Shown in pieces: positions 1 through 64,000 of a stretch of DNA of 64,000 nucleotides. This DNA is from Acidimicrobiaceae bacterium (GTDB taxonomy: Bacteria > Actinomycetota > Acidimicrobiia > Acidimicrobiales > Acidimicrobiaceae). The notes beneath the pieces were generated by a model. The model worked only from the letters and a program-made list of their open reading frames with translations. It did no database searches and was not told the origin of the DNA. How positions within the stretch are numbered: position 1 is the first letter of the stretch; every line of letters starts with the position of its first letter. The stretch spans positions 1 to 64,000 of the forward strand of contig JABEUN010000064.1 in NCBI GenBank assembly GCA_013044385.1, written 5' to 3'. The position numbers and the translations under genes are program-made.

Positions 1-158
1 GTTATCGGAGCTGGGTAGGAGACAGATGACGCATCGCCGTGGTGGGCCATGTCGCCGAAGGTAAACACCTTCCCATCTGCTGCTGCAAGCATGTATCCCC
101 GCCCGCGATATTTGAGGAGACGGTTGTCAATCTCCGACCTGATCACCTCGTTCACCAT
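1..158 (-). CDS. Repeat-type surface protein, partial at window edge
   Basis: This reading frame runs off the left edge of the window. From an ATG at 158 it encodes about 52 residues with no stop. Residues 22 onward read GYMLAAADGKVFTFGDM, which resembles the short Gly/Asp/Phe-rich repeats (W/Y-x-L-x-x-x-DG-x-x-F-x-FGD) that occur in series in many actinobacterial exported or surface proteins. The frame stays open upstream to a TAG at 219-221, but I see no start codon between that TAG and 158. The true N-terminus may therefore be at 158, or the upstream part may have been disrupted. It is oriented like the Nudix gene just upstream. Its function is unknown and the assignment rests on one repeat unit. 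Confidence 0.4.
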   Translation of the reverse strand, partial: MVNEVIRSEIDNRLLKYRGRGYMLAAADGKVFTFGDMAHHGDASSVSYPAPI

Positions 159-255
159 TATCGCATGCGCTCCATTTCCGTTCGTCGCTGAGTCCGACCC
201 ACTCGCCGTGCCCGTGACCTACGCACACGACTTCACTTGGCCCCTAAAGTGGTGT

Positions 256-1083
256 CTATGGCAGGGGCAGGCTCTCCCCAGGTGCCATATGTGCTGGCTG
301 ACCGTCATCGTATCCAGGATCACCTGGCAGGAGAATCCGCAGGCCATCGGAGTCCCTTATCAGCTTCGGAACAACCAGATCTACGCTCTGGGCCGATCTC
401 GCTGCATCAATGACCTCTTCAACATGGGAGAACCTGCCTATCGCCATCAAGTTCCTCATGGTGGGAAGGATTATCTCCAAGGTGTGCTCGTGGGCTGCCT
501 TGATGGCGTCCAGCGGACTGATCCAAACACTCGAAACGGTCTCGGACATATCGTGCTGTCCAACTTGGCCCTCTGGTGCCCGCGCAACAAAGAAGCGCGT
601 GTCGAACCGTCTCGGCGGACCCTCAGGCGTGATCCAGTGTGCGAAGTAGTTCAGCTCCGATACTGAAAGGCGGATATCCAGACTCTCTAGAATCGACTGG
701 AAATCGGCCTCTCCCGCCAACAGCCTTTCCCTCGCAGAATCCAAGTCAGCCTTGGATGGCATGCTTCCATCTGGTTTAGATCCGACAAGGACACCCGCCT
801 CTTCGAACGCCTCCCGGATGGCGGCAACGTAGTAAGCGAGGCCGCCAGAGTCCACACCTAGGTTGACGGAGGCCGCCTGATCATCAAGTCCATCGCACCG
901 TTCCAGGATCGCAGGTAGGTAGTCTCCGGAATCGACTTTGCCCCCGGGGAACACGTATGCCCCTCCGACAAACTCCAAGTTAAGGTTCCTCTTCAACATG
1001 AGGACCTTCATGACGGCCCCATCCTGGCGGAGTAGCATCACCGTTGCAGCATTCCTGATCTCTACCAAAACCACGCCCCTCAT
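256..1083 (-). CDS. Nudix hydrolase (NUDT19/coenzyme A diphosphatase-like)
   Basis: The product hydrolyses nucleoside diphosphates linked to another moiety; the exact substrate is not visible. The N-terminal strand reads AATVMLLRQ. The Nudix helix lies near residues 90-105 with the core REAFEEAGVLVG, matching REx2EExGxxx. A long insert of about 35 residues separates the GGKVD strand from the helix; such an insert is typical of the larger NUDT7/NUDT19-like branch that often acts on CoA esters. The frame is open to 1104, but ATG at 1083 gives the natural N-terminus MRGVVLVEIRNA. It is divergent from selA, so the roughly 75-bp gap should hold both promoters. The family call is good; the substrate is inferred. 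Confidence 0.8.
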   Translation of the reverse strand: MRGVVLVEIRNAATVMLLRQDGAVMKVLMLKRNLNLEFVGGAYVFPGGKVDSGDYLPAILERCDGLDDQAASVNLGVDSGGLAYYVAAIREAFEEAGVLVGSKPDGSMPSKADLDSARERLLAGEADFQSILESLDIRLSVSELNYFAHWITPEGPPRRFDTRFFVARAPEGQVGQHDMSETVSSVWISPLDAIKAAHEHTLEIILPTMRNLMAIGRFSHVEEVIDAARSAQSVDLVVPKLIRDSDGLRILLPGDPGYDDGQPAHMAPGESLPLP

Positions 1084-1161
1084 GAGATCCGAATCCCACC
1101 ACACTGTCGACCCGAACCCATCACCGGGTGAATTTCCGAATGGGAAGCTATTCTTAGCGTG

Positions 1162-2436
1162 ATGCGTCCGCCTTCAGTCGACAGGCTAGCCCGTTCGATC
1201 GCCCATTTGGGATTGCCCCACGCCCTTTCGGTATCCCAAGCACGCTTGGCTATCGCAGAAGGTCCTCCCTACGATGTCGAGCGACTGGCGAACGAGCTGA
1301 TGGGCCGTCTACCGACCCGCGTGATCAACGCAACAGGCACAATCTTGCACACAAACCTCGCAAGGGCCCCAATCGGCACTTCTGATATCAACTCGCCAAC
1401 CTTCAGAGCATCGAATGTTGAGTTTGACCTGACGAGTGGGATTCGGGGAAACCGGAATCGACCCTTGTCAGAATTACTCCAACCCCTGATCGATGCAGAG
1501 CTTTCCGCAGTCGTCAACAATGGAGCCTCGGCATTACTCCTTGTTCTAGCCACACTCGCCGGATCGGGGTCGGTAATCGTCTCCCGCGGAGAGATGGTCG
1601 AGATAGGAGGCGGCTTCCGAATCCCCGAAGTAGTCGGGAGTTCCGGGTGCCGTCTCATCGAGGTCGGTACTACCAATCGAACGCGATTGTCGGATTACGA
1701 GCAGGCACTTGCCGCGAATCCCGGGGCGCTGATACTCAAGGTCCATCCCTCCAACTACCGAATCGAGGGCTTCACAGAACAGGTACCCGTAAATCAACTA
1801 GCGGGCTTAGGAGTACCCGTAATATACGACATAGGTTCTGGTCTACTGGACAGCAAGATGCCCTGGCTCAAGGCACCACTGTCTGCACTATCCCAGGAAC
1901 CAGCGGTAAAGCAGTCGCTGCGAGATGGCGCCACCGTTGTTACCTTCTCGGGAGACAAGCTGCTCGGCGGACCACAAGCCGGTTTGATCGCTGGAGATGC
2001 AAAAGTAGTCGGAGCATGCTTGACGCACCCCCTCTATCGCGCTCTACGCCCAGGTAGTCACATACTCGAACTTCTCGCTGATACCCTTCTTCGTTATCTC
2101 GACGGTACTGCCACGACGACAATTCCTCTTTGGCAGATGCTCTCAGTCGACATCGCACAGCTAAAGCGACGGGCCGAATCCGTCGGTCTAGGAAGAGTCG
2201 TCGACTCCCAGGCACTCATAGGGGCTGGATCTGCGCCGGGTGCCGTACTGAATTCAATCGGAGTCGTCATCGAAGGCGACCGACGGGCCGAACTACGAAG
2301 TCAGCCAACTCCAATAATTGCCAGAGCTCTGGGGGATGACACCCTATTGGACCTCAGGAGCTACTCCCCCGACGATGATCATCTTGTACGGCGGGCACTT
2401 TTGGAAATGGGTTGCGACAAGGAAGCTACTCAATGA
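1162..2436 (+). CDS. selA: L-seryl-tRNA(Sec) selenium transferase SelA
   Basis: SelA is the PLP enzyme that converts seryl-tRNA(Sec) to selenocysteyl-tRNA(Sec) using selenophosphate. The sequence has the family N-terminal helical region, the glycine-rich NATGTILHTNLARAP segment, and the PLP lysine in FSGDKLLGGPQAG (Lys about 266). At roughly 425 residues it is somewhat shorter than E. coli SelA. GTG at 1159 immediately before ATG 1162 is an equally possible start. selB begins 64 bp after the stop, so the two are probably one operon. Neither selD nor a tRNA-Sec gene was recognised in this window, so the rest of the pathway must lie elsewhere. Confidence 0.93.
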   Translation: MRPPSVDRLARSIAHLGLPHALSVSQARLAIAEGPPYDVERLANELMGRLPTRVINATGTILHTNLARAPIGTSDINSPTFRASNVEFDLTSGIRGNRNRPLSELLQPLIDAELSAVVNNGASALLLVLATLAGSGSVIVSRGEMVEIGGGFRIPEVVGSSGCRLIEVGTTNRTRLSDYEQALAANPGALILKVHPSNYRIEGFTEQVPVNQLAGLGVPVIYDIGSGLLDSKMPWLKAPLSALSQEPAVKQSLRDGATVVTFSGDKLLGGPQAGLIAGDAKVVGACLTHPLYRALRPGSHILELLADTLLRYLDGTATTTIPLWQMLSVDIAQLKRRAESVGLGRVVDSQALIGAGSAPGAVLNSIGVVIEGDRRAELRSQPTPIIARALGDDTLLDLRSYSPDDDHLVRRALLEMGCDKEATQ

Positions 2437-2500
2437 GTTCAACATTCGTCATCAATTGGACTCAGTTCCAAACGAACTTCTCATTAACAAGGACTCCTTC

Positions 2501-4381
2501 GTGCTAGTTGTGGCAACGGCAGGACACGTGGATCATGGCAAGTCCTCACTTGTACGGGCCCTGACCGGTGTGGACCCAGACCGTTTCGCCGAGGAGAAGT
2601 CCAGGGGGATGACTATCGACCTCGGCTTCGCGTCGTTCTCTCAGAATGGGGTCGAGGTTTCATTTGTAGATGTGCCGGGCCACACTAGGTTCATCAAGAA
2701 CATGCTGGCAGGTGTCGGCTCAATGCGTACCGCTTTATTCGTAGTAGCAGCGACGGAGGGATGGAAACCCCAATCCGAAGAGCATCTTCGCATTCTTGAA
2801 CTCCTGAACTTCGAGTTTGGCCTGATCGCCCTAACCAAGATTGACGGCGCCGACCCTTTACTAATCGAATTGGCTCAACTCGAGATCGCCGAGGCAACCG
2901 AAGCCACCTTCCTCAGCTCAGCAGAGGTATTCCCAGTCGACTCGATAACCGGAACCGGCATAGGCGCACTGAAAGCGAGACTGCTCGATCGAGCCGTAAC
3001 TCAGCAGCGCTCCGCAGCTGTGGGACCGACCCGGATCTGGATCGATCGGGCCTTTTCGGTCCGCGGATCCGGTACTGTCGTCACGGGCACTCTCACTGGG
3101 TCATCTCTGTCAACCGGCGCCCAATTGGCTGTAGCTGCAAACGAGCTCCTCCCCAGACCTTCGAGCACAAAGGTGGGCCCGAGACGCTTCTCACGAATTC
3201 TGTTGGACCAGCGTTGGACGCCTTTGGTGAGGGTTCGAAAACTCCAGTCCCATGGGCTTGAGCTTTCACTTGTGGAGCCAGATTCCAGAGTGGCCGTAAA
3301 CCTAAGTGGTATTGACGCGAACCAGCTCTCTCGCGGCGACGCACTTTTCGACCCAAGTAGATGGCTTCTGAGTGCCACCTTCGATGCGACCATCACGGTG
3401 CTACCTAAACTTGGCCACACTGTCAACAGAAAGGGCTCCTACAGCGTGCATCTCGGCTCTGCCGAGTCGAGCGCAAGTATTCGGCTGCTGGATGCATCTA
3501 CCCAGCTAAAGCCCGGCGAAACCGGATTGGCGAGAATCATCATGCCAAGATACTTCCCAATCAGGCCCGGTGATCGCTTCGTTCTCAGAGAGTCGGGGCG
3601 ACATGAGACTATCGGTGGTGGCGAAATACTCGATGTAGTAGTGACCGTTCCGGCCACTCGGGCACGCCCGAGCAAAGACCTCCTGTCAAAACTGAGGGAA
3701 CTGCAGCAGATCGAGATCGAACATCTGCCCAAGTTCACCGAGACTGGCTTTGAGATCGAAAACTTCGAATTCCACCGACTCTCCAACCTCGCAGTCGATC
3801 AAGAATTCGCTGTCTCCACTAGAGCTAGTCTGACCGAAAGAGCTAACAGCGCGGGTCGCGAGGGATTAGATCTGGCCTCACTTAGTCACTTGGAACGGGC
3901 ATTAGCAGAAGCTTCGACTGATCTCGAGGTGATCGACTCGAGGCTGTTCCACGCCGAGTTCGCATCCTTGGCCAGAGACGTGACCAACAGTCCTCTGCTC
4001 TCCCAGCTCGAACAGGCCGGCTTGCATCCACCAGATTTCCCGCCCAAAGAGAGGCCAACACTCCGCCAGCTCGTCAAGGCGGGCCTGGCAGTGGAAACGG
4101 GTGGAACGTACTTTGCAAATAGCGCTGTCGAGGAGGCAAAGCTGCTCCTTTACCGATTAGCGGAGGAGTCCCCGCAAGGCTTTACGGTGTCCGAGGTGCG
4201 CACCCTACTCGACACGACTAGGAAGTACCTAGTTCCACTGCTCGAGTATTTCGACCGTACCGGCATTACTCGGCGAGATGGTGACCTGAGGAGTCTCGGA
4301 CCCGTAGGCGTTCGGGAGAGCAGCAATCACACTGCTGGATCCGTCGAGGACTCAGGTGGAGATAGCTCCGCTCGAGAGTGA
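2501..4381 (+). CDS. selB: Selenocysteine-specific elongation factor SelB
   Basis: SelB is the GTPase that brings selenocysteyl-tRNA to UGA codons followed by a SECIS hairpin. The G1 motif is GHVDHGKSS, followed by the switch region RGMTIDLGFAS, DVPGH (G3) and TKID (G4). EF-Tu-like beta-barrel domains follow, and the C-terminus fits the winged-helix repeats that bind SECIS. The frame is open from 2318, but that would overlap selA by more than 100 bp. GTG at 2501 (VLVVATAGHVDHGK) matches the family N-terminus and has AAGGA at 2489-2493, so I prefer it; this gives 626 residues. The 3' end overlaps the convergent hydrolase by 30 bp. Confidence 0.93.
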   Translation: MLVVATAGHVDHGKSSLVRALTGVDPDRFAEEKSRGMTIDLGFASFSQNGVEVSFVDVPGHTRFIKNMLAGVGSMRTALFVVAATEGWKPQSEEHLRILELLNFEFGLIALTKIDGADPLLIELAQLEIAEATEATFLSSAEVFPVDSITGTGIGALKARLLDRAVTQQRSAAVGPTRIWIDRAFSVRGSGTVVTGTLTGSSLSTGAQLAVAANELLPRPSSTKVGPRRFSRILLDQRWTPLVRVRKLQSHGLELSLVEPDSRVAVNLSGIDANQLSRGDALFDPSRWLLSATFDATITVLPKLGHTVNRKGSYSVHLGSAESSASIRLLDASTQLKPGETGLARIIMPRYFPIRPGDRFVLRESGRHETIGGGEILDVVVTVPATRARPSKDLLSKLRELQQIEIEHLPKFTETGFEIENFEFHRLSNLAVDQEFAVSTRASLTERANSAGREGLDLASLSHLERALAEASTDLEVIDSRLFHAEFASLARDVTNSPLLSQLEQAGLHPPDFPPKERPTLRQLVKAGLAVETGGTYFANSAVEEAKLLLYRLAEESPQGFTVSEVRTLLDTTRKYLVPLLEYFDRTGITRRDGDLRSLGPVGVRESSNHTAGSVEDSGGDSSARE

Positions 4382-5209
4382 GCCATTCGGACTCGCCTTG
4401 CGATATGCGGCAACCCTCATCTTTTCGATCTCGGGAATCACCACCTGATCTATCGATCTCACCTCGGTAAGCATCCAACCGTGCGCTCCAGGAACGACCT
4501 TCGATTCAGCACCTAGAAGCTCCACCATCTTCTTGAACGACCTGAAGCGTATGACACGGTCCATGTCGGAGTGGATGGCGAACGTTGGAATCCCAATTCG
4601 CTTCACTACTCGGAAGGGCTTGGTCAGATCCGCCCGCTGGGCCGCATGGGCCAAGGACATAAGTGGCTGAGAGTCCGGTCCCAGCATTCTGATTACGTCG
4701 CTGGTCACCGATGAGACAGTTCCCGGCAGATCCCTAGTAACCATCAGGTCTGATGGAAATGAGAAGGCCCAGTCAAGTGGAGATCGTCTGCCGCCTTCGT
4801 CGTCAGGCGCGCCGATCGAGTTGGCGAGGATCATTCCGAAGAAAGATTCTGGATGAGAAGCCACCATCTCGGTGGCTATTCCACCACCCAGTGAGTGGCC
4901 AATCACGAACATCGGCTGCTCGGGATCGATCAACTCCAAAAGCCTTGCGGCAACTATACCTACGGTGCGTAAGGTCACGGTAATGTTGGACTTCTCCACC
5001 ACTCGAGCCAGGTCAGGCACGTGAGGCGACACCACCCTGAAGTTTGCCGATCGGAGCCGTCCTATGAGCTTGGTGTAAGCCCTGTAGCTAAGGCCGATTC
5101 CCGGAAGAAGCAGCACGGTACCCTGTCCCGTAGGTGAGTCCCCGTAGTGAACTGTCACTCCAGCGAGCCTGTGGGAATGACCCTCTAACTTTCCGCCAAC
5201 TCTTACCAA
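4352..5209 (-). CDS. Alpha/beta hydrolase
   Basis: This is an alpha/beta-fold hydrolase of unknown substrate. The oxyanion segment is LLLPGIGLSYRAY, the nucleophile elbow is GHSLGGG (Ser near residue 105), the likely acid is in HSDMDRVIRF, and the catalytic His is in GAHGW. At 285 residues it is a normal single-domain enzyme without a signal peptide. The start is a TTG without a clear Shine-Dalgarno site, so the first residues are uncertain. It converges on selB with a 30-bp overlap of coding ends. Esterase, lipase or haloperoxidase-like activities are all possible. Confidence 0.8.
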   Translation of the reverse strand: MVRVGGKLEGHSHRLAGVTVHYGDSPTGQGTVLLLPGIGLSYRAYTKLIGRLRSANFRVVSPHVPDLARVVEKSNITVTLRTVGIVAARLLELIDPEQPMFVIGHSLGGGIATEMVASHPESFFGMILANSIGAPDDEGGRRSPLDWAFSFPSDLMVTRDLPGTVSSVTSDVIRMLGPDSQPLMSLAHAAQRADLTKPFRVVKRIGIPTFAIHSDMDRVIRFRSFKKMVELLGAESKVVPGAHGWMLTEVRSIDQVVIPEIEKMRVAAYRKASPNGSLSSGAIST

Positions 5210-5480
5210 AACCAGACTTCAATCTCTTACGTGCCCCGAATGAGCCCTGCACATCTGAGTTATCGATGAACCTAGCCGTACGGGAGCCTTTCACGCGCCT
5301 TGGTACACATAACAGCTAGAAGATTCGATAGGACAATACGTCCCTTAGAATGCAGTAGAAATGCTCAGCGGATGCTCTAATGCTTCTCAGACTCAATTTA
5401 GTCGAAGCAGATAGTAACCAAGGGGCGCCATTGAGCACAGTTCGCAATTGCGCTGACTAAACAGATCTAGGAGTCTTTGA

Positions 5481-6374
5481 GTGACCGATACCAAAAGAAA
5501 GCCAAGTCCGGCCAAAAGGCCCTCACCCAAGAAGCGCCAAAGCGGACGTGGGGGACTTTTCGTGGGTATGGCACTGATTGCGGTGGTCGCTATCGTCGTG
5601 GTCTTCGTCCTAGTCAGCAGGTCGAATAGTTCGAATTCGACTGCATCCAACTCGGGTTCGAGTCAGTTGGCCCCGCCATCTCTTGTAGCAGCAGTAACTG
5701 GGATACCTAGTTCGACACTGACTTCGATCGGTTACAACTCCAAATTGGTCCCACCGCCAAGTGTCATCAAGTCTCAACCCGCCTTAGTCCAAGGGGGTAA
5801 GCCAGAGATCCTCTACATGGGTGCCGAGTACTGTCCTTACTGTGCGGCAATGCGGTGGCCGATGGTCGTGGCGCTCTCCAGGTTCGGAACCTTCTCTAAA
5901 CTTGGGCTGACTCACTCCTCCACCAGCGACGTCTATCCCGGAACTAACACATTCACCTTCTACGGTTCGACTTACAGCAGCAAGTACATCAGCTTCAGCT
6001 CCGTAGAGGAGACGACTAACACGTTGGTGAACGGGAACTACCCCACACTGCAGATACCAACCAAGGCGCAGCAAAACCTGATAAACAAGTTCGATATCCC
6101 GCCATACTCAAGCACGGCGCAGGGTATTCCGTTCATCGACTTTTCCAACCATTACGTGATATCTGGTGCCAGCTACAATCCACAGATCCTGAGCGGCCTT
6201 ACCTGGGACGCTATCGCAGGTTCGCTGTCTAACCCCGCCACCCTCCCCGCCCAGGGTATTGGCGAGACCGCCAACATGATCACCGGCACTATCTGCAAGC
6301 TCACCAACAATCAGCCGGGCTCGGTCTGCTCAACGCCTCTCATGACCAAAATAGAGAAGACTATTGGAGGCTAA
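5481..6374 (+). CDS. Membrane-anchored thioredoxin-like protein (DUF929 type)
   Basis: The protein has a basic N-terminal tail rich in Lys, Pro and Arg, one membrane segment (about residues 28-48), and a Ser/Asn-rich linker. An exported domain follows with a CPYC motif in [14 protein letters not shown]. The architecture and motif match the DUF929 family, whose members carry a thioredoxin-like CxxC. The C-terminal part holds two more Cys (ICKLTNN and SVCST). GTG at 5481 has GGAG about 10 nt upstream. A VKOR gene follows directly, so I infer that the two form an extracytoplasmic disulfide-forming pair in which this protein passes oxidising equivalents to substrates. Its substrates are unknown. 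Confidence 0.75.
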
Positions 6375-6381
6375 GAACTCA

Positions 6382-6834
6382 TTGACCCGACCGGACATGA
6401 CCAAGCCAAAGTGGGTCGTCTATTCGAGTTTGGCGCTATCGCTCGTTGGACTTGCGGTCTCGACCTATCTGACAATCGCTCACTTCAATGAGCATGTCGT
6501 ACTAGCTTGCCCAGAGAATTCAACAATCAACTGCCAGAAGGTGACGACTTCGGCCGAATCGCACTTCTTGGGCATCCCAGTGGCGATCCTCGGTCTCTTG
6601 TTCTACATCTTCATGGTAACTGTGAACTTGCCGATGATGTGGCGTAGGTCGAGCCTTGAGATCCCAAGACTCGTGGCTTCTCTCGTTGGAGTCGGCTTCA
6701 TCCTTTGGCTGGTCTATTCAGAGCTGGTATTGATAAAGGCGATCTGCCTCTGGTGCACTTCAATCCACATTACGACCTTGGCGCTATTCCTAGTTCTGCT
6801 GTATGCGCAGGTCACATATAGGACTCTGGATTAG
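6382..6834 (+). CDS. Vitamin K epoxide reductase (VKOR) family protein
   Basis: Bacterial VKOR homologues reoxidise a DsbA-like partner with membrane quinone. The sequence shows the loop cysteines ACPENSTINC, a following Ser (AESHFLGIP), and the active-site CLWC at the start of the last pair of helices, in a four-helix membrane protein of about 150 residues. TTG at 6382 has GGAGG at 6366-6370; ATG at 6397 and TTG at 6364 are alternatives. The gene begins within 10 bp of the stop of the CPYC protein, so the two are almost certainly co-transcribed. That thioredoxin-like protein is its likely redox partner. Confidence 0.87.
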   Translation: MTRPDMTKPKWVVYSSLALSLVGLAVSTYLTIAHFNEHVVLACPENSTINCQKVTTSAESHFLGIPVAILGLLFYIFMVTVNLPMMWRRSSLEIPRLVASLVGVGFILWLVYSELVLIKAICLWCTSIHITTLALFLVLLYAQVTYRTLD

Positions 6835-6837
6835 TTC

Positions 6838-7110
6838 CTAAATTCCAGATCCCTCGGTCGCATGTAGAAGGCCTCGCCTTTCCACCTCGTTCAGACCGCC
6901 CCAGACTCCGGTAATCTCTTTGGTTCTAAGCGCCTGGTCAAGACATTCGACCCGGACGGGGCACCGAGCGCATACCCGCTTAGCACGCTCCTCTCGAAGC
7001 CGTCTCTCAGACCTCCGCTCGCCCTGCATCGGAGGATAGAAGAGTTCCCCGAAGGTACCTTTGCAAGCAGCATGGTCTCTCCAAGTCGAAACTTCAACTT
7101 TTTGTTCCAC
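6838..7110 (-). CDS. WhiB-family iron-sulfur transcription regulator
   Basis: WhiB proteins are actinobacterial regulators holding an O2- and NO-sensitive [4Fe-4S] cluster. The four cluster Cys are C16 (AACKGT), C47, C50 (CARC) and C56 (VECL), followed by the GVWGG turn and a basic C-terminus. The GTG at 7110 has a strong AGGAGG five bases upstream. It is divergent from the two ArsA-like ATPases. In mycobacteria whiB4 also lies beside such a pair (Rv3679/Rv3680), so I infer a WhiB4-like role in redox response. The 3' end is 3 bp from that of the VKOR gene, convergently. Confidence 0.92.
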   Translation of the reverse strand: MEQKVEVSTWRDHAACKGTFGELFYPPMQGERRSERRLREERAKRVCARCPVRVECLDQALRTKEITGVWGGLNEVERRGLLHATEGSGI

Positions 7111-7301
7111 TCGGTCCTCCTGCCAGACACTAGGAATTATGCGGGATTATCCTCCAAGGATCGGTCGTCGAACTCTCCACAGCTTATGATCAACACGCGC
7201 CGAAAATCAAGGATCCATTCTCATTTCACAGTCCGTTCAAACTCCTTGGCCAAGGCCGCCTGATCCGGAGGGTTAGTCAATGAGCCTCGGTCGCTCTAGG
7301 C

Positions 7302-8252
7302 TTGGGGCAAGTGTTGAATACCGGTCTGTCAGACGAAGTACTAGCGATTACACAGGGAGCGAGCATCTGTCTCGTCACCGGCAAGGGAGGCGTGGGTAAG
7401 TCCACATTTTCCCGACTTCTGGCAAATCTCGCAGCTAGAACCTCCAAGAATGTACTTTTGGTAAGACTTAGCGACTTCACCGACCTCGCTCCGATTGATG
7501 CAGATGCGTCTGATCGGCCAGCTGTGGACACCAGCCCCGAGATCTCCTCGAACCGAGGTGGCTACCGAGTCATGAACTTGGAACCAAAAACCGTCCTCAT
7601 CGAGTACCTGATCGACCATGGCCTCGGTTCGGTAGCGTCAAAACTACTTTCAACCGGAATCATCAACGTCGTTGCAACGGCTATTCCGGGAATAAGGGAT
7701 CTGTTGCTGCTGGGGAAATTGAAGCAGCTGGATGCAACCGGTGACTTCGATCTGATTGTCGTAGATCTCCCAGCCTCGGGCCATGCCCTCACCTTCTTGA
7801 CTACACCGGCCGGTCTGCTTGAAATCGCCAGGGTCGGGCCACTTCGAACCCAAGCGGAGGATGTCATGGCGATGCTCGAAGATCACAAAAGAGCAAGTTG
7901 TGTAATTGTGACGATTCCCGAAGAGACACCGGTCACTGAATCGCTCGAACTACTGGATTCGATCAGAACCAGAACTGCACTCAAGGTTGCATCACTAGCA
8001 GTAAATCAGATACTCCCTCATATCGGCGCTTCAAGCCAACCGATCGAGCATTTTGATCCAGATGCACAAAAAGCGTGGGATTTTAGACAGCAGAAGTTCT
8101 CATCCCAAATGCAACAGCTGTCGAGGCTTGTTGACAAGTTCGATGAGACGGTCGTAGCCACAGAGATCGTTGACACCCCCGGTGGCCGACCCGATACAGA
8201 TCAACTCATCGACAGCTTCTCAATCATCAAGCACCGATCGGCGAATCCGTGA
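7302..8252 (+). CDS. ArsA/GET3-like ATPase, first of a pair
   Basis: This is a SIMIBI-class P-loop ATPase with a deviant Walker A, GKGGVGKST (near residue 28), and DLIVVDLPASGHAL as the switch/Walker B region. The family includes arsenite efflux ATPases and tail-anchored-protein targeting factors; here no arsenite-binding Cys pattern or ars gene is present. The next gene encodes a second ATPase with a 4-bp overlap, so the two probably form a heterodimer like mycobacterial Rv3679-Rv3680. Starts at TTG 7302, GTG 7311 or TTG 7314 are all possible. It is divergent from whiB. Confidence 0.8.
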   Translation: MGQVLNTGLSDEVLAITQGASICLVTGKGGVGKSTFSRLLANLAARTSKNVLLVRLSDFTDLAPIDADASDRPAVDTSPEISSNRGGYRVMNLEPKTVLIEYLIDHGLGSVASKLLSTGIINVVATAIPGIRDLLLLGKLKQLDATGDFDLIVVDLPASGHALTFLTTPAGLLEIARVGPLRTQAEDVMAMLEDHKRASCVIVTIPEETPVTESLELLDSIRTRTALKVASLAVNQILPHIGASSQPIEHFDPDAQKAWDFRQQKFSSQMQQLSRLVDKFDETVVATEIVDTPGGRPDTDQLIDSFSIIKHRSANP

Positions 8253-9328
8253 CGGCTTCTGGGCGTACCCTAGCCCAACTTTTTTCGAATAAACGAATTG
8301 TCATCTGTCTTGGTCCAGGTGGAGTCGGCAAAACAACAAGCGCGGCCGCTATTGCCTATGCCGAAGCATCACTGTCCAAGCGCGCCTGTGTCGTGACCAT
8401 CGACCCCGCTAGACGTCTCGCATCAGCGCTCGGATTAGCAGATCTCGGCAACCAGGCGACCCTCGTCACCAAAGTTGGCCATGGTGAACTTTGGGCAACG
8501 ATGCTCGATGCACACGCGACCTTTGACGATATGGTCAGGAAGTACGCAACCTCCACAGAGCAGGTCGACCGGATACTGGGAAACCGCCTCTACCAGAACC
8601 TCACCACTTCCTTGTCGGGCACGCAAGAGTACATGGCTATGGAACGCCTTTACGAACTCTATGAGGATGACCGGTTCGACATAATCGTTGTCGATACGCC
8701 GCCAAGCATCAGTGCCTTGGACTTCCTAGATGCGCCAAAGAGACTGGGAAGCTTCTTGGATAACAGGATCTTCAAGCTGCTGATCAAACCGCCACCTACC
8801 TACCTCAAGCCCCTCAGTGTTGCCACCAGAGCTCTACTCAAGACGATATCCAAGGTGGTTGGTGCGGAGGTGGTCGACGACGCAATTCAGTTCTTTGAGT
8901 CATTTGCCGGGATAGAGGACGGCTTCCGAGAGAGGGCAAACGAGGTCGAGAGGCTACTCGGGTCGGAGGAGACCGGCATAGTAGTAATAACCTCACCCAG
9001 ACCACAACCAATGTCTGAAGCTTCGGGCTTGGCTTCGCGCCTGAGGACGGCGAATCGTCAGGTCAACGCGATTGTCGTCAACAGAATCACACCCGACTTT
9101 GGAGTTCCGCCAGCTCAGACTGATTCTGACGTCGACCCAGTTATCAAAAATTGGCTGGCGCTGGCGGCACAGAGGGTTGCTGATCTCAAGATCAGCTCCG
9201 ATTTGGCCACAGACGGACAGCCGATACTTTTCATAGACGAGATCTTAGGAGAGGTCTCGGATATGGGTGGGATCGAGGCGATCGCTAAGGTCGTAGCCAC
9301 CGTCGAGATGGATCTAGCGGGGGCTTGA
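8249..9328 (+). CDS. ArsA/GET3-like ATPase, second of a pair
   Basis: This partner ATPase has the Walker A GPGGVGKTTSAAA, the segment VTIDPARRLASALGL that is typical of the actinobacterial ArsA-like proteins, and DIIVVDTPPSISALDFL as the switch region. Its start overlaps the preceding stop by 4 bp (GTGA), indicating translational coupling. At 359 residues it is slightly longer than its partner, with a helical middle region that could form a client-binding groove. The probable role is an ATP-driven paired complex linked to the neighbouring WhiB regulon; the client is unknown. Confidence 0.83.
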   Translation: MTASGRTLAQLFSNKRIVICLGPGGVGKTTSAAAIAYAEASLSKRACVVTIDPARRLASALGLADLGNQATLVTKVGHGELWATMLDAHATFDDMVRKYATSTEQVDRILGNRLYQNLTTSLSGTQEYMAMERLYELYEDDRFDIIVVDTPPSISALDFLDAPKRLGSFLDNRIFKLLIKPPPTYLKPLSVATRALLKTISKVVGAEVVDDAIQFFESFAGIEDGFRERANEVERLLGSEETGIVVITSPRPQPMSEASGLASRLRTANRQVNAIVVNRITPDFGVPPAQTDSDVDPVIKNWLALAAQRVADLKISSDLATDGQPILFIDEILGEVSDMGGIEAIAKVVATVEMDLAGA

Positions 9329-9367
9329 TTCGACCATTGGCCCGACCTGCACTACAGTCAATGACTA

Positions 9368-9790
9368 ATGTTCAAGTTTCTATTAGTTGCAGACACGGAG
9401 TCAGTCACAGCTGAACTAGGTTCGGCGCTCGGACCCCTCGCTTCCGAGATCATCGAAGTTGCAGATGGTCGCCTGGTGAGAGGTGCCGTAGAGTCCTACA
9501 ACCCCGATCTGGTTGTGCTGGATATGCAGGTATCGAGCATGGGTGGGATGGCCATCTGCCTCGACCTCAGACTCGAAGAGTCTGGCGGTCGCTTGCCACA
9601 TGTAAATGTACTTATGCTCACCGATAGACGTGCCGATGTGTTCCTTGCACGACGTTCCGGAGCCGAAGGTTACTTGGTTAAGCCACTTGACCCTATCCGC
9701 ATCCGTAAGGCTGCAAAGTTGATCCTCGGAGGTGGGCGGTACGACGATCCGTCCTACGCACCGACAGATACGACCCCCGCTCGGCTCTGA
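9368..9790 (+). CDS. Single-domain response-regulator receiver protein
   Basis: This is a CheY-like receiver with a short acidic/proline tail and no output domain. The phosphoacceptor Asp lies in DLVVLDMQ (about residue 55), the conserved Thr in LMLTD, and the conserved Lys in GYLVKPLDP. The N-terminal acidic pocket reads LLVADTES, with only one of the usual two acidic residues, so metal binding may be weak. It starts 39 bp after the ATPase gene and could belong to the same transcript. No histidine kinase is adjacent. It may serve as a protein-interaction adaptor. Confidence 0.8.
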   Translation: MFKFLLVADTESVTAELGSALGPLASEIIEVADGRLVRGAVESYNPDLVVLDMQVSSMGGMAICLDLRLEESGGRLPHVNVLMLTDRRADVFLARRSGAEGYLVKPLDPIRIRKAAKLILGGGRYDDPSYAPTDTTPARL

Positions 9791-9904
9791 TTGCGTCCCG
9801 CCACCCACAATTAGACGTCAGCTGATGGTGCCTTGGGGAACTCAGCCCGTATTAGGCCGGTTCGGGCACTCAGGGGACCAGGTTCCCATTACGATCATAC
9901 GACA

Positions 9905-9978
9905 CGGGAAGTAGCGCAGCTTGGCAGCGCGCAGCGTTCGGGACGCTGAGGCCGCGGGTTCAAATCCCGCCTTCCCGA
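9905..9978 (+). tRNA. tRNA-Pro (CGG)
   Basis: A full cloverleaf can be drawn. The acceptor stem CGGGAAG pairs with CTTCCCG, the D arm is GCGCAGCTTGGCAGCGC, the anticodon loop TTCGGGA carries CGG, and the T arm GCGGGTTCAAATCCCGC is perfect. The discriminator base is A. The 3' CCA is not encoded. It is followed by a gene-poor tract. Confidence 0.96.
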
Positions 9979-11003
9979 CTAGCAGGCGTGCAGTCCAGAC
10001 TGCCTCTGTTGGCGTCCATGGGCCCAGTGGGCAGGGCACATACCAGCCTCAGACCCTTCCGTAGTGGTCTTAGGTGGTCGCCGAGGTAGAAAAGTACAGC
10101 ACCCATACAGCAAAGAGGCCCCTCTGGCTCTCTGGAGAATGCGTTGGGGTCCGCTTTCGCAGTCTGAATTGACTCACGGTGCCAGAAGGAGATTCCACGC
10201 CCATTGTGCCAAAGGGCCACTAACTCTGCTTTGTCGGCGTAACCGTGATCCACGTCGCGTTGCAAGATTCAAGCTTGGTCTGCACCATCAACGGGACGGT
10301 CACCTCCGGCGCACGGTCTCGCTCAACGTTGTCGGTAACACTGTTGGGATTGGTCACCATTTGGTGGTCCTGAGAGTAGGGGTGGTGGCAGAGCGCTTCG
10401 CCATGAGCAGTCGACTACCTTCACAGTTCCGCTCGATTCTGTCTCTGGGAAGATGCCGTGATAACCGACGACGCATGATCGTTCGACCACAGCTACAGAC
10501 AAGGCGCGTGCGAGGCGCGTTGACTCTAACTCCTACCTTGGCCGTGTCCACTGGGAACGGGAAGGTCGCAGATCCCCCAGCTAGGACGCCTTCGATGGTC
10601 GTCAAAGCACCCAGGGGCTGCTAGGCAGTGACCGTCCGTCGTGACCCAGCGTCCGGGCAGAGGTGTGGAACATTCCGACGCGCTTACGTTAACTTTGGCG
10701 AACACCCCGAGGTACCGCCTCCTTCGGCAAGAGCGGAAGCTCGCCCCATTGTGCCGCCCGCCGGTTCGATGCCCGGAGCGCCGAGAGTCACCAGAATGAA
10801 TGACAGCTCCACCTGTGAAGCCTTGAATACCGAGTCGCCGCGCTACCCGCAAAGCTTTGGCTACCCGTCAGGAGATCTTTCAGAGGAAAATCGGGAACTC
10901 AATTTCTAAAGAACTTGCGCGGCCGACAGAGGGGCTTACTGGATTGCTGCATGTGGGAGGTTGTCGTGCTCGCTCCTCGGGGGCTGGGTTGTAAAGTAGC
11001 GTG
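9979..11003. other. Gene-poor tract downstream of tRNA-Pro
   Basis: About 1 kb without a gene I can support. Open frames exist on both strands, but they overlap each other, lack ribosome sites and have arginine-rich, low-complexity translations. On the minus strand three short stretches in different frames look protein-like: around 10836-10690, 10605-10354 and 10340-10205. The last ends with ESCNATWITVTPTKQS before a TAG. They could be remains of an exported protein broken by frameshifts. The evidence is weak and no similarity search was possible. Confidence 0.35.
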
Positions 11004-11063
11004 GTGAAACAGAACCACTTCGCTTAAGACGTAGCGGCGCGCTACGACCACGAAGAGGCACCC

Positions 11064-11747
11064 ATGTTCGCCCCCGAAGTATTGGGCCCGACCGTTGCTC
11101 TACTTGCGGAGTTGGCAGGTGACGGTGCGGCGCTTGAGTTTGCCATCGGTACTGGCCGCGTGGCGATACCGCTAGCGGATAGTGGTGTTACGGTCTCAGG
11201 GATGGAGCTGTCCACTGCCATGGTCGACCGACTGCGCGTCAAAGACAGTTCCGATCGCATTTTTGTGGAGATCGGAGACATGGCCACCGCCCGAGTCGAT
11301 GGCAGCTTCAGTCTCGTTTACCTGGTCTTTCATACAATCGGCAACCTGACCAGCCAAGACGAGCAGGTCTCCTGCTTCGCGAATGCGGCGGCCCATCTAG
11401 AGCCCGGAGGGCGGTTCTTGATCGAGGTCGGCGTGCCTGACCTCCGCCGGGTACCTCCTGGCGAAGATGCCCGCGTATTTGCCCACGCCTCGGGCTACGT
11501 TGGCTACGACCATTACGTCGACTTTGTCGACCAGCAAGCCGTGCCGCATCATTTCGTAGCCGACAGCGACACTGTGCGCGAGTCGAAGCTTCCCTACCGG
11601 TACGTGTGGCCGTCCGAACTCGATTTGATGGCCAAATTGGCCGGCATGGTGCTCAGGCACCGTTGGTCCGACTGGGAGCGATCACCATTCACCTCAGAAA
11701 GCACCTCACACATCTCTGTCTGGGAAAAACCGGGCTCCCAATCCTGA
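11064..11747 (+). CDS. Class I SAM-dependent methyltransferase, N-terminus interrupted by TAA
   Basis: The SAM-binding motif I is ALEFAIGTGRVAIPLA, followed by the acidic motif II (SGMEL) and the motif LVYLVFHTIGNL; the C-terminus ends SVWEKPG as in a family of actinobacterial class I methyltransferases of unknown substrate. Those proteins usually begin about 20 residues earlier with a segment like DVAARYD. Here that segment is encoded (11028-11063) in frame, but a TAA at 11025-11027 separates it from GTG 11004. Either translation now begins at ATG 11064, giving 227 residues without the N-terminal helix, or the gene is a recent pseudogene. The single change GAA to TAA would explain it. Confidence 0.7.
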   Translation: MFAPEVLGPTVALLAELAGDGAALEFAIGTGRVAIPLADSGVTVSGMELSTAMVDRLRVKDSSDRIFVEIGDMATARVDGSFSLVYLVFHTIGNLTSQDEQVSCFANAAAHLEPGGRFLIEVGVPDLRRVPPGEDARVFAHASGYVGYDHYVDFVDQQAVPHHFVADSDTVRESKLPYRYVWPSELDLMAKLAGMVLRHRWSDWERSPFTSESTSHISVWEKPGSQS

Positions 11748-12081
11748 CCCCCCTTCTTCACCAGCCGACTACCCTCCACTGTGCAGGTCGGTATCGCCCC
11801 CTGTTGATGGTCGAGTTCACCAGGTCTACTCCAGCACCTGCCGAGGTGTGAGATGCCAGTCCACTTTATGCTTACCCGTGCAACGCTCCGGGTCGTCACC
11901 AAAGCATCCTAAATTGCGGCCCTGTCGACCTCTATGACCGGGTTCGCCGGGCGAGCCGAGCTCAGTAGCTAACGTAGTCGTGGTCGTTTACCAGGACGGA
12001 GATCTGCGCGTCTTATCGACTTTGAGACCGGTACCAAACCTACTTCTACGAAAATTGATCGAAGCTACTTACTATAGCGCA
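11748..12081. other. Intergenic stretch, nothing recognised
   Basis: No convincing coding sequence, RNA or repeat was found between the methyltransferase and the patatin-like gene, which converge here. The short open frames on both strands are not supported by start signals. Confidence 0.4.
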
Positions 12082-13245
12082 TCAGGCATCTGCCACTTTG
12101 GTGCGTACGGCTCGTTGGACAAACGGATTGTCTTCTGAAGGCAGCTTGAACCAGGAAGGGTGTGACAGAGCGCGCCTCATATCGGAGATTCCACACGCCC
12201 AGTGTCCCAACATCGCTCCGCTGCCGAACTGGAAGTCCTTGTCTTGGATGTCATACGGCTTGTCTAGGTAGTTGAGGCGTAATACGTTGTACCGCTTATC
12301 GTTTGCCATCTCTTCGACCTCTTTGCAGAAGTCTGTGGCTTGCCTGGTCTGTTCCGGTATCAACTCAAGGAGTCTTCGCAGAATCACACGCTGATCGTGA
12401 GCCTGCTCGACGAGGTCAGTAATCCGGTTGGAGCGACTTGCAAACTGAATATCCTTCATCCGCGAAGGCACCTCGAGCAGGTTTTGCGGCAACCGACCGT
12501 CACCGTTCCATAGGTCCACCTGGAATACAAGCGTATGACTCTTAGGGTGTCCACCGAGCACCTGCATGAGCGGCGTATTGGAGACCAGACCGCCATCCCA
12601 AAAGTACTCACCATCGACTTCGACGGCCGGAAATCCAGGCGGCAACGCGCCGGACGCCATGATGTGCTCGGGACGAATTGTACGATGAGCGCTGTCGAAG
12701 ATAGTCTCCCGTCCAGTAGCCAAGTTTACTGCGGAGACACTTAGGCGCACTTTGCCGCTGTTCAGAAGTTCGAAATCGACCAGATCCAACAGAGTCTTCT
12801 TGAGTGGAGTTGTGTCGTAGAAGCTCAGCCGATCGGGCGTGGACGAAATCTCGGGAAGTCGCGGCGAGAAGAATCCGCGCCTCCCCTCAAGGAGTGATCT
12901 GATCCCTTCGACCACGCTTACGAACTGTTGGATCCCGTCGCCAAGTTTGTTAAAGAGTTCACCTTCGATCCTGGGAGAACTCGGGAAAACGCCCGGATGG
13001 GAGACCCTGTCCCAGAACTCTCTAATTGCCTCGACTCGTCGATCAAGTGGATTACCGGCCACCAGGGCCGCATTGATGGCTCCGATAGACACGCCAGCCA
13101 CCCAAGTTGGTTCTATGCCAACTTCAGATATGGCCTCTATGATCCCCGCCTGATACGATCCGAGAGCTCCTCCCCCTTGCAGTACTAGGGCGACCTCATC
13201 GTACGGAGCAGTCAGGCTCTTCATGTCACGTGGCTTCTTTTCCAA
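12082..13245 (-). CDS. Patatin-like phospholipase with DUF3734 C-terminus
   Basis: The patatin fold is shown by the glycine-rich oxyanion segment VLQGGGALGSYQAG, the nucleophile GVSIG (Ser in AGVSIGAINAAL) and the dyad Asp in WDGGLVSNTPL. The C-terminal third fits DUF3734, which accompanies this subfamily. It likely acts as a cytoplasmic acyl hydrolase. TTG at 13245 has a strong GGAAGG seven bases upstream; ATG 13224 is an alternative. It lies downstream of 3-hydroxybutyrate dehydrogenase in the same orientation. The same pair occurs in Legionella (bdhA-patD), linking it to polyhydroxybutyrate or lipid-derived ketone-body metabolism. Confidence 0.87.
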   Translation of the reverse strand: MEKKPRDMKSLTAPYDEVALVLQGGGALGSYQAGIIEAISEVGIEPTWVAGVSIGAINAALVAGNPLDRRVEAIREFWDRVSHPGVFPSSPRIEGELFNKLGDGIQQFVSVVEGIRSLLEGRRGFFSPRLPEISSTPDRLSFYDTTPLKKTLLDLVDFELLNSGKVRLSVSAVNLATGRETIFDSAHRTIRPEHIMASGALPPGFPAVEVDGEYFWDGGLVSNTPLMQVLGGHPKSHTLVFQVDLWNGDGRLPQNLLEVPSRMKDIQFASRSNRITDLVEQAHDQRVILRRLLELIPEQTRQATDFCKEVEEMANDKRYNVLRLNYLDKPYDIQDKDFQFGSGAMLGHWACGISDMRRALSHPSWFKLPSEDNPFVQRAVRTKVADA

Positions 13246-13356
13246 TTACGGACCTTCCTTCGATCTGAACGATCAGCTGAGAGTGGACCAATACATCCCG
13301 TCAATGGAAGGAATGCTGCTGGACGCCGCGCTGCGTCGGCAGCTAGGTCGAAAACA

Positions 13357-14151
13357 TCAGTTCATATACCAACCGTGACTAGCGACAATCGATTGACCGG
13401 TCAGGGCAGCCGTCGGGAACGCGCTTAGGAAGAGTGCAAGGTTAGCTATATCAGCGGTCGTGGTGAACTCGCCATCAACCGTCTCCCCAAGCATCACCTC
13501 CTTGATCACCTTCTCCTCCGAAATGCCCAACTCCTTCGCCTGCTCAGGAATCTGCTTGTCCACAAGGGGGGTACGCACGAAACCAGGGCAGATGACATGC
13601 GACCTTACGTTATGCGATCCTCCCTCTTTGGCCACGACGCGGGCAAGTCCCAAGAGGCCGTGCTTTGCTGCTACATACGCGCTCTTAAGTGGCGAAGCTT
13701 CATGCGAATGTACGGATCCCATATATATGATCACCCCGCCGCGATCGCCAGGATACATCGTCCGCAATGCCGCCTTGGTGGTTAGGAAACCGCCATCGAG
13801 GTGTATGGCGATCATCTTCTTCCAGTCTCCGAAGTCGTAATCCTGGATTGGATTCACAATCTGAATCCCTGCATTGGAAATAAGAATGTCTAATGGGCCG
13901 AATGCGTCAGTCACTTGATCAGTGGCGGCATTCACACTTTCCTCACTGGTGACGTCCATGGCGACGGCCACAGCCTTGCCTCCCGAGGCCACAATTGAAT
14001 CCGCTGTTGCTTTCGCCCCTTCGATATTTAGGTCGCAAATTCCTACGCTGGCTCCAGCGGTGGCGAAGGTCTCGGCTATCTCTTTTCCGATACCACTGGC
14101 GGCACCAGTAACCAATGCAGTCTTGTTCTCGAGGTTCAGCTTCATAGTCAC
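13357..14151 (-). CDS. bdhA: D-3-hydroxybutyrate dehydrogenase (SDR family)
   Basis: This NAD-dependent enzyme interconverts 3-hydroxybutyrate and acetoacetate. The Rossmann motif is [12 protein letters not shown], the NAG motif is SNAGIQ, the catalytic Ser is in GSVHSHEAS, and the YxxxK pair is in SAYVAAKHG. The segment [18 protein letters not shown] is typical of the 3-hydroxybutyrate dehydrogenase subgroup. GTG at 14151 is preceded by AAGGAGA at a good distance; ATG 14145 is two codons on. It is upstream of the patatin-like gene and divergent from acetoacetate decarboxylase, whose substrate is its product. Confidence 0.9.
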
Positions 14152-14553
14152 GACGAAGGTCTCCTTAGTGGCTCACTAAACGATGTGTTCACTCGGGCCA
14201 GACGGCACGATCCTATCCAAAATCTGAGAAGTGTCACAATCGATCATCCACCCAAATCCAGCACTTGCGCCAACTCGATCGCTTCTACCAGCATTTTCGC
14301 TTCATGTGGAAACGCTGAGGGAGCATGCAGCCCACTCCAGGTGGACGGAGTCACAGGCCTAGCACAACACTCGGCGGTGCCGAGCTCCACGAGCGTGAGG
14401 CGATCTCCGACACTAAGCAAGGATCAACCATGGGTCAGACTGGTTGGCAACTTATACGCGTTCGCAAGGACGACATCGTGGTACCAACCGCACCACCTCG
14501 AATTGGTGGCCACAGTTGGGCGGACATAAGCTATCCATCAATAAGGGAGTTTC
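14152..14553. other. Divergent intergenic region between bdhA and acetoacetate decarboxylase
   Basis: About 400 bp with no supported gene. It must contain the promoters of both divergent genes. I could not find a convincing -35/-10 pair or operator. A GGGAG ribosome site lies at the right edge, directly before the decarboxylase ATG. Confidence 0.45.
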
Positions 14554-15291
14554 ATGAATAAAGAACAGATCCTCGCAGGCTCTTCAATGCCTCTAGCGTC
14601 GCCGAGTTACCCCAAGGGACCTTATCGCTTTTTAAACCGGGAATACCTGCTTGTCCACTATGAGTCGGATCCCGAAGTCATTCGTGAGATGCTCCCCGAA
14701 CCACTGGAGCCAGACGGAAACCACGTCTTTTACGAGTGGATGAAGATGCCAGACAGCTCTGGATTCGGGAGCTATCAGGAGAGCGGGTGCGGAATTGCTG
14801 CAACCTACAACGGAATTGCCTGCAACTTCTCGGTGATGATGTATCTTGATGACGAACCACCAACCAGCGGAGGCAGAGAGATCTGGGGTTTTCCGAAAAA
14901 GTTCGGCGTACCCAGATTAGACGTCATACACGACACCCTCACCGGAACCCTGCACTACGACAGAGAGCTGGTCGCCATGGGTACCATGGCATACAAAAAC
15001 GAGAAACTGGACGCCGAAGAGATCTCGAGGGGCCTTGCATCGAAGTTGAATGTCAACCTGAAGTTGATACCCGATGTAGATGGCAGCCCAAAGATAGCCC
15101 AGTTAGTGGGATACCACCTAGCTGACGTATCAGTGAAATTCGCCTTCAAGGGCCCAGCACGACTTCACTTGGTTCCTCACGTGAACTGTCGGGTGGCAGA
15201 CCTTCCAGTCACGAAGATCCTCTACGGACAACACATACTGGCGGACCTCACTCTCCCTTATGGAGAGGTGCTACTGGACTACTTGGACTAA
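14554..15291 (+). CDS. adc: Acetoacetate decarboxylase
   Basis: The enzyme decarboxylates acetoacetate to acetone and CO2 through a Schiff base. The key lysine pair falls at residues 115-116 in GREIWGFPKKFG, the same positions as in the clostridial enzyme. The length (245 residues) is typical. ATG at 14554 has GGGAG five bases upstream. It faces away from bdhA, forming a ketone-body degradation group. ADC-like proteins of other specificity exist, but the conserved catalytic segment makes this call firm at family level. Confidence 0.88.
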   Translation: MNKEQILAGSSMPLASPSYPKGPYRFLNREYLLVHYESDPEVIREMLPEPLEPDGNHVFYEWMKMPDSSGFGSYQESGCGIAATYNGIACNFSVMMYLDDEPPTSGGREIWGFPKKFGVPRLDVIHDTLTGTLHYDRELVAMGTMAYKNEKLDAEEISRGLASKLNVNLKLIPDVDGSPKIAQLVGYHLADVSVKFAFKGPARLHLVPHVNCRVADLPVTKILYGQHILADLTLPYGEVLLDYLD

Positions 15292-15539
15292 CCGACATTC
15301 GCAGTTCACTAACCTTTTTGCGCCACCTGTGCCGCCTGAGGTAATCCGAGCACGCCTGATCCGCCGGTCCGCCCGAGAATCCGTCAACTGTAAAAACCGG
15401 AATCTGGCATCGCTTTGGCGGTACCGACGTCAGAACGGATCCGAGATGCGAAACAATCCACTGCATAGAGCCGCCACCAATTCGCAGTGATGTTACGGCA
15501 TGATTGGGTGATCGGTTTTAGTTCTAGGGAGACTGTCTA

Positions 15540-15734
15540 TTGAAGGTCAAGGTTGATCCGACTATGTGCATGGGTCATGCCCGCTGCGTTTCGCTAGCAC
15601 CGGCACTATTCGAATCCGACGAGCTGGGAAATGCTGTCGTGATCGGTGATGGTTCGGTGAATTCAAAATGGGAAGAAGCGGTGAAATTAGCGGTAGCAAA
15701 CTGTCCTGAATACGCCATTTCGATGATCGAATAG
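15540..15734 (+). CDS. Ferredoxin with a CxxHxxC cluster motif
   Basis: This 64-residue ferredoxin is the electron donor expected for the adjacent P450. Cluster ligands are C10, C16 and C55 (in NCPEYAI); the second position, usually Cys or a small residue, is H13 (CMGHARC). This variant is known from mycobacterial P450-linked ferredoxins and suggests a [3Fe-4S] or His-influenced [4Fe-4S] cluster. The start is TTG at 15540. The P450 gene starts 11 bp after the stop. Confidence 0.9.
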   Translation: MKVKVDPTMCMGHARCVSLAPALFESDELGNAVVIGDGSVNSKWEEAVKLAVANCPEYAISMIE

Positions 15735-15745
15735 CTGGAGGTACA

Positions 15746-16951
15746 TTGCACGAATCTGTCGATGACTGGTCCGGTGATTACGACATCTTCGATCCCAAGT
15801 ACATCGAGAACCCGTATCCGATCTGGCAGGAGCTGCGGGTTTCCTGTCCCGTCCCTCACACACAGCGTTGGGGTGGTTCTCACATGACAACCACTAATGA
15901 GGACACCCGCAAGATTGCAAAGATGGTGGACGTATTCTCTTCGATAAATCCATTAGTCGTCTCCTCTGACGTTCCCGTCACGTTCGATACCGACACCTAT
16001 GGAGTCGGTGCACCGCCGATCTCCACCGATCCTCCCCAACACGGCCCGGCTCGCAGGCTGATTCTTCCAGCACTTTCTCCCCAGGCCGTGATCGGATACA
16101 GGCCGTTCACGGAACAGATCTGCAGGTCTCTCGTTACTGAAATGGGTGACGCCTCCTACGCAGATGCAGCCGAGCAGTATGCACAGCAGATCCCTCCCCG
16201 AGTAATCGCGCACATTCTTGGCGTCGACCTTGACGATGCAGACCAGTTCATCGCGTGGGTACGAGATGTTCTGGAACAGGGAAAGGGAGATGTAAGCAAG
16301 AGGCTTGACGCTGGACTTGCTATCCGGATGTACTTCGCAGAACAGGTAAAGCTGAAAAGACAGAGTCTGGGATCAGACATGGTTAGTCAGATTTTGAGCG
16401 GGGATCTCGATGGCACACCTGTAACCGATCCCCACGCGATAGCTACCTGCGTACTTTTGCTGATAGCCGGAATAGACACCACGTGGAGTTCCATAGGCTC
16501 AGCCATCTGGCACCTAGCCACATATCCTGATGATCAGGCCCGGCTACGTCAGAACCGCGACCTGCTCCCAGTAGCAATTGAAGAGTTTCTGCGAGCGTAC
16601 TCTCCGGTGACAATGGCCAGATTGGTCCTCAAACCGATCCGATACAACGGTGTTGACTTTGTTCCGGGCGACAAACTGCTTCTCAACTTTCCGGCTGCCA
16701 ACCGAGACCCTCTCGCCTTCGAAGATCCAGAGTCTGTCCAGATAGATAGGAGAGACAACCGACACATCGCCTTCGGGATCGGAATCCACCGATGTGCTGG
16801 CTCCAATCTCGCCAGGATGGAGATGGAAACATCCCTGCGCATCCTGCTTGAGATGATGCCACCATTTACCCTCGATCCAAGAAGGTCGGTCACCTGGGGA
16901 GGGGGACAGGTCAGGGGTCCCAGGAACCTTCCGCTAAGGTTTAGCGACTAG
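15746..16951 (+). CDS. Cytochrome P450
   Basis: This soluble bacterial P450 has the I-helix LLLIAGIDTTWSS (AGxDTT), the ExxR region, and the heme loop FGIGIHRCAG with Cys350 as thiolate ligand. Its length of 401 residues is typical of actinobacterial class I enzymes that take electrons from a ferredoxin. It begins at TTG 15746, 11 bp after the ferredoxin gene, with GGAGG about 7 bases upstream. The substrate cannot be read from the sequence; steroid, terpene or fatty-acid hydroxylation are all possible. No reductase gene is adjacent. Confidence 0.92.
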   Translation: MHESVDDWSGDYDIFDPKYIENPYPIWQELRVSCPVPHTQRWGGSHMTTTNEDTRKIAKMVDVFSSINPLVVSSDVPVTFDTDTYGVGAPPISTDPPQHGPARRLILPALSPQAVIGYRPFTEQICRSLVTEMGDASYADAAEQYAQQIPPRVIAHILGVDLDDADQFIAWVRDVLEQGKGDVSKRLDAGLAIRMYFAEQVKLKRQSLGSDMVSQILSGDLDGTPVTDPHAIATCVLLLIAGIDTTWSSIGSAIWHLATYPDDQARLRQNRDLLPVAIEEFLRAYSPVTMARLVLKPIRYNGVDFVPGDKLLLNFPAANRDPLAFEDPESVQIDRRDNRHIAFGIGIHRCAGSNLARMEMETSLRILLEMMPPFTLDPRRSVTWGGGQVRGPRNLPLRFSD

Positions 16952-17006
16952 CGGACCTAGACGGTGGAGTGGGACACCTCAACAGAGCGAGGAATGGGGG
17001 GACTTG

Positions 17007-17771
17007 GTGCCGAAGTCAAGCGTTCCTGGGCCTCGGTACAGACGGGCTTTCAGTTTCAGGACCATCCTCGTCATAATTCTGGCCTCCTCAGCTATCGGGT
17101 TCTCTTTGGGCATCTACCTATCCAGGTCAGGTCAAGTACCAGTTTCCTCAGCGAGCGTGACCTCTTCGAGGTCCAATCCCAACACGACAACGCCGTCAAC
17201 TACTAAACCCGCCACATCCACCACAACCAGCACGGAGACTCCTGGTGTTCTCCCACAAACAGCCCAGCTCCCAAGCTCCACATCTGCAGAGTTCACAGCG
17301 CGAATGCAAGACCTTTTCCAGGGAATCGCAAACCTAGACCTGCCGAGTGCGGTCAAGTCCTTCTTTCCGCTGCCCGCATACCTACAGGTAAAGGCACTTA
17401 CGGATAACTCATTCGACTACGCCGACCGACTGCTCCTGCATTACACACTCGATCTGGAGGCGGCACACGCACTGCTCATGTCACAGGGAACAACATTTTC
17501 ATTCGTCGGAATGAAAGTTGACGCCGCACACGCTGCGTGGATACCGCCTGGAGCCTGCTCAAACAAGCTCGGATACTGGCACCTCCCGGGTTCCCGACTT
17601 CTGTATCGTGCCAACGGCATCTTGTACTCCATAGGCGTCCTCTCTCTGATCTCGTGGAGGGGAGAGTGGTACGTAGTTCACATGGGAGCAATCTCAAGAG
17701 CATCCAACATCGGTTACGTCGACTCCCCGGCTACCGGGGCCGGCACCCTCGGACCGGCCGGAGGTTGCTAA
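17007..17771 (+). CDS. Membrane-anchored exported protein, function unknown
   Basis: I do not recognise the family. A short basic N-terminus precedes one membrane helix (about residues 19-40). A Ser/Thr/Pro-rich linker of about 40 residues follows (TTTPSTTKPATSTTT), as in cell-wall-spanning actinobacterial proteins. The remaining 160 residues form a globular domain with ACSNKLGYWHLPGSRLLYR and a C-terminal Cys. GTG at 17007 is preceded by a G-rich ribosome site (about 16996-17001). It converges on hutG with a 12-bp gap. It is not obviously linked to the P450 upstream. Confidence 0.7.
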   Translation: MPKSSVPGPRYRRAFSFRTILVIILASSAIGFSLGIYLSRSGQVPVSSASVTSSRSNPNTTTPSTTKPATSTTTSTETPGVLPQTAQLPSSTSAEFTARMQDLFQGIANLDLPSAVKSFFPLPAYLQVKALTDNSFDYADRLLLHYTLDLEAAHALLMSQGTTFSFVGMKVDAAHAAWIPPGACSNKLGYWHLPGSRLLYRANGILYSIGVLSLISWRGEWYVVHMGAISRASNIGYVDSPATGAGTLGPAGGC

Positions 17772-17783
17772 AGGAAAGACTTC

Positions 17784-18713
17784 TCAACTAAGCGCCGACA
17801 TGACCAGCCGGGCGGCAACACGTGCTGCCCTTCCATCTGTGTCGAAGCTTGGATTGAATTCTGCAAAGTCCACCGCAACGACCTTGCCTGTGTCCATGAA
17901 CGATCGGATCAACAACTCTACTACCGCCTGGGGCACTCCGAGGGATGACGGTGCCGAAACCGCAGGCATCGCATAGGAGGGAAGGACATCGAGATCGACG
18001 GTCAGGTATATATGGTCGAAATCCTCGCAAATCGATGCAACAAGACCGTCTGGTACCGACGCCTGGAGGTCCACGTCAGAAACCCACTCCACCCCGAGCG
18101 AACTCGCCCGGTCGAAAAGCGCCTGGGTGTTAGCAACATTCGAAATGCCGAGACAACGATAGTTGAAGCGCCAACCGTTCAGCTCTGAAGACCGAGCCAT
18201 CTGGTAAAAGGGTGATCCGGAGGATGGGACTGGATTGGAGCGCAAGTCGAAGTGCGCGTCTAGGTTCACAACGCACAGATTTGCAGCTCCTTTGGGGCCC
18301 AATGCTCTGACTACACCACTCCAAGTTCCATAGGCGACTTCATGTCCGCCGCCCAACACGACGGGGAGTCCCCCCTTTTCAAGCACCGTAGACACCTCGA
18401 CTGCAAGCTCCTCTTGGGCCGCGCTAAGGTCTCCATCTTGCGGATGCACGTCCCCAATATCCAGAAGTCTCGGCCCAGAATGGAAAGCGAAGTTGGCCAA
18501 CTGTCTTCGAATTGCCTCGGGACCACTCCTGGCACCAGGTCGACCATGATTCGCGATAACTCCCAGATCAGAACAGAATCCGATCAGAACTCGATCACCG
18601 GGCTGGATCCCGACCTTCGCGTCGAGCACTACCTGATGAATCCGGCGTGAATCGAGTTCACCCTCGTCATCTATCCTTCCGGACATAACTGGATCGGCAG
18701 GAGGAATCAGCAC
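17784..18713 (-). CDS. hutG: Formimidoylglutamase / arginase-family hydrolase of the hut operon
   Basis: The enzyme hydrolyses N-formimino-L-glutamate to glutamate and formamide, the last step of the four-enzyme histidine route. The dimanganese ligands of the arginase family are visible as GGGHE, DAHFD and TVDLDVL. Its length (309 residues) fits. The start overlaps the end of hutI by 7 bp. Position at the end of an otherwise complete hut operon decides between formimidoylglutamase and other arginase-family hydrolases such as agmatinase. Confidence 0.9.
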   Translation of the reverse strand: MLIPPADPVMSGRIDDEGELDSRRIHQVVLDAKVGIQPGDRVLIGFCSDLGVIANHGRPGARSGPEAIRRQLANFAFHSGPRLLDIGDVHPQDGDLSAAQEELAVEVSTVLEKGGLPVVLGGGHEVAYGTWSGVVRALGPKGAANLCVVNLDAHFDLRSNPVPSSGSPFYQMARSSELNGWRFNYRCLGISNVANTQALFDRASSLGVEWVSDVDLQASVPDGLVASICEDFDHIYLTVDLDVLPSYAMPAVSAPSSLGVPQAVVELLIRSFMDTGKVVAVDFAEFNPSFDTDGRAARVAARLVMSALS

Positions 18714-19963
18714 TTTATCAACTCTCCAGAACTCAACTTCATGGCCAGAGGATTGAACCCTACGTAGTACCCGATCTCAGCAGGATGGTTGACATTCCAG
18801 ACGCAGAGATCCGCCCTCATGCCTCGATCCAGTAAACCCCGATCCCTCAGTCCGAGTGCTCTGGCACCACCAAGGGTTACGGCGCCGAGCGTCTCCGCCG
18901 GAGTCATACCGAATAGAACCGATGCCATATTCATTACGATCGGGAGAGCGTAGACCGGAGAGGTCCCCGGATTTGCATCCGTTGCAAGGGCCACCATCAT
19001 CTTCTCCTGTCTGATCAGCTCAATTGGCGGCATTTGCTCCTCAGAGAGAAAGTAAAAGGCGCCAGGGAGTAGAACTGCAACAACCCCGGCCTCGGCGAGG
19101 GCCCGGATATCCTGCGGGCCGGAGTACTCAAGATGATCAGCACTGAGACCGCCAAACTCGGCGACCAGCGCCGACCCACCCAGGTTTGAGAGCTGATCCA
19201 CGTGTCCCTTGACCCTCAGGCCCTGCTTCTGTGCCGCCTCGTATACCCGTCTCGCCTGAGCGACGGAGAATGCTATCCCCTCGCAGAAGACATCGACAGC
19301 GTCGACCAAGCCCTCCGTGGCAAGCTCTGGAAGGATCACATCGACAATCTCGTCGACATATCGATCGGGCTCTTCTCGGAACTCTGGGGCAACGGTGTGG
19401 GCAGCTAAAAGGGTCGTCTTAATCGAAACACCTTTGAATCCATCCAACTGACGTGCCACACGGAGCATTTTTCTTTCGCTCTCTAAGTCGAGGCCATAGC
19501 CGGATTTGATCTCTACCGTAGTTGAGCCCCAAGTTGCCATCTGGGCCAACCTGTCTCGAGCCGATTCCAGTAACTCTGCCAATGTTGAATCCCTAGTGGC
19601 ACCGACGGTCGAGAGGATGCCTCCGCCTTGTTTGCTGATGTCGGCGTAGGATACGCCGTTTAGCCTCTGCCCGAACTCTGTAACCCGGCTTCCACCGTAG
19701 ATGATATGGCTATGACAGTCCACCAGACCGGGCGTGACCCAAGCACCGCCACAGTCGACCAACTCGTCGTATTGTGGAATCCCGCCCGATGTCGCACCGT
19801 AAGAGACTGACCCGCCCGCAGCTCCTATCCATTCGATGCGACCATCTCGAATGACGAGGTCGGTATCCCTCCGAATCCGATATGTGCCGGGTTCGACACA
19901 ATCAACGAGATGACAGCCTGTCAATCTGAGCGACATCGGTCCGAGACGAGATGACTCAGTCAT
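18707..19963 (-). CDS. hutI: Imidazolonepropionase
   Basis: HutI opens the imidazolone ring to give N-formiminoglutamate. It is an amidohydrolase with the metal motif VDCHSH, a following HTVAPEF histidine, the GHVDQL histidine and the aspartate of [12 protein letters not shown]. The frame is open to 19987, but ATG at 19963 overlaps the last 8 bp of hutU, like the other junctions in this operon; ATG 19936 (MSLRLTGCH) is also possible. About 418 residues, a normal length. Confidence 0.94.
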
Positions 19964-21671
19964 GCAGCATTGGTAAGTTGAGTCCAACTCTGTCGGCTAC
20001 GTCTATCGCGAGCTGGTAACCAGCGTCGGCGTGCCGCATCACACCAGATGCCGGATCGTTGAAAAGGACTCTCCTGATCCGCTCGTCGGCCTCGGTGGTA
20101 CCATCACAGACAATAACAATGCCCGAATGTTGGGAGAAGCCCATCCCAACACCGCCGCCGTGATGTATCGACACCCAGGTCGCTCCGCCGGCCACACCCA
20201 GCATTGCATTCAGCAGTGGCCAGTCCGATACAGCATCAGAACCATCCAGCATCGCCTCAGTCTCTCTGTTGGGGCTCGCAACTGAACCAGTGTCCAAGTG
20301 ATCACGGCCGATGACGATAGGTGCCTTGAGCTCGCCACTTCTCACCATCGCATTGAAAGCGAGGCCGATCCGGTACCTATCTTCGACGCCAACCCAGCAG
20401 ATCCTTGCCGGAAGTCCTTGGAATTCGATGCGTTGACGCGCCATCTCTAACCAGTGGTGGAGGTGTTGATCGTCAGGTATGAGCTCCTTGACCTTCTCGT
20501 CGGTTCGATAGATGTCCTCGGGATCACCAGAAAGCGCAACCCAGCGGAACGGTCCGTACCCTTGACTGAAGAGTGGCCTTATGTATTCGGGCACGAAACC
20601 CGGAAAATCAAAAGCCCTCTTTACTCCGAGGTCAAGGGCAACCTGTCGTATGTTGTTCCCATAATCCACCGTCGGGATTCCTCTGTCGAAGAAGTCGAGC
20701 ATCTGGCGGACCTGCACTGCCATGGACTCCTTCGCAGCGCTTATGACAAGTTCCGGGTCGGTCATCTGCTTCCTGCGCCACTCTTCGATGGTCCAGCCTT
20801 CTGGCAGATATCCATGCAGTGGATCGTGAGCACTCGTCTGGTCCGTGACCACGTCGGGAAAAATTCCTAACTCCTTAAACCGCCTGAACTCCGTTGCCGC
20901 GTTACCGAGCAGTCCGACAGAAAGTGGTCTCTTTTCGCTCTTTGCCTCCTGGATTATCGCCATGGCCTCCTCTATTGAGTGAGCCTTGCGATCCAGATAG
21001 CCGTTTGAGATCCTCATGTCGATTCGGGACTCGTCACATTCGACTGCAACCATGGAAAAGCCAGCCATCGTAGCTGCGAGCGGCTGTGCACCTCCCATGC
21101 CACCGAGGCCGGCCGTCAGGATCCACTTTCCCTCCGGCGATGACCCGAAATGTTGACGGGCGATGGCGAAAAACGTCTCATAGGTGCCTTGAACGATCCC
21201 CTGTGAACCGATATAGATCCAACTACCCGCTGTCATCTGCCCGTACATTGCGAGACCACGTTTGTCCAACTCAGCAAAGTGCTCCCACGTCGCCCAGTGG
21301 GGCACCAGGTTAGAATTGGCTAACAGTACCCGCGGTGCGTCTCGGTGTGTCTGGAAGACTCCGACGGGCTTACCGCTCTGTATGAGGAGGGTCTGGTCGT
21401 CTTCGAGTTCACGAAGTGTCTCAAGGATGCGATCGAAACTCTCCCAGCTCCTTGCCGCTCTACCTATGCCTCCATAGACGACTAGTTCCGAAGGGTGCTC
21501 GGCTACCTCTGGATCGAGATTGTTCTGAATCATGCGGAAAGCAGCCTCAGTCAGCCAGCTTTTGCAAGTGAGGGTAGACCCCCGTGGCGCCCTTATGACC
21601 CTCGACGGATCTGACCGTGTGAAGTGCCTAGATTCGGGTCCCAACTGTGAAAAAACCTCATCCCTTGTCAT
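19956..21671 (-). CDS. hutU: Urocanate hydratase
   Basis: Urocanase hydrates urocanate to imidazolonepropionate with tightly bound NAD+. The family landmarks are [54 protein letters not shown], and the C-terminal [15 protein letters not shown]. At 571 residues it is full length. Its ATG overlaps the stop of hutC by 4 bp (ATGA), so translation is likely coupled to that of the regulator. Confidence 0.97.
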
Positions 21672-22402
21672 CCAACCCTCTCCCCTGCTAATCCGGATTC
21701 AAAAAATCCGCTGAACGAAAAACGCGAACCCGGGTGAAGTAGGTCCACCATCGTCACGACATCAAGACCTGACCATGTCTTGCGCCGCAACAGTAAGACG
21801 GGCTCTCCGGCCCTCAACTGGAGTATCTCGATCAGATCGGCACTGGCCCTCTCAGCTGAAATGCAGTACTCGACCCTTGTAAGCGGCACCATCCTGATAA
21901 GGTACTCAGTAGGCGTTTCGACCAAGAAGTCCTGCTCAAGGTAGGCCGGTGCGACCTTGGGATTGACCCAGCGGCGCTCCAGTTGGATCGGTATTGAATC
22001 CTCCCGATGCAGGATCTCAGAATAGAAAGTACGTGATCCAGAGGTAGCATGCATCGATTCGGCAACTTCGGAGATCAACGGTCTCTCCTCAAGAATCCGT
22101 ACACTTGCGGAGTAGACCGCACCCCCATTTCTTACCTGTTCTGATATTGGCAATATCTCAACTGGGGTCTGGTCGTATCTCCGAGGAGCGACGTAGCTAC
22201 CTGCACCCTTGACGCGCACCAGAACCTTGCGATGAACAAGTTCGCGCACCGCCCTGTTGGCCGTCATCCTCGCCACACCAAACTGCTCAGCCAGTTCATT
22301 CTCCGAAGGCACCTTCGCGCCTACACCGAGCTCGCCAGTTGCTATCTTCCCGCCCAAGTAGTCGATGATCTTCTGATACTCATGAGTACTGCCGTCAGCC
22401 AT
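21668..22402 (-). CDS. hutC: HutC-type GntR-family repressor of histidine utilisation
   Basis: The N-terminal winged helix has the signature [20 protein letters not shown] and [18 protein letters not shown]. The C-terminal UTRA ligand domain contains [20 protein letters not shown], typical of HutC, which senses urocanate. The frame extends to 22459, but ATG 22402 ([10 protein letters not shown]) is the natural start and overlaps hutH by 8 bp. Placement inside the operon implies autoregulation. A GT-C-TA-T-AC site just upstream of hutH is its likely target. Confidence 0.92.
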
Positions 22403-23930
22403 CGGATCCTCCAGATGGGACATCGATACCGCTGAGTTCGGCGACCAGTCCAGAGACAACCAGCTCCGATACCTTTTCTATGTCCGTCGCTAGGTAGTGA
22501 TCGATGTCGTAGTGAGGAACTTTGGATCTGATCAGGGCCACGGCCTCTAACAGCCTTGGGCTCGTCTTGAACGGTGCTCGAAGCTCGATTCCCTGTGTAG
22601 CGGACAAGAGCTCGATAGCGATGATGTAGCTCAGATTTTCGGCGATGTCACCGAGCCGTCTAGCTGCAAATGTCGCCATCGAAACATGGTCCTCCTGGTT
22701 GGCCGAGGTAGGCAATGAGTCGACCGAGGCCGGATGTGCAAGCGACTTGTTCTCCGATGCAAGCGATGCTGCGGTGACGTGAGCGATCATGAACCCGGAG
22801 TTGACGCCACCGTCTCTTACCAGAAATGGGGGTAGACCAGACAAGGTCGCATCCATCAAAAGGGCTATCCGTCGCTCCGAAAGCGACCCAACCTCCGCGG
22901 CTGCCACAGCTAGGGCGTCCGCAGCAAAAGCCACCGGCTCGGCATGGAAGTTTCCACCCGAGAGCACCTCGCCGGTCTCGGGAAATACCAGTGGATTGTC
23001 CGACACAGAATTCGATTCGACCAACAGTGTCGAGGCGCAGTACCTGATCTGGTCCAGACACGCGCCCATCACCTGGGGTTGACACCTGAGGCTATAGGGA
23101 TCCTGAACCTTCTCGCAGTCTTGGTGCGAATAGTTGATCTCCGAATCGACAAGGATCGACCTGAACTCGGCCGCGACATCTATCTGGCCCCTATGGCCAC
23201 GAAGCTGCTGAATCCTGTCGTCGAATGGTACGGTCGATCCTGCGGCTGCGTCTACAGAGAGCGATCCCGAAACCAAAGCTGATTTGAAGAGATCCTCAAT
23301 TCTGAAGAGGCCATCGAGCGCGAGAGCGGTAGATACCTGTGTGCCGTTCAGGAGGGCAAGGCCCTCCTTTGCCTTGAGCGTCATCGGTTCCATGCCGATC
23401 TTTTCCAATCCTGCGGCTGCACTCATTCGAACGCCGGCCAGGTCGAGCTCTCCCACTCCTAAAAGGACCGAGGACATGTGGGCCAACGGGGCGAGATCCC
23501 CACTGGCACCGACTGAGCCCTTGCTCGGTATTACTGGCAGGGCATCAGCATTCAACAGCCTGATCAGCGCCTCTATCACCTCAAGCCTGATCCCCGAGCT
23601 GCCCCTGGCAAGAGAGGCAATCTTGAGAACCATGACCAACCTCACCACCCTTGGTGCCAGTGGAGTTCCCACACCGACCGCGTGAGAAAGGATCAGATTC
23701 CGTTGGAGCAACTCGAGCTGTTCGATCGGAATATGGGTTTGGGCAAGCCGACCAAATCCGGTATTGATCCCATATGCGGGCTCACCCCCGGCCGCGATCT
23801 GCGCCACGGTCCCAGATCCCAGATGCACATTCGGTACGCAACTGGGGTCGAGTTCAATCCGAACCGGATCCCCACCCCTTACGGTGCGGAGCATTCCGAG
23901 TGTCAACTCTCCGGGAATGATCTTCATCAT
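22395..23930 (-). CDS. hutH: Histidine ammonia-lyase
   Basis: HutH removes ammonia from histidine to yield urocanate. The Ala-Ser-Gly triad that cyclises to the MIO electrophile is in [15 protein letters not shown] (about residues 142-144). GINTGFGRL supplies the catalytic Tyr-loop neighbours, and the C-terminal [10 protein letters not shown] is conserved. ATG 23930 is preceded by AGGA eight bases upstream; the frame also contains TTG at 23936. It is the first gene of the hut operon and lies next to the candidate HutC operator. Confidence 0.96.
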
Positions 23931-23939
23931 TTTCAATCC

Positions 23940-23949
23940 TGTCTATACA
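23940..23949 (-). promoter_or_regulatory. Candidate HutC operator before hutH
   Basis: TGTCTATACA contains GT-C-TA-T-AC, which fits the GT-N-TA-N-AC half-palindromic consensus known for HutC-subfamily GntR repressors. It ends about 10 bp upstream of the hutH ATG, immediately before the AGGA ribosome site, so a bound repressor would block early transcription. The HutC assignment is an inference from the consensus and the gene context. Confidence 0.5.
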
Positions 23950-23953
23950 ACTT

Positions 23954-23985
23954 GGTTTGATCATATCAGGAGTGCAGATCAAACC
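23954..23985. promoter_or_regulatory. Perfect 9-bp inverted repeat upstream of the hut operon
   Basis: GGTTTGATC (23954-23962) and its exact complement GATCAAACC (23977-23985) are separated by 14 bp. The element lies 5 bp from the candidate HutC operator and straddles a minus-strand TATGAT that could be the hut -10 box. It may bind a second regulator as a dimer, with half-sites about two helical turns apart. Confidence 0.45.
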
Positions 23986-24171
23986 TGTGTCGATCTACCA
24001 CTGAATTTTTGCTAAGTCTGCGATGCGATCTTCGGGGTCGTTGTTCGAAATTGAAAAGGATCACGCTTTTTCGGTGGATAATCCGATCCAGAGCCAGCAA
24101 CCCTCGACACCCCTTAACTGAATTATCTTTATATTGACTTTTATCACTAAAACAATTTGCCACTAAATCTC

Positions 24172-24177
24172 TATAAT
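24172..24177 (+). promoter_or_regulatory. Possible -10 box for the PAS-GGDEF gene
   Basis: A perfect TATAAT lies in a strongly AT-rich island (about 24118-24180). No well-spaced -35 box is clear; TTGACT at 24134-24139 is too far away. CACTAAA occurs twice just upstream (24145 and 24161). It would serve the GGDEF-HDOD operon on the plus strand. Confidence 0.3.
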
Positions 24178-24266
24178 TCTGAGCGACTATCAAGTTGTGC
24201 ACATTTCTCTCCGATGCTCTAGATGTGAACCAATCACTCCAGACGGACCAGGTGCCCGGAATCGAA

Positions 24267-25469
24267 ATGACTGAGCCGTTCATGACCTATTTGGGCCAGT
24301 ACGCACAGCCGCTGCTTCTGATCGAGGATCAGATGATCGCTTGGTGCAACAGGTCGCTCTCGGACCTGATCCAGATCGAAACTCACGACCTGATTGGACT
24401 GGCTGCGGCCACCTTCATTCATCCACTCCACGAGTTCGACGACTCTAAGATGACGGTCCATGCATCGTCGATCAGCCACGCAACTGGAGAAAAGTTGCCG
24501 GTCGAAATCAGATCCTCCCCTCTCGGCCATAGACGCTGGATGTTGAGTCTGAGTCCCCAGATGGGACATCTGACGGACGTGGACACCGAGCTTCTCCGGG
24601 AGCGGCTATTCGCCTTGGCCGAGGAACTTCCGGTGGGAGTCTTTTACGCCGAGAACGGTCTGAGACTGGCGTGGGTCAACAAAGCAATGGCATCAATCTT
24701 CGAGCGACCAAGGCAAGATGTACTCGGCACAAATTGGCTCGAATGCATCACGCCAGAATCTCGCGCCCTTGCGCAGGAGGGTGCCATCTCCAGCCTGCTA
24801 GGAAAGTCAACCGCCGTTGACGTCCACATGAACTCGGGCTCAGGTGCACGCCGGACCGTCAGGTTCAGTTTCAGTTCGATTACTTCGCTATCGAGGTCCG
24901 CCGGATTTATCGGAACGTTGGAGGATGTATCTGATGAACGTGCTGAGATGGAGGTGCTCAGCTTCGCTGCTCTGCATGATCCTCTCACGGGCCTGCCAAA
25001 TCGAAGGGCGCTCAACTCTGAGCTCGCTCAATTGAGGCCGCTGGTTCGAGATGGTTCGCTTGCTGGTGTGGGAATCATCTTTTGCGACCTGAACGGCTTC
25101 AAGGCCATCAATGACAATTTGGGGCACATGGCCGGCGATCGACTCTTAATCGAGACGGCAAATCGGCTGCGCGCAACCTGCCGCAAGTCCGAAGTTGTGT
25201 ACCGCTATGCCGGCGATGAGTTCGTAGTACTGACCACTAATCCGGGACAGGCCGACGAACCCGATGGGCCCTCGAGAAGGTTCAAGGACGCAATGTCACG
25301 GCCGGTCAGGTTGGACAAGCTCGAAATCCAAGTATCAATCTCGATCGGCTTCGCGTCCACTAACTCCGATAACGAGAGTCTCGAGCAGGTGCTAGCAAGG
25401 GCAGATCAATCGATGTACATGGACAAGCGAACCTCCTATTCAGAAAAGTCCGAGCCGGAGGGGAGGTGA
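24267..25469 (+). CDS. PAS-PAS-GGDEF diguanylate cyclase
   Basis: Two PAS-like sensor domains (about residues 5-110 and 120-240) precede a GGDEF domain. The cyclase signature reads RYAGDEFVVL, an accepted AGDEF variant, with the substrate segment DLNGFKAINDNLGHMAGDRLL and the DPLTGLPNRRAL start, so activity is expected. There is no membrane segment, so sensing is cytoplasmic. The frame extends to GTG 24195, but a start at 24225 (GTG) or 24267 (ATG, with GGAA upstream) fits the TATAAT at 24172 better. The HDOD gene starts 1 bp after its stop. Confidence 0.85.
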   Translation: MTEPFMTYLGQYAQPLLLIEDQMIAWCNRSLSDLIQIETHDLIGLAAATFIHPLHEFDDSKMTVHASSISHATGEKLPVEIRSSPLGHRRWMLSLSPQMGHLTDVDTELLRERLFALAEELPVGVFYAENGLRLAWVNKAMASIFERPRQDVLGTNWLECITPESRALAQEGAISSLLGKSTAVDVHMNSGSGARRTVRFSFSSITSLSRSAGFIGTLEDVSDERAEMEVLSFAALHDPLTGLPNRRALNSELAQLRPLVRDGSLAGVGIIFCDLNGFKAINDNLGHMAGDRLLIETANRLRATCRKSEVVYRYAGDEFVVLTTNPGQADEPDGPSRRFKDAMSRPVRLDKLEIQVSISIGFASTNSDNESLEQVLARADQSMYMDKRTSYSEKSEPEGR

Positions 25470-25470
25470 A

Positions 25471-26274
25471 GTGGTCCCGACAAGGCCTACCATCGTTCTG
25501 GACCTCAACCAGTTCAACGACTTCACCAGTCGCAAGGAGTGTGCTGTGCACCTCTTGGCTCTTTTGGACCTTGATAACACCACTTCGGTCGACTTAGTCA
25601 ACGTTGTATCTGGCGACCCAATACTCGTCGGCAAGATCATGAGGCTTGCAAATTCTGCCTACTATGGGATGTCGTCCATGGTGAGCGATCTGCGGTTTGC
25701 TATCTCGGTCCTCGGGTACTCCACCCTTAGGTCACTAGCAGTCACATCGATCGCCAACTCCATCTACCCCATTCCTCTTCAGCATTGGCGCCGGAGCCTC
25801 TTTCTGGCCGGCTCGGCATCTTCCATCGCTACCCAACTTGAGTGCGAACCGACCCAGGCAATCTGCGCTGGTTTGCTCGCCGACATCGGGGAACTCGTTC
25901 TCATGCGGACCGATGGCTTCAACTACACCGACATGAGACATGCAGCAGAGTCTTTTTCTGGCTCTGAGCGAATCTCTGCGATTCTGGCCATGGAGCGGGA
26001 GCGCTACGGCATGGACCATGCGGCCATCTCTGCAGAACTCATGCGTGGATGGAACTTCCCGACGGAAATAGTGACTTCGGTAGAGCATCACCACCAAAGA
26101 GCAGGAACCAGTGGCCTCGAGGCCACTCTCAGCATGGCACAACTCTACGCAGACCATATTGAGACACCCAAAAAACAGGGGCAGGTCGCTATGCCTCCAG
26201 AGCTTGCAATTCTGGATCTGAATCGGGTCGGCTCGGACGTCGCCACATTTCTGTCGATCATGCTTGGAATCTGA
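25471..26274 (+). CDS. HDOD-domain signalling protein
   Basis: The protein is almost entirely one HDOD domain (about residues 20-220), a relative of HD phosphohydrolases that lacks metal ligands and acts through protein contacts. Landmarks are VVSGDPILVGKIMRLANSAYY, a stretch VLGYSTLRSLAV, GLLADIGEL and VEHHHQ. GTG 25471 sits 1 bp after the diguanylate cyclase stop, with GGAGG upstream, so translation is coupled. HDOD proteins often accompany c-di-GMP signalling. Confidence 0.88.
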   Translation: MVPTRPTIVLDLNQFNDFTSRKECAVHLLALLDLDNTTSVDLVNVVSGDPILVGKIMRLANSAYYGMSSMVSDLRFAISVLGYSTLRSLAVTSIANSIYPIPLQHWRRSLFLAGSASSIATQLECEPTQAICAGLLADIGELVLMRTDGFNYTDMRHAAESFSGSERISAILAMERERYGMDHAAISAELMRGWNFPTEIVTSVEHHHQRAGTSGLEATLSMAQLYADHIETPKKQGQVAMPPELAILDLNRVGSDVATFLSIMLGI

Positions 26275-26455
26275 GCTAAACAGTAGGCACAGGAGATTTG
26301 GACATCGTTGTGGCAGGCAACCTTCATCGCCGCCGACAAGTTCTCTCACACCCAGCAGAATTAGCTGAGCCTAAAGCGCTGAACCGTAACCAGGAGCAGT
26401 CAATTCAGACCGCCAAGTCGAACACAATTGCATAGTTGGTTCGCCATTTCAATGT

Positions 26456-26486
26456 ACGGTATATGACGTTTTTTTATCCATACCGT
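26456..26486. repeat. Inverted repeat upstream of the AAA ATPase gene
   Basis: ACGGTAT (26456-26462) and ATACCGT (26480-26486) are exact complements separated by 17 bp that include a run of seven T. The element is 66 bp upstream of the ATPase start and could be an operator or a weak terminator for the HDOD gene. Confidence 0.35.
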
Positions 26487-26552
26487 TACCATTGATTCTT
26501 ACCAAAGTTAGACTGTAAGCCGTGACACAGGATTTGTCAGAATTGGGGAGTC

Positions 26553-28022
26553 GTGGACGAAGTCAACTTTGATTGGCATCTCACCAGCAGCTTTGCTGGT
26601 CAAAGCGCAGAGTTGGCCCTACTGGATCGGTGGTGGCAGGACCCATCCACGACGACAATGGTGGTGTCCGGCCCAGTCGGGTCTGGTAAAAGTTGGTTAG
26701 TCCGACAGTTCGCCCACCACAAAGACGCCACTGTCGTTCCATGCAGACGCATCTCAGTTGGCGCCCAGCTCGAAAAGATCCGGGCTACTCTGTCGCTCAA
26801 GCCAACTGACTCTGAGAGCTCCAATACGCTGTCTGGGCTGATCGCGGAGCTGATGGAGCAGCGGTCGGACCACAAAAGCCTCCTGATAATCGACGACTTC
26901 AACTGGCTACTGCCGACGGGGGGATCCACAGTCGACGAGGAGCTGGCCCGACTGAGGAAAACTATCATCTCCCGCAAGGCATCGAGCCCTCTAAAGCTCC
27001 TATTCGTAGTAGAGGACAGTTCGGTCGCGGACACCCTTGTTGCAGAGAAGCCTGCCAACTCGGGGGTTATCCAAGGACTCGAAATGTCGAGCCTCAGTCT
27101 ATCCAACGCTGGGTCACTGCTGCAGGGAAGCGATCCGTTCGAAAGGTTCACGCTGATGTCGGTCTCCGGGGGACTGATATCGAGGGTCGCTATATTTGGC
27201 GCCAGCGACCTTCGGCGAGTTGTAGTCGACGAAGTGCTCACACCGGGAGGAGCCCTTTGGGAGACGGGCGAGGTGCCAATCACAGCCTCGCTTCGTGAGC
27301 CGAGGATCTACTTTTCAATCCTCGAAGAGTTGGCTGCAGGTGACAGACTTATCGCCGAGCTGAGTCCGGCAATCCATCTCGAAACTGGACCTACGTCGAA
27401 ATATCTAAACACCCTCGAGACGATTGGACTTGTGGAGAGGAGGTTGCCGGTCGGAGCGCCTCCGCTATCACGAAATGGACATTGGAGACTGAAGGATGGA
27501 TTCCTGCGCTTCTACTTCCGCTTCGTCTTCCCCAATAAGGAGAAGATCATCGATGGACTCTCGCCCGAGGATCTCTACGACAGCGTCATCGCTCCTGATC
27601 TCATGCGAGGCGTGGAGATCGACTTTCAAGATTGGGCGACCTCTTGGACAAGGAGGAGCCACAGCTTCATCGCACCTATCGCAGGCCCGTGGTGGCCCTC
27701 GGTAAAGCCAGACTTCCGACGAAAGCAGTCTCGCAGGACGGAGGGGCTCACCATCGTCGGATTCGACGAGACACAGATAACCATGGCTGGCGAAGCAATC
27801 TGGAGCAACCAGCCGATGGGCGAAGAAGTAGTAAGAGATCTGAGAGACAAGAGGCTACCTCTACTGGCAGGGGCAGGTTATGAACAGGAGTTCCCCCCTA
27901 TTCTCATCCTTTTCTCTAGGGCCGGCTACACCGACGAGCTCAAGAATGCTGCACGAACCGATGAGTCCCTTGTTCTTGTAGACGTCGGACTGGAGATGAC
28001 CCGGGAGGCAGCCCAGCGCTGA
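26553..28022 (+). CDS. AAA ATPase of the archaeal-type ATPase/DUF234 family
   Basis: Walker A is GPVGSGKSW (near residue 45) and Walker B is LLIIDDFNW. A winged-helix region follows (LETIGLVERRLPVG), then a C-terminal DUF234-like segment (GHWRLKDGFLRFYFRFVFPNK) with an archaeal-Holliday-junction-nuclease-like end. This architecture is the PF01637-DUF234 class, common in archaea and found sporadically in bacteria. Its role is unknown. GTG 26553 has GGGGAG directly upstream. It is separated from the HDOD gene by 278 bp holding an inverted repeat, so it may have its own promoter. Confidence 0.82.
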   Translation: MDEVNFDWHLTSSFAGQSAELALLDRWWQDPSTTTMVVSGPVGSGKSWLVRQFAHHKDATVVPCRRISVGAQLEKIRATLSLKPTDSESSNTLSGLIAELMEQRSDHKSLLIIDDFNWLLPTGGSTVDEELARLRKTIISRKASSPLKLLFVVEDSSVADTLVAEKPANSGVIQGLEMSSLSLSNAGSLLQGSDPFERFTLMSVSGGLISRVAIFGASDLRRVVVDEVLTPGGALWETGEVPITASLREPRIYFSILEELAAGDRLIAELSPAIHLETGPTSKYLNTLETIGLVERRLPVGAPPLSRNGHWRLKDGFLRFYFRFVFPNKEKIIDGLSPEDLYDSVIAPDLMRGVEIDFQDWATSWTRRSHSFIAPIAGPWWPSVKPDFRRKQSRRTEGLTIVGFDETQITMAGEAIWSNQPMGEEVVRDLRDKRLPLLAGAGYEQEFPPILILFSRAGYTDELKNAARTDESLVLVDVGLEMTREAAQR

Positions 28023-28044
28023 TAGTTGGGTAGCTTCAGGCTGG

Positions 28045-29067
<1,023 letters not shown>

Positions 29068-29187
29068 TCAGAGAACCTGCATCACAGTTTGTAGAGGCCG
29101 ACTGGCCGCCCCATAAGGTCTGCTGTGACCCGGACAGTTAAAGACTAGCCGCGCGGCCATTCCACGCTGGGCACCGATGGATTGCCA

Positions 29188-30396
29188 CTAAAGTTCAAAG
29201 GCGGTGTGCAAAGCGACGACCGCTGGTTCGACCATCTCCTGCCGAACTACGCAGGAGATCCGAATAGCCGATGTTGAGATCATCTCGATATTGATCCCCT
29301 CCTTGGCCAGCGTTCCAAACATCTTCGCAGTCACGCCAGGGTGACTCTTCATGCCAGCACCGACTAGAGAGACCCTACCGATCTTGTCATCTGCCAACAC
29401 CTGCTTCGCTCCGACCTCGTCGGCGATCCTGGAGGCCGCCTCCAGCGAGTGAGACAGATCGGTTCTTGGCACCGTAAATGAGATGTCGGTATATCCTTCG
29501 ACCGAGGTGTTCTGGACGATCATATCCACGTTGACTCCCGCCGCAGCTACGGCGGTGAAGATCCTTGCCGCCACACCCGGCTGATCGGGGACGTGTCTGA
29601 CCGTCACCTTCGCCTCCGACGTGTCGTGACTTATGGCTGACACTACGGGCTGCTCCATCGTTGAATCCTCCTCTTTGACCCATGTACCCGGCTCCCACGT
29701 AAAGCTCGATCTGACGTGGAGCGGAACATGGAAATTTCGGGCAAACTCGACCGATCTGAGCGCAAGGACCCGCCCTCCAGATGCCGCCAACTCCAACATC
29801 TCCTCAAACGAGATCTGTGGAATCTTGTGGGCAGACGGAACGACTCGCGGATCTGCTGTAAACACCCCGGATACGTCGGTGTAGATCTCGCAGACGTCGG
29901 CTCCCAAAGTGGCCGCAAGCGCAACAGCTGTGGTGTCCGAGCCGCCCCGCCCAAGCGTGGTTATATCCCTCGACGTAGATACCCCTTGGAAGCCCGCCAC
30001 CACCGGCACGATCCCAGCTGCTATGGCCTCCACCAGCCTATCTGGCTTAATTTCGAGGATTTTTGCCTTGGTGTGATCGGTGTCAGTTATGATTCCGGCC
30101 TGCGATCCGGTAAAGGACAAGGCGGGCACACCTAGGTCAGAAAGCGCCATGCAGAGCAGCGCCATGGAGATACGCTCCCCCGAGGTCAGCAGCATGTCCA
30201 TCTCGCGCGGTGGCTGGGTATCAGACACATCTTTAGAGAGCCTTATCAGATCGTCAGTTGTTTTTCCCATAGCAGAGACAACCACGACCACATCACGTCC
30301 GCCACGCTTGGTGCGGGCGACGTGATCTGCGACCGCCCTGATCCTGTCGGCGTCCCCGACCGATGTACCACCAAACTTCTGAACGACCAAACTCAC
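29188..30396 (-). CDS. lysC: Aspartate kinase
   Basis: The kinase phosphorylates aspartate in the first step of the aspartate-family pathway. The N-terminal motif is VQKFGGTSVGD, the catalytic domain contains LLTSGERISMALL and LGRGGSDTTAVALAA, and the C-terminal 150 residues contain two ACT domains (VSISHD to the end, including GAGMKSHPGVTAKMF), which bind lysine and/or threonine as feedback inhibitors. GTG 30396 is the start. The length of 402 residues suits the actinobacterial type, in which an internal start can also produce a beta chain. Confidence 0.95.
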   Translation of the reverse strand: MSLVVQKFGGTSVGDADRIRAVADHVARTKRGGRDVVVVVSAMGKTTDDLIRLSKDVSDTQPPREMDMLLTSGERISMALLCMALSDLGVPALSFTGSQAGIITDTDHTKAKILEIKPDRLVEAIAAGIVPVVAGFQGVSTSRDITTLGRGGSDTTAVALAATLGADVCEIYTDVSGVFTADPRVVPSAHKIPQISFEEMLELAASGGRVLALRSVEFARNFHVPLHVRSSFTWEPGTWVKEEDSTMEQPVVSAISHDTSEAKVTVRHVPDQPGVAARIFTAVAAAGVNVDMIVQNTSVEGYTDISFTVPRTDLSHSLEAASRIADEVGAKQVLADDKIGRVSLVGAGMKSHPGVTAKMFGTLAKEGINIEMISTSAIRISCVVRQEMVEPAVVALHTAFEL

Positions 30397-30542
30397 GCAG
30401 ACAAGCTAGTTGCCGTAAGGGTCAGGGTCCGGCGTGAGCACCCTTTCCCCGAGCGCGAAGTGGGATAATTCTGAACGAATGGAGTGCGTCACATCAGTCC
30501 AGCACTCCGGTTGAGGTTAACTTCCGACTATCTTGATTGATC

Positions 30543-31337
30543 GTGCCAAGTCCAAAGAGAGAACGAATCAGAGAGAACCAGCGCCGCCTGAAGGAGATAA
30601 GAGACCAACAGGAGAAGAGGCGGAAGCAGCGACGACTCATTTTTAGCTTCACCCCAGTTGTAGTTGTGATTCTGGGCATCTTGATCTACCAGACGACCAA
30701 GGGGCCGTCGAAGACCAGCGCGTCGTCCAAAACGAACTCCACCACCGCCACGACGACGAGTGTTACCCCAACGACGGCAAACCTGGCCAACGTCGTCTGT
30801 CCGAATTTCAACGGTTCGTCTCCACGTTACGAGCACTTTTCAAGCGCCCCTCCAATGTGCATCAATCCAGCCAACACCTATGTAGCAAATGTCCAGACTG
30901 ACGTCGGAAGCTTCCAGATCACACTCAACTCGAAGTTGGCGCCCAAGACTGTCAACAACTTCGTGTTTCTCGCCCTTTACCACTTCTACGATGGACTGAT
31001 CTTCCACAGGGTCATACCTGGATTTGTCGTCCAGGGCGGAGATCCGCTCGGAACGGGTGCCGGTGGACCTGGTTATCAGTTTGCAGATGAGCTCCCACCA
31101 GCTGGGTCTTACAAAATCGGAACCGTTGCCATGGCTAACTCCGGACCGAATACAAACGGCAGTCAGTTCTTCATCGTCACGGGACCTTCAGGCGAACAGC
31201 TCCCGCCCAAGTACTCGATTTTCGGTCAGGTCACCTCTGGCATGAGCGTCGTCAATGCTATTTCGGCCGACGGCTCACCCTCAGGAACACCGGTCAAGGT
31301 CCACAAGATGATAAAGGTAACAATCACGCAGTCATAG
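30543..31337 (+). CDS. Membrane-anchored cyclophilin-type peptidyl-prolyl isomerase
   Basis: A charged, helix-forming N-terminus (about 35 residues of Arg, Lys, Glu and Gln), one membrane helix (VVVVILGILIYQT) and a Ser/Thr linker precede an extracellular cyclophilin domain. Signature parts are FHRVIPGFVVQGGDP, GTVAMANSGPNTNGSQFFI and the tail FGQVTSGMSVV, so the Arg and Gln active-site residues are present. TTG 30537 or GTG 30543 may start translation. A hairpin, GGAGTGC with GCACTCC (30481-30508), lies in the leader. The next gene encodes a close paralogue. Confidence 0.9.
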   Translation: MPSPKRERIRENQRRLKEIRDQQEKRRKQRRLIFSFTPVVVVILGILIYQTTKGPSKTSASSKTNSTTATTTSVTPTTANLANVVCPNFNGSSPRYEHFSSAPPMCINPANTYVANVQTDVGSFQITLNSKLAPKTVNNFVFLALYHFYDGLIFHRVIPGFVVQGGDPLGTGAGGPGYQFADELPPAGSYKIGTVAMANSGPNTNGSQFFIVTGPSGEQLPPKYSIFGQVTSGMSVVNAISADGSPSGTPVKVHKMIKVTITQS

Positions 31338-31357
31338 GAAGATCTAGACAGATCTTC
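31338..31357 (+). terminator. Hairpin between the two cyclophilin genes
   Basis: GAAGATCT and AGATCTTC form a perfect 8-bp stem with an AGAC loop directly after the upstream TAG. No U-run follows, so it may be a weak terminator or a processing and stability element that sets the ratio of the two isomerases. Confidence 0.4.
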
Positions 31358-31385
31358 AATCGAATACAGCTGAGAAGGAGTTGAA

Positions 31386-31952
31386 ATGGCGTTCGGCAAA
31401 AAGGCACATCCCGCACCCAACATGGATGGATCCAGCCCCAAAACCCAGAAGTTCGACGCCCCACCGGATTTCATGATCGACCCCGAACTCACCTACGTGG
31501 CTAAGTTCGTGACCAATCACGGTGAGTTCACCGTCGAGCTTGATGCCAAAAGGGCACCAGTCACCGTGAACAACTTCGTGTTCCTCGCCCTATACCACTA
31601 CTACGACGGACTGGCGTTCCACAGGATCATTCCAGGCTTCGTCATACAAGGAGGGGATCCGGTAGGAAACGGAACCGGCGGACCCGGTTACAGGTTTAGA
31701 GACGAACTACCCAAGCAGGGTGAGTACCGAAGCGGATCGCTCGCTATGGCGAACGCCGGACCCAACACCAACGGGAGCCAGTTCTTCATCATCACAGGGC
31801 CGGCGGGCGTTGGATTGAACCCTGCATATGCACTATTTGGGCAGGTAACAGAGGGAATGGAGACTGTGATGGCCATCGAGTCGATGGGTTCGCAGTCCGG
31901 AACTCCCACGAGCCCCTGCATCATGGAGTCTGTGACTATTTCGGTACTCTGA
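31386..31952 (+). CDS. Cyclophilin-type peptidyl-prolyl isomerase, cytoplasmic paralogue
   Basis: This is the same cyclophilin core as the upstream protein (VNNFVFLALYHYYDGLAFHR, IPGFVIQGGDPVGNG, AMANAGPNTNGSQFFI), but without a signal or membrane anchor, so it acts in the cytoplasm. The near-identical motif spacing suggests a tandem duplication followed by loss or gain of the anchor. ATG 31386 is preceded by GAAGGAG. It could share a transcript with the upstream gene through the hairpin at 31338. Confidence 0.92.
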   Translation: MAFGKKAHPAPNMDGSSPKTQKFDAPPDFMIDPELTYVAKFVTNHGEFTVELDAKRAPVTVNNFVFLALYHYYDGLAFHRIIPGFVIQGGDPVGNGTGGPGYRFRDELPKQGEYRSGSLAMANAGPNTNGSQFFIITGPAGVGLNPAYALFGQVTEGMETVMAIESMGSQSGTPTSPCIMESVTISVL

Positions 31953-31988
31953 ATCGGCTAACCGCCGTCGAACTGGTCGCCGAAGAAC

Positions 31989-32693
31989 TCAGATCAGGGT
32001 AACCCTTGATTCGAGTTCTTCGAGTTCCATGTTCTCACCATTCGAGAAGAGTCTGGCAGAGCCGAAACCCTCCACGCGCCAGACTCCAGCTGCTGATCTG
32101 ATCAACGCCGTCCGCTCATCCACGCCGGCAACAACGACGTCCCCACGAGCAGCAATTGCGACTGTCCGACTCTCTTTTTCCTTGTCCCAAGTGTCAAAAT
32201 GTGGAACGAAGGCGACGTTTTTGACCAGACCCAATCCGACCGTCAACGCCCCGCCACGCGGGTCCGACATCGGGTCGGTCAACACCATTGCACCTGCCGA
32301 AGAGCCCGCAAGAGTTGCGCCACCTTTCCAAGCTGCGACCAGAGCATCCAAAGCTGGCGTCGCTTTGAGCACCGATCGCAGATGCATCGGTGACCCACCA
32401 GATAGGTAGATGAAGTTTGAAGACCTTATGCGATCGATCATCACCTCATCAAACGCGTCGCGTCGCTCCAGAAGCATCACAGCTTCCACCTTCGCCCCGA
32501 GACTGCTGAAGTAGTCTGTGGCAGACACGACAGCCCTCTGGGGATATTCGAATGCGGCCGCTGTGGGGAGCAACGTGATGACGTTGTCTTTGGACTCCTC
32601 GATCAGTGTCCTGTCGAAGCTGCACCCATCTCGCCATTCCGCGCCACCAACAAGTGCTAGCGTCCCACGGGTCTGCCTGATCTTGGAGGACAT
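31989..32693 (-). CDS. Peptidase S51 / cyanophycinase-like protein
   Basis: The protein has a class I glutamine-amidotransferase-like fold, with the nucleophile Ser in LAGSSAGAMVL, a typical YLSGGSPMHL segment before it, and an N-terminal GTLALVGGAEWRDG. The family covers dipeptidase E and cyanophycinase. At 234 residues it is close to dipeptidase E length. Its substrate is unknown; no cyanophycin synthetase gene is in the window. Confidence 0.8.
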   Translation of the reverse strand: MSSKIRQTRGTLALVGGAEWRDGCSFDRTLIEESKDNVITLLPTAAAFEYPQRAVVSATDYFSSLGAKVEAVMLLERRDAFDEVMIDRIRSSNFIYLSGGSPMHLRSVLKATPALDALVAAWKGGATLAGSSAGAMVLTDPMSDPRGGALTVGLGLVKNVAFVPHFDTWDKEKESRTVAIAARGDVVVAGVDERTALIRSAAGVWRVEGFGSARLFSNGENMELEELESRVTLI

Positions 32694-32921
32694 CTCTGAG
32701 CTTCACAACCTTCCGGAATCGGTCCAACCAAGGGAAACCTAGCCGTACCTCTATCAGATCCGGCAACTAGCAGTGGGTTCAAGAGAATTATGCGTAGATC
32801 CAAATGGTAATGCCACCCGAATTTAGCTGACGTGTGGGTCAACCGTGTTCTAACTCTTTTCAGATTGTGCCAATCACGACTGCACTTGGGGACCATCTCC
32901 GGGCCAATCCATTCCCTCACT

Positions 32922-33653
32922 TCACGGCTGCGTGGAGCTCGCCGAGCCTATGACTCCAGATTTGAAAAATGGCCAACCCATCGGTCTTCTAAATGCACGA
33001 GATTCTGGATGAAAACCCGCGTCCTCCAGGAGCTTCAAAGGATCGGAGTTGAGCCGGCACCCACCTGTGGCTGAAGTCCAGATGGGTGCGAACCCCGACT
33101 GAAATTGGACAAACTTCGGATTCGTGGTGCATGTATGCTCGATAAAGTAGATCTTCCCGTCAGCCTTCAGGACATTCTTCAGCCTTGTCAAGGAGTGCAA
33201 AGGATCCTCAATCGAACAGAGGGAAAACGAGAAGACAACCTGGTCGAAACTAGCGGGTCTTAATATTCCGCGGTCCAGCGCCTGACCAACGGTTGTGTCG
33301 ATGATTGTTACCCGCTCTTTGACACCTAGGCGAACAACTCGTTCCTTCAGTGCCGCAACACAAGCTACATCCGGTTCAAGCAGCGTAATTGTCGAGGCAT
33401 TCAGCAAGCCAGCCAACGAGGAGCCTGTCCCCGAACCCACCTCAAGAAGATCGCCCCCAGCAGGAATGCCGAGCATCATGCGAGACTTGTCGAGTCCGAG
33501 GGGGCGGTACGCGATCTCGAGTAGGCCAAGAGTTTTTGCAAGCGCTTTGGACGTCACAAACCTTTTAAAGCTGGCCTCGGGCACCCAACTGTCCCCCCCC
33601 TCGCTGAACCTCCATTTAACCCTACCCGGACAGCCGAGGCGGTCCAGGGTCAA
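32922..33653 (-). CDS. Class I SAM-dependent methyltransferase
   Basis: Motif I is LLEVGSGTGSSLAG, motif II is the acidic LLEPD, and motif IV is SFDQVVFSFSLCSIEDP. The C-terminal YFIEHTCT resembles the METTL7/UbiE-like group. The substrate is unknown. The N-terminal 30 residues before SFKRFVT do not fit the family well, so the start may be further in. It follows the YceI-like gene by 22 bp in the same orientation, so the two are probably one operon. Confidence 0.77.
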   Translation of the reverse strand: MTLDRLGCPGRVKWRFSEGGDSWVPEASFKRFVTSKALAKTLGLLEIAYRPLGLDKSRMMLGIPAGGDLLEVGSGTGSSLAGLLNASTITLLEPDVACVAALKERVVRLGVKERVTIIDTTVGQALDRGILRPASFDQVVFSFSLCSIEDPLHSLTRLKNVLKADGKIYFIEHTCTTNPKFVQFQSGFAPIWTSATGGCRLNSDPLKLLEDAGFHPESRAFRRPMGWPFFKSGVIGSASSTQP

Positions 33654-33675
33654 GGTAGCTCGTGGGCGAGAGGGA

Positions 33676-34245
33676 TCACTTCAGCTCTGATGCCGTGAGT
33701 ACAACCTCCGTTTCAATTTTTGAAAGCCTGAAATCCAGTTCGAAGCTTACGATGACCTTCGGTGAGAAGCTGAGTAGATCTCTCCTTTTCAGGCCGATGT
33801 TCCGGAGATCGACGCGACCACTGCCGGACACTCGGGCGACCTCATCCCCTATCCAATCAATTGCCGTTGCACGCAGACTCTGTCGGGACGACATCCCGCG
33901 AGCCTCGAGCGAACCGACCACCCTGAACCCTCTTACCAGCGGCTGAAAGTCAGTCGAGAAGAAACGCAGATCCTCGTGACCATTCCTCCGCAGGATACCC
34001 TTAGCTACTATCCTTCTGCCAAGACGAGGTCTGGACGTGACTATGTTCTCCGGGTCGATCTGTACCGACAGCGAAACCGGGACACCGGCTTCATCCACTT
34101 CGACCTCCGCCGACAACACCCGCAGACGGGCGCTTGCGACTACAATCCCCAAGCGCTTTGCCAGAACTAACACCCCGGAGTCAGTTAGATCTGCTATCCA
34201 CGTTCCACACTTGGCAATCTCGTGCAGACTCCTAGTTGACACCAA
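33676..34245 (-). CDS. YceI-like protein
   Basis: The segments GTWIADLTDSGVLVLAKRLG, RNGHEDLRFFSTDF and SGRVDLRNIGLKRRD follow the order of the YceI lipocalin-like barrel, which binds polyisoprenoid or similar lipids. There is no signal peptide, so it is cytoplasmic. At 189 residues it has the normal size. Identification is by motif shape and is moderate. The methyltransferase gene lies just downstream. Confidence 0.65.
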   Translation of the reverse strand: MVSTRSLHEIAKCGTWIADLTDSGVLVLAKRLGIVVASARLRVLSAEVEVDEAGVPVSLSVQIDPENIVTSRPRLGRRIVAKGILRRNGHEDLRFFSTDFQPLVRGFRVVGSLEARGMSSRQSLRATAIDWIGDEVARVSGSGRVDLRNIGLKRRDLLSFSPKVIVSFELDFRLSKIETEVVLTASELK

Positions 34246-34410
34246 CTCCTCCCTTCGCTGTTGGAAGACTCAGTTGGACAACACCTCACCAGCTATCAAC
34301 ATTTAAGTCCAAACACTTATTTCTTACAATTCGAGCTTCCAAACATACTGAGCAGGTAGCCACCTGTCAGTTCTGCCTGCTCTGCGGATCCAGAACGGAT
34401 CAGGCCGTAG

Positions 34411-34618
34411 GACATTTTCTCGGCAAACTCGCACGAACATGCGGCAAACGCAATCAAATCAGGGAGATTCGCTCCCGAAATCATCCCGGTATCAATTCCT
34501 CAGAGGAAGGGTGACCCGATCGTCGTCGACACCGACGAGGGCGTAAGGCCGGGCACCACTACTGAGTCGGTCTCTAAGCTGCGACCTGCATTCGACCAAT
34601 CCGGTACCATAACTGCAG
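34411..34618 (+). pseudogene. Fragment of an acetyl-CoA acetyltransferase gene
   Basis: These 208 bp align without gaps to 52249-52456 inside the intact thiolase gene, with nine differences by my count (about 96% identity). The codon frame is intact over the whole segment: it reads FSANSHEHAANAIKSGRFAP, then on to KLRPAFDQSGTIT. The flanks show no similarity. The piece lacks the N-terminal half with the nucleophilic Cys and the C-terminal half with the His and second Cys, so it cannot be functional. Five of the nine changes alter no residue, suggesting coding constraint before fragmentation or recent gene conversion. Confidence 0.85.
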
Positions 34619-34771
34619 CTCGCACGGCCCTTCCGAACTCTATTGTTTCAGCTCTAGTTCAGATGGGCGAGCCAGAATCCCCTGGTGGCGGGGGCACCAA
34701 CTGGTTGGTTTTGTCGGCGAGATCGTTCCAGGTGAGCCCTTTGCCTAAGTGCCCAACCCAAAATGAGGATC

Positions 34772-34789
34772 GATGGGCCATGGCCCATC
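34772..34789. repeat. 18-bp perfect palindrome
   Basis: GATGGGCCATGGCCCATC is its own reverse complement. It lies 90 bp upstream of the 3-hydroxybutyryl-CoA dehydrogenase start, a position suited to an operator for this gene and the following mutase. No regulator is assigned. Confidence 0.5.
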
Positions 34790-34878
34790 CAACGACCTCA
34801 ACAAGAACGAGGGCCTACTCAGCCAATTAGATCCTCTCTGGTAAGCAAGCCGCCGGCATTATTGAGTAGGTTGGGGTA

Positions 34879-35730
34879 ATGAACATAAGTAAGGTCGGCG
34901 TTGTGGGATCGGGGATCATGGGATCTGGAATCGCTGAGGTGGCGATGATCTCCGGATTTGAAGTGGTACTGAGGTCGAGGAGGCAGGAGAGCGCAGTATC
35001 GATGGTCGGTGCGATCGAAAGATCGCTCGCAAAGCGAGTGGAACGTCAGAAGATGACCGCCGAAGATGCACGAGACGCCCTTGCACGACTCCTAGCCACC
35101 ACTGACATCGACGAACTCGGCGACTGCGATCTAGTAATCGAGTCGGTGGTCGAGGACCTCGAGGTAAAAAGACACCTCTTTGAGCATCTCGACCGGATTG
35201 TCAAGCCCCACGCGATCCTAGCCACAAACACCTCGACACTGCCGGTGGTCGACATGGCGATGGCGACCAAGCGTCCCGATTCAGTCTGCGGAATCCACTT
35301 CTTCAATCCGGCAGTCGCTATGACCCTGGTCGAAGTTGTACGACCACTAACCGCGTCCGAAGACACTATCCAAGCCGCCCTCAACTTCGCCAAGGTTTGC
35401 GGAAAAGAGCCCGTCCTGGTAAAAGATGAAGCCGGCTTCGTTGTAAACGCCCTTCTGTTTCCATATCTCAACAATGCCGTAAGGCTGTACGAGCGAGGGG
35501 TCGCCACCGCAATTGAGATCGACAAGTCGATGAAGTTAGGGTGTGGCTTCCCCATGGGGCCCCTCGCACTTTTGGACTTGGTAGGACTCGACACCTCCAT
35601 TGCAATCCTCGATGCGTTGTACAAGGAGTTCGGCGACCCCGGATCTCTGGCTGCACCGACTCTTCGGAGGATGGTCGCTGCTGGTCACCTCGGCAAAAAG
35701 AGTAGACACGGCTTCTACGACTACCATTGA
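34879..35730 (+). CDS. 3-hydroxybutyryl-CoA dehydrogenase
   Basis: This NAD(P)-dependent enzyme reduces acetoacetyl-CoA to (S)-3-hydroxybutyryl-CoA or runs in reverse. The Rossmann motif is GVVGSGIMGSGIAEVA, the catalytic His is in HFFNPAVAMTLVEVV, and the C-terminal domain has GFVVNALLFPYLNNAV and GCGFPMGPLALLDLVGLD. Length 283 residues, as in PaaH/Hbd. The ethylmalonyl-CoA mutase gene follows after 75 bp. The thiolase relic upstream suggests the ancestral order thiolase-dehydrogenase-mutase. Confidence 0.93.
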   Translation: MNISKVGVVGSGIMGSGIAEVAMISGFEVVLRSRRQESAVSMVGAIERSLAKRVERQKMTAEDARDALARLLATTDIDELGDCDLVIESVVEDLEVKRHLFEHLDRIVKPHAILATNTSTLPVVDMAMATKRPDSVCGIHFFNPAVAMTLVEVVRPLTASEDTIQAALNFAKVCGKEPVLVKDEAGFVVNALLFPYLNNAVRLYERGVATAIEIDKSMKLGCGFPMGPLALLDLVGLDTSIAILDALYKEFGDPGSLAAPTLRRMVAAGHLGKKSRHGFYDYH

Positions 35731-35805
35731 TAAACTGGGAATCCGCTTCATATCGGACCCCGTGATCAGAGCCCGATCCAGCTCCCGAAAGGTACGGACG
35801 TAACG

Positions 35806-37818
35806 ATGTCTTGTTCAACGGAAGGGTCCGGGTTCAAAAAGGCAGCGGCGCATCTCGACAGGACTGACAGCCCATGGGTCATGAGGACCTACTCCGGGCA
35901 CTCTTCCGCAAGCGCATCCAACGAACTCTATCGACTCAATTTGGCAAAGGGACAGACGGGACTGTCCATTGCTTTCGATCTGCCAACACAGATCGGTTAT
36001 GATCCGGACGCCGACCAATCAAGAGGTGAGGTCGGCAAGGTCGGGGTACCCGTAGCTCATTTGGGTCAGATGGAACAACTCTTCGCCGACATACCGATCG
36101 AGCAGATGAACACCTCAATGACAATCAATGCGACTGCCGCGTGGCTCCTTGGACTTTACATAGCGTTGGCCGAGTCCAGAGGCGTCGACAAGTCGTTGCT
36201 GTCAGGTACCACACAGAACGACATTGTCAAAGAGTATCTATCCCGGGGTACCTTCATCTTCCCTCCCGATGCATCTCGACGTCTGATCGTCGACATGATC
36301 TCCTACACGGTGACCAACGTTCCCAAGTGGAATCCGATCAACATCTGTTCCTACCACCTCCAAGAGGCGGGGGCCACTCCTGTCCAAGAGGTCGCATACG
36401 CGTTGGCAACCGCCGTCGGGGTGCTCGACGCGACCCGGGAGTCCGGTCAGATACCAGATGATGACTTTCCTCAGGTTGTGGGCCGGATCTCGTTCTTCGT
36501 GAACTCTGGCATTCGCTTCATCGAAGAGAATGCAAAGATGCGGGCCTTCACCAGGTTGTGGGACCGTATCTGTACGGACAGATACGGAGTGACAGACGAG
36601 AAGCTGCGCCGCTTCCGTTACGGGGTCCAAGTGAACTCATTGGGCCTGACCGAGCAGCAGCCTGAGAACAATGTTCCACGGATCGTACTTGAGGCTCTTG
36701 GAGTTCTACTTTCACGAGATGCTAGGGCACGCGCCCTCCAACTGCCCGCCTGGAACGAAGCACTCGGCCTTCCTAGACCGTGGGATCAGCAGTGGTCTCT
36801 GAGAATCCAACAGATCCTCGCTTACGAAACAGACCTACTCGACTATCCAGACATATTCGAAGGCTCCAAGGTCATGGACGGCTTGGTTCACGAGATCGAA
36901 TCAGAGGCTTGGAGCGAGCTGACGGAGATCCTCGACAATGGTGGGATCTTCAACTACATCGATGAATTGAAATCAAGGCTGGTCAGGAGCCAGGCAGAAC
37001 GAACAGCGTCGATTGAATCGGGGGGACTAAAGGTCGTTGGCGTCAATATCTTCACCGAGACAGCAGCTGGACCACTTTCGAATCCCGATTCAGGCACACA
37101 CCTCGTAATCGACCCCGCCGTGGAGCAGGCGATGATCCACGACGTCATCGCCTGGCGGCGAGATAGGGACGCTGAACGGGTGGAGAGGGCACTCCAGGCA
37201 CTACGTGACGCCGCCAAGAGCGACACCAACATAATGATCCCTACCATCGAGCTTGCGTTGGCCGGCGGAACCACGGGAGAGTGGACCGAGGTTCTGAGGG
37301 ACACCTTCGGTGAGTACAGGGCGCCAACCGGAGTATCTGGAGGAGTAGGCCGGCGCGAGAAACAGATGTCCCGCATTGCCCAACAGGCCAGGTCGCTCCC
37401 AGGTGGTCCGCCTCGACTTCTCGTTGCGAAGCCCGGACTAGATGGTCACTCAAACGGCGCAGAACAGATTGCAGTTGCTGCTAGAGACGCAGGTTTTGAG
37501 GTCGTTTACCAGGGGATCCGTCTCACTCCAGAACAGATTGCAGTTGCTGCTAGAGACGAGGACGTGGATCTCGTCGGCATCTCGATTCTCTCCGGATCTC
37601 ATTTGGAACTGGTTCCACAGGTCGTCACAGCGCTCTTGCACCAAGGCGTCGACGCAGAGGTGATAGTAGGTGGTATCATTCCCGCTGCTGATGCCGCCAA
37701 ACTCCAGGAATCCGGCGTGGCAAGGATATATACGCCTAAGGATTACGAGATATCCGCGATCATGGAGGATCTTTTGAAATTGACGATCCGACATAGAGCG
37801 AGAACCGAATCTGATTAG
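35806..37818 (+). CDS. ecm: Ethylmalonyl-CoA mutase (MeaA type, B12-dependent)
   Basis: A single chain of 670 residues carries the acyl-CoA mutase barrel and a C-terminal cobalamin domain. The base-off motif DxHxxG is D546-G-H548-S-N-G551. The segments RTYSGHSSASASNELYR, STTINATA-like MNTSMTINATAAWLL and PRPWDQQWSLRIQQILAYE match MeaA/Ecm rather than methylmalonyl-CoA mutase, which has a longer or two-subunit form. It converts ethylmalonyl-CoA to methylsuccinyl-CoA after crotonyl-CoA carboxylase/reductase. The codons for EQIAVAARD occur twice as an exact 30-bp repeat. It follows the dehydrogenase by 75 bp. Confidence 0.9.
   Translation: MSCSTEGSGFKKAAAHLDRTDSPWVMRTYSGHSSASASNELYRLNLAKGQTGLSIAFDLPTQIGYDPDADQSRGEVGKVGVPVAHLGQMEQLFADIPIEQMNTSMTINATAAWLLGLYIALAESRGVDKSLLSGTTQNDIVKEYLSRGTFIFPPDASRRLIVDMISYTVTNVPKWNPINICSYHLQEAGATPVQEVAYALATAVGVLDATRESGQIPDDDFPQVVGRISFFVNSGIRFIEENAKMRAFTRLWDRICTDRYGVTDEKLRRFRYGVQVNSLGLTEQQPENNVPRIVLEALGVLLSRDARARALQLPAWNEALGLPRPWDQQWSLRIQQILAYETDLLDYPDIFEGSKVMDGLVHEIESEAWSELTEILDNGGIFNYIDELKSRLVRSQAERTASIESGGLKVVGVNIFTETAAGPLSNPDSGTHLVIDPAVEQAMIHDVIAWRRDRDAERVERALQALRDAAKSDTNIMIPTIELALAGGTTGEWTEVLRDTFGEYRAPTGVSGGVGRREKQMSRIAQQARSLPGGPPRLLVAKPGLDGHSNGAEQIAVAARDAGFEVVYQGIRLTPEQIAVAARDEDVDLVGISILSGSHLELVPQVVTALLHQGVDAEVIVGGIIPAADAAKLQESGVARIYTPKDYEISAIMEDLLKLTIRHRARTESD
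37460..37489 (+). repeat. Exact direct repeat in ecm, copy 1
   Basis: Thirty bases beginning CAGAACAGATTGCAG encode EQIAVAARD in the helix after the DxHxxG loop of the B12 domain. They recur without change at 37529-37558, offset by 69 bp. Confidence 0.9.
37529..37558 (+). repeat. Exact direct repeat in ecm, copy 2
   Basis: This is the second identical copy of the 30-bp unit, again encoding EQIAVAARD, now after GIRLTP. The protein aligns to MeaA without an insertion, so the repeat replaced the native second helix codons rather than adding residues. Confidence 0.9.
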
Positions 37819-37827
37819 ATTCGGTTC
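37802..37827 (+). terminator. Terminator-like hairpin overlapping the ecm stop codon
   Basis: GAACCGAATCT pairs with AGATTCGGTTC in an 11-bp perfect stem with a GATT loop. The ecm TAG (37816-37818) lies inside the loop and second arm. Only a short T-rich stretch follows. Confidence 0.6.
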
Positions 37828-37852
37828 TTAGAGTCTCTAATCAAACTTCAAA

Positions 37853-38617
37853 GTGAAAGAGCCGAAGATTAAAGGTATGAGCCAAAGAAGGTACCTCGCA
37901 GCCGCAGCAACAGCAGTCTCACTGGCTCTGATCATCTATGGACTGATTCTTAAGAACACGACATTAATGCTGGTCGCGTGGCTGATGGCTGCCACGGCCA
38001 TCAGCGCTCTACTGATAGCCGAACGGCGATCAAAAGATGGTCACGTCTCCTCTTTCCCGATGACGGACACCGAAAGCGGATCTAGAAGCAGAGTGAGTAA
38101 CGCTCCAAGCGGAGCTGCAGCTGTCATCGACCAAGTCACCGGCATGGCAAACGAGAACTTTTTCTCTGCCGTACTAGGACCCAAGATGGCCACGGCTCGG
38201 CGACGACTCTGGCCCGTCTCGGTGGTTCTCATCCATGTCATCTTTGCATCCGACATCGATGAACCAGCTGACAGGGATCGGGTTATAGGTGAATTCGCTG
38301 CTCTGATCAAGATGACAATCCGTGAAGCGGACGTCGCATGCAGGATCTCTGAGCAGGTCTTCGGACTGATTCTCGACGACACCGACGAAGATGGCGGGGC
38401 TTGGACAGCTGAAAGAATCCAAATAGCGCAGTCCAAGCGGGGTAACGACAGGATTGCAAAGGTGTCCGCGGGAATTGCCAGTTACCCAAACCACGGAATG
38501 GAGCCCACTCAGGTGCTATCCAAGGCTAGAGAGGCGCTAGAGCGGGCGTGTTCGAACGTCAGCCTTCCTGGACTTGGGATTGTGATAGTGGCTCCGCAGG
38601 GACCGATAAGCGGATAA
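37853..38617 (+). CDS. Membrane protein with degenerate GGDEF domain
   Basis: Two membrane helices (about residues 13-30 and 36-53) precede a domain with GGDEF layout: VIDQVTGMANENFFSAVLG at the start, READVACRISEQVFGLIL where the GGDEF loop belongs, and a KVSAGIASYPNHG end. The signature is replaced by ISEQV, so cyclase activity is unlikely; it may bind nucleotide or act as a scaffold. GTG 37853 or ATG 37877 can start it. It lies between the ecm terminator and the convergent carboxylase genes. Confidence 0.72.
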   Translation: MKEPKIKGMSQRRYLAAAATAVSLALIIYGLILKNTTLMLVAWLMAATAISALLIAERRSKDGHVSSFPMTDTESGSRSRVSNAPSGAAAVIDQVTGMANENFFSAVLGPKMATARRRLWPVSVVLIHVIFASDIDEPADRDRVIGEFAALIKMTIREADVACRISEQVFGLILDDTDEDGGAWTAERIQIAQSKRGNDRIAKVSAGIASYPNHGMEPTQVLSKAREALERACSNVSLPGLGIVIVAPQGPISG

Positions 38618-38631
38618 CACTAAGTCGCCCC

Positions 38632-38841
38632 TCAGTACCGCCCAGGTCCTCCCCGCTGCGCTCCCCACCACCTAGCGGCAAACCTCCAAGCGGTCGGGTC
38701 TGGCTTAGGGACCCCATTGACCGAACCATCCGAATCAGCTGCCATAAATGCCGTCACAGCTGCAATAATGGCGGCGGATGCCTCCTCATCAGTAGGGAGA
38801 TCGGGGTATGACACCGCACCTTTGTACTGAGCTTGCTCCAT
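38632..38841 (-). CDS. Small acyl-CoA carboxylase epsilon-like subunit
   Basis: This 69-residue protein follows the carboxyltransferase gene with a TGATG overlap, showing translational coupling. It has a helix LPTDEEASAAIIAAVTAFMA, then a linker and PTAWRFAARWWGAQRG, a pattern like the actinobacterial AccE/PccE epsilon subunits that hold the carboxylase complex together. The identification rests on position, size and the Trp/Arg C-terminus. Confidence 0.65.
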   Translation of the reverse strand: MEQAQYKGAVSYPDLPTDEEASAAIIAAVTAFMAADSDGSVNGVPKPDPTAWRFAARWWGAQRGGPGRY

Positions 38842-40400
38842 CAAAGCGGTACGTTCCCATGCTTGCGGCGTGGAAGCTCCTCCCGCTTTGACCGGAGTAT
38901 TCGTAGCGCCTGTACGAGCACCTTGCGGGTATCTGCCGGATTGATAACGTCGTCCACAAAACCTCGCTCTGCAGCAACGTAAGGATTGGCGTACCTCTCG
39001 GTGTACTCCTCTACGAGCTCGTTGCGACGTGCTACCGGATCATCTGCTCCAGCTATCTCCCTGCGATGGAGCACCTCAACGGCACCCTGGGGACCCATTA
39101 CGGCCAACTCCGCCGACGGCCACGCATAAGCCAGATCGGCACCGACGCTCTTCGAGTTCATGACGACATAAGCGCCGCCGTAAGCTTTGCGAGTGATTAC
39201 CTGGATTCGAGGAACACTGGCCTCACAGTAGGCGTAAAGGAGTTTCGCTCCATGTCGGATGATTCCGCCATACTCCTGGTCGACACCTGGCATGAAGCCC
39301 GGTACGTCGACGAAGGTGACAATCGGAATGTTGAAAGAGTCGCAGGTTCTGACGAACCTCGCCGCCTTCTCGGAAGAGTCAATGTCAAGCACTCCAGCCA
39401 AGACCGCTGGTTGGTTTCCGACTATCCCTACTACCTGGCCGTCGATACGACCGAAACCGCAAGTAATGTTCTGCGCCCACTGTGGGAAGTACTCAAGGTA
39501 GTCTCCGTTGTCGAGACAGGCGGCGATGACCTTCTTCATGTCATACGGAAGGTTCGGACTGTCTGGCATGAGCTCCAACAGTTCGGGTACTAACCTGTCC
39601 GGATCGTCGGTCGGCTCCTCCCTAGGAGGCTCCTCCATATTGTTCGAGGGGAGAAAGCTCAACAGATACTTCACTTCATCCAAACAGGACTTCTCGTCAT
39701 CCAATACGAATGTCGCCACGCCGGACTTTGTTGCATGGCTGGTGGCGCCACCGAGTTCCTCTAACGTCACCTCTTCACCAGTGACGGTCTTTACCACATC
39801 TGGTCCGGTGATGAACATATGGGATGTCTCTTTGACCATGAAGATGAAATCCGTCATTGCAGGCGAGTAGACCGCTCCACCTGCACACGGCCCAAGGATG
39901 ACGCTTATCTGAGGTATAACGCCCGAACTCTTCACATTCCGCCTGAAGATTCCGCCGTAGGAGTGGAGAGAGACGACGCCTTCTTGGATCCTTGCACCTG
40001 CGCCGTCATTCAAACCTATCATCGGTACTCCAACCGAATTCGCTAGGTCCATCACCTTGTGGATCTTCTCGGCGAACACCTCTCCGAGTGCACCTCCGAA
40101 GACTGTGAAGTCTTGCGAAAAGACACATACCCGACGGCCGTCTATGGTTCCGAACCCGGTCACCACACCATCTGTATACGGTCTGGACTTATCAAGGCCC
40201 ATTCCATGGGCTCGGTGACGAGCCAACATGTCCAGCTCTTGGAAGGAGCCTTCGTCCAATAGGTAACCGAGCCGCTCACGAGCGGTCATCTTTCCCTTTT
40301 GGTGTTGACGCTCGACAGCGTGTGGCGACCCAGCCGAGAGTGCTTCAGCTCTGCGCCTGTTCAGTTCAGCTAGTCTCTCAGACATAGGGTGATCCGACAT
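38841..40400 (-). CDS. pccB: Acyl-CoA (propionyl-CoA type) carboxylase carboxyltransferase subunit
   Basis: This subunit moves the carboxyl group from biotin to propionyl-CoA and/or acetyl-CoA. The N-terminal part has KMTARERLGYLLDEGSFQEL, DFTVFGGALGE and GLNDGAGARIQEGV, followed by GPCAGGAVYSPAMTDF. The C-terminal crotonase fold contains FVDVPGFMPGVDQE and KAYGGAYVVMNSK. About 519 residues, full length. ATG 40400 or 40385 may be the start; TTG 40418 is less likely. The biotin-carboxylase alpha subunit is not in the window. It could feed methylmalonyl-CoA to the epimerase. Confidence 0.92.
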   Translation of the reverse strand: MSDHPMSERLAELNRRRAEALSAGSPHAVERQHQKGKMTARERLGYLLDEGSFQELDMLARHRAHGMGLDKSRPYTDGVVTGFGTIDGRRVCVFSQDFTVFGGALGEVFAEKIHKVMDLANSVGVPMIGLNDGAGARIQEGVVSLHSYGGIFRRNVKSSGVIPQISVILGPCAGGAVYSPAMTDFIFMVKETSHMFITGPDVVKTVTGEEVTLEELGGATSHATKSGVATFVLDDEKSCLDEVKYLLSFLPSNNMEEPPREEPTDDPDRLVPELLELMPDSPNLPYDMKKVIAACLDNGDYLEYFPQWAQNITCGFGRIDGQVVGIVGNQPAVLAGVLDIDSSEKAARFVRTCDSFNIPIVTFVDVPGFMPGVDQEYGGIIRHGAKLLYAYCEASVPRIQVITRKAYGGAYVVMNSKSVGADLAYAWPSAELAVMGPQGAVEVLHRREIAGADDPVARRNELVEEYTERYANPYVAAERGFVDDVINPADTRKVLVQALRILRSKREELPRRKHGNVPL

Positions 40401-40460
40401 AGCCTCCAACAATACCAACCGAATGACTCCTTTTACTCCGCTTGATACGGATAGGGGACT

Positions 40461-41219
40461 ATGAACTCCCAGATACCCACAGCATCAGCAGTTCTCCATA
40501 GGGTTCGATCGAACCCGAATCTTGACGTACTCCTTTACGTAGGTGGTGAGATTTCAGCTGAGACGCTCTTGGCTGGATATCGAGCTGGCCTGTTCCCGAT
40601 GGAACTCGAATACGATTCGACAGCGACGGTCGGCTGGCTCTGTCCACAGGTCCGGGCGACGATCTGGATGAAGAAGTGGGAGACAGCTGGACCAACACCT
40701 TTCCGGATCACAAAGTCAACCCGTAATGCGGGAAAGCGATTACGCGTCACGATGGACCAAGCTTTCGATGAGGTTGTGGAGAGGTGCTCCGACGTACGCA
40801 GTGACGGAAACTGGATCAACTCGGACTACCAGAACGCCTATCACAGACTTCACCTAGATGGTGTTGGTCATTCGATCGAGGTTTGGAAGGACCAAAGCTT
40901 GGTAGGTGGACTCTTCGGAGTCGAGGTTGGTGGACTCTTCACAGGTGAGTCGATGTTCCACATCCAAACGGGTGCATCGAAAGTCGCCCTCGTAGCGCTG
41001 TATCAAGTGCTGAGTACTGCCGGCTTCACGCTTCTAGATGCACAGTGGCTCACCGATCACCTAGCAAGCCTCGGCTTCGTCGGCACCGAGCGAATCGACT
41101 ACCTACGAGCAGTAACGACTGTTTCGCTCCTCGAGCCAAGTCGACTCTCACAAGGGGAGATCGTTATCAATTGGCGTACTTTCACCCACGAATCCCCTCC
41201 GGAGGCCGTTTCGGACTAG
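40461..41219 (+). CDS. aat: Leucyl/phenylalanyl-tRNA--protein transferase
   Basis: Aat adds Leu or Phe to N-terminal Arg or Lys, marking proteins for ClpAP/ClpS degradation. The segment VGGEISAETLLAGYRAGLFP matches the conserved G-x-L-s-x-e-x-L-l-x-A-Y-x-x-G-i-F-P start. SIEVW, LVGGLFGVEVGGLFTGESMF and LLDAQWLTDHLASLG are the GNAT-fold core. The length of 252 residues is slightly longer than usual. It is divergent from pccB. Confidence 0.94.
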   Translation: MNSQIPTASAVLHRVRSNPNLDVLLYVGGEISAETLLAGYRAGLFPMELEYDSTATVGWLCPQVRATIWMKKWETAGPTPFRITKSTRNAGKRLRVTMDQAFDEVVERCSDVRSDGNWINSDYQNAYHRLHLDGVGHSIEVWKDQSLVGGLFGVEVGGLFTGESMFHIQTGASKVALVALYQVLSTAGFTLLDAQWLTDHLASLGFVGTERIDYLRAVTTVSLLEPSRLSQGEIVINWRTFTHESPPEAVSD

Positions 41220-41231
41220 CCTCGGTTCACC

Positions 41232-42146
41232 GTGAAGCCAAACAAGTCCGAACTTTACTCTTATCTACTTGCAGCGACTTCTCCGTCCGCGGTCGGTCTT
41301 GGCATCGCAGTGTCTGGAGCACTCGTGCGCTATCCCGTATTTTCGGGCCAAGCAATCAGGTATGCCATAGGTGCCGTGATGCTAGGAGTCCTCGGAAGGA
41401 AGTCGCTCCACACAGTCTTTTCCCTCTCAAGGAGGGAGGTATTCAAGCTCCTACTGCTCAGTGCGACTGGACTTGCCGGTTTCTCCGTCTGCTCCATCGA
41501 GGCACTCAGGAGCTCCTCGCCGGCTGCGGTAGGCGTAATAATCGGGTGCCTCCCAATTGTGCTCGCGCTCGTAGTCCCGATACTCAACTGGCGTCGTCCC
41601 AAGCCGAGGACCTTCATAGCCGCCGCTATCGTCTCTGTCGGTGCGGCAGTCGTCAACGGGGCAGGACACTCATCCTTTCACGGCGCAATGTGGGCATTGG
41701 GAGCCCTAGTAGGTGACGCCTGTTTCTCGATAATCGGAGTCTCGCTCATAGAAAAACTGGGTGCCAGAGCGCTTTCGTTCTGGGCCACCGTGCTGGCAAC
41801 AGTTGGCCTTTTGGCCGTCGGGGCAGCGGTCGGCGGGTCTACTGCCTTCAGGACACCCACCCTCAATGAGTCCGAGGCGCTACTTTACAGCGGAGTCGCC
41901 ATATCGTTTTATGCAGTCGGCGTCTGGTACGTGGTGCTCAAGCGGATCTCGGTAGAAAGGGCCGGTCTCCTCACCGGACTCATACCTGTATCGGCTCTGA
42001 TTGGACAGGCAATTCTAGGAATTGGAGTCGTCAATCTCCGCGAGGTCATAGGGGTAGTAATCGTGACTCTCGGCATCTCGGCTGGCATCATCGCCGGCGA
42101 CTCCTCCGAGGTTGCACCGAAAGCCAAAAGGGGCAATTCCTTCTAA
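41232..42146 (+). CDS. EamA/DMT-family transporter
   Basis: This is an inner-membrane permease with about ten hydrophobic helices in two EamA halves. The N-terminal half has the SGALVRYPVFSGQAIRYAIG helix pair and SATGLAGFSVCSIEAL. The second begins near GAMWALGALVGDACFS. It starts 12 bp after aat in the same direction. The substrate is unknown; amino-acid or metabolite export is common in the family. The last 4 bp overlap the end of the convergent RidA gene. Confidence 0.85.
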   Translation: MKPNKSELYSYLLAATSPSAVGLGIAVSGALVRYPVFSGQAIRYAIGAVMLGVLGRKSLHTVFSLSRREVFKLLLLSATGLAGFSVCSIEALRSSSPAAVGVIIGCLPIVLALVVPILNWRRPKPRTFIAAAIVSVGAAVVNGAGHSSFHGAMWALGALVGDACFSIIGVSLIEKLGARALSFWATVLATVGLLAVGAAVGGSTAFRTPTLNESEALLYSGVAISFYAVGVWYVVLKRISVERAGLLTGLIPVSALIGQAILGIGVVNLREVIGVVIVTLGISAGIIAGDSSEVAPKAKRGNSF

Positions 42147-42613
42147 TTCTCCGCTATTGCAAGGACCATCTCGACCTCCACACAAGAGCCAAGCGGAAGA
42201 CTGGCAACGCCGACTGCGGACCGCGCGTGACGACCAATATCTCCGAAGACCGCTGCGATTAGGTCGGAGGCACCATTGACAACCTGTGGTTGAGCGTGGA
42301 ACTCCGGCGCCGAGGCCACGAAACCTACAACCTTCAGCACACGCAGTACCTTGTCCAAGCCACCGATTCCCGCATGTATCACAGAAAGACTGTTTTTTAC
42401 GCACTGGGCCGCAGCTTCGGCTGCCTGCTCCGCGGTTACGTCCTTTCCTACCAGGCCAGGATGGAGTAACTCCCCATCGACGAAGGGGAGGGAACCAGAC
42501 AGGTAAGCGATCCCACGATCGGTCACAATGGGCTGATAGGAGCCTCGTGGGGGGCCGGGCTCGGTAAGTTCGATGCCGAGACTGTGGAGATTGGCAAATA
42601 CATCATCACTCAT
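42143..42613 (-). CDS. RidA (YjgF/L-PSP) family protein
   Basis: The RidA fold is seen in YLSGSLPFVDGELL, AEQAAEAAAQCVKNSLSVIHAG and SCVEVEMVLAIAEN. Typical RidA has a deaminase Arg in the C-terminal part; here the area reads GRHARSAVGVASLPLGSCVEVE, with the Arg of RSAVGV present. It likely deaminates reactive enamines or imines or is one of the larger paralogue types. The preferred start is ATG 42613; the frame extends to GTG 42637. Confidence 0.82.
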   Translation of the reverse strand: MSDDVFANLHSLGIELTEPGPPRGSYQPIVTDRGIAYLSGSLPFVDGELLHPGLVGKDVTAEQAAEAAAQCVKNSLSVIHAGIGGLDKVLRVLKVVGFVASAPEFHAQPQVVNGASDLIAAVFGDIGRHARSAVGVASLPLGSCVEVEMVLAIAEN

Positions 42614-42916
42614 GGATAGGAAGCTACACGAATCCACGACCGACTTGACACCATGTTTTTACCAGCTAGGCATGATCAGGTCACCAATGGGTGGCAGCTA
42701 GCGCACATATCACTCCCACCAAAGTGTCGCCCACTCACTATCCGAAAGTTACTCCTGACTGGTCCCTCCAAATGCCGAGCTCGTCGGCTAAGAGGCAATG
42801 TTTGAACCAAGGACTACATTCATGTTTCATGCCCAAAATGCAAGCACCTAGTCGGGTCACGTGCCGAAAGTGGACACAGATGCATTAGTTCAAACCCAGT
42901 CGGCCCGCAATGCTAC

Positions 42917-43654
42917 CTACTTCGGGTCATCCAGAGCCATAAAGTGACCACTCCTCAAGACCTTTGCCCTGAGATAGTTACGATTGTGATCGGAAAGAAA
43001 TACGCCGGTGGAGATCCTCGACCGGACATCCACCCCATACCCTTCCAGTTGGAGCGCTTTGTCCGGATTGTTCGATAGCAGATCGATCTTGCGAGTCCCT
43101 AAAACCTCCAACATCTCAGCAACAGCCCTGTAGTCTCTTCCATCTGCAGGAAGGTGAAGTTCCAGGTTGGCATCGTAGGTATCGAGTCCGGCGTCCTGAA
43201 GGGCGTAGGCATCCAATTTGTTGTACAGTCCGATTCCCCTCCCCTCTTGTCGAAGGTACAGAAGATAACCTCCAACGGCTGCGATCCGATGTATCGCCTC
43301 AAGGAGTTGTGGTCCACAATCACACCGGGCCGATCCAAATACGTCGCCAGTCAGACACTCGGAATGCGGACGAACTAGCGGCACCGGGTTGTTGCGGAAA
43401 TCGCCTAGACCGACAGCGAGATGCTGCAGACCGTCGCTCAGGTCGCTGAAGGAGAACACCACGGAGTCGACTTCGAAACCGTCAGCAAGTCTCAACGGGA
43501 CGGGGACTTCACGTCTTATCGATGCTCCATTTGTCTTCAGGGTGTGAGCCCCTTTCGATTGCACTTCATCCAATGCATCACCTGCGAAGCCTTGCGTGGA
43601 AGTGAACATCACCCTCCTTCTTGGATCGTCCAACAAACCCAAAGAGCTGAACAT
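42917..43654 (-). CDS. ribA: GTP cyclohydrolase II
   Basis: RibA opens GTP for riboflavin and F420-precursor synthesis. The zinc Cys are in HSECLTGDVFGSARCDCG, the catalytic segment is LRQEGRGIGLYNK, and the GTP contacts include TYDANLEL and LLSNNPDK. It stands alone without the DHBP synthase domain that many actinobacteria fuse to it. The N-terminal 30 residues are less conserved, so MFTSTQGF may be the true start. The start codon at 43654 lies on the edge of an inverted repeat shared with the divergent marR. Confidence 0.92.
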   Translation of the reverse strand: MFSSLGLLDDPRRRVMFTSTQGFAGDALDEVQSKGAHTLKTNGASIRREVPVPLRLADGFEVDSVVFSFSDLSDGLQHLAVGLGDFRNNPVPLVRPHSECLTGDVFGSARCDCGPQLLEAIHRIAAVGGYLLYLRQEGRGIGLYNKLDAYALQDAGLDTYDANLELHLPADGRDYRAVAEMLEVLGTRKIDLLSNNPDKALQLEGYGVDVRSRISTGVFLSDHNRNYLRAKVLRSGHFMALDDPK

Positions 43655-43672
43655 TGTTGAATGTTAAACAAT
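43653..43672. promoter_or_regulatory. Candidate MarR operator between ribA and marR
   Basis: ATTGTTGAATGTTAAACAAT has perfect 6-bp inverted arms (ATTGTT/AACAAT) around 8 bp, a size and AT content suited to MarR proteins. It lies 51 bp upstream of the marR ATG and touches the ribA start codon. Assignment is by position and symmetry. Confidence 0.45.
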
Positions 43673-43722
43673 TCCCGCTGAAATCAACAGATTAGATAAT
43701 TTGAACTTGTACTCTTTAAATC

Positions 43723-44286
43723 ATGGAATCGGTGAGGTGGCTCAATGACGAAGAGACAGACCTTTGGATCAGCTTCCTCGCCGTCTCTCAGATGGTTGAA
43801 CGACTGGTAGATCAGCAATTGCGCCGCGATTTCAATATCTCCCACTCCGACTACGAGATCCTCGCTCGACTTTCGCAGGCGCCGGGGAGGTGGCTACGAA
43901 TGGGCGAGCTCGCCAACACAATCGTCGCTCCAAAGAGCCGGCTATCACACCAGATGGAACGGCTCGAGAAGTCTGGGTGGGTCGAAAGGAAGAACTGTCC
44001 GACTGACGGAAGAGGCGTCGTGGCCGAGTTAACCGAGGCCGGGCTGGACCTGCTAATCGGTATCGCTCCGGCCCATGTAACCACTGTGCGCGAAAACTTC
44101 ATCGACCTGATCCCACAAGAACAGCTGGAGCCCACTCTTCAGGCACTTAAGGCCGTACTGAAATCAATACCGGGGGCGCCACAATCTTTGGTCGAATGTG
44201 ATCCGGCTGAGGTGACTACTGGGACTCCGACCTGTGAAACCGACACCACCTCTAACGAGGAGTGTCCGGAAAGTTGGGCAAAATGA
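43723..44286 (+). CDS. MarR-family transcription regulator
   Basis: This winged-helix regulator has the recognition region MGELANTIVAPKSRLSHQMERLE and the wing SGWVERKNCPTDGRGVVAELTEAG. It is about 40 residues longer at the C-terminus than a typical MarR. It overlaps the dioxygenase gene by 4 bp (ATGA) and so probably controls it and itself. The ligand is unknown; phenolic compounds are common for the family and would suit a dioxygenase partner. Confidence 0.9.
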   Translation: MESVRWLNDEETDLWISFLAVSQMVERLVDQQLRRDFNISHSDYEILARLSQAPGRWLRMGELANTIVAPKSRLSHQMERLEKSGWVERKNCPTDGRGVVAELTEAGLDLLIGIAPAHVTTVRENFIDLIPQEQLEPTLQALKAVLKSIPGAPQSLVECDPAEVTTGTPTCETDTTSNEECPESWAK

Positions 44287-45059
44287 GAACACCAGCAATT
44301 TTTCTCGGCCATGGCAGCCCGATGAATGCCATCGAGCAGAACCAGTGGTCAGAGTCTTGGCGTGCCTTGGGGAGAGAACTCACCGACGTCAAGGGGGTAC
44401 TTTGCATCTCGGCCCACTGGTATACAAGAGGGTGCGGAGTGACCGCAATGACTACCCCAAGGACCATACATGACTTTGGTGGTTTTCCACAGGAGCTGTT
44501 CGAAATAGTGTACCCAGCAGGTGGAGACCCAGCCCTAGCCCAACATACCAAGTCCCTTCTCGCAGGGGAGACAGACGTCGTTCTCGACGAGAGTTGGGGT
44601 CTGGATCATGGGACCTGGTCGGTACTTGTCCACCTCTTCCCCGATGCCAATGTTCCAGTAGTCCAGCTGAGCATCGATGCAACTTTAGATCACGAAAAGC
44701 ACATCGAATATGGGCGGCGGATCAGTGAACTTCGTGACCTCGGCTACCTAATTGTTGGCAGTGGCAACATCGTACATAATCTGCACGAAAGCTTCAGGCA
44801 CCAAGACGCAAGTGACGGTTTCGAATGGGCAAAGTCCTTCGACACCAAGATCAAGGCCCGACTCGCCGACCACGATTTTTACAGTTTGGCCGACTATGAC
44901 CGCATTGACGACAACGCAAGGCTCTCAGTACCCACCCCCGATCACTACCTCCCGCTACTTTACGTCGTAGGTACGGCTGCGCCCGATGAACCAATCGACA
45001 TAGTCTGCGATGGTTTCCAGTGGGGAGGCATATCGATGACCGGAGTCAAGGTCGGGTAG
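44283..45059 (+). CDS. LigB-type extradiol dioxygenase (DODA/YgiD-like)
   Basis: The class III extradiol dioxygenase fold is shown by the metal His in FLGHGSPMNAI and SAHWYTRG, with DHGTWSVLVHLFPDANVPV as the active-site region. It is of DOPA-dioxygenase (YgiD) length, about 258 residues. The frame begins at 44262, but ATG 44283 overlaps the marR stop as ATGA. The likely substrate is a catechol; the marR coupling suggests a xenobiotic or phenolic response. The true substrate is unknown. Confidence 0.87.
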   Translation: MRTPAIFLGHGSPMNAIEQNQWSESWRALGRELTDVKGVLCISAHWYTRGCGVTAMTTPRTIHDFGGFPQELFEIVYPAGGDPALAQHTKSLLAGETDVVLDESWGLDHGTWSVLVHLFPDANVPVVQLSIDATLDHEKHIEYGRRISELRDLGYLIVGSGNIVHNLHESFRHQDASDGFEWAKSFDTKIKARLADHDFYSLADYDRIDDNARLSVPTPDHYLPLLYVVGTAAPDEPIDIVCDGFQWGGISMTGVKVG

Positions 45060-45142
45060 TCGGTTCACCTGTACGTTCCTGTCCCAAAATCGCCCTTCAG
45101 ACTAGGCCAACCCTCTAGGAGTACTTCGATTAGTATTTCGGT

Positions 45143-46000
45143 GTGCAGCTAGGTATATCCATTTTCCCTACGGACTACTCAATTCGGCCAGCCGAACTGG
45201 CTGTGGAGGTAGAGGCGAGGGGTTTTCAGGCGCTTCTTTTCCCCGAGCACACCCACATCCCTGCGTCTCGACTCACCCCCTACCCCGGCGGTGGCGACCT
45301 CCCCAAGGAGTACTACCACACTTTCGATCCGTTCGTAGGCCTCGCCCAGGCGGCGGCGGTCACTACGACGCTTGAGATCGGGACCGGCATCTGCTTGGTA
45401 GTCGAGAGGGATCCGATCATCCTTGCAAAAGAGGTCGCAAGTCTCGACTTCCTCTCTGACGGCCGTTTTCTATTCGGCATAGGGGGTGGATGGAACCACG
45501 AGGAGATGAAGAATCATGGTACCGATCCAACCACGAGATGGCGATTACTCGACGAGAGAGTCGACGTTCTGAATCGAATCTGGTCCAATGAAGTCGCCGA
45601 AGCCGACGGGAAGTTTGTCAAGTTCGGCCCAATGTACAGTTGGCCCAAGCCAAAGCAAGTGCCAAGACCACCAATCCTTTTAGGGGCGAACGGTGCATCT
45701 GCGCTCGAGAGGGCGGTGAGGATAGCCGACGAGTGGATGCCGATTCCCGCACGACTGGGAGAAGCGGGCTTAGCACCATGGAAACTCAGGCTGGAAACAC
45801 TATGTGAGGCGGCTGGTAGACCACCGATGCCGATCAATCTTTATGGCGGAACCCCATCTGCAAAGGCAGTAGACCAGTACGCAGAACTCGGAGTAAAGCG
45901 GACGTTTTTTTGGATCCCCTCGGTCAGCAGAGACGAGGCACTTCCTCTGCTAGATCGCTTGGCCGAACTGATCCCACGCTCAGGATCTCACGTCCGCTAG
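45143..46000 (+). CDS. Luciferase-like (probable F420-dependent) oxidoreductase
   Basis: This TIM-barrel enzyme of the LLM family has LGISIFPTDYSIRPAELAVE, LLFPEHTHIPASR, a GRFLFGIGGGWNHEEM segment and RPPILLGANGAS. Actinobacterial members of this size mostly use F420, with FMN as a second possibility. GTG 45143 is the start. It stands alone, 83 bp after the dioxygenase gene. The substrate is unknown. Confidence 0.87.
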   Translation: MQLGISIFPTDYSIRPAELAVEVEARGFQALLFPEHTHIPASRLTPYPGGGDLPKEYYHTFDPFVGLAQAAAVTTTLEIGTGICLVVERDPIILAKEVASLDFLSDGRFLFGIGGGWNHEEMKNHGTDPTTRWRLLDERVDVLNRIWSNEVAEADGKFVKFGPMYSWPKPKQVPRPPILLGANGASALERAVRIADEWMPIPARLGEAGLAPWKLRLETLCEAAGRPPMPINLYGGTPSAKAVDQYAELGVKRTFFWIPSVSRDEALPLLDRLAELIPRSGSHVR

Positions 46001-46042
46001 GATACTCAACCTTCTCGCATTCGCACCGTCAGTTGAAAGTCC

Positions 46043-46068
46043 CTCGGACCCCCATATGGGGGTCCGAG
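46043..46068 (-). terminator. Hairpin downstream of tRNA-Ser(CGA)
   Basis: CTCGGACCCCC pairs perfectly with GGGGGTCCGAG around ATAT, an 11-bp GC-rich stem. It lies 9 bp past the tRNA 3' end on the minus strand and 43 bp past the oxidoreductase stop on the plus strand, so it could end both converging transcripts. The U-run is weak. Confidence 0.6.
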
Positions 46069-46077
46069 CACTCCCAG

Positions 46078-46164
46078 CGGAGAGGGTGGGATTTGAACCC
46101 ACGGTGCCATCACTGACACAGCGGTTTTCGAGACCGCCCGATTCGGCCACTCTCGCACCTCTCC
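46078..46164 (-). tRNA. tRNA-Ser (CGA)
   Basis: The cloverleaf has a perfect acceptor stem GGAGAGG/CCTCTCC with discriminator G, a long variable arm typical of tRNA-Ser, anticodon loop CTCGAAA giving CGA, and T arm GTGGGTTCAAATCCCAC. CCA is not encoded. It lies downstream of tadA on the same strand, with a strong hairpin after it. Confidence 0.96.
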
Positions 46165-46180
46165 GAGTAGAAGTCACATC

Positions 46181-46648
46181 TTAGGAGCGCAATCGTCGAA
46201 AGAAGCTCTTCAACATCTCCGAACTGCTATCAGCCATCACACCGCCAACCACGTCGATCTCATGATTGAGCCTCGGATCTGCACATAAGTTGTACAACGA
46301 TCCACAAGCCCCAGCCTTGGTATCGTATGCGGCGAACACAACGCGCTGGATCCTGTATAACACCATCGCTCCAGCACACATCGCACAGGGCTCCAAGGTT
46401 GCGAACAGAGTTGCGCCGGTGAGGTAAGTTACCCCCAGTTTTTGAGCGGCTTCCCTTAGCACGAGCATCTCGGCATGGGCAGAGGCATCTCTCGAAGCCT
46501 CCTTCTCGTTGTGACGAATCGCAACAACCTCACCGTTCAAGACACATACGGCTGCGACGGGCACGTCGCCATGTAGAAGGGCTGCATCAGCCTCATCAAG
46601 GGCCAATTTCATGAACGTATCTAGGTCGGAGTTTCCCGAGTTATCCAT
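46181..46648 (-). CDS. tadA: tRNA-specific adenosine deaminase
   Basis: TadA converts A34 to inosine in tRNA-Arg(ACG). The zinc and proton-shuttle motif is HAEMLVLREA and the Cys pair is PCAMCAGAMV. The frame runs back to 46783 through the upstream tRNA gene, so I use ATG 46648 (MDNSGNSDLDTF), giving 155 residues. It is sandwiched between two tRNA-Ser genes on the same strand. Confidence 0.95.
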   Translation of the reverse strand: MDNSGNSDLDTFMKLALDEADAALLHGDVPVAAVCVLNGEVVAIRHNEKEASRDASAHAEMLVLREAAQKLGVTYLTGATLFATLEPCAMCAGAMVLYRIQRVVFAAYDTKAGACGSLYNLCADPRLNHEIDVVGGVMADSSSEMLKSFFRRLRS

Positions 46649-46675
46649 GGAGCATCCACTGATTTTGATACTTGT

Positions 46676-46700
46676 GATCCCCCGAGAAACTCGGGGGATC
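46676..46700 (-). terminator. Hairpin between tRNA-Ser(GGA) and tadA
   Basis: GATCCCCCGAG and CTCGGGGGATC form an 11-bp perfect stem with an AAA loop, 4 bp beyond the tRNA 3' end and 28 bp before the tadA ATG. It may terminate the tRNA transcript partially or serve in processing. Confidence 0.55.
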
Positions 46701-46704
46701 ACTG

Positions 46705-46789
46705 CGGAGGGGGTGGGATTCGAACCCACGGTGAGTTTCCCCACACGCGATTTCCAATCGCGCCGATTCGGCCACTCTCGCACCTCTCC
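46705..46789 (-). tRNA. tRNA-Ser (GGA) with a mismatched acceptor pair
   Basis: The anticodon loop TTGGAAA gives GGA, with a long variable arm and T arm GTGGGTTCGAATCCCAC. The acceptor 5' strand is GGAGAGG but the 3' strand is CCCCTCC, so the fifth pair is A-C instead of A-U. The discriminator is G. Otherwise a normal class II tRNA. Confidence 0.93.
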
Positions 46790-46840
46790 TCAAGCCGTAC
46801 AGGCTATCGTAGTCTAGGTGAGTTAACGCGGGGCAGTTTT

Positions 46841-46950
46841 GTGCGATGGCTGGGCCCTACGCGGCGCAGTTCTGTGAATCGGGTCAGGGCCGGAAGGCAG
46901 CAGCCCTCAGCAGTTGACTGTGGGTGCCGTAGTCAGCCTGGCTGTCGCAC
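46841..46950 (+). ncRNA. ffs: Signal recognition particle RNA, small bacterial type
   Basis: The conserved apical region of SRP domain IV is visible as GGTCAGGGCCGGAAGGCAGC followed by AGCAGCCCTCAG-type bases and GGGTGCCGTAGTCAGCC. The ends GTGCGATGGCTGG and CTGGCTGTCGCAC pair to close the hairpin. About 110 nt. It lies directly upstream of dnaX, the usual bacterial arrangement. Confidence 0.93.
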
Positions 46951-47033
46951 AAAGTTGCTCTGCCGATGAGAGTCTCACACCACTAGACAGCCAAGCCACG
47001 ACTCCAGTCACAGCCGGCAGCTAGTGTGGTGAT

Positions 47034-48986
47034 GTGTCAAACACGGTCGACCACGTATCGCTATACAGAAGATTCAGACCACAGCGATTCTCCGAGGTTC
47101 TCGGTCAAGGGCACGTAACAAAAGCTCTCAAGAACGCGATTATCAACGGGCATGTATCACACCTATATCTCTTCTCCGGGCCCCGCGGCACGGGCAAGAC
47201 CTCTACGGCAAGGATCTTGGCCAAGGCTCTCAACTGCGAGTCCCCTACCGATGGCGAGCCCTGCTCTGTCTGTGAATCCTGCATCTCAGTCGTGGAGGGC
47301 CGGTCGTTCGACGTGGAGGAGCTCGATGCTGCTTCCAACTCGGGCGTCGATTCGATAAGGGCGCTCATTGCGACAGTTCCCAACGCGTCGGTAGGCGAAT
47401 GGAAAGTCTACATAATCGACGAAGTCCACATGTTGTCGAACGCTGCATCCTCAGCGCTTCTAAAGACCCTGGAAGAGCCGCCTAGTCGTGTCGTCTTCGT
47501 ACTTGCCACTACAGATCCCCATAAGGTACTTCCGACGATCCGAAGTAGAGCCCAGCACTTCGAGTTCAAACTTCTCACCACCGAAACGCTCGAGGGTCTC
47601 GCCAAGTCGGTATCTGAAGCCGCAGGCATCGACCTTCAGTCGGACGCATTCGAGTGGGTAGCGAACCGCGGATCCGGCTCTGCCAGGGATACGCTCAGTT
47701 TCCTAGACCAGGTTGCCGCTCTGGGCTCGGTTCCAGATGGTTCCGGTCAGACTGTACCTGCGCTCGCCATGGCGATTCTCAACAACGACCCGTCAGCGAC
47801 TTTCGCACTCTCTCAGAGGTTGATTGCAGACGGTTTCGATCCTCAGCGGATACTGGAGGAGATGCTTCTCATCTCACGAGGGGCGTTCGTCGCCTTGGCA
47901 GAGGGAGCCGATACCGACTCCTCGATCCTTTTGAATCTGGCCACCAAGCAGGCGGACAAGTTGCCAAACCTCGCATCAATAGTCCGATTCGTCCAAGGTC
48001 TCTCTGCTGTGGGACCCACGCTCAAAGAAGCTATTGATTCGACACTCATACTTCAAGCTGGACTCATAGGGCTGTGCGGGAGCGGTGGAACCACTCCAGC
48101 TGCCTCCAACGATCCAGAAGTGCACGCGCTCATAGGTCGGGTAGCAAAACTCGAAGCCGAACTAGCGATCTTGAAATCACAGGGACCGGCCCACACGAGC
48201 GGTCAGAACCAAAGCCACGCCGGTGCCGAAAAAGATGAGCCGACCAAAATAGCCGATAGTCCCTCTGGGAATCGGGAACGGCCGGAATCTCAGATTCGGG
48301 ACGACCTAAAAAGGACCCCGCCCAGGTCAGCAAAGTCCGCGAGCGACCCGATGGCGGCCATAAGGGCAGGGATGCGGTCGACTTCAAAAGCCTCGGAACC
48401 GTCGGGTGTTCCCGTGCCGTCGGACTCCGAAAACGCTTCGCAACCGTTGGATAACCCGCCTCTGTCCTCCCGGGTTACCGAGGCAGTATCCAGCCAAAAT
48501 GAATCGTCGACCATCGAATCTGAGGATCCGCCGGCTCTGAAAGCAGAAGTCCTACATACGACGGAGGAATCTAGAGCCGGGACTGACAACTCCCCATTCA
48601 CCCGAGAGTTACTTACGATTGATTGGTCGGCATCGATACTGGACCAGCTCTCGCCGAAGGCCAGAGCCAGGTTCCTCTCTGGCAGATTTCTCTCGGCAGA
48701 GGTTGGAAAGGTTGTCATCGTACTTCCCAACGGAGCTCATCGCGACAGGTGCATAGAATTCACAGCTGAAGTCGCCGCGGCAATCTCGAAAAAGTACGGC
48801 GGTGCCCCGGTGGAACTGGTCCTGATGGCAGAGGAGGAGGTCTCCGATCCGTCGGCCCAAAGCACCAAGTTTGAACCTTCCATGGAGATCTTCAACGACG
48901 GGGAATCGACGTCCGAGACTCTCACCGATGGACTGTCCGAGATAATCTCATCGGTATTCCCAGGTGCTCGGGAGATCGACGGGTAA
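47034..48986 (+). CDS. dnaX: DNA polymerase III subunits gamma/tau
   Basis: DnaX is the clamp-loader ATPase. Walker A is GPRGTGKTSTARI, four zinc Cys lie in CESPTDGEPCSVCESC, Walker B is IIDEVHML, and the SRC motif is PTIRSRAQHFEF. The C-terminal third is a low-complexity acidic, Ser/Pro-rich linker (about residues 385-520), then a small domain with DQLSPKARARFLSG. The start is GTG 47034; length 650 residues. It follows SRP RNA by 83 bp. Confidence 0.95.
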   Translation: MSNTVDHVSLYRRFRPQRFSEVLGQGHVTKALKNAIINGHVSHLYLFSGPRGTGKTSTARILAKALNCESPTDGEPCSVCESCISVVEGRSFDVEELDAASNSGVDSIRALIATVPNASVGEWKVYIIDEVHMLSNAASSALLKTLEEPPSRVVFVLATTDPHKVLPTIRSRAQHFEFKLLTTETLEGLAKSVSEAAGIDLQSDAFEWVANRGSGSARDTLSFLDQVAALGSVPDGSGQTVPALAMAILNNDPSATFALSQRLIADGFDPQRILEEMLLISRGAFVALAEGADTDSSILLNLATKQADKLPNLASIVRFVQGLSAVGPTLKEAIDSTLILQAGLIGLCGSGGTTPAASNDPEVHALIGRVAKLEAELAILKSQGPAHTSGQNQSHAGAEKDEPTKIADSPSGNRERPESQIRDDLKRTPPRSAKSASDPMAAIRAGMRSTSKASEPSGVPVPSDSENASQPLDNPPLSSRVTEAVSSQNESSTIESEDPPALKAEVLHTTEESRAGTDNSPFTRELLTIDWSASILDQLSPKARARFLSGRFLSAEVGKVVIVLPNGAHRDRCIEFTAEVAAAISKKYGGAPVELVLMAEEEVSDPSAQSTKFEPSMEIFNDGESTSETLTDGLSEIISSVFPGAREIDG

Positions 48987-49051
48987 CAGTCAAGTCGCGA
49001 CCGAACACCACATTTGCGCTGTAATTTAGACCTAACTAGGCATAGGGAACC

Positions 49052-49645
49052 ATGTATACGCCATCCATCAGAAGCCTTATTGAGGAGCTCGGAAAGCTAC
49101 CAGGAATTGGACCTAGGTCTGCGCAACGAATCGCCTTCTATCTACTTCGATCTGAAACCAATGACGTCTACCGCTTAGCCGACGCTATCAAGTCCGCTAA
49201 GGACAACGCCATGTTCTGCGAGACGTGCTTCAACTTCTCTGAAGGCGTCATGTGCTCCATATGCTCGGATCAAACTCGGGATCGATCGATCATCTGTGTT
49301 GTCGAAGAACCGAAAGACGTCGTGGCATTGGAACGGAGCCGCGAGTACAAGGGTCTCTACCATGTCCTGCAGGGTGCACTTAGTCCAATCGACGGAATAG
49401 GACCTGACAAGATAAAAGTAAGAGAACTCCTAGTTAGATTAGCCGACAAGACGATCACCGAAGTGATCCTTTGCACAAATCCAAATATTGAAGGCGAAGC
49501 CACCGCAATGTACCTAGCACGCCAGCTTCAGGACACCGGACTAACTGTGACACGAATCGCTTCTGGGCTTCCGGTAGGTGGAGATCTTGACTATGCCGAT
49601 GAACTCACCATCGGTCGAGCCTTACAAGGCAGGAGGCAGGTCTAG
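49052..49645 (+). CDS. recR: Recombination mediator protein RecR
   Basis: RecR, with RecF and RecO, loads RecA at gaps. The helix-hairpin-helix is LIEELGKLPGIGPRSAQRIA, the zinc finger is CETCFNFSEGVMCSICSD, and the Toprim domain begins IICVVEEPKDVVALERS with HVLQGALSPIDGIGPD. Length 197 residues. It starts 65 bp after dnaX; the nucleoid protein gene ybaB that usually separates them is absent. Confidence 0.96.
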   Translation: MYTPSIRSLIEELGKLPGIGPRSAQRIAFYLLRSETNDVYRLADAIKSAKDNAMFCETCFNFSEGVMCSICSDQTRDRSIICVVEEPKDVVALERSREYKGLYHVLQGALSPIDGIGPDKIKVRELLVRLADKTITEVILCTNPNIEGEATAMYLARQLQDTGLTVTRIASGLPVGGDLDYADELTIGRALQGRRQV

Positions 49646-49667
49646 TCTGTGCTGCTTGACGGCGTGG

Positions 49668-50081
49668 TCAGTGAGACTCGCCCTCTTGCACCAGTTCCAC
49701 CAGTGTGCCAAAGGAACTCTTTGGGTGGACAAATGCCACGGTGGTCCCTCTTGATCCAGGACGAGGATGGACATCGATCACCTCGGCACCACTCGCTTTT
49801 AGCTCCTCGAGGGCACTGTCACAGTCTTCTACCCTCCAACCGATATGGTGTAACCCCTCTCCACGCTTTTCAAGGAACTTCGCCACCGGGGAATCGGGCC
49901 GCGTAGGGGTAAGCAGCTGGATATAGCTTTCAGCCACCTTCAGCAGTGCCTCTTCCACGCCGTCGGATTCGATGACCTCTCGATGCTCCAAGTTCGCGCC
50001 AAGAGCATCTCGATAGTAACAGACCGCTTCCTCGAGATTTCTAACTGCAATGGCAACATGGTCGATCTCAATCGGCCGCAT
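49668..50081 (-). CDS. mce: Methylmalonyl-CoA/ethylmalonyl-CoA epimerase
   Basis: This vicinal-oxygen-chelate enzyme epimerises (2S)- and (2R)-methylmalonyl-CoA, and in the ethylmalonyl-CoA pathway also ethylmalonyl-CoA. The metal ligands are in EIDHVAIAV, EGLHHIGWRVED and FGTLVELVQ; the glutamate base region is GVEEALLKV. Length 137 residues. It lies 69 bp downstream of crotonyl-CoA carboxylase/reductase in the same direction, which supports a role with ethylmalonyl-CoA. Confidence 0.93.
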   Translation of the reverse strand: MRPIEIDHVAIAVRNLEEAVCYYRDALGANLEHREVIESDGVEEALLKVAESYIQLLTPTRPDSPVAKFLEKRGEGLHHIGWRVEDCDSALEELKASGAEVIDVHPRPGSRGTTVAFVHPKSSFGTLVELVQEGESH

Positions 50082-50150
50082 CTAACTCCTTTGGACTTGT
50101 TCCCAACTCGGTACACCCGGACCCTAAGTCCCGGCGGTGCCGGCCGGAAG

Positions 50151-51527
50151 TTACTGATTCGCCTCCGCACGTTTTGCCATCAGCTTCTCGGAGTGCCTCC
50201 GGAAAAGCGTTATCCTGTCTTCGCCCACCTTGTCGCGAAACTCTGGATCGTCGATACCTTGGCCCTCTGCATCGGCCTGACAAAGGATCCCCACCTTCCC
50301 CTCGTGGAGGTTCTTGTGGACCACATATGTCGCCTCTCCCACGCTTTCGAGTGGGTAGACGGCAGACAGAACCGGCTGCACCTTCCCCTTGGCTATCAAC
50401 TTATTAGCGTCCCATGCTTCTCTGTAATTGGCGAAGTGGCTCGACTTGATGCTCTTCAGCTTCATCCAGAGGTGACGGTTGTCGTACTCGATCATGTAGC
50501 CCGTAGTGGCGGCGCAGGTCATAATGATCCCGCCCCTTTTGGCAACATATACAGATGCTCCCATGGTCTGGCGACCCGGGTGCTCAAAGACAATATCGGG
50601 ATCCTCGCCGACCTGCTTTCGGATGTCATTCCCAAAACGTCGCCACTCAGATTCATCCTGATTGTGGGCATCCTTCCAGAACTTGTAGTCACCGGCGCGT
50701 CTATCGATAACCGCTTCACAACCCAACTCGTTCAGCAGCTCCACCTTGTCGGGGGAGCTGACCACACCGATGGGGATTCCACCACCGTTTAGGACGTACT
50801 GGACCGCATAGCCACCGATACCACCCGTAGCACCCCAAACCAGCACGGTCTGGCCCTGCTTCATAGACGCCCCGTTTCTGGAGACGAGCATCCGGTAAGA
50901 CGTGGAGTTACAAAGTGCATTGACCGCTGACTCCTCCCAGCTAAGGTGAGCTGGCTTCGGCATTAGCTGGTTCGCCTTCACGAGGGTAAAGTCCGCTAAA
51001 CCACCGAAATTGGATTCGAAACCCCAAATCTTCTGATCATACGAGAGCATGGAGTCATCGTGACCGGTCGGGTCCTGGTCATCGACATAGTTGCAGTGAA
51101 TGACAACTTTGTCCCCTACCCTCCAATTTCGGACCGCCGAACCTACTCTTACAATTACGCCAGCCCCGTCCGATCCGACGATATGGTAGGGAAGTTCATG
51201 CCTTTTTGCCCAGTACCTTCCACTCCGCCCGAGACGTTTGAGCATCTCGAAGGTCGGGATCGGCTCGAAGATCGAAGACCACACCGTGTTGTAATTGATC
51301 GACGAGGCCATTACTGCAACGACGACCTCATCGGGGGCCATTTCGGGAAATTCCACCTGCTCAACGTGGAGTGACTTCCGCGGATCCTTGTCCTGGCTGG
51401 CCATTCCCGCGAACATGTCGACCTCATCCTGCTGTACAAATGCAGCACGGAAAGTCTTCGGCAATGGCATCGCCGCCAGCACCTCCGAAGAGACACCCGC
51501 GGCGATGGCTTCTGCAAATTCAGTCAT
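50151..51527 (-). CDS. ccrA: Crotonyl-CoA carboxylase/reductase
   Basis: Ccr makes ethylmalonyl-CoA from crotonyl-CoA, CO2 and NADPH. It is a medium-chain dehydrogenase of 458 residues with the family-specific ASSINYNTVWSSIFEP, the long insert HCNYVDDQDPTGHDDSMLS, and nucleotide-binding VLVWGATGGIGGYAVQYV. FEHPGRQTMGASVYVAKRGG also matches. The start is ATG 51527 or GTG 51530. It forms an operon with the epimerase and is divergent from the thiolase. Confidence 0.95.
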   Translation of the reverse strand: MTEFAEAIAAGVSSEVLAAMPLPKTFRAAFVQQDEVDMFAGMASQDKDPRKSLHVEQVEFPEMAPDEVVVAVMASSINYNTVWSSIFEPIPTFEMLKRLGRSGRYWAKRHELPYHIVGSDGAGVIVRVGSAVRNWRVGDKVVIHCNYVDDQDPTGHDDSMLSYDQKIWGFESNFGGLADFTLVKANQLMPKPAHLSWEESAVNALCNSTSYRMLVSRNGASMKQGQTVLVWGATGGIGGYAVQYVLNGGGIPIGVVSSPDKVELLNELGCEAVIDRRAGDYKFWKDAHNQDESEWRRFGNDIRKQVGEDPDIVFEHPGRQTMGASVYVAKRGGIIMTCAATTGYMIEYDNRHLWMKLKSIKSSHFANYREAWDANKLIAKGKVQPVLSAVYPLESVGEATYVVHKNLHEGKVGILCQADAEGQGIDDPEFRDKVGEDRITLFRRHSEKLMAKRAEANQ

Positions 51528-51720
51528 CACTCAAACCTAGTCCAAAGCTCTCCGGATTGTTACGAACTTACCCACCGATGCAAAGGATTCGAATACGGCC
51601 CAACACCACTAAGCAGCAGCTACTGGCCCGACGAGCTGCCAAAGTCGCTGTCATCAGATCTCAGCGGGATTTAGAATTTCGCCCTAGAATCTGAAGGGAA
51701 ATCAACGTCGGAGGGACGAG

Positions 51721-52905
51721 ATGCCTGGATCAGTTATAGTTGCCGGTGCAAGAACACCGATTGGAAAGATGTCAGGAAGTCTGGCCGACTTCACAGCGAT
51801 GGACCTCGGTGGGATAGCCATCAAGGAGGCACTCAGCCGAGCCAAGGTAGCAGCCGACAGGGTCCAGTACATCTTCATGGGCCAGGTCCTCCAAGCTGGA
51901 CAGGGACAGATCACCGCTCGCCAGGCCGGAGTCAAGGCAGGCATTCCAATGACGGTTCCAGCAACGACCATCAACAAGGTCTGCCTGTCCGGACTGAATG
52001 CGATCTATCTAGCGGATCTGATGATCACCGCCGGAGAAGCCGACATCGTCGTGGCGGGTGGAATGGAGTCCATGACTCGGGCACCCTACCTACTAAATCA
52101 GGCACGGTCTGGCTATAGATTCGGCAATGGGGATCTGGTTGACTCCATGCTGCACGACGGACTGTTCTGTGCATTCGACCAAGTTGCGATGGGTCTTGGA
52201 ACCGAGCGTTACTGTACCCACTTCCCGGGAGTATCAAGACAGCGGCAAGACAGTTTCTCGGCAAACTCGCATGAGCGTGCGGCAAACGCAATCAAAGCAG
52301 GGAGATTCGCTCCCGAAATCATCCCGGTATCAATTCCTCAGAGGAAGGGTGACCCGATCGTCGTCGACACCGACGAGGGAGTAAGGCCGGGCACCACTAC
52401 TGAGTCGCTCTCCAAGCTGCGACCTGCATTCGACCAATCCGGTACCATAACCGCAGGCAACTCCTCACAGATCTCTGACGGTGCAGCGGCCCTGATTGTA
52501 GTCTCAAGAAAAGTTGCTGACCAGCTCGGTGTCGACCCCCTTGGAGAGGTACTGTCCTACGGACAGGTTGCAGGTCCGGATGCTTCACTGCTTACACAGC
52601 CGTCTCGGTCGATTCTTTCCGCACTTTCCAAGATCGGCAAGCAAGTAACGGACGTCGATCTGTTCGAAATGAACGAAGCATTCGCAGCTGTCGCCTTAGC
52701 TTCAATGGACGATCTAGGGATCTCTGACGACATCGTAAACGTGAATGGTGGTGCAGTAGCTCTAGGTCACCCAATCGGCGCTTCGGGGGCTCGCCTCGCC
52801 CTCACACTACTCACCGAACTGCAAAGGCGAGGTGGAGGAATTGGTGCGGCATCTCTTTGCGGAGGTGGAGGCCAGGGCGACGCACTTATAGTCAAGTCTC
52901 TGTAA
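51721..52905 (+). CDS. Acetyl-CoA C-acetyltransferase (thiolase)
   Basis: The enzyme condenses two acetyl-CoA to acetoacetyl-CoA. The nucleophilic Cys is in INKVCLSGLNAIYLAD (about residue 90), the His in GGAVALGHPIGASGAR, and the second Cys in SLCGGGGQGDALIV. Full length, 394 residues. It is divergent from ccrA across a 190-bp gap. A 208-bp piece of its middle (52249-52456) recurs as a pseudogene fragment at 34411-34618. A strong hairpin terminator follows. Confidence 0.95.
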   Translation: MPGSVIVAGARTPIGKMSGSLADFTAMDLGGIAIKEALSRAKVAADRVQYIFMGQVLQAGQGQITARQAGVKAGIPMTVPATTINKVCLSGLNAIYLADLMITAGEADIVVAGGMESMTRAPYLLNQARSGYRFGNGDLVDSMLHDGLFCAFDQVAMGLGTERYCTHFPGVSRQRQDSFSANSHERAANAIKAGRFAPEIIPVSIPQRKGDPIVVDTDEGVRPGTTTESLSKLRPAFDQSGTITAGNSSQISDGAAALIVVSRKVADQLGVDPLGEVLSYGQVAGPDASLLTQPSRSILSALSKIGKQVTDVDLFEMNEAFAAVALASMDDLGISDDIVNVNGGAVALGHPIGASGARLALTLLTELQRRGGGIGAASLCGGGGQGDALIVKSL

Positions 52906-52918
52906 GAAGATAAGTTCG

Positions 52919-52960
52919 AGCGGGGCTCGAGGCGGCCTCACTGGCCCCTCGAGTCCCGCT
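52919..52960 (+). terminator. Intrinsic terminator after the thiolase
   Basis: The outer arms AGCGGGGCTCGAGG and CCTCGAGTCCCGCT pair over 14 bp with one G-U. The inner GGCC (52934-52937) and GGCC (52943-52946) extend the stem around TCACT. TTT follows directly. It may also serve the convergent MarP-like gene. Confidence 0.8.
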
Positions 52961-53016
52961 TTGTCGACGAGCCGGACTCCCAAGCAAGACACTCCCGCCC
53001 TCCGCTGGAAGGGGCG

Positions 53017-54231
53017 CTAGCTGATGCAGGAGCCAGTCGACACCTTGGCAGTGCGACCCAGGACAGGTGAGACAGTAGAGCTCACTTCGGTGGCCGCCAA
53101 GGCGAATCCGACCTCTGGATTGGTGGTAGAACGGGAGAAGACCACTCCGAGTACCTGACCATCCAATCCGACCAGAGGTCCCCCCGAGTTACCTGGTCGT
53201 ATGATCGCCTCGACTTGATAAACGAGCCGGTTTGTAAGACCTTGGCCGTAGATATCCCTACCGGTCGCATCGAAGGTCGCCATTATCCCAGCCGACCCGT
53301 ATGTGAGAGGACCACCCTCTGGATAGCCAAGCACCACTGCTTCTGTACCACGGCTCTGCTGCGCACTGTCGAAGTGAAGCACGGGATCCGCCAACGACGG
53401 GGAGTACAGCACCGCTACATCCAGCTCCGGATCGAAGAATACAACTGTCGCCGGATGATCTCCCGATGAATCAATTAGAACCGGATTAGCTATGCCGGCG
53501 ACTACGTGGGCATTGGTCAGGACATACCCCTTGGCTATCACGAATGAGGAGCCCTCCTGAATCTGGCCGCAGCCCAAGCCCTCTACCTTCACCACCGAGG
53601 CAGAGACTCTGCTGAAGACGGCTGCCACTTCGGCGGCCGTAGGCAGAGCGACGGGTCCAGCGAGCTGAGGGGGGATCGAGGCAAACACTGGCGGGAACCC
53701 TGCAGAACCCATCAACCTATCGACCTTGGCAAAAAGTGACGGTGCGGGCGGCATCACCTTATCTACCGCCTTGACGATCGCAGAGTCGGCGACCTGGGCA
53801 CTTACCACAGCAAAAGGAGCGTTCACCGCGATCGCTGCAATTATCCAAACACCCAGAAGCGTGGCCAGCACTGAAACCGCGGCCCCGATCATCGAATCGA
53901 CCGTACCTAGATGCACCTTCTCAAGGCTCCGATTGAGAACGATGCCCCCGTGTCTACCTAGGCTGGCAAGCAGGGTCGCCGCCACCAACAATGTGAGTAT
54001 CGAGACGACAGTGCGGACTCCGCCAGGACTCACCAAGGAGCCGACAAAGGGTGCAAGAAGTGCACCTAGCACCATTCCGATCCAAAACCCGCCATAGGAA
54101 CCAAGCTGCACGGCCGCGCCTAACTGAGTCCCTCTCGCAGCGGCAAATGCGACTGCAACAAGGACTATCAGATCGACGAGGTCGAATCCAAAGAGGGTAG
54201 ATATCAGGAAAGTTGAAACGTCATGCACCAC
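53017..54231 (-). CDS. MarP-like membrane serine protease (CvpA domain plus trypsin domain)
   Basis: Four N-terminal helices form a CvpA-like membrane domain (residues about 18-145), and a periplasmic trypsin-type domain follows. The triad is H242 (TNAHVV), D271 (PELDVAVL) and S349 (RPGNSGGP). C221 and C402 are placed to form the disulfide known from mycobacterial MarP. The family maintains cell-envelope and internal pH under acid stress in mycobacteria; that role here is inferred. The GGDEF-EAL gene lies 72 bp upstream on the same strand. Confidence 0.9.
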   Translation of the reverse strand: MVHDVSTFLISTLFGFDLVDLIVLVAVAFAAARGTQLGAAVQLGSYGGFWIGMVLGALLAPFVGSLVSPGGVRTVVSILTLLVAATLLASLGRHGGIVLNRSLEKVHLGTVDSMIGAAVSVLATLLGVWIIAAIAVNAPFAVVSAQVADSAIVKAVDKVMPPAPSLFAKVDRLMGSAGFPPVFASIPPQLAGPVALPTAAEVAAVFSRVSASVVKVEGLGCGQIQEGSSFVIAKGYVLTNAHVVAGIANPVLIDSSGDHPATVVFFDPELDVAVLYSPSLADPVLHFDSAQQSRGTEAVVLGYPEGGPLTYGSAGIMATFDATGRDIYGQGLTNRLVYQVEAIIRPGNSGGPLVGLDGQVLGVVFSRSTTNPEVGFALAATEVSSTVSPVLGRTAKVSTGSCIS

Positions 54232-54303
54232 TTGGTCTGCCTCAATCGCAGGCTAATCGTCTCCGATTTCAGGACGGCCACTCACCCCGAAACGTGTGTT
54301 TGT

Positions 54304-56028
54304 TCACACGCTGAGTCCATTAAGCGCTATCTGCATCTCGAGTCCCTCCGCAGACATCGGACGGCCGAGTGAGAACCCGGCCACATATTCAACACCCATA
54401 CCTCTAAGTAGCGACAACTGATCCGGTGTCTCCACCCCGATGGCACATACCGAAGATCCGAGTCTTTTGATCATCTCGGTAGCGCTCTGGACGATAGTGC
54501 GAGCTCTCTCCGATCGATCCAGCTGAACGATAAGAGATTTTGCCATCTTGACCTGGTCGAACTTCAGACGAGAAAGGAGGGACAGTCCCGCGCCATCCTC
54601 ACCCAGATTGTCCAAGTTAAGTCCCACTCCATAATCAGCGAGGGCTTTAAGTTGAGTCTCACCCCTCTCCCACGAACTGCCGGAAAGGCTACCGACAGAC
54701 ACGTCCAGACAGATTGGAACGTGCTGACCTGATCTACTCTCAAGAAGCTGGATGAGTTCTAGCGCGACCGATGAATCTCTGAGGTAACTCTCGGCGATGT
54801 TTACGTCGAGACGCAGTTCCAAGGCAGGAAAGCGCCTCCACAGATTTACCGACTGCTCGACTGCCATAGTCACTACCTGTCGGGAGAGCTCCCTACCTAT
54901 TCCTGCCTCTTCAGCGATATAGGAAAACTCTGCCGCATCAATCTGACCTCTCTCGGGATGTTCCCACCGCATGAGCGCCTCAATGGCGACCATTCCCATA
55001 CCAGAGAGTGAATATATTGGTAAATACACTAAATTGATTGTACCGTCGGATACAGCCTTTCGGAGAAGCACCTCATCCAATACGCGTTTTGAGGAGTCTC
55101 TGAAGTGTTGTTCATCGTAGATCTCGATTCCACCGAATCCCGACCTCTTCACTACCCCTCTGGCTCGCACCGCCATAGTGAGTATCTCAGATGCGTTGTG
55201 TCTCGAGCCAGCAATGACCCGAACGACACCTATCGACGGAGTCACCGAGACACTGGAGACATCATCAAAATGGAATGGCTCTGCCAGTGCTGATTGGATG
55301 TGTCGTGCTATTCGGACCGCCTGTTCGTCGGAGGTGACGTCAGTCGCTATCGCTGTAAACATGTCGGTATACAGGCGTCCGACGAGGACATTTGGACCCA
55401 GTGCCGACTTCAATCGATCGCCAACCGCCCCGAGAAGGACGTCACCCAACTCGAATCCATACACCTCGTTGATCGACGAGAATCTGTCCATATCCAGAAC
55501 CAGTACGCAGATTCCTCTAACATCGACCGATTCCAGAATCTGAGCCAGATACGCGTGTATGAATCCCAGATTCGGCAGTTCAGTGAGGCCGTCAAAACGG
55601 CTCAGGCTGTGACTGAGGCCACTCACAGACCCCGTGAGACTAATCACGCTCTGGGACTCGGTAACTACCGTGGACTCGACCACCAGCTCCAAGAAGAATC
55701 CCTCCGTCTCCACGAGCCTCACGACGGCCGGCAGTTCGAAAGGTTGATTTGAAGCAACCCTCCCAGCTAGCAGGATGTCTACGACTCGTCCGAGGAGTAG
55801 TTTTCCCGTTCTGTCACGGCCAATCGCACAGTTAAGGAAGCTCTTTCCAAGCAGTACGTCAATCCTTCCGTCATCTGGGAGTCCGGTGACAGTAATTCCG
55901 CAGATTGCACCAGAATGCAGGTCGACTACCAACTCGAAGGTCAAGTCGCCGTTGATGGGCCCGGCCGTAATGGTGTCCGAGAAGACGTCGTCACCATCAG
56001 AGATCAGATCCGATCCTTTCAAGTTCAA
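54304..56028 (-). CDS. GGDEF-EAL protein with degenerate catalytic motifs
   Basis: A 140-residue N-terminal part with no clear domain is followed by a GGDEF-type domain (about 140-300) and an EAL-type domain (about 315-570). In the first the signature is RLYTDMF, not GGDEF. In the second EALMRWEHP is present but later metal motifs are lost: LDVSVGSL for ELTE, LDNLGEDGAG for DDFGTG, and DQVKM for xKID. Both activities are probably absent; it may bind c-di-GMP or partners. TTG 56028 has GGAGGG seven bases upstream. Confidence 0.82.
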   Translation of the reverse strand: MNLKGSDLISDGDDVFSDTITAGPINGDLTFELVVDLHSGAICGITVTGLPDDGRIDVLLGKSFLNCAIGRDRTGKLLLGRVVDILLAGRVASNQPFELPAVVRLVETEGFFLELVVESTVVTESQSVISLTGSVSGLSHSLSRFDGLTELPNLGFIHAYLAQILESVDVRGICVLVLDMDRFSSINEVYGFELGDVLLGAVGDRLKSALGPNVLVGRLYTDMFTAIATDVTSDEQAVRIARHIQSALAEPFHFDDVSSVSVTPSIGVVRVIAGSRHNASEILTMAVRARGVVKRSGFGGIEIYDEQHFRDSSKRVLDEVLLRKAVSDGTINLVYLPIYSLSGMGMVAIEALMRWEHPERGQIDAAEFSYIAEEAGIGRELSRQVVTMAVEQSVNLWRRFPALELRLDVNIAESYLRDSSVALELIQLLESRSGQHVPICLDVSVGSLSGSSWERGETQLKALADYGVGLNLDNLGEDGAGLSLLSRLKFDQVKMAKSLIVQLDRSERARTIVQSATEMIKRLGSSVCAIGVETPDQLSLLRGMGVEYVAGFSLGRPMSAEGLEMQIALNGLSV

Positions 56029-56214
56029 AATCGAGCCCTCCTCACTCAGCGGTCCGCTGAGCCGAGTTCACAGCAGGTGGATCCGGCCCGACCACATCTC
56101 TTCTATCGGCACACCGGCTCTACGCTTGAAGGTCGAATCCTTCCTCGCACGCTGACCGGATCCGAATCCGATGAGTCTTATGCACAGCTATTCTGTTCTC
56201 CGGAGGTGAGCCAG

Positions 56215-56619
56215 TTGCTCGCAAGTGGTTTGGACATTTTCAGGTTGACTCTTCACGTGCTCGCAGCCGCGATCTGGGTGGGTGGTCAGTTTGCACTGGC
56301 TGGCATGGTTCCCGCACTCCGCAAAGCGGGCCCGGGGGTCGCATCTGCAGCCGCGAATGCATTTGCCCGACTGTCTTGGCCTGCCTACGCACTGCTCGTC
56401 ATCACCGGCCTCTGGAACGTCTCGACTTTCCAGATGAGTAAGACTTCAACGGCCTGGAAGATTGTTCTCGGCGTGAAGTTGACGCTCGTCGCAATCGCCG
56501 GAATAAGTGCTTACCTGCACCAGAGGGCAAAATCGCCGAGGGCCATAGGGATCTGGGGCGGGGTCACAGCTCTCTCGTCGGTTGCGATTCTCGCCATGGG
56601 GGTAGCTCTCGCCGGCTAA
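56215..56619 (+). CDS. CopD-like integral membrane protein
   Basis: This is a 134-residue membrane protein with four helices. The first, RLTLHVLAAAIWVGGQFALAG, carries the conserved His and WVGG seen in CopD-type (copper resistance D) proteins; LVITGLWNVS and WKIVLGVKLTLVA follow. TTG 56215 has GGAGGTGA five bases upstream, a much better start than the upstream open frame, which overlaps the divergent GGDEF-EAL gene. Copper or heme binding is possible but not proven. Confidence 0.75.
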   Translation: MLASGLDIFRLTLHVLAAAIWVGGQFALAGMVPALRKAGPGVASAAANAFARLSWPAYALLVITGLWNVSTFQMSKTSTAWKIVLGVKLTLVAIAGISAYLHQRAKSPRAIGIWGGVTALSSVAILAMGVALAG

Positions 56620-56794
56620 AGCAGCAACCGCTGGCGTAATCCAGTCGCCAATCCAATCCAATTCAATCAACACTGTGTGCGGAATCTACTAAGGCTCGAC
56701 CCCAAATCGTACGACAGATACTTGTGAAGGTGTCGAGGTGGTTGAAGCAACGTGTTTGCGTTTCGGGTGCGCCGAAACCACCTGAGATTGGATC

Positions 56795-58027
56795 GTGGTG
56801 AGCCAGGCGACATCGGACGCAGGAAGTAGCGGGATCATACTGACTCCCCAAGCTGTGGAATCAGCGTTCGTATCTCGTCAGATGATCATGGATGTCCTTG
56901 TGAACCCGAGCGACGTGAGGATCCACATGCAGCCCATCGTCGATCTCCAATCTGGCCACATCGTCGGCTACGAAGCGCTCTCCAGATTCGGAACACAAGG
57001 GGCCCTGGCACCCGATCGTTGGTTCTCAGAAGCAGCGAGATTCGGACTGGCCGCCGAACTCGAAGCGATGGCAATCACAAAGTCGATCACCTTGAAGGCT
57101 GGATTACCGGCGAACAGGTTCCTCTCTCTGAACGTGAGCCCCAACCTCATAGGTACCGAACCGATCCAAGCGGCACTTAGCGGAGATCTGACTGGAATTC
57201 TGGTCGAACTTACCGAACACGTCAAACTGCACGACTTCCAAAGCACCATTTCCGCCCTAGATAACTTCCGTGACAGGGGAGCGATGATCGCTGTGGACGA
57301 CACTGGTTCGGGCTATTCAGGACTCCAAATGCTAACCAAGCTGAGGCCACAGATTGTCAAACTAGATAGGGAACTGGTTGCAGGTATCGATACCGACGAC
57401 GTCAAAGCAGCTCTAGCCCGGATGCTGGGTGATTTCGTCGGCCTGCTGGACGGATGGATCCTGGCCGAGGGGATCGAGACATTGCCTGAACTGGACCGAA
57501 TTATCGGCCTCGGTATTCCACTTGCGCAAGGGTGGGTACTCGGCCGGCCCGGTCCCCCTTTCCCGGAGTTGAATCCCAGCCTTAGTCGTCGAATCGCGAA
57601 GCGCTCAGGCGAACGGGGCACTCGCGATAGAGCGAGGCGAGCTAACAGGCTCGTAATGGCTGATCTGATAGATCAGACAACCTCGATCGGAATCGGAGAA
57701 AGCGTTCCCTGTGAGACCAAGGCCTCACTGATAGTCAGGATAGACGAACACTTACGCCCGACTGAACTACTCATCCGCAAAGGTGAAGGCTCCAGCAACT
57801 GGAAGTGTACGCGAACACCCATGAAGGTGAGGGGTGACGACGACGCATCCGTGATATTGGAACGACTCCTACTTCGCGATCTGAACACACGATTCGAGCC
57901 GATCACAGTAGTGGATCAAGCTGGTCGACTGACGGGAACGGTGAGGATGGAGGCACTGATTTCGGCCCTTTTGAGCAAGAGTCGGCGCCAGAACCACGAT
58001 CTAGAAAACGACTCCTCCACCAGATAG
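56795..58027 (+). CDS. EAL-domain c-di-GMP phosphodiesterase with CBS-like tail
   Basis: The EAL domain (about residues 30-265) has the full set: YEALSRF, LNVSPN, ELTEH, DDTGSGYSG, IVKLD and AEGIE, so phosphodiesterase activity is expected. A basic linker (RRIAKRSGERGTRDRARRANR) follows. The C-terminal 120 residues contain EPITVVDQAGRLTGTVRMEAL, resembling a CBS half-module that may sense adenylates. GTG 56795 starts it. It is the only clearly active c-di-GMP hydrolase in the window. Confidence 0.88.
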   Translation: MVSQATSDAGSSGIILTPQAVESAFVSRQMIMDVLVNPSDVRIHMQPIVDLQSGHIVGYEALSRFGTQGALAPDRWFSEAARFGLAAELEAMAITKSITLKAGLPANRFLSLNVSPNLIGTEPIQAALSGDLTGILVELTEHVKLHDFQSTISALDNFRDRGAMIAVDDTGSGYSGLQMLTKLRPQIVKLDRELVAGIDTDDVKAALARMLGDFVGLLDGWILAEGIETLPELDRIIGLGIPLAQGWVLGRPGPPFPELNPSLSRRIAKRSGERGTRDRARRANRLVMADLIDQTTSIGIGESVPCETKASLIVRIDEHLRPTELLIRKGEGSSNWKCTRTPMKVRGDDDASVILERLLLRDLNTRFEPITVVDQAGRLTGTVRMEALISALLSKSRRQNHDLENDSSTR

Positions 58028-58192
58028 ATTCGCTCACGCTGACTTGAGTAGTTCAGCTCGGTCCGAAACTGTTTGAGCTAGGATTCGAGGAGTTTCCGCT
58101 AGTATTTATGTCTCAACGATCTGGGCCAACGTCGTCCCTTCTTTGTTATCCAATCGGACCGCTGAAACCAAGCGGCAAACAAGGAGACGAAA

Positions 58193-61100
58193 ATGGCTAC
58201 CATAGCCCCCGGAGATTTTGGACTCTATAGTCCCAACTTCGAGCACGATGCTTGCGGAGTCGCATTCGTAGCCAATATCGAGGGAACTCCAAGCCACCGC
58301 ATTGTACAGATGGGCATAACCGCCCTGCTCAACCTCGAACACCGTGGGGCATCTGGTGCCGAGGCAAATACCGGGGATGGAGCGGGAATCCTCATCCAGA
58401 ATCCCGACGCTTTCTGGCGGTCCAAGGTCGACTTCGAACTGCCCGCCCGGGGTCGCTATGCGACCGGGATCGCATTCATCTCAAAGGACGCTTCCAGCAA
58501 CCTCATAGAGGAGTTCGAAAGCATAACCAAGCAAGAGGGCTGCAGCATCGTCGGCTGGAGATCAGTCCCGACTGATAACTCAGCACTCGGCCAATCGGCA
58601 CTAGAGATTGAACCAGTGATGAAGCAGGTGTTCATCACTGGTTCCTCGGGTGAATCTGATCTCGAGATGGAGCGACTTGCCTTCGTCATACGCAAGAGAT
58701 CCGAAAGAGAGCTGGGCGGACTCTACTTTCCGAGCCTTTCGACCAGGACCTTCATCTTCAAAGGTATGTTGACAACTCCACAGGTTCCGGAGTACTTCTT
58801 GGACCTCAACGAACCAGGTCTCGAAAGTGCAATCGCTCTGGTCCACTCGCGTTTTTCCACCAACACCTTCCCGGCGTGGAATCTCGCCCACCCCTACCGC
58901 CTCATCGCCCACAACGGAGAGATCAACACCGTTCAAGGGAATCGCAACTGGATGCGTGCTCGGCAGTCCCTTCTAGAGAGCGACCTGATACCTGGTGATC
59001 TCAGGAGAATCTTTCCGATATGCACTCCGGGCGCCTCAGATTCGGCTTCGTTCGACGAAGTGTTGGAACTGTTGAACATCGGCGGCAGGAGTCTTCCGCA
59101 TGCGGTTCTGATGATGATTCCAGAGGCATGGGAGAACCATGCGACGATGGATCCCGAGCGCAGGGATTTCTACCGATTCCACTCCTCGTTGATGGAGCCT
59201 TGGGATGGTCCAGCAGCGATAGCATTCACCGACGGCACAATCATTGGGGCCGTTCTGGATCGCAACGGTCTGAGGCCCTCCAGATACTGGATCACAGACG
59301 ACGGGCTAGTAATCATGGCCTCAGAGGTCGGCGTGATCGACGTTCCACCGAGTCGAGTCCTGAAGAAGGGGCGCCTGCAACCCGGCAAGATGTTCTTGAT
59401 CGACACCAGCCTCGGCAGGGTTGTAACCGATGACGAGATCAAATCCCAGTTAGCAGCGCAGCACCCCTATGGAGACTGGCTCGATCGGAATTTGGTAAGT
59501 CTTGAACAGCTTCCTCCGCGCCACATGCTCGTCCCACAACACTCCTCTGTTGTCACAAGTCAACGAGAGTTCGGCTACACCACCGAAGAACTTCGGGTGA
59601 TCCTCGCCCCTATGGCCAAAAGCGGGGGCGAGCCGCTCGGATCTATGGGGTCCGACACTCCGATCGCCGTCTTGTCAGATGGGCCAAGACTTCTCTTCGA
59701 CTACTTCACTCAGCAGTTCGCCCAGGTTACAAATCCCCCACTCGATGCAATCAGGGAGGAGCTGGTCACCTCGATGGGCGCGACCATCGGCCCGGAGAAA
59801 AACCTGCTATCGCCGTCGGCCGGTTCAGCACGCCAGATACGTCTTGAGCACCCGATAATCGACAACGATGAACTGGCCAAACTGATGTATGTCGACGAGG
59901 ACGGCGGCGTCGAGGGCTATCGAGCGATCGTAATCGACGCCCTATTCGATCCTCTGACCGGCGGCGTGGGACTTGCCGAAGCGCTCTCATCGATAAGGGC
60001 CAAGGCGACACAGGCAACACTCGATGGTGCCAACATCGTCATCCTCTCCGATAGACACACCACGGATCAACTGGCACCGATACCGATTCTGCTTGCACTG
60101 TCAAACGTTCACCACCACCTCGTTCGCCAGGAGACCCGCACCCAGGTTGGTTTGGTAGTCGAGACCGGCGAGGCAAGAGAGGTCCACCACATGGCCCTGC
60201 TCCTTAGCTATGGGGCAGCAGCCATCAACCCATATCTTGCGTTCGACACGATCGTGGACATGATCAGAGAGGGGATCCTCACAGATATTACGCCCCGTAA
60301 GGCGGTCCGGAACTATGTCAAAGCGGCCACCAAAGGCGTCCTGAAGGTCATGTCAAAGATGGGCATCTCCACCGTAGCTTCGTACACAGGTGCCCAGGTA
60401 TTCGAAGCGATAGGCCTGGACCGGGGCCTGATCAACGAATATTTTACGGGTACCTCAAGCCGAATTGGGGGGATCGGACTCGACCAGATCGCGATGGACA
60501 CCGCCAAGAGACACGGCGAGGCCCATTCGGAACGCCCCGAGGAACGCGCATTCCGCTCGCTCGAGGTCGGAGGTGAGTACCAGTGGCGCAGAGAGGGTGA
60601 GTATCATCTGTTCAATCCCGAAACCGTCTTCAAGCTACAGCATTCGACTCGTCAACGAAGGTGGGATGTCTTTAGGGACTATTCGAGATTGGTGGATGAC
60701 CAGTCCTCTAAACTTGCCACCCTTCGCGGTCTCTTTCGGTTCAGGACCGACCTACGGGCTCCGATTCCTTTGGACCAAGTCGAGTCCGCATCGCAGATCA
60801 TCAAAAGGTTCTCTACGGGCGCAATGTCCTATGGGTCAATATCGCAGGAGGCACACGAGACCCTCGCCATCGCAATGAATCGCATCGGCGGGAAATCGAA
60901 TACTGGGGAGGGCGGGGAAGACCCCGATCGCTATGTGGCCGACCCGAACGGAGACTCAAGAAGGTCTGCTATCAAGCAGGTGGCCTCCGGAAGGTTCGGT
61001 GTAACCGCTGAGTACCTAAGTAATGCAGATGACATCCAGATCAAGATGGCCCAAGGTGCCAAGCCAGGCGAGGGAGGACAGCTTCCGGGCGAGAAGGTGT

Positions 61101-62695
61101 ACCCCTGGATCGCAAAGACGCGATACTCGACACCTGGAGTCGGATTGATCTCGCCACCCCCCCACCACGACATCTACTCCATCGAGGATCTGGCCCAACT
61201 CATACACGACCTCAAATCCGCCAATCCCGAAGCCAGAGTTCATGTGAAGTTGGTGTCCGAAGTAGGAGTAGGAACCGTGGCAGCGGGTGTATCCAAGGCC
61301 CACGCCGACGTGGTGCTGATCTCTGGGGCTGACGGTGGGACTGGTGCTTCACCTCTTACCTCGCTAAAGCATGCTGGCGCACCTTGGGAACTCGGCCTTG
61401 CAGAGACTCAACAGACCTTGATTGCAAACGGCCTCCGCGACCGGATAACAGTGCAGGTGGACGGTCAGCTGAAGACCGGAAGGGATGTGGTGATTGCCGC
61501 CTTACTCGGAGCCGAGGAGTTCGGGTTTGCAACGGCACCACTTGTGGTCTCCGGTTGCATCATGATGAGGGTCTGCCATCTCGACACCTGTCCCGTCGGC
61601 ATCGCAACGCAGAATCCAGAGCTTAGGAAGCGGTTCTCGGGCAAGCCAGAGTTTGTGGAGACATTCTTCGAATACATCGCCGAGGAGGTCCGGATCTATC
61701 TGGCAGAGCTCGGATTCACTACTTTGGAGGAGGCGGTAGGCCAGGTCGAATCGCTCGACATGGCGGTGGCGATCGACCATTACAAGGCATCCGGACTAGA
61801 CCTGAGCCCTATTTTCGTTCTACCCGAAGGCATGGCGGATGCGCCAAGGCGCCGGATCCGGGGTCAGGATCACGGCTTGGAGAACTCCTTCGATCAGAGG
61901 CTCATAGAACTCTGTGAAAACTCACTTCAGGACGGATCCAAAGTCGCTTTAGACCTCACAATAAGAAATGTGGACCGGAGCGTCGGAGCCACCCTCGGTC
62001 ACGAAATCATAAAACGCTTCGGTGGTAGTGGGCTGCCTGATGACACCATCCACGTGAGGTTACAAGGATCGGCCGGACAGAGTTTTGGTGCATTCGTTCC
62101 AAAAGGTGTCACCCTCGAACTCATGGGTGACTCTAATGACTACCTCGGTAAGGGTCTCTCCGGAGGAAAGCTCATCGTCTACCCACCCAAATCCGCCAAC
62201 TTTCAGGCTCAAGAGAATGTGATCGCCGGCAATGTCATCCTCTACGGAGCGACATCGGGCGAGGTGTACATCTCAGGTCTGGTCGGTGAGCGCTTCGCAG
62301 TCAGAAATTCTGGAGCCATCGCCGTGGTGGAGGGGGTCGGCGACCACGGGTGCGAATACATGACTGGGGGAAGGGTCGTTGTACTGGGTACTACGGGCCG
62401 CAACTTCGGAGCGGGCATGTCCGGTGGTGAAGCCTTCGTCTACGATCCGGATTCGTTCTTTTTGAGCAGGGTGAACCCCGAGATGGTCGACCTGGACCCA
62501 TTGGAGGAGGATGACCGGATCTGGTTAGCTCAGACTTTGCAGGCGCATTTGGACTACACCGGTTCAAACCTGGCAAAGGAGCTCCTATCGAACTTCAGCC
62601 ACGAAGTAGACAGATTCGTCAAGGTATTCCCCAAGGATTACAAAAGGGTCCTACTCGCACAGTCAGCTGCGCGGATGCAGGGAAGTTCAACCTGA
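58193..62695 (+). CDS. gltB: Glutamate synthase large subunit
   Basis: GltB makes glutamate from glutamine and 2-oxoglutarate with GltD. The glutaminase nucleophile Cys21 is in [10 protein letters not shown], after a 20-residue propeptide. [20 protein letters not shown] and [14 protein letters not shown] follow. The FMN domain has [23 protein letters not shown] and [14 protein letters not shown]. The [3Fe-4S] Cys lie in [17 protein letters not shown]. The C-terminal GXGXG beta-helix ends the protein. Length 1500 residues, complete. gltD follows after 114 bp. Confidence 0.97.
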
Positions 62696-62809
62696 CCCGT
62701 GTTCGTGGCAAAAAGATACCAGCCATCGAGGCAGACAGAGTGCATGTACAGTTCCGACACAATCCACACAGCAGGGAGAGGTCCCTCCTGTGACTCCGAA
62801 GGGTAAAGA

Positions 62810-64000
62810 ATGGCAGATCCAAGAGGGTTTCTAAAGTTCAAACGAGAGACTCAAAAGAGGCGACCGGTGGAGTTGCGCCTCCAAGACTGGCATGAGGTCT
62901 ACGAACCGATAACTGCATCCGACGTAAGGAATCAGGCTGGGCGGTGCATGGACTGTGGCATTCCCTTCTGCCACCACGGTTGTCCACTTGGAAATCTGAT
63001 TCCCGAATGGAACGACCTGGGCTGGCGGGACAAGTGGCACGAGGCCTCAGAAAGGCTGCACGCCACCAACAACTTCCCTGAATTCACAGGCAGGCTGTGC
63101 CCGGCTCCCTGTGAGGCCGCCTGCGTCCTCGGGATCGGCGACGAACCGGTAACCATTGAACTAGTGGAGAAGGAGATCGCAGAAAGGGCCTGGTCCGAGG
63201 GGTGGGTAACTCCGATACTCCCATCTCGGCGAAGCGCCAAGCGCATAGCGATAGTGGGGTCTGGGCCTGCGGGTCTCGCCGCTGCCCAACAGCTCACCAG
63301 AGCGGGCCACGAGGTCGTCGTCTTCGAAAGAGCCGATGCAATTGGGGGCCTGCTTCGGTATGGAATTCCCGAGTTCAAGATGGAGAAATCGGTACTGGAC
63401 CGACGGCTGGAGCAGATGCAGGCGGAAGGTACCCAGTTCAAAACCGGCGTCGACGTAGGCGTTGCCCTATCGGTCTCGGAGCTTCGAGATACCTTTGATG
63501 CAACGTTGATCACGGTCGGTTCGACGGTCGGGAGATCGCTGTCGGTCGAAGGTAGTACGGCCAACGGCATCTATCAAGCGATGGACTTCCTGCCGCCAGC
63601 TAACCGGTTTGCTGGTGGTCTACCGCATCAGGACCTAATAGACGTTCATGGGAAGAAGGTCGTGATCATCGGGGGAGGCGATACGGGGGCCGACTGTCTT
63701 GGCACTGCACATCGCCAAGGCGCCGCCACGATAGTCCAGCTGGAGATCATGCCTATGCCACCGACCAGCAGGGCCGATCAGACACCCTGGCCAACTTGGC
63801 CTCTCATCTACCGTACATCCTCTGCCCACGAGGAGGGCGGCGACAGGGTGTTTGCCATCAACACCGAGAAGTTCTTAACCGACACGTCCGGCAACCTTAC
63901 CGGACTCGCCACCCATCGCGTAGAGCTTGTGCAGACCGAGCGCGGCGTTAGCTTCGAGAAGGTTCCCGGTTCAGACGCCGTAATCGAAGCCGACGTCGTG
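62810..64000 (+). CDS. gltD: Glutamate synthase small subunit, partial at window edge
   Basis: GltD carries FAD, binds NAD(P)H and passes electrons to GltB through iron-sulfur clusters. From ATG 62810, with GAAGGG upstream, 397 codons run to the window end without a stop. Cluster Cys are C46, C49, C54 and C58 (GRCMDCGIPFCHHGCPL) and RLCPAPCEAAC. The FAD motif is IAIVGSGPAGLAAAQQL, and the second nucleotide fold is VVIIGGGDTGADCLG. The C-terminal part lies outside the window. Confidence 0.96.
   Translation, partial: MADPRGFLKFKRETQKRRPVELRLQDWHEVYEPITASDVRNQAGRCMDCGIPFCHHGCPLGNLIPEWNDLGWRDKWHEASERLHATNNFPEFTGRLCPAPCEAACVLGIGDEPVTIELVEKEIAERAWSEGWVTPILPSRRSAKRIAIVGSGPAGLAAAQQLTRAGHEVVVFERADAIGGLLRYGIPEFKMEKSVLDRRLEQMQAEGTQFKTGVDVGVALSVSELRDTFDATLITVGSTVGRSLSVEGSTANGIYQAMDFLPPANRFAGGLPHQDLIDVHGKKVVIIGGGDTGADCLGTAHRQGAATIVQLEIMPMPPTSRADQTPWPTWPLIYRTSSAHEEGGDRVFAINTEKFLTDTSGNLTGLATHRVELVQTERGVSFEKVPGSDAVIEADVV

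Follow-up and report, generated by a model that had tools for sequence, protein, structure and literature searches.

A 208-bp piece of a thiolase gene upstream of hbd in an Acidimicrobiaceae genome, most probably a lineage-specific ectopic partial duplication

In the window, i.e. the whole stretch of 64,000 nucleotides of an Acidimicrobiaceae contig analysed here, a short piece nearly identical to the inside of a thiolase gene lies in sense orientation 260 bp upstream of the gene for 3-hydroxybutyryl-CoA dehydrogenase, at 18 kb from the intact thiolase gene. This locus raises the question of whether the piece is the remainder of a second, lost thiolase or a segment copied in from elsewhere, and whether it bears on the separation of the ethylmalonyl-CoA genes into two loci. 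The features concerned are as follows.

33676..34245, minus strand: YceI-like gene, left neighbour of the gap (Pfam PF04264)
34246..34878, no strand: gap between the YceI-like gene and hbd, putative insertion target; 633 bp, 425 bp minus the fragment
34411..34618, plus strand: thiolase fragment, codons 177-245 and one base; predicted non-functional partial duplicate
34879..35730, plus strand: hbd, 3-hydroxybutyryl-CoA dehydrogenase (Pfam 3HCDH_N, 3HCDH)
35806..37818, plus strand: ecm, ethylmalonyl-CoA/methylmalonyl-CoA mutase family (Pfam MM_CoA_mutase, B12-binding)
50151..51530, minus strand: crotonyl-CoA carboxylase/reductase-like gene adjoining the intact thiolase, which we take to be ccr from general knowledge of the family (Pfam ADH_N, ADH_zinc_N)
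51721..52905, plus strand: intact thiolase of the acetyl-CoA acetyltransferase type, with the copy source at 52249-52456 (Pfam Thiolase_N, Thiolase_C)

Comparison of the window with itself by BLASTN aligned 34411-34618 with 52249-52456 over 208 bp, without gaps and with nine mismatches; a chance match between the fragment and the thiolase gene is excluded by the E-value of 4.5e-92. The identity is 95.7%, corresponding to a divergence of 4.3% between both copies. The boundaries of the fragment are sharp on both sides and its flanks, as the initial annotation had already described, are unrelated to those of the thiolase gene. The parent gene encodes a full-length thiolase (394 aa), and the fragment covers 69 of its 394 codons. 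The fragment is its only close copy in the genome, the whole assembly (2,817,353 bases, 95 contigs) having returned no close matches besides these two. Three more thiolase genes are present; they share 37-42% protein identity with the parent and are not the source of the fragment. A phage origin was also considered and discarded, the exact pattern being absent from viral contigs and the protein search giving distant matches only. When 55 kb of the window were compared with the whole genome, no other dispersed copies of comparable identity and length were found, with the exception of a 66-bp match at two contig ends. The latter stretch (34-99, near the contig start) matches the end of a different contig (C41:47-112) at 98% identity and is probably a repeat where the assembly broke.

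The surroundings of hbd were read in 14 of 15 related genomes belonging to the same genus, family and order, namely four congeners (G001-G004) and ten further genomes (G005, G007, G011, G012, G020, G021, G022, G026, G036 and G037); in one more genome (G025), the stretch read contained hbd but no ecm. The gene order ppi-pepE-hbd-ecm-GGDEF-pccB is found in most relatives, and neither a thiolase nor a piece of one is located directly upstream of hbd in any of the four congeners and ten further genomes. Their thiolase is encoded elsewhere, next to ccr in most of the genomes where both were seen, in a conserved neighbourhood, and at a distance from hbd ranging from several to ~28 kb when both are on one contig. 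Since hbd of the relatives has no thiolase upstream and their thiolase occupies a separate place, the two-locus layout of the pathway is ancestral and owes nothing to the fragment. This corrects the tempting inference that the fragment marks how these genes became split, the separation of thiolase-ccr and hbd-ecm being common to relatives of the family and order; the expectation of a thiolase gene at the site upstream of hbd is not supported either, comparison of this locus in related genomes having revealed no full thiolase. A scan of genome contigs recovered distant hbd genes only. The YceI-like gene has counterparts of ~31% identity at the same position in the congeners. No methyltransferase gene was seen in the congeners at the position corresponding to the one located here between pepE and the YceI-like gene (32922-33653), although G020 and G026 carry weak counterparts of it in the vicinity of hbd.

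The gap that separates hbd from the YceI-like gene provides a further indication on the origin of the fragment. It measures 429 bp in G004, 404 bp in G002, 401 bp in G001 and 430 bp in G003, and 633 bp here; removal of the 208 bp of the fragment leaves 425 bp, a length matching that of the congeners. Compared by length, the gaps agree with a clean insertion and not with a 1.2-kb gene having been deleted; the congener intergenic sequences before hbd are too diverged to align, and the exact empty site is not seen. The initial annotation had put forward the loss of a second thiolase as one of two options, in which a complete gene upstream of hbd was deleted except for the 208-bp piece. The location of the piece upstream of the hbd-ecm pair, in the same orientation, would agree with such a loss, which we nevertheless hold to be quite improbable: a thiolase occurs at that place in no relative examined, the leftover flanks sum to the usual gap length, and a full recent duplication would have to be followed by a deletion that precisely spared 208 bp. 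Nor did the flanks contain any other thiolase remnants in collinear position; their alignment scores fell within those of shuffles or, for a weak one on the left side, slightly above them yet in non-collinear position, and an extended diverged homology was consequently rejected. The absence of the piece from the relatives and the agreement of the reduced gap with theirs support the other option, in which it was copied in.

The differences between the two copies allow this copying to be dated. The count gave five synonymous and four non-synonymous differences (overall dN 0.026 and dS 0.10, a ratio to which one lineage under constraint and one without it both contribute), the polarity of which was read from relatives (29 thiolases of the family and three congeners). 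On the side of the fragment are GAA185 (synonymous) and the replacements of Arg186 by His and Leu230 by Val; both residues are invariant in 29 of 29 family thiolases, and the three congeners all share the base or residue of the gene at sites 185, 186 and 230. On the side of the gene are GGA220 (synonymous) and, at a variable site, Ala193. No safe polarity could be given to codon 178, nor to position three of codons 184, 231 and 244. Because only four substitutions are firmly assignable, some of them with homoplasy, the apparent relaxation of constraint in the fragment relative to its parent is a matter of small numbers and rests on two sites. In a tree built on 207 aligned bases and 29 family sequences, the fragment pairs with the gene at the end of a long shared branch (0.52), and both tips are short, that of the fragment (0.036) being longer than that of the gene (0.011), in agreement with a relaxed constraint; the copying consequently post-dates the separation from every available species. 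The initial qualification of the event as recent holds in this sense, that is, later than the split from all available relatives, but has to be tempered by the 4.3% of divergence already accumulated.

Judged from these substitutions, the pattern is what a defunct copy next to a functioning gene would show, and it argues against ongoing conversion as well as against a mere strain variant introduced by the assembler. Conversion had been suggested from the high identity and intact frame; an ongoing process is not needed, and the replacements specific to the fragment at invariant residues argue against it. A piece of a strain-variant thiolase misjoined into the gap through an assembly or binning artefact is conceivable for a draft assembly of 95 contigs, in which the 82-bp identical core of the two copies could confuse an assembly with short k. 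This explanation appears unlikely, as variants close to either end connect the fragment with its own flanks, replacements at two residues invariant in 29 thiolases are unexpected in a working strain variant, and the estimated contamination is 0.58%. A diversity-generating retroelement or an A-specific mutation process was rejected, the differences being of mixed kinds.

The reading frame noted as intact is indeed open throughout the fragment. It is immediately preceded by a TAG stop, and its first in-frame start codon (34663) is located downstream of the fragment, which has neither a start of its own nor a complete ORF; with a stop before it and the first in-frame start behind it, the fragment is predicted not to be expressible as part of a thiolase in the usual way. 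A function, for example in the hbd-ecm operon as a leader or regulatory RNA or in gene conversion of the thiolase as a donor, could be evoked from its sense orientation at a short distance from hbd and its conserved identity with the gene. Such a role is extremely doubtful: the fragment is absent in relatives, matches no Rfam family, does not fold beyond shuffles (z = -1.2) and carries no promoter-like site that could be found on its own strand, and the differences remaining at both of its ends oppose frequent conversion. The empty Rfam search and the z value led us to reject its interpretation as a structured RNA, and a non-functional, dead partial copy is the best reading of its sequence. 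Between the fragment and hbd, a perfect 18-bp palindrome, GATGGGCCATGGCCCATC (34772-34789), precedes the hbd start by ~90 bp; it occurs once in the window, has no counterpart in the congeners examined, and is a possible regulator site. Another perfect palindrome, of 26 bp, CTCGGACCCCCATATGGGGGTCCGAG (46043-46068), stands beside a tRNA-Ser gene (46077-46164) and may form a terminator-like hairpin.

Taken as a whole, the fragment is most probably a lineage-specific ectopic partial duplication. After the split from the available congeners, 208 bp from the inside of the thiolase gene, either the organism's own or a conspecific's, would have been copied and placed in the gap already present before hbd, then ~425 bp long, with no detectable loss of target DNA. 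The copy would then have drifted as non-coding DNA, the parent gene staying under purifying selection. No target-site duplication or flanking direct repeat was found at its ends, and neither extended homology nor microhomology at the junctions, as examined in the occupied site. In view of this lack of target-site duplication, transposon and junction homology, the insertion may have proceeded through non-homologous (illegitimate) recombination or through repair-template copying with the thiolase as template. A copy borne by transposition was set aside, there being no target-site duplication, mobile element or further copies.

A second short repetition lies in the part of ecm encoding the B12-binding domain, where two 33-bp stretches (37460-37493 and 37529-37561) are almost identical (24/24 over eight codons). 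These are closer to each other within a genome than between genomes (13 genomes, permutation p 0.0002, and p 0.0026 when this genome is left out, base composition being uncontrolled in both cases), and a concerted evolution within the gene is possible. Frequent copying of short gene stretches to other places of the genome in this lineage, with the fragment and the ecm repeat as products of one templated-copying process, seems very unlikely to us.

Events of illegitimate recombination or templated repair are known in bacteria (Hulter and Wackernagel 2008, as described in PMC4437187; Harms et al. 2016, as cited in PMC8116780). The fragment would resemble the double illegitimate recombination of short intragenomic or extragenomic DNA in that a short segment from another part of the genome is found at a site without extended homology, and differs from it in that the thiolase segment appears added rather than substituted and junction microhomology was not found. 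It also shares with the intergenic gene remnants, or fragment pseudogenes, treated by Pseudofinder (PMC9336565) the status of a gene piece without ORF call, intergenic and similar to an intact gene. Whereas most such remnants are decayed original genes, the thiolase fragment is a partial copy whose parent persists intact 18 kb away. With 238 and 305 intergenic gene remnants reported in two genomes (PMC9336565), such remnants are common in bacteria, and the thiolase fragment is among them an ordinary scar: a well-dated small intragenomic copy in decay, which matters little as it stands.
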